Positions 1 through 64,000 of a stretch of 64,000 nucleotides of DNA are shown here, one piece after another. The notes beneath the pieces are model-generated. The model saw only the letters and a list, made by a program, of their open reading frames with translations, made no database searches and was not told where the DNA came from. A program made the translations under genes and the position numbers. Source of the stretch: Hyperoplus lanceolatus (lineage: Eukaryota > Chordata > Actinopteri > Uranoscopiformes > Ammodytidae); contig CM049408.1 of assembly GCA_026929865.2 (NCBI GenBank), forward strand, positions 25,185,501 to 25,249,500. The letters are read 5' to 3'. The first letter of the stretch is position 1. Each line of letters opens with the position of its first letter.

Positions 1-9
1 TTTCTTTAG

Positions 10-1809
10 GGCATTACATCACAGGATGGAACTGGTGAAGGTATAATCTGCTCTCAAGCATTTTATATTATAAGTAATATATAATATAATATTTTAAGTT
101 TTGGAGAACCGTTTGGATTTTTCTGCTTTAGATAATATTTTGATGTTCATGTCTTGCAGATTTTAAGTGCTGCCGGGTATCATGTCCTATCCGTAGACTA
201 CAGAGGTAAGATGTGTATTGTTGCTCTTCAAGTGATAAGTTTCTGCTTAATGCAACAATTTTTTTTTAATTTAATCCTAACCTTTATGTTCTTTTTATGG
301 TCCTGGCTTGTTAACAGCAAACAATACAGAGTTAAATTAGGACGTTTTATTTAGGTGTACAACCGTAATGTATGTGTTTTTCTGTCAGTCAATATTCAGT
401 ATTGTAAGGATACAATCATATCTTTAAAGACTCATTTGTTTTCTAATTAGGATTTGGAGACTCAACCGGGGAGCCGAGTGAAGCTGGACTGACCAGTGAC
501 ACCCTCTACCTCTACCAATGGGTGAAGGAACATAGCAGAGGGGGTCTAGTCTGTCTGTGGGGACATTCGCTTGGCACTGGGTCAGTTTCTCTCTGCAATC
601 TCTAACCAGTAAAGTCCACTGTCCATGACACTAATGTGAAAAAACTTAAAACCTTGAGTAAGAAATGTGTGAAATTACTTTGTTTGCTTGTAGGGTGGCG
701 ACCAATACAGCAGTAAAAGTACAAGAGCAAGGTAAGATTGTAGTTATTTTGGCTGATTAGACAATTCTCAGGACTGTGTGTCAAATCTGCCAGATTAACT
801 TTAAACCCCTGTATGAGAGTGCAATTTTTAAACTATTTTTGTAATTGTCTTTAATATCAGGGTCTGTTGTTGATGCTTTAATCCTTGATGCTCCGTACAC
901 AAGCATTGGAGAATGCGTAGCCATCCATCCCCTTAGTAAGGTGGGGACAGTGACATTTCGTATGTTATAACAGTACACACGAAATTGCAACATATTTTTA
1001 CACAATTCCCTGTTTTGTTCCAGATGTACATGTTCCTTCCAGGATTTGAGAGCTTGCTTCAGTACGTACTGGAGATGAACAACATTGAGTTTGCTAACGA
1101 TAAAAAGTAAGTACTTTTTTTAATGCTTTAAAACAGTGTTTATAAGGCTGTAATATTTTCTAACCTTAGCCACCTTTAATAACTCAAATCGCTATGCAGC
1201 TAATGAAATCTGTCTTTGACACTGAATCTATATTTCACCCCAATAGCTTAGAGACCCTGACAAGTCCACTTCTCATTCTGCATTCAGAGGATGATGATAT
1301 TGTGCCCTATCACATGGGTCTGAAGGTACAGTAGCTCTTCGTGTATGCCTTCTCTTACTGTTTGAAACATTTCCTTGGGGACATTTAGAAATCCTTGCTG
1401 AATTACTTTGCATTTTTCCACCCCTGTATGTAGCTGCACCAGATATCCCTCCAGGCTAAGAAACAATATAACACAGATGTTCCAGTTGAAATGATCTCCT
1501 ACAGTGCACATCTTGGATACTCCCACAACAGACTATACTTAGATCCCAATCTGCCAAATGTGGTCAGGTAAGTTGTCAAAACAGACGACAGCATTTTTAC
1601 AATGAAAGTGCAAGAACGAGAAGAACTGTCAGTTAATTGCACGAAATACACTGAAAACGGATTCTTATTTAACAATTAAAAGTTTTTATTTATTGAGATT
1701 ACCTTGTTTTCTTGTAAACCAGGAAGCATAAATTCCTCAGGAAACTCAAGTAAATGAAATAATTTCCGTTTTCCGTTGCAGGAAATTTCTACAAAATCTA
1801 AGGCTGTAG
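10..1809 (+). CDS. ABHD12B: ABHD12B-like alpha/beta hydrolase, 3' nine coding exons (5' partial)
   Basis: Nine exons join in one frame: 10-40, 160-205, 451-580, 694-731, 861-940, 1024-1106, 1247-1325, 1434-1567 and 1782-1809 (TAG stop). All have AG acceptors and GT donors. The translation shows the ABHD12 family core: GYHVLSVDYRGFGDSTGEPS, the nucleophile elbow GHSLGTG (exon 451-580), the acid-residue strand HSEDDDIVP (exon 1247-1325) and the catalytic His in GYSHNRLY (exon 1434-1567), so the Ser-Asp-His triad is complete. Known ABHD12 proteins hydrolyse lysophosphatidylserine and monoacylglycerols; the substrate of the B paralogue is not settled. The N-terminal part with any membrane segment lies before the window. 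ABHD12B rather than ABHD12 is inferred from the adjacent PYGL and TRIM9, the same order as in human. It converges with PYGL. Confidence 0.9.
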
Positions 1810-1841
1810 ATTGTCCCTCCCTCCTGCAGAGAAGTGGCCCA

Positions 1842-1847
1842 AATAAA
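1842..1847 (+). terminator. Candidate poly(A) signal of ABHD12B
   Basis: AATAAA lies 33 bases after the ABHD12B stop codon, giving a very short 3' UTR. A second plus-strand AATAAA near 2229 could serve a longer form, which would then overlap the PYGL 3' UTR. Confidence 0.55.
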
Positions 1848-1909
1848 GTTGATTTTACCCACAAAATGCATGCATCCATGTGTTCATATGTTTTGTGTGT
1901 ACAGTAGAT

Positions 1910-1915
1910 TTTATT
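1910..1915 (-). terminator. Candidate poly(A) signal of PYGL
   Basis: TTTATT on the plus strand reads AATAAA on the PYGL strand, about 460 bases after the PYGL stop. It lies about 63 bp from the ABHD12B signal, so the convergent 3' ends would be almost back to back. Other AATAAA matches exist nearer ABHD12B (about 1684), so the choice is tentative. Confidence 0.35.
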
Positions 1916-2373
1916 TCAACACTACTGCAGGTCACAAATGTATATTTTGCCAAGCGATACAGACACAAAATAAATCTCAGAAATTGTTTCAGTCTGCTGC
2001 AGTTTATAGACAAGCTTTGTCACTCACCACATACAGCATAAAATCGCAGGAATGTAATCTAAATCTCTCTGATACTGACAACGTCCTACTGAATTCCTGA
2101 AATACAGAACTCCTAAAATATGAAGTATTTGGCCTTGCTCTCCAAACTGACTATTGGTCTACTGCATGTGTTGGTGCTAAAGTAATGTTGTAACAGACAG
2201 TTTTTCCAATGCAAGAGCTTTTGACAATAAAACATGTTCAAGAAATTAAAAGGTGCAAGATGTTGATTTCTAAAAAAAAAACACACCAAAAAAAAAGGTC
2301 TGGAAAGCAGTTCAGCAGGACAGTAAATGACTTGTAAACACACAAAGGCAGCCCCCCGTGATAAGACGCCACC

Positions 2374-20425
<18,052 letters not shown>

Positions 20426-20664
20426 GCTGCGGGGGGTTGTGCAGAGGCTTTGTTTGACCTAGTTACTGCCTGAGTCGGTTCCGGAGCTGGGAAGTGAAGT
20501 TAGAAGGCTGGGTGCAGGGTGGTGGCAGTTTTTCTCTGCAGCAGTCTCCTCCTTTTGATGCATTTCATTGGTGAGAGCAGGGGGAGGGATTTCTCTGCAG
20601 AGCTCCAGAACCGAACAACAGGAAAAGGAGCGCACGCACTAGCTGTATCCCATTCGAGGGGACG
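20426..20664 (-). promoter_or_regulatory. PYGL 5' UTR and proximal promoter region
   Basis: Immediately upstream of the PYGL ATG. A CCAAT box (ATTGG on plus, 20567-20571) lies about 145 bases before the ATG. No clear TATA box. The transcription start cannot be fixed from sequence. Confidence 0.45.
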
Positions 20665-20739
20665 CTTCTTCTTCTTCTTCTTCTTCTTCTTCTTCTTCTT
20701 CTTCTTCTTCTTCTTCTTCTTCTTCTTCTTCTTCTTCTT
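20665..20739. repeat. (CTT)25 / (GAA)25 tract upstream of PYGL
   Basis: About 75 bp of uninterrupted CTT on the plus strand, GAA on the PYGL strand, 240 bases before the ATG. Confidence 0.95.
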
Positions 20740-21566
20740 TTAAAGCTCTTCCATATTATGCACTTTGCTGTCAATTTTATATTTCTAAGTAGTCCCTAAT
20801 ACTTATTTTTTTAAATGTTTGCTGAAAAACCCGTTCAGATCATTTATTGTAGCAAGCCTCTATACCCTGATTTTCCTCTAGCCTCAGGATGACCTATATT
20901 GGTGTCTGCAGCCTGCGATCTGGCTGGCCCCTCCCTCCTCTCTGCCGGGCCCTCCCACCGTCTCTGCCGTGCCTACATGATACTAGAGAGACACTGCGTG
21001 ACTCGAACAGTGTTTTTGTTCAATAAAGTTCATTTAAAAAAAAAAAAAGCAAACACAGTGTTTACCCGGAGCGAAGCCGTACTTTGAACAGTTTGACATG
21101 ACCTGACATGATTAAAACCAGTGAAAACAGTAGCTTCACAGTTTGATTTATACAGGCATAACTTCCCACCCTTTGTGGTGTTAAAAACAAGGCATTATTA
21201 GACTGCAATGGGAAAGCTAAGTTAGTGTAATAGGAGCAAACGCTGGGTGCTACTCCCGAAGGCCTACAGAGTACAATGGCCCCACAATGTCAGGAAAAGA
21301 GACCACGACTGAAAGACAATGTTTTGAATGATTGCACATGGTAGATCAGTTCATCAAGTGTACACTCTATTTGACTTATTCCGCCTTATTCTTTGTGTCA
21401 TTTTTCCACAATGCTTGTTTAGGACTTTTTGATATTGAGGCTAAACTGCAGAAAATAAGGTGATTTAGGTTTTTTTTTTTAAAGGCTAATACAACTGTCC
21501 CAGATTACAACGTCACCTGAATATTTATTTTGTCACAAATAACTAATAACTAAACGAAATAATAGT

Positions 21567-21870
21567 TGTGGCATATCTCTTCTTGGTAGCATATCTAAAA
21601 ATGTTTTCTTCTGCTGTTGTAGAAAACATCTCAGGGATTTCAGAAATGTATAATGTGTTGATATTATGTGTTCGATAGATATCGCAATAGGTTGCTGAAG
21701 TCAAAATTGCGAAAAACGTCCCAGATTACCCAAATTCACCCTACAGCTAAACACACACATGAGCTGTGTCTCATTTAAGGGGCCGCAGCCTGCGAAGGCT
21801 GCATTTGAAGACCGATTGCGTCATAGCGGCGCGTCAAGGCTTGTCCCATTTTGAAGGCTCCTTCATATGC
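21567..21870. repeat. Left arm of a 304-bp inverted repeat upstream of PYGL
   Basis: Matches 22977-23280 in inverse orientation at high identity, from TGTGGCATATCTCTTCTTGG to CCTTCATATGC. The arm joins about 195 bp of ordinary-looking sequence to the first 109 bp of the TIR element at 21762, so it is not a simple transposon end. Confidence 0.85.
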
Positions 21871-22327
21871 GGCCGAGAAATGCAGCCTTCGTTTCACGGT
21901 TTTGAAGGGTCCAACAGATGGATCCTTCGCGGCCCAACATATCCCAAGATTCATTGGTTATTTTTCAGAGATGGCATAAGATAAAATAAAAAATAACAAA
22001 ACAGCAACGTGTTGCTCCATCTTCTTAACTTTTATCTTCCTTTCTTTTTTTCTTGTCTTTTCTTTTGTTTTTCTTTTCGTCTGGTAGGCAACTTCTTTTT
22101 CTTTTTTCCTCCGTTGACAAGGCTGTCTCCTTTGGCAGCAATCAGGGTTGCTACTTGCTAGGCAGCACAGGAGCGGCGAGTCGTCGCACAAGGTAACGGC
22201 TTGTTACGCAAACCTGCGAAGACCGTCTGATTTAACACCGCTCGTTCGGCCTTCACGGGCTATGGCCTTCATAGACTGCGTCGACCGCATCTTTATAAGG
22301 ATGCAGCCCCTTAAATGAGACACAGCT
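21762..22327. mobile_element. 566-bp non-autonomous TIR element
   Basis: Begins AGCTGTGTCTCATTTAAGGG and ends with its complement (CCCTTAAATGAGACACAGCT). GC-rich interior words such as GCGGCGCGTCAAGGCTTGTC near the ends. I see no convincing target duplication. A third, inverted copy of its left end lies at 22977-23085. Confidence 0.7.
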
Positions 22328-22425
22328 ACAGACGCAACAGATATGAAGCAATGAATGTTTTGTGCAAGCTTAGCTTGGAACACATCTCTTTTATTTACAC
22401 TTCTAAGTTGTATCTTATTGTTACT

Positions 22426-22979
22426 GACAGAATGGATTATCAAAAATGTAGCAATTTTGGTGTGGAGATAATGATCTTGTGTTGCAAAAATATCAGGCAT
22501 CATTGGACATCTGAAATATATTTTGCATAGTGCTGCTGCATATCTTGCTTGATATTTGAATTTAAATGTAACTCTGCATAAGAAGAAACTAAATCATTTG
22601 AAATAGTTTGAAATCTTTTTGCAACTTGGTGCCAGTGTGTTGCATTAGTTCCTTCTTTTCTTGCAAACTTGTGTTGTTGTTGTGTTGAAACCTAAAAGGA
22701 AATGCAGAAACTATTAAAAGGTTGTTTCTCAACACTCACAGTCTTTTAAGTTAAAGTCGTTGGGTGCCCGGGCGGACCACAGTCTCATGGTGTTCACTGT
22801 GTTGTTCATGTAGCCGGGGATGGGCGTGTCGTAAGGCATCGCCAAAACCACCTGAGAGGAAGGAGCGTGAGAAACCAGTAAGTCACATCGGTTCAGTTAA
22901 CATCTGAAATCAACTGAGACACACAGGGAAATGCTGGCGTAACAAAAGAAACATGGTCATAATGTAGTACCCAGGAGCA
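22426..22979 (-). pseudogene. Duplicated PYGL segment carrying exon 6
   Basis: Three blocks copied in direct orientation from PYGL: 22426-22541 from 13809-13925 (intron 7), 22542-22960 from 14121-14536 (intron 6, exon 6, part of intron 5) and 22962-22979 from 14774-14791 (intron 5). Exon 7 is skipped by the first internal deletion. The exon copy is 22740-22851 with one visible base change (GTTCACAG to GTTCACTG on plus) and keeps acceptor CTCAG and donor GTGAG. It lies upstream of the PYGL start, so it is not a PYGL exon. Confidence 0.92.
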
Positions 22980-23280
22980 TATGAAGGAGCCTTCGAAATG
23001 GGACAAGCCTTGACGCGCCGCTATGACGCAATCGGTCTTCAAATGCAGCCTTCGCAGGCTGCGGCCCCTTAAATGAGACACAGCTCATGTGTGTGTTTAG
23101 CTGTAGGGTGAATTTGGGTAATCTGGGACGTTTTTCGCAATTTTGACTTCAGCAACCTATTGCGATATCTATCGAACACATAATATCAACACATTATACA
23201 TTTCTGAAATCCCTGAGATGTTTTCTACAACACCAGAAGAATTTCTTTTTAGATATGATACCAAGAAGAGATATGCCACA
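22977..23280. repeat. Right arm of the inverted repeat
   Basis: Inverted copy of 21567-21870. Joined to the PYGL-derived block through a shared GCA. It ends at GCCACA, next to a second copy of 22370-22425. Confidence 0.85.
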
Positions 23281-23281
23281 T

Positions 23282-23337
23282 TTAGCTTGGAACAAATCTC
23301 TTTTATTTACACTTCTAAGTTGTATCTTATTGTTACT
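23282..23337 (+). repeat. 56-bp direct repeat closing the rearrangement
   Basis: Repeats 22370-22425 (TTAGCTTGGAACAAATCTCT and onward) with one mismatch. The two copies bound the 912-bp inserted stretch. Confidence 0.88.
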
Positions 23338-23339
23338 TG

Positions 23340-26300
23340 ATTCAAAGGCATGATAGTTAGTTATATGAAAAACAGAAAATGTTATTCTGAAAAGAAAAAA
23401 GACCCTAGGGTTTGCCTTATATATTGTAAATGATTTAAATGTGTTGTTGTGTAAAAATAGTGAACCACCCATTAAGAGAAGAAAAACCCCTTTGTCTCAA
23501 AGTCAAAACAAACCTCTACAAAGTGCCCTCTAAAATATGACATGCAAAAACACTTGTTTGCATTAGTATCCACCCATTCTTATAAAACCGCAACCTGAAT
23601 CGACAATGGTACAACCCAATCAACAGGTGGATAGACCTGATGAATAAATATTCCAGGCAACACAAGACCTTGTTGACACCTAGGCTATTTATTGAATATT
23701 CACACACATACAAAAGAACACAGAGGCTCATAATACACTCCAGATCATCATAATAATAGCAGTAATATGGTAATGACAGACACATAATCATAATAATCAT
23801 ATCGTGTTAAAAATCAATGTAATTACAATGTTTCATTTCATAGTCATAAAATTCTCTGCAGATATATTTCAGTATCACTGTAAATTATAACATCGAGTGT
23901 TGACATTCCACCTCGGATCAAACAGGGCAAAACAAAGAAACACTTTGGAGTTAAAATGAGGTTATATAATGCAGGTGACACATATTCACACACTCACAGT
24001 CACACACACATACTATGTATGTACATTTGGAGATATAACACCTGGTGTCGCCCAGCGACAAGTGCGTAAGTTTTTAGTAATTCATAAAAGTTTGACGAGG
24101 CTGTATGATGGACTGTAGTTTAAGGGTCTAGTTTAATATAATCTAAGTGTATTTGGCTGGTTTAAAAATCATAAATGTTACAATCACACACTGTTTAACA
24201 TCAGCACTCCCATGTGTTCAGAAACAGAAACACATATTTATGCCATTTCGCAATCAGGGAAGTTGATATAACTTCACATATTCACACAAAAACTGCTCCA
24301 TGAGAAGTTTTGCGTTGAAAAGTAACACATGTGTCATCTCCTTTGGACAAATGAAACAATCTTTTTAATAAACTTTGTTTTGCTGAAGTAGAGCCATTTT
24401 GTTTAGTCGGCCTGGAATCTTCAGGATTACGTAATGCTGTGATAATGGCTGGACTTGTGTCTGTGAGTCAAAGGAAGCTCAGTGACCCATAGTGACCGTT
24501 CTACTGTGGCGCTATAATTACGGCCAGACAAAAGGCTGTTCCTTGAAAGAACACCAATTATATGTTAAATGAATCAAAGCTTGAATCAAGCCTTGCAGGC
24601 CAGCCCGTGCAACTTACTGTTTGTAACGTTTGGTCTAGTTTGTCACTGTCAGCAAACATGCACATAGGCTATATTGAAAACTTCATAGATAGATAGATAT
24701 TTTAGCAGCCATGTTTGTAGCCATCAGTCCCAGATGATTCACAATCAATATTACTAAAGAGGGGAAGAGAAAACAAATAAACAAAATAAAAAGTGTTTAG
24801 AAAGTTAGTGAAGACCTTGTTACCTGACTGTAATATTCCCTTCAGTAATGTGGTGACTATATATCCATAACAAAATGATTATTTATAGTTGTTCGCCCTT
24901 TTGCCGATAGAAAAAATACATAGCAGCAGGTGAAGTCAGGCATCACAGATGTTACAGTCGACTCTGCTGAAGCAATGAATCTAGTTTGTAGCAAAGTTTT
25001 CATATATCTTTTGGGGAGTGAAGAAGGGGGAAAAGGCACACCCATGACGCTCACACACAGGATAGCACCTCATGTGAATGCTCGACATGTAAGTTATATA
25101 TCTTTGTCAGGGCAACGATGCACAGTGAAACGTTTTTAGGGCAACTTAAAGGGCAACAGTTCCCTCAAACTGACAACATCAAATATTTGGCTTTTATTAT
25201 CGCAGTTTATAAGCCATGCTAGCTCTACTGATAGCCACGCCGACTTTGGGATGGATTGTTAAGAAATGTTTTACAGATACTAGCAGTCCTAGCTAGCATT
25301 TATTTACTAGCAATAAATAGGCCTACATGTTTTTTTCTTTTAGTTTAATGTCTTGACAACTATTGGTTGGTTTCATTGCCATGACATTTGGTACAGGAAT
25401 CCATGTCCCTCAGAAGATTAATTTAAATAACTTTGGTATATTCCTTTTATAAATCAAATACCTAGCATGCTACCATTAGCATTTAACTTTAGTACAGCAG
25501 CACAGAGTCGCAAGCATACATGGCTTGAGTAGTCTCTTGAGGAGACTGTTGCCCAAACGCGACGCCACAAGAATGCCCTGGTGCATCGTCACCTTTCCTG
25601 TTGCTTTAGAAGGACGTAAACTGGTTCAGTTTGAGAACAAACTCAAAATTACATTTTCAAAGTGTCAAAAAAAGATTCAATTTCTTTCTTTCTGTAATAA
25701 TAACTATACCAACAATGATGGAACTCTCATTGAAAGAAAACTCTGAACATCAATAACTTATTTAGCTATACACCTCTTTGTAACAGATCATATCAATAAC
25801 AATATTACAAAACTGCCATGGTTCAGTCACCTACAGTTATTAATAAAAAAAGAAAACGCCAGAGTGAAGCGAGCTGCTGTAGCACCTTATTCAAGCAGCT
25901 TCACAGTCATCATTTTTTGAACCCATTTTCAACACACATCACTTCACAGAATCTGCCGCTTTTCATGAAGTATTCAACCAAAATCTGTCCTCTCCTGTTC
26001 TAAGAGCTGTAGCATATTCTGCGCCAAGGCTGAATTATTACTGTTTTTACATTTTCTTCTTTTTACAGACAGTATACAGAAGGTTCACATGAGCTAAGCC
26101 ACTAAGAGCAAGCGCCCCCCCAACACGCACTCGCACGAATACATGCACGCATACGCGCGCACACACAGACACACCGACGCACCGACACACACACACACTA
26201 CTGACACAGAAAGACGACCTCTCATGCTCCCCCTGATGTTTCAAATGTATAAGGACTGACGGCAGGAAAATTAAAAAAAACGGATCTTGTCTTTGTAATA

Positions 26301-26920
26301 AGATAAACTGAACTATATATGTTGATGGTATGATTAGAGGCTATTTTTCTAAGACAACAACCTACTTCCTTTAAAGAAATAGTTCCATATTTTAGGAAAT
26401 AATCTTTATATCTCCTTATAATCTCCTTTCAAGGACAAGAGTTTCTGAGCATTGGACAGAGCCAGACAAGCTGTTTCCCCTGTTTCCAGTCTTTATGCTA
26501 ATCTAAGCTAAGCTAATGATAGCTTCATAAATAGCACATAGACATAAGAGTGATGCAATCTTCTCTTCTCACTCTCAGCAAGAAACTAAACAAGTGCTTT
26601 TTCCAAAATGTCAAACTATTCCTTTAAATTACAATCACACACATGAGATCACCAGCTTGAGATCACGGTTATGTTTTCAACAACCTTTGTTCAACTATCT
26701 GTACGACGTCAAAGATACAAGTACCAGATCGCAAAGCCTTTGTGTCCATTTTGATATTTTCCTGCAGATAGTCCAAGGTTTAGGCATGATAAAGGCATGG
26801 CTCAGCGCTGGATGGGGGCCTCTTAGGGTCAGTCGGTCAGGGGGACGCGATGACGTAGGGAGGGTGAGATTTGGATCATAGTTATTGACTGGCAGGATGA
26901 ACCCTGGGAAATTGAAGTCT
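23340..26920. other. Intergenic and/or long TRIM9 3' UTR
   Basis: No exon-like frame. TTTATT on plus (AATAAA on the TRIM9 strand) occurs at 23688-23693 and again near 25193 and 25301, so the TRIM9 3' UTR could reach up to 3.2 kb. A small inverted-repeat element lies at 26374-26624. Confidence 0.4.
26374..26624. mobile_element. Small TIR element (relative at 42398-42556)
   Basis: Begins AAAGAAATAGTTCCATATTT and ends AAAATGTCAAACTATTCCTTT, roughly inverted ends next to TTTAAA. The middle has TCCAGTCTTTATGCTAATCT and AAGCTAAGCTAA. The relative at 42398-42556 shares this core and the right end; a scrap at 49198-49225 shares only the core. Confidence 0.6.
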
Positions 26921-59120
<32,200 letters not shown>

Positions 59121-60762
59121 TAAATTCAGAGGCAACCATTAGATAAAGCGGCTGTCAGTGCACGTTAATAAGCTTTACTTTACTGCTAGACACAATTACA
59201 GATACTTGTCTCTTCAGAAATGTAAAGCAGACCAACTGTGGAGGGGATTATAAGGGAAACAATGTCTCTTAAAACAACGCATTCATTAATATGACAATGA
59301 ACACACAATATTAAATACAATTCAGCTGTGTCCCTTTATGTGATTTTGACAAACAAAACAAAGAAAATACTGTTTATTGTCAGAAGAGGCTACCAGTACC
59401 ACAATGAAACAACAAGTACAAGTCCTGCATTATCAGCCAAATGTATTACTGCATACAAAGTAAAATAAGGATGTTATAGTGTTAGTATAGCATTCATGTT
59501 GTGTGATAAGCATTCTAATAGCAGCTGCATGTATAACTCCTTTATACACTGCTAGTTAGCTTCATAATTTAATAGAAATGCATAACATTACATATTTTCT
59601 TTTATGAGAAATCCTCATTGGCAAAGTAACTTGTATCGTTGTTGTGCTGCAACTAACATTATTCTTTATTAGCATTATACAGTATTGATGAATCCATTGA
59701 TTGTTTTTTCGATGAAATGAAATGTCACAAATTAGTGAAAAATGTCCATCACAAGCTCCATGCCTGTCTACAGTGACATGTTTATGACGTTGCTTGTTTT
59801 GTCAGAAAGAAAATCTCTGAAATACCAAAATTATAAATGTTTTAATTTGATATGAAAGAGGCCTTTACTTCAAAAGACGTTTGATATTTTTGTTCGATAT
59901 GCAAAATTGTTGAGACAAGTCCAGACAACAGACTTTTAGTGATCAATTCACTAACCATTTCAGAATTCCACAGCTTTCAAATAAATACAATTTGTAAAGT
60001 ATTAGAAAAAGGACATCTAAAAGTGACTGCATTTAGTTACTCTCCACATCTGAGTGACAGCAACAGGACAGGACTATTTTAAGATTGCTTAAGCCAGGAT
60101 CTACATGAATAAATCTCCTCCAGTTTTGCTATGCATAAACTTGCTGGATTTGAGTTGTTTGTTTGTTGTAAAGCTTGTTCATCTTCCTCACAGCTGCTGA
60201 GGGCAGAGAGACCATTCCTATAGGGACAAACATGGACGCTGACACCTTGTGAGATGAGATAAACCTCTCAAAAGATTTTTTTTCTTTTTTCGTCTTCCAG
60301 TATCTAGAACCTCTCCATTCCTGTGGCCAAATGCCTCAGTCATCTCCGAGAGAACCATGGCAACGGAAGCTCACACACATTTAGTTCCTTTAGCTAGGCT
60401 GTTGATAGGGAAATTATACACATTAATCCCATTTTACGGAACTGCTGTTTTCGACGACCCACAGAGGGCAACGTGAGGCCACTCAATCTGATTACATTTG
60501 CATATTTTGTAAAGCGCGGAAGAACATTAAAAATGGGCGTCTTTGTCGGATAAATATAATCATTTTATGCATTCAGTAATGCTTTCTGATGATATGGACA
60601 TGAGGCCCGCGGCTGATAAACATTTCAAAGTGTGAATGTGAATAATCAACTTGATATCAGTGAACATGTTGATGATGTACTTGAGGAAATGAAAATATAA
60701 CATGGTTTTGCCAACAGACATAGTTGGTACATCTATTATCTATAACATTATCCTCATGTTAA

Positions 60763-61002
60763 AGGCGCTCCGAGGAACTTTCCGTTTGTGCTAATTCTTG
60801 CACCCCCTTTGGACACAAGCGGGAGTGTTTTTACTCTGCCAGCTGTTGTTCCTGGGTGAGCGTACCCATGACAAAGGCATTAGGAAAAACTATATCAAAT
60901 TGGCATTCTTAGCACTGATGGTCTCGTTTGCTGTTGCAGGAAATTTATAATCATAAGAGGAAAAAATGTATAGTTTCAGACATATTTAAAAGTTTCTCGT
61001 AC
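60763..61002. mobile_element. Third copy of the family C MITE (inverted)
   Basis: Begins AGGCGCTCCGAGGAAC after TTAA and reads CACCCCCTTTGGACACAAGC and GTTCCTGGGTGAGCGTACCC. Upstream of TRIM9. A partial relative lies at 42977-43030. Confidence 0.7.
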
Positions 61003-61365
61003 CAACTTCAATTAATATGAGAGCCTTCAGTGCTGTTTATCCCTCTGCTCATAACTCTCTGAGATTTGCAAGTTTATCCATGTAAACATTTGCCTGGATT
61101 TAACCAAATGCAGTGTTGATTCAAACCAAGTGTCTGGAACCAGACCAGCAGCTATTTTTGGACACTTGCTACTTGCCGACGCCTCCAGTGCGATGACATT
61201 GTTCTCAGTGTAATCTCCTCGGCAGTTTGGGGGCCACACTGCGTCTTCCTGTTTGCTGCCTCCGAGCAGACAAGTGGCCAATCCTTTTCTAAGTCTATCT
61301 AATCTTTTTTCTTCTTCTCTTTTTTTGTGTTGGTGCCAGCAGCTCTTCTCCTGCTGCCAGGAAAC

Positions 61366-61458
<93 letters not shown>
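61366..61458. repeat. (CA)46 upstream of TRIM9
   Basis: Uninterrupted dinucleotide tract in intergenic sequence. Confidence 0.95.
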
Positions 61459-61460
<2 letters not shown>

Positions 61461-64000
61461 GGGCAGGAGGCTCAGTGAGAAAATCTTCCCACAATGATCC
61501 AGAGTCTGTGATTGAGTTTCGGTGACCTCAGGTGCAGAAACAAGAAGATGCATCAAATGGTGAATAGCTGCTGATTTACTAGTGTGTGACATAGCAACAG
61601 TATCAGCAAACACACATAGTCAAATTAACAGCAAAGTTACGGTGGCCAATAAGGGGCAAACAACTCTGGCAGTTATATGCATCCACAAGGTGTTCAATTG
61701 CCGAACGGTGAAAGCACAATGGTGGTGGAAGGCAATGCTTTTAAAGAGGGTAAAGCCTTGAAGAAGCTACAATATGGTATAAGGTCACTGCTCCGCCTCA
61801 CAATATATAAGCATCAATCTTTGATCTCCCAAATCTAATCAGTTCATCCTTGAATAAGAGGACATGTGTTCAAAGTTTGAAGAAAACCCCTTGAAGCATT
61901 CTTGAGATATACCGGCAGCTTTTACTAAAATGGCCTTGACGGACGGAAGGACAACCCGAAAACATAATGGCAAACATGCTGCAAATAACATAAACAATGC
62001 AACGTCAAAAACACAAACTCGTTAAAAGAAAGGCAACAAAAAAAGACTGCATATCCAATCAACTCCACCGAAGAAGATTTTTGATATCCTATGTCAGAGA
62101 AAGTTTACCTTTAAATCTCCATACATGTCTTTTATTGTAAAGTTCATTACCACAAGAGTTCTTCAAAACACCTTCAATAACCCAGATCCCTTGCACACCA
62201 GAGGGAAATAAAAATCCCATTGTTAGTTAAAGCAGTGTTCAACAACCCACAGTTTAATGTTGCCCAGGGCTTACTTAGTTTATTGCAGTCTGCCCCTCTA
62301 TTGATGAGGGATGGAGTCTTCTTTGTGTGTTCAACTGAGTCTATTAACTTTCTCACCACACAGTCTCCTTATGTAGCCCCAGAGAAATGGAGCCTACTGT
62401 GTAAAGACAAACTGCAGCCCCGGACACTGTAGATAGGAATCTCTATTGGATGTAGTGGAGATATTGTCAAGATATGAATAGAAAGCGGTTGGTGTTTTGT
62501 TACCGTCAAGCTCTGGTTTAGGGAAAAGTTTGGGTTTTATATCTCCTCACAGGATATAGTTACTGTCATTTTGGTAGAGTGGGTGGTTACACTGGGTCTG
62601 CAATTACTCAGTGAAGCAACCTTGCCCACAAGCATTGAAGTTTCTTTTCATTTGAATTAAAGATTAAAAAGTAACATTGCCTGGTAGTAAATGAGAACTG
62701 CTGATAAGAATGAACGTAAAAGAAAATATTTAATTTTAAGGTAAATGTCATCGTCATCTTCTGCAATACTCTCTGTAACTACTGGTTAACTATAGTGATT
62801 ATGTCAAATGAATGAAACATATTTGTCCATACACTCCCTAACAACACATTTTCTGTTTTGGTTGGAAAATAATTCTTCTGTTCTATGTCAACACAAAATA
62901 AACTTGAGACAATATATTGTAACAAATTAGTTATAGGTGTGTAAAAATGTCTTAAAAGACTTGGTCAAGATCATGGCTACAGTTTTATTTAAAAAAGGGA
63001 ATAGTAGTCGCAGTTCAGTGAGAGAAAGCAAACTCTGGTGTCTGGCATCTTGGACTTGTGTCACACCCATCCACCACCACCCTGATATACACACCTTTAC
63101 TCTTTGCCTAGGGCTATAGGGCACATTAAACTTGAATTCTGGCTTTAGGCTTTAATTTGTTACATGTAAAATCTTGGGATATTGCATATTGAGCTAATTG
63201 TATATAGTGTGTTGACAAAGTTCATGGCTTTATCCAACCTTCCAAAAAACTACTGAATCAAACTTATGAAGGTGCTGCCTTAAAGATCACATGCACATTC
63301 ACCTCCAGTAAACTTTTCTTATGCAACGATATCTCACATAATCACCATATGCTACAATGGTTCACTGAACGAGCCCATTGGTTGACACAAACCCAAAGTC
63401 ATTCCACTGACTTCCTGACATGCCTCAGTGCAATGCAGCATCTTCAGCGACCTCATATCAACTCATGTTTATGTATTCAGCACCAGCTGTGCCCTTCACA
63501 GTGACCGGAAAATTCATTTTCTTCATGCAGTATTAGGCTTAAATTAGTAAATTAAGCCTTGAGGGTGGTAATGATAAATATTTTGAAGGAGAAGTGGGAG
63601 GGAAAGGAAACTGAATATAAAACATGGCCTATAGGAAAAGTTTGTGTTTTGCATGATGAGGCCAACCATCTGGAATACAGAAACGTTTTACAGTTTTGTT
63701 ATGTGCATCAGTTAAGAAAACTTTGCCAACATCTGCATGTGGAGCAAAAAAATTAAATTTACACAGTACAGTTATTCAGGTTTCCTTTCAGTTCATGGAC
63801 AAAATACATTGTAATCAGAAGTCTTTAACCTTTTAACTTCTCTGCTCTGATACAAATGTAACTAATCATATTGGAGAATGCCCAAAAACACATTCTCATG
63901 CATCGGGGAATGATTGAGCCATCAAAACCAATGTGTAGTATTTTTTGCCAGTTTTTCCATCTTTTTTTGCATGCTGAGTTTAAATATTGCATTTCTGCAC

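Follow-up and report, generated by a model that had tools for sequence, protein, structure and literature searches.

FoSTeS/MMBIR rearrangements, as outlined by Hastings, Ira and Lupski (2009, PMC2621351), are characterised by discontinuous duplicated pieces in both orientations, by joints with short or no microhomology, by nearby inverted repeats and by serial template switches. A related account has been given for Pack-TIRs, in which, according to Tan et al. (2021, PMC8277862), single-copy cases arise by gap filling inside the element and multicopy cases by switching followed by transposition. The captured length in their criterion is 80-120% of that of the parent. The locus described here lies in a window of 64,000 nucleotides (the whole stretch of DNA that was analysed) from Hyperoplus lanceolatus. 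It contains an insert at 22426-23337, which is a 912-base patchwork of nearby sequence from the same chromosome, including one exon of PYGL.

The insert resembles the FoSTeS/MMBIR cases summarised in PMC2621351 in having discontinuous pieces templated elsewhere, with intact sources and both orientations, and in lying close to repeats and potential secondary structure, since a terminal-inverted-repeat (TIR) element, element B, ends 42 bp from position 22370. Unlike those cases, it is a fossil of about 0.9 kb for which the mechanism must be deduced, and its microhomology, read strictly, is not above chance. The OTC exonic duplication with inversion, as presented in PMC6292170, likewise has a copied exon, one inverted piece, one microhomology joint and one joint with a small non-templated insertion. 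That rearrangement, however, is larger, comprises exons 1-6, arose de novo and causes disease, whereas a single PYGL exon was copied here, to a place outside the gene. Class 2 templated sequence insertions (PMC5110952), MMBIR templated insertions (PMC8421209) and complex insertions (PMC5120786) are likewise patches copied into a site where a break or fork is presumed. The PYGL insert differs from all three in consisting of several patches, all local and ordered, plus an inverted one.

Pack-TIRs and their FoSTeST model (PMC8277862) share with this locus a single-copy gene piece between opposed ends of one TIR family, a parent nearby (<15 kb) and template switching as the proposed origin. Here, in contrast, the insertion lies beside element B and not inside it, and a new inverted copy supplies the second end. 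ODIRA, as sketched in PMC10766183, also generates an inverted segment by a switch between the leading and lagging template strands at a fork; it concerns inverted amplifications in yeast, whereas the inverted piece here is 304 bp long and lies inside an insertion.

Composition and joints of the insert

All coordinates are positions in the window, which contains no N bases, and the genome searched comprised 806.7 Mb in 527 contigs. PYGL and TRIM9 both lie on the minus strand; the ATG of PYGL is at 20423-20425, and the stop codon of TRIM9 at 26921-26923. From the PYGL ATG the insert is 2.0 kb upstream, and from the TRIM9 stop it is 3.6 kb downstream. These positions agree with the preliminary description, which had placed the exon copy between the TRIM9 3' end and the PYGL promoter on the strand of both genes. 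We take the two genes to be PYGL and TRIM9, and the domain and PDB matches agree with these names: the best PDB match of the parent PYGL exon 6 was liver glycogen phosphorylase (1.3e-18; muscle form 3e-17), and the exons assigned to TRIM9 gave B-box and RING matches over the Pfam cut-offs and a PRY match slightly under. PYGL and TRIM9 are neighbours in other vertebrates. A literature search for the two genes together returned no title or abstract opening on the present arrangement.

Block-by-block alignment to the sources recovered every block that had been claimed, in the claimed order and orientation. From left to right, the native sequence 22370-22425 is followed by three pieces of PYGL, an inverted arm and a repeat of 22370-22425, after which native sequence resumes. 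The first piece, P1 (22426-22542), is a direct copy of the PYGL intron after exon 7, with its source at 13809-13926 (112 of 118 columns identical, four change events). The second, P2 (22542-22960), is a direct copy of 14121-14536 that includes exon 6 (412/419 identical). An odd A at 22961 on the plus strand separates P2 from P3 (22962-22979), an exact direct copy (18/18) of 18 nt of PYGL intron at 14774-14791. The inverted arm occupies 22977-23280 on the minus strand and is the reverse complement of 21567-21870 (297/304), with GCA common to the arm and P3. Inspection of the last joint showed an extra T at 23281 on the plus strand, followed at 23282-23337 by the second, direct copy of the native 56 bp that mark the insertion point. 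Aligned with its first copy at 22370-22425, it is identical at 55 of 56 positions. The genome search found this 56-bp sequence in two copies, both at the insert. In all there are six stretches and five joints, with three direct PYGL pieces, one inverted piece and one direct repeat; all sources lie within 9 kb on one chromosome, and the parents are intact.

The parent stretch that supplied P1-P3 (13809-14791 on the plus strand, the gene being on the minus strand) is unbroken, and two parts of it, 13926-14120 and 14537-14773, are missing from the copy, as had been stated before. Exon reading of the first skipped stretch identified PYGL exon 7 (13963-14045), so that the copy lacks exon 7 and the parent did not gain it. 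A later transposon insertion in the parent was rejected as the cause of this gap for the same reason. Genome matches of 13926-14120 were itself and one exon at 84% on contig C23, which also carries the putative paralogue mentioned below. The second skipped stretch is intronic and has one genome match, which makes a later transposon insertion there unlikely; it has CAT at both borders, and a unique insertion would be conceivable.

The four long blocks have E values of 5e-22 or lower, which excludes chance. The 18-nt block P3 is weaker when taken alone, since 7 of 300 random 18-mers from the window have an exact 18-nt match elsewhere (in this control the tested block was shifted one base to the left of P3 and scored 17). 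Its source is in order, on the same strand and 237 bp beyond the end of the P2 source.

At the joints, the GCA overlap described earlier was found again, while the single extra base of that description became two odd bases, the A at 22961 and the T at 23281. The A has an alternative reading, in which 3 bp (CAT) are common to both sides and one G>A change followed later. The overlaps at joints 1-5, to be compared with the microhomology of 2-5 bp looked for in insertions of the FoSTeS/MMBIR type, are 0, 1, 0, 3 and 0 bp by the strict reading and 0, 1, 3, 3 and 0 bp by the lenient one; joint 1 shows no overlap, and joint 5 shows none with an extra base. When joints were simulated at random, at least one joint of at least 3 bp occurred in 28% of the sets and at least two such joints in 3.4%, and a summed overlap of at least 7 bp was reached in 11%; offsets on the same diagonal slightly inflate two of the joints in this simulation. 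Microhomology, near chance by the strict reading, thus lends the case for template switching weak support, and it is the topology that carries it.

When the PYGL part of the insert was searched against the genome, all three candidates were scored and gave four matches, namely the query itself, both parental blocks and, on another contig, an exon at 81%. The last is taken, from its sequence, to be a diverged exon of a phosphorylase paralogue. No second copy of the PYGL mosaic was found among these three candidates.

The exon copy and divergence from the sources

Parent exon 6 was located at 14316-14427 on the minus strand by its PDB match and splice borders, and its 112-nt copy lies at 22740-22851 on the same strand. 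The copy gave a Pfam Phosphorylase match of 9.1e-10 for 22744-22851. It differs from the parent at one of 112 bases, as had been reported, and the change is synonymous in the PYGL frame. Acceptor and donor are both kept and identical to those of the parent, again in agreement with the earlier observation, and the adjoining intron bases show 0/20 differences on the donor side and 0/23 on the acceptor side. The splice signals are on the strand of both neighbouring genes. Splicing from the penultimate exon of TRIM9, which ends at 28058, to the acceptor side of the PYGL exon 6 copy at 22851 (its donor side being at 22740) is predicted from the sequence to join phase 0 to phase 0, and the 112-base exon would shift the frame of whatever follows. 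The exon copy is probably a silent, non-functional fossil.

Copies and sources differ by 14 change events in 908 aligned bases, or 1.5% (95% Poisson interval 0.8-2.6%), distributed as 4/117, 5/416, 0/18, 4/301 and 1/56 among P1, P2, P3, the inverted arm and the 56-bp repeat. The insert had been called recent; "recent" here denotes a divergence of about 1.5% and not a date. Divergence is higher in P1, with 4 events in 117 bp, than in the other blocks together, with 10 in 791, and this excess could hint at more than one step in the formation of the insert. Two clusters of differences were found, GGT/ATA at 22490-22492 and AACA/TTTC at 23242-23245, the latter within the inverted arm.

Some differences in the arm can be polarised with other copies of the two repeats that make up its source, repeat A and element B. 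At 21589 and 21614 all nine other A copies agree with the insert and not with the source. At 21852 the T of the source occurs in 0/12 B copies, and the C of the insert in 7/12. These three clearly polarised changes would thus appear to have fallen on the source after copying, unless the copied haplotype differed. That all three are on the source is odd, and not significant given so few events. The source of the second cluster (21602-21605) is ambiguous among the nine A copies. Both clusters were considered as signs of error-prone synthesis; for the one at 23242-23245 this found no support, since it is ambiguous and the polarised arm changes lie on the source. These differences are thereby removed as evidence of error-prone copying. 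As a separate observation, within the inverted pair 21567-21870 and 22977-23280 the repeat families resemble the insert more closely than they do its source.

Source and repeats of the inverted arm

The source of the inverted arm is not unique sequence. It consists of the right end of the interspersed repeat A, a short linking stretch and 109 bp from the start of element B. The right part of repeat A lies on the plus strand at 21260-21743 and supplies 177 nt of the arm; as judged from nine fetched copies, the repeat begins at 21260 or to the left of it and ends at about 21743. The genome search gave 42 matches from 40 scored candidates for repeat A, itself and the inverted arm included. Element B is a 566-bp TIR element on the plus strand at 21762-22327, uninterrupted, with TIRs at 21762-21802 and 22287-22327 that are 83% alike. 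It was compared with 12 fetched genome places, given by the 12 hits whose start coincides with the B breakpoint (one more short hit, the thirteenth, lay inside one of these places): nine of the 12 match end to end, one to 22273, and two over the first 150-170 bp. No consistent target-site duplication of B was found at the eight genomic copies scored, nor by eye in the window. The insert begins 98 bp to the right of B. The breakpoints of the arm, 21567 and 21870, are inside A and B and not at the ends of the repeats.

Since both components are repeated in the genome, the arm might have been an independent insertion of A and B. This was ruled out by private bases and by the A/B junction. The bases at 21673, 21693 and 21732 are common to the source and the arm and occur in none of the nine other A copies. 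The search with the A/B junction (21690-21830) had 1170 candidates, and among the 40 that were scored only the source and the arm match it over its full length, being identical over 141 bp; the next longest match in that set covers positions 51-141 of the junction at 88%. The private bases and the whole junction show that the arm was copied locally, from the source next door, which upholds the earlier reading of the arm as an inverted copy of local sequence.

B is predicted to fold strongly. With its flanks it gave -103.2 kcal/mol, compared with -74.8 (sd 4.2) in shuffled sequences (z -6.7, better than 20/20), and it ranked first of 92 equal windows of 631 nt across 12-30.6 kb, both raw and GC-corrected (z -3.3), the 631-nt interval around B having been placed to fit the element. 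With windows of 400 nt, the one starting at 21600, which holds the end of A and the left part of B, was the best of 91 (z -2.6), and those starting at 21800, 22000 and 22200 were unremarkable (z -0.5, -1.2 and -0.4). A replication stall at B is plausible; the link with the hairpin is positional and concerns a single case.

Other repeats were observed in and around PYGL. A 1.28-kb element at 15454-16732, whose inverted ends measure about 375 bp and are 94% alike, is flanked by the PYGL exons found at about 15 kb and 20 kb and presumably belongs to an intron; it is 663 bp from the donor stretch. At least 40 further copies match it at 97-99% identity over 1261 or more of its 1279 bp (40 of 1868 candidates were scored), and the number of such close copies indicates a young and abundant long-TIR element. 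At 4409-5889, in the low-coordinate part of the PYGL region, there is a Tc1/mariner-like element with inverted ends of 112 bp (98%) and an uninterrupted frame of 365 aa that matches DDE_3 and HTH_Tnp_Tc3_2. Apparent remains of a non-LTR retrotransposon occupy 8914-11530, with a reverse transcriptase match at 11102-11527 slightly under the Pfam cut-off (28.8 of 29.6 bits); a Pfam search of 8914-9675 gave no match. The retrotransposon area and the PYGL gene also have in common a segment of about 245 bp at 95% (9970-10217 and 16923-17163) and, in inverted orientation, a piece that measures about 150 bp and is 92% alike (10225-10377).

Origin of the mosaic

We consider it likely that the mosaic arose in one serial template-switching event of the FoSTeS/MMBIR type. 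The preliminary description had preferred template switching to transposition or simple duplication, and this preference is sustained by the three colinear donors, the single inverted piece, the intact state of the donors and the lack of a second copy of the PYGL mosaic among the three genome candidates scored. On this explanation, a germline replication or break-repair polymerase would have made one series of switches. Moving leftward on the lower strand, synthesis would have proceeded through 22425-22370 and halted 42 bp before element B, which is prone to form a hairpin. The polymerase may then have moved to the other template strand on the far side of B, where it copied from 21567 to 21870; GCA could next have served for the jump into PYGL at 14791. 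PYGL would have been copied over 14791-14774, then, after a short forward skip, over 14536-14121 and, after another, over 13926-13809, before the polymerase returned to 22425 and continued. Such a return would leave 56 bp copied twice. Movement rightward on the upper strand would involve the same steps reversed, and the sequence fits either direction.

The two gaps in the PYGL copy could also have formed in steps, if the continuous stretch 13809-14791 was copied together with the inverted arm and later suffered two deletions of about 195 and 237 bp. The colinear PYGL pieces in one orientation are what this course of events predicts, and the gap joints resemble those of ordinary deletions (1 bp of overlap at one; 0 bp with an A, or 3 bp, at the other). 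It would require, however, that two deletions of about 200 bp occurred within about 1 kb during a period that left 14 small events in 908 bp. Deletions near 200 bp are far rarer than small changes. We regard the stepwise course as unlikely. Somewhat more doubtful still is an end-joining patch, in which a staggered break at 22370-22425 was filled and sealed with loose or templated fragments, as in class 2 insertions. The 56-bp direct repeat that flanks the insert, the blunt joint 1, the extra base at joint 5 and perhaps that at joint 3 would fit such a patch. Against it, the fragments were copied and not excised from their sources, an 18-nt fragment is unlikely to be captured independently, and the common order and orientation of the three PYGL pieces would be expected in 1 of 24 cases by calculation.

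Capture of the PYGL pieces by a mobile element (a Helitron, a TIR element or a retrotransposon) followed by insertion appears very improbable. An end of a TIR element is indeed present inside the insert, but the borders carry no element end, and none of the terminal-repeat, poly-A or target-site signatures of a mobile element was found there. Introns were kept, with no poly-A, and intron sequence copied on both sides of exon 6 rules out a retrocopy. The PYGL part was found at the insert, at the parent and as one diverged paralogue exon only (three of three candidates scored), and the breakpoints 21567 and 21870 fall inside repeats A and B. Least probable of all is an assembly artefact. The locus was judged from the assembly; the window is free of N, and the copy differs from its source in every block of at least 56 bp (the 14 events), as a chimera of identical reads would not.

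The relation to Pack-TIRs deserves separate consideration. The stretch 21762-23085, which has no assigned strand, is bounded by two opposed B ends of 109 bp with one difference between them and encloses the PYGL exon 6 copy. Non-transposon sequence therefore lies between opposed ends of one TIR element, as in a Pack-TIR. B at 21762-22327 is uninterrupted, at variance with gap filling inside an element, and the captured PYGL sequence amounts to 554 of 983 parental bp (56%), which falls short of the Pack-TIR length criterion. Since B is intact, the captured length is 554/983 bp, no consistent target-site duplication was found at the eight B copies scored or in the window, and the search found the mosaic nowhere else, the locus was not classed as a Pack-TIR. 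With no further copy of the PYGL mosaic among the three candidates scored, there is also no sign that the B-bracketed unit has moved. A more speculative reading, to which we give little credence, is that the locus is an unmoved Pack-TIR precursor, in which fold-back copying at the TIR hairpin would have made the second opposed end beyond the captured PYGL exon and 21762-23085 would in principle be mobilisable as one unit by the machinery of element B.

If the precursor reading were true, the locus would show the switching step postulated by the FoSTeST model and, in the inverted copying that produced a new end outside the element, a route distinct from gap filling and end bypass. Should the stretch between the B ends ever have moved, it would form a direct connection between errors of replication and the shuffling of exons by DNA transposons. 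Returning to serial template switching, the locus looks like a well-preserved fossil of a known mechanism and not like a new type of genetic system. It preserves almost in full a copying error of several steps, all of whose sources are still present within 9 kb, and it shows how an exon with intact splice sites can come to lie beside a gene without transposition.
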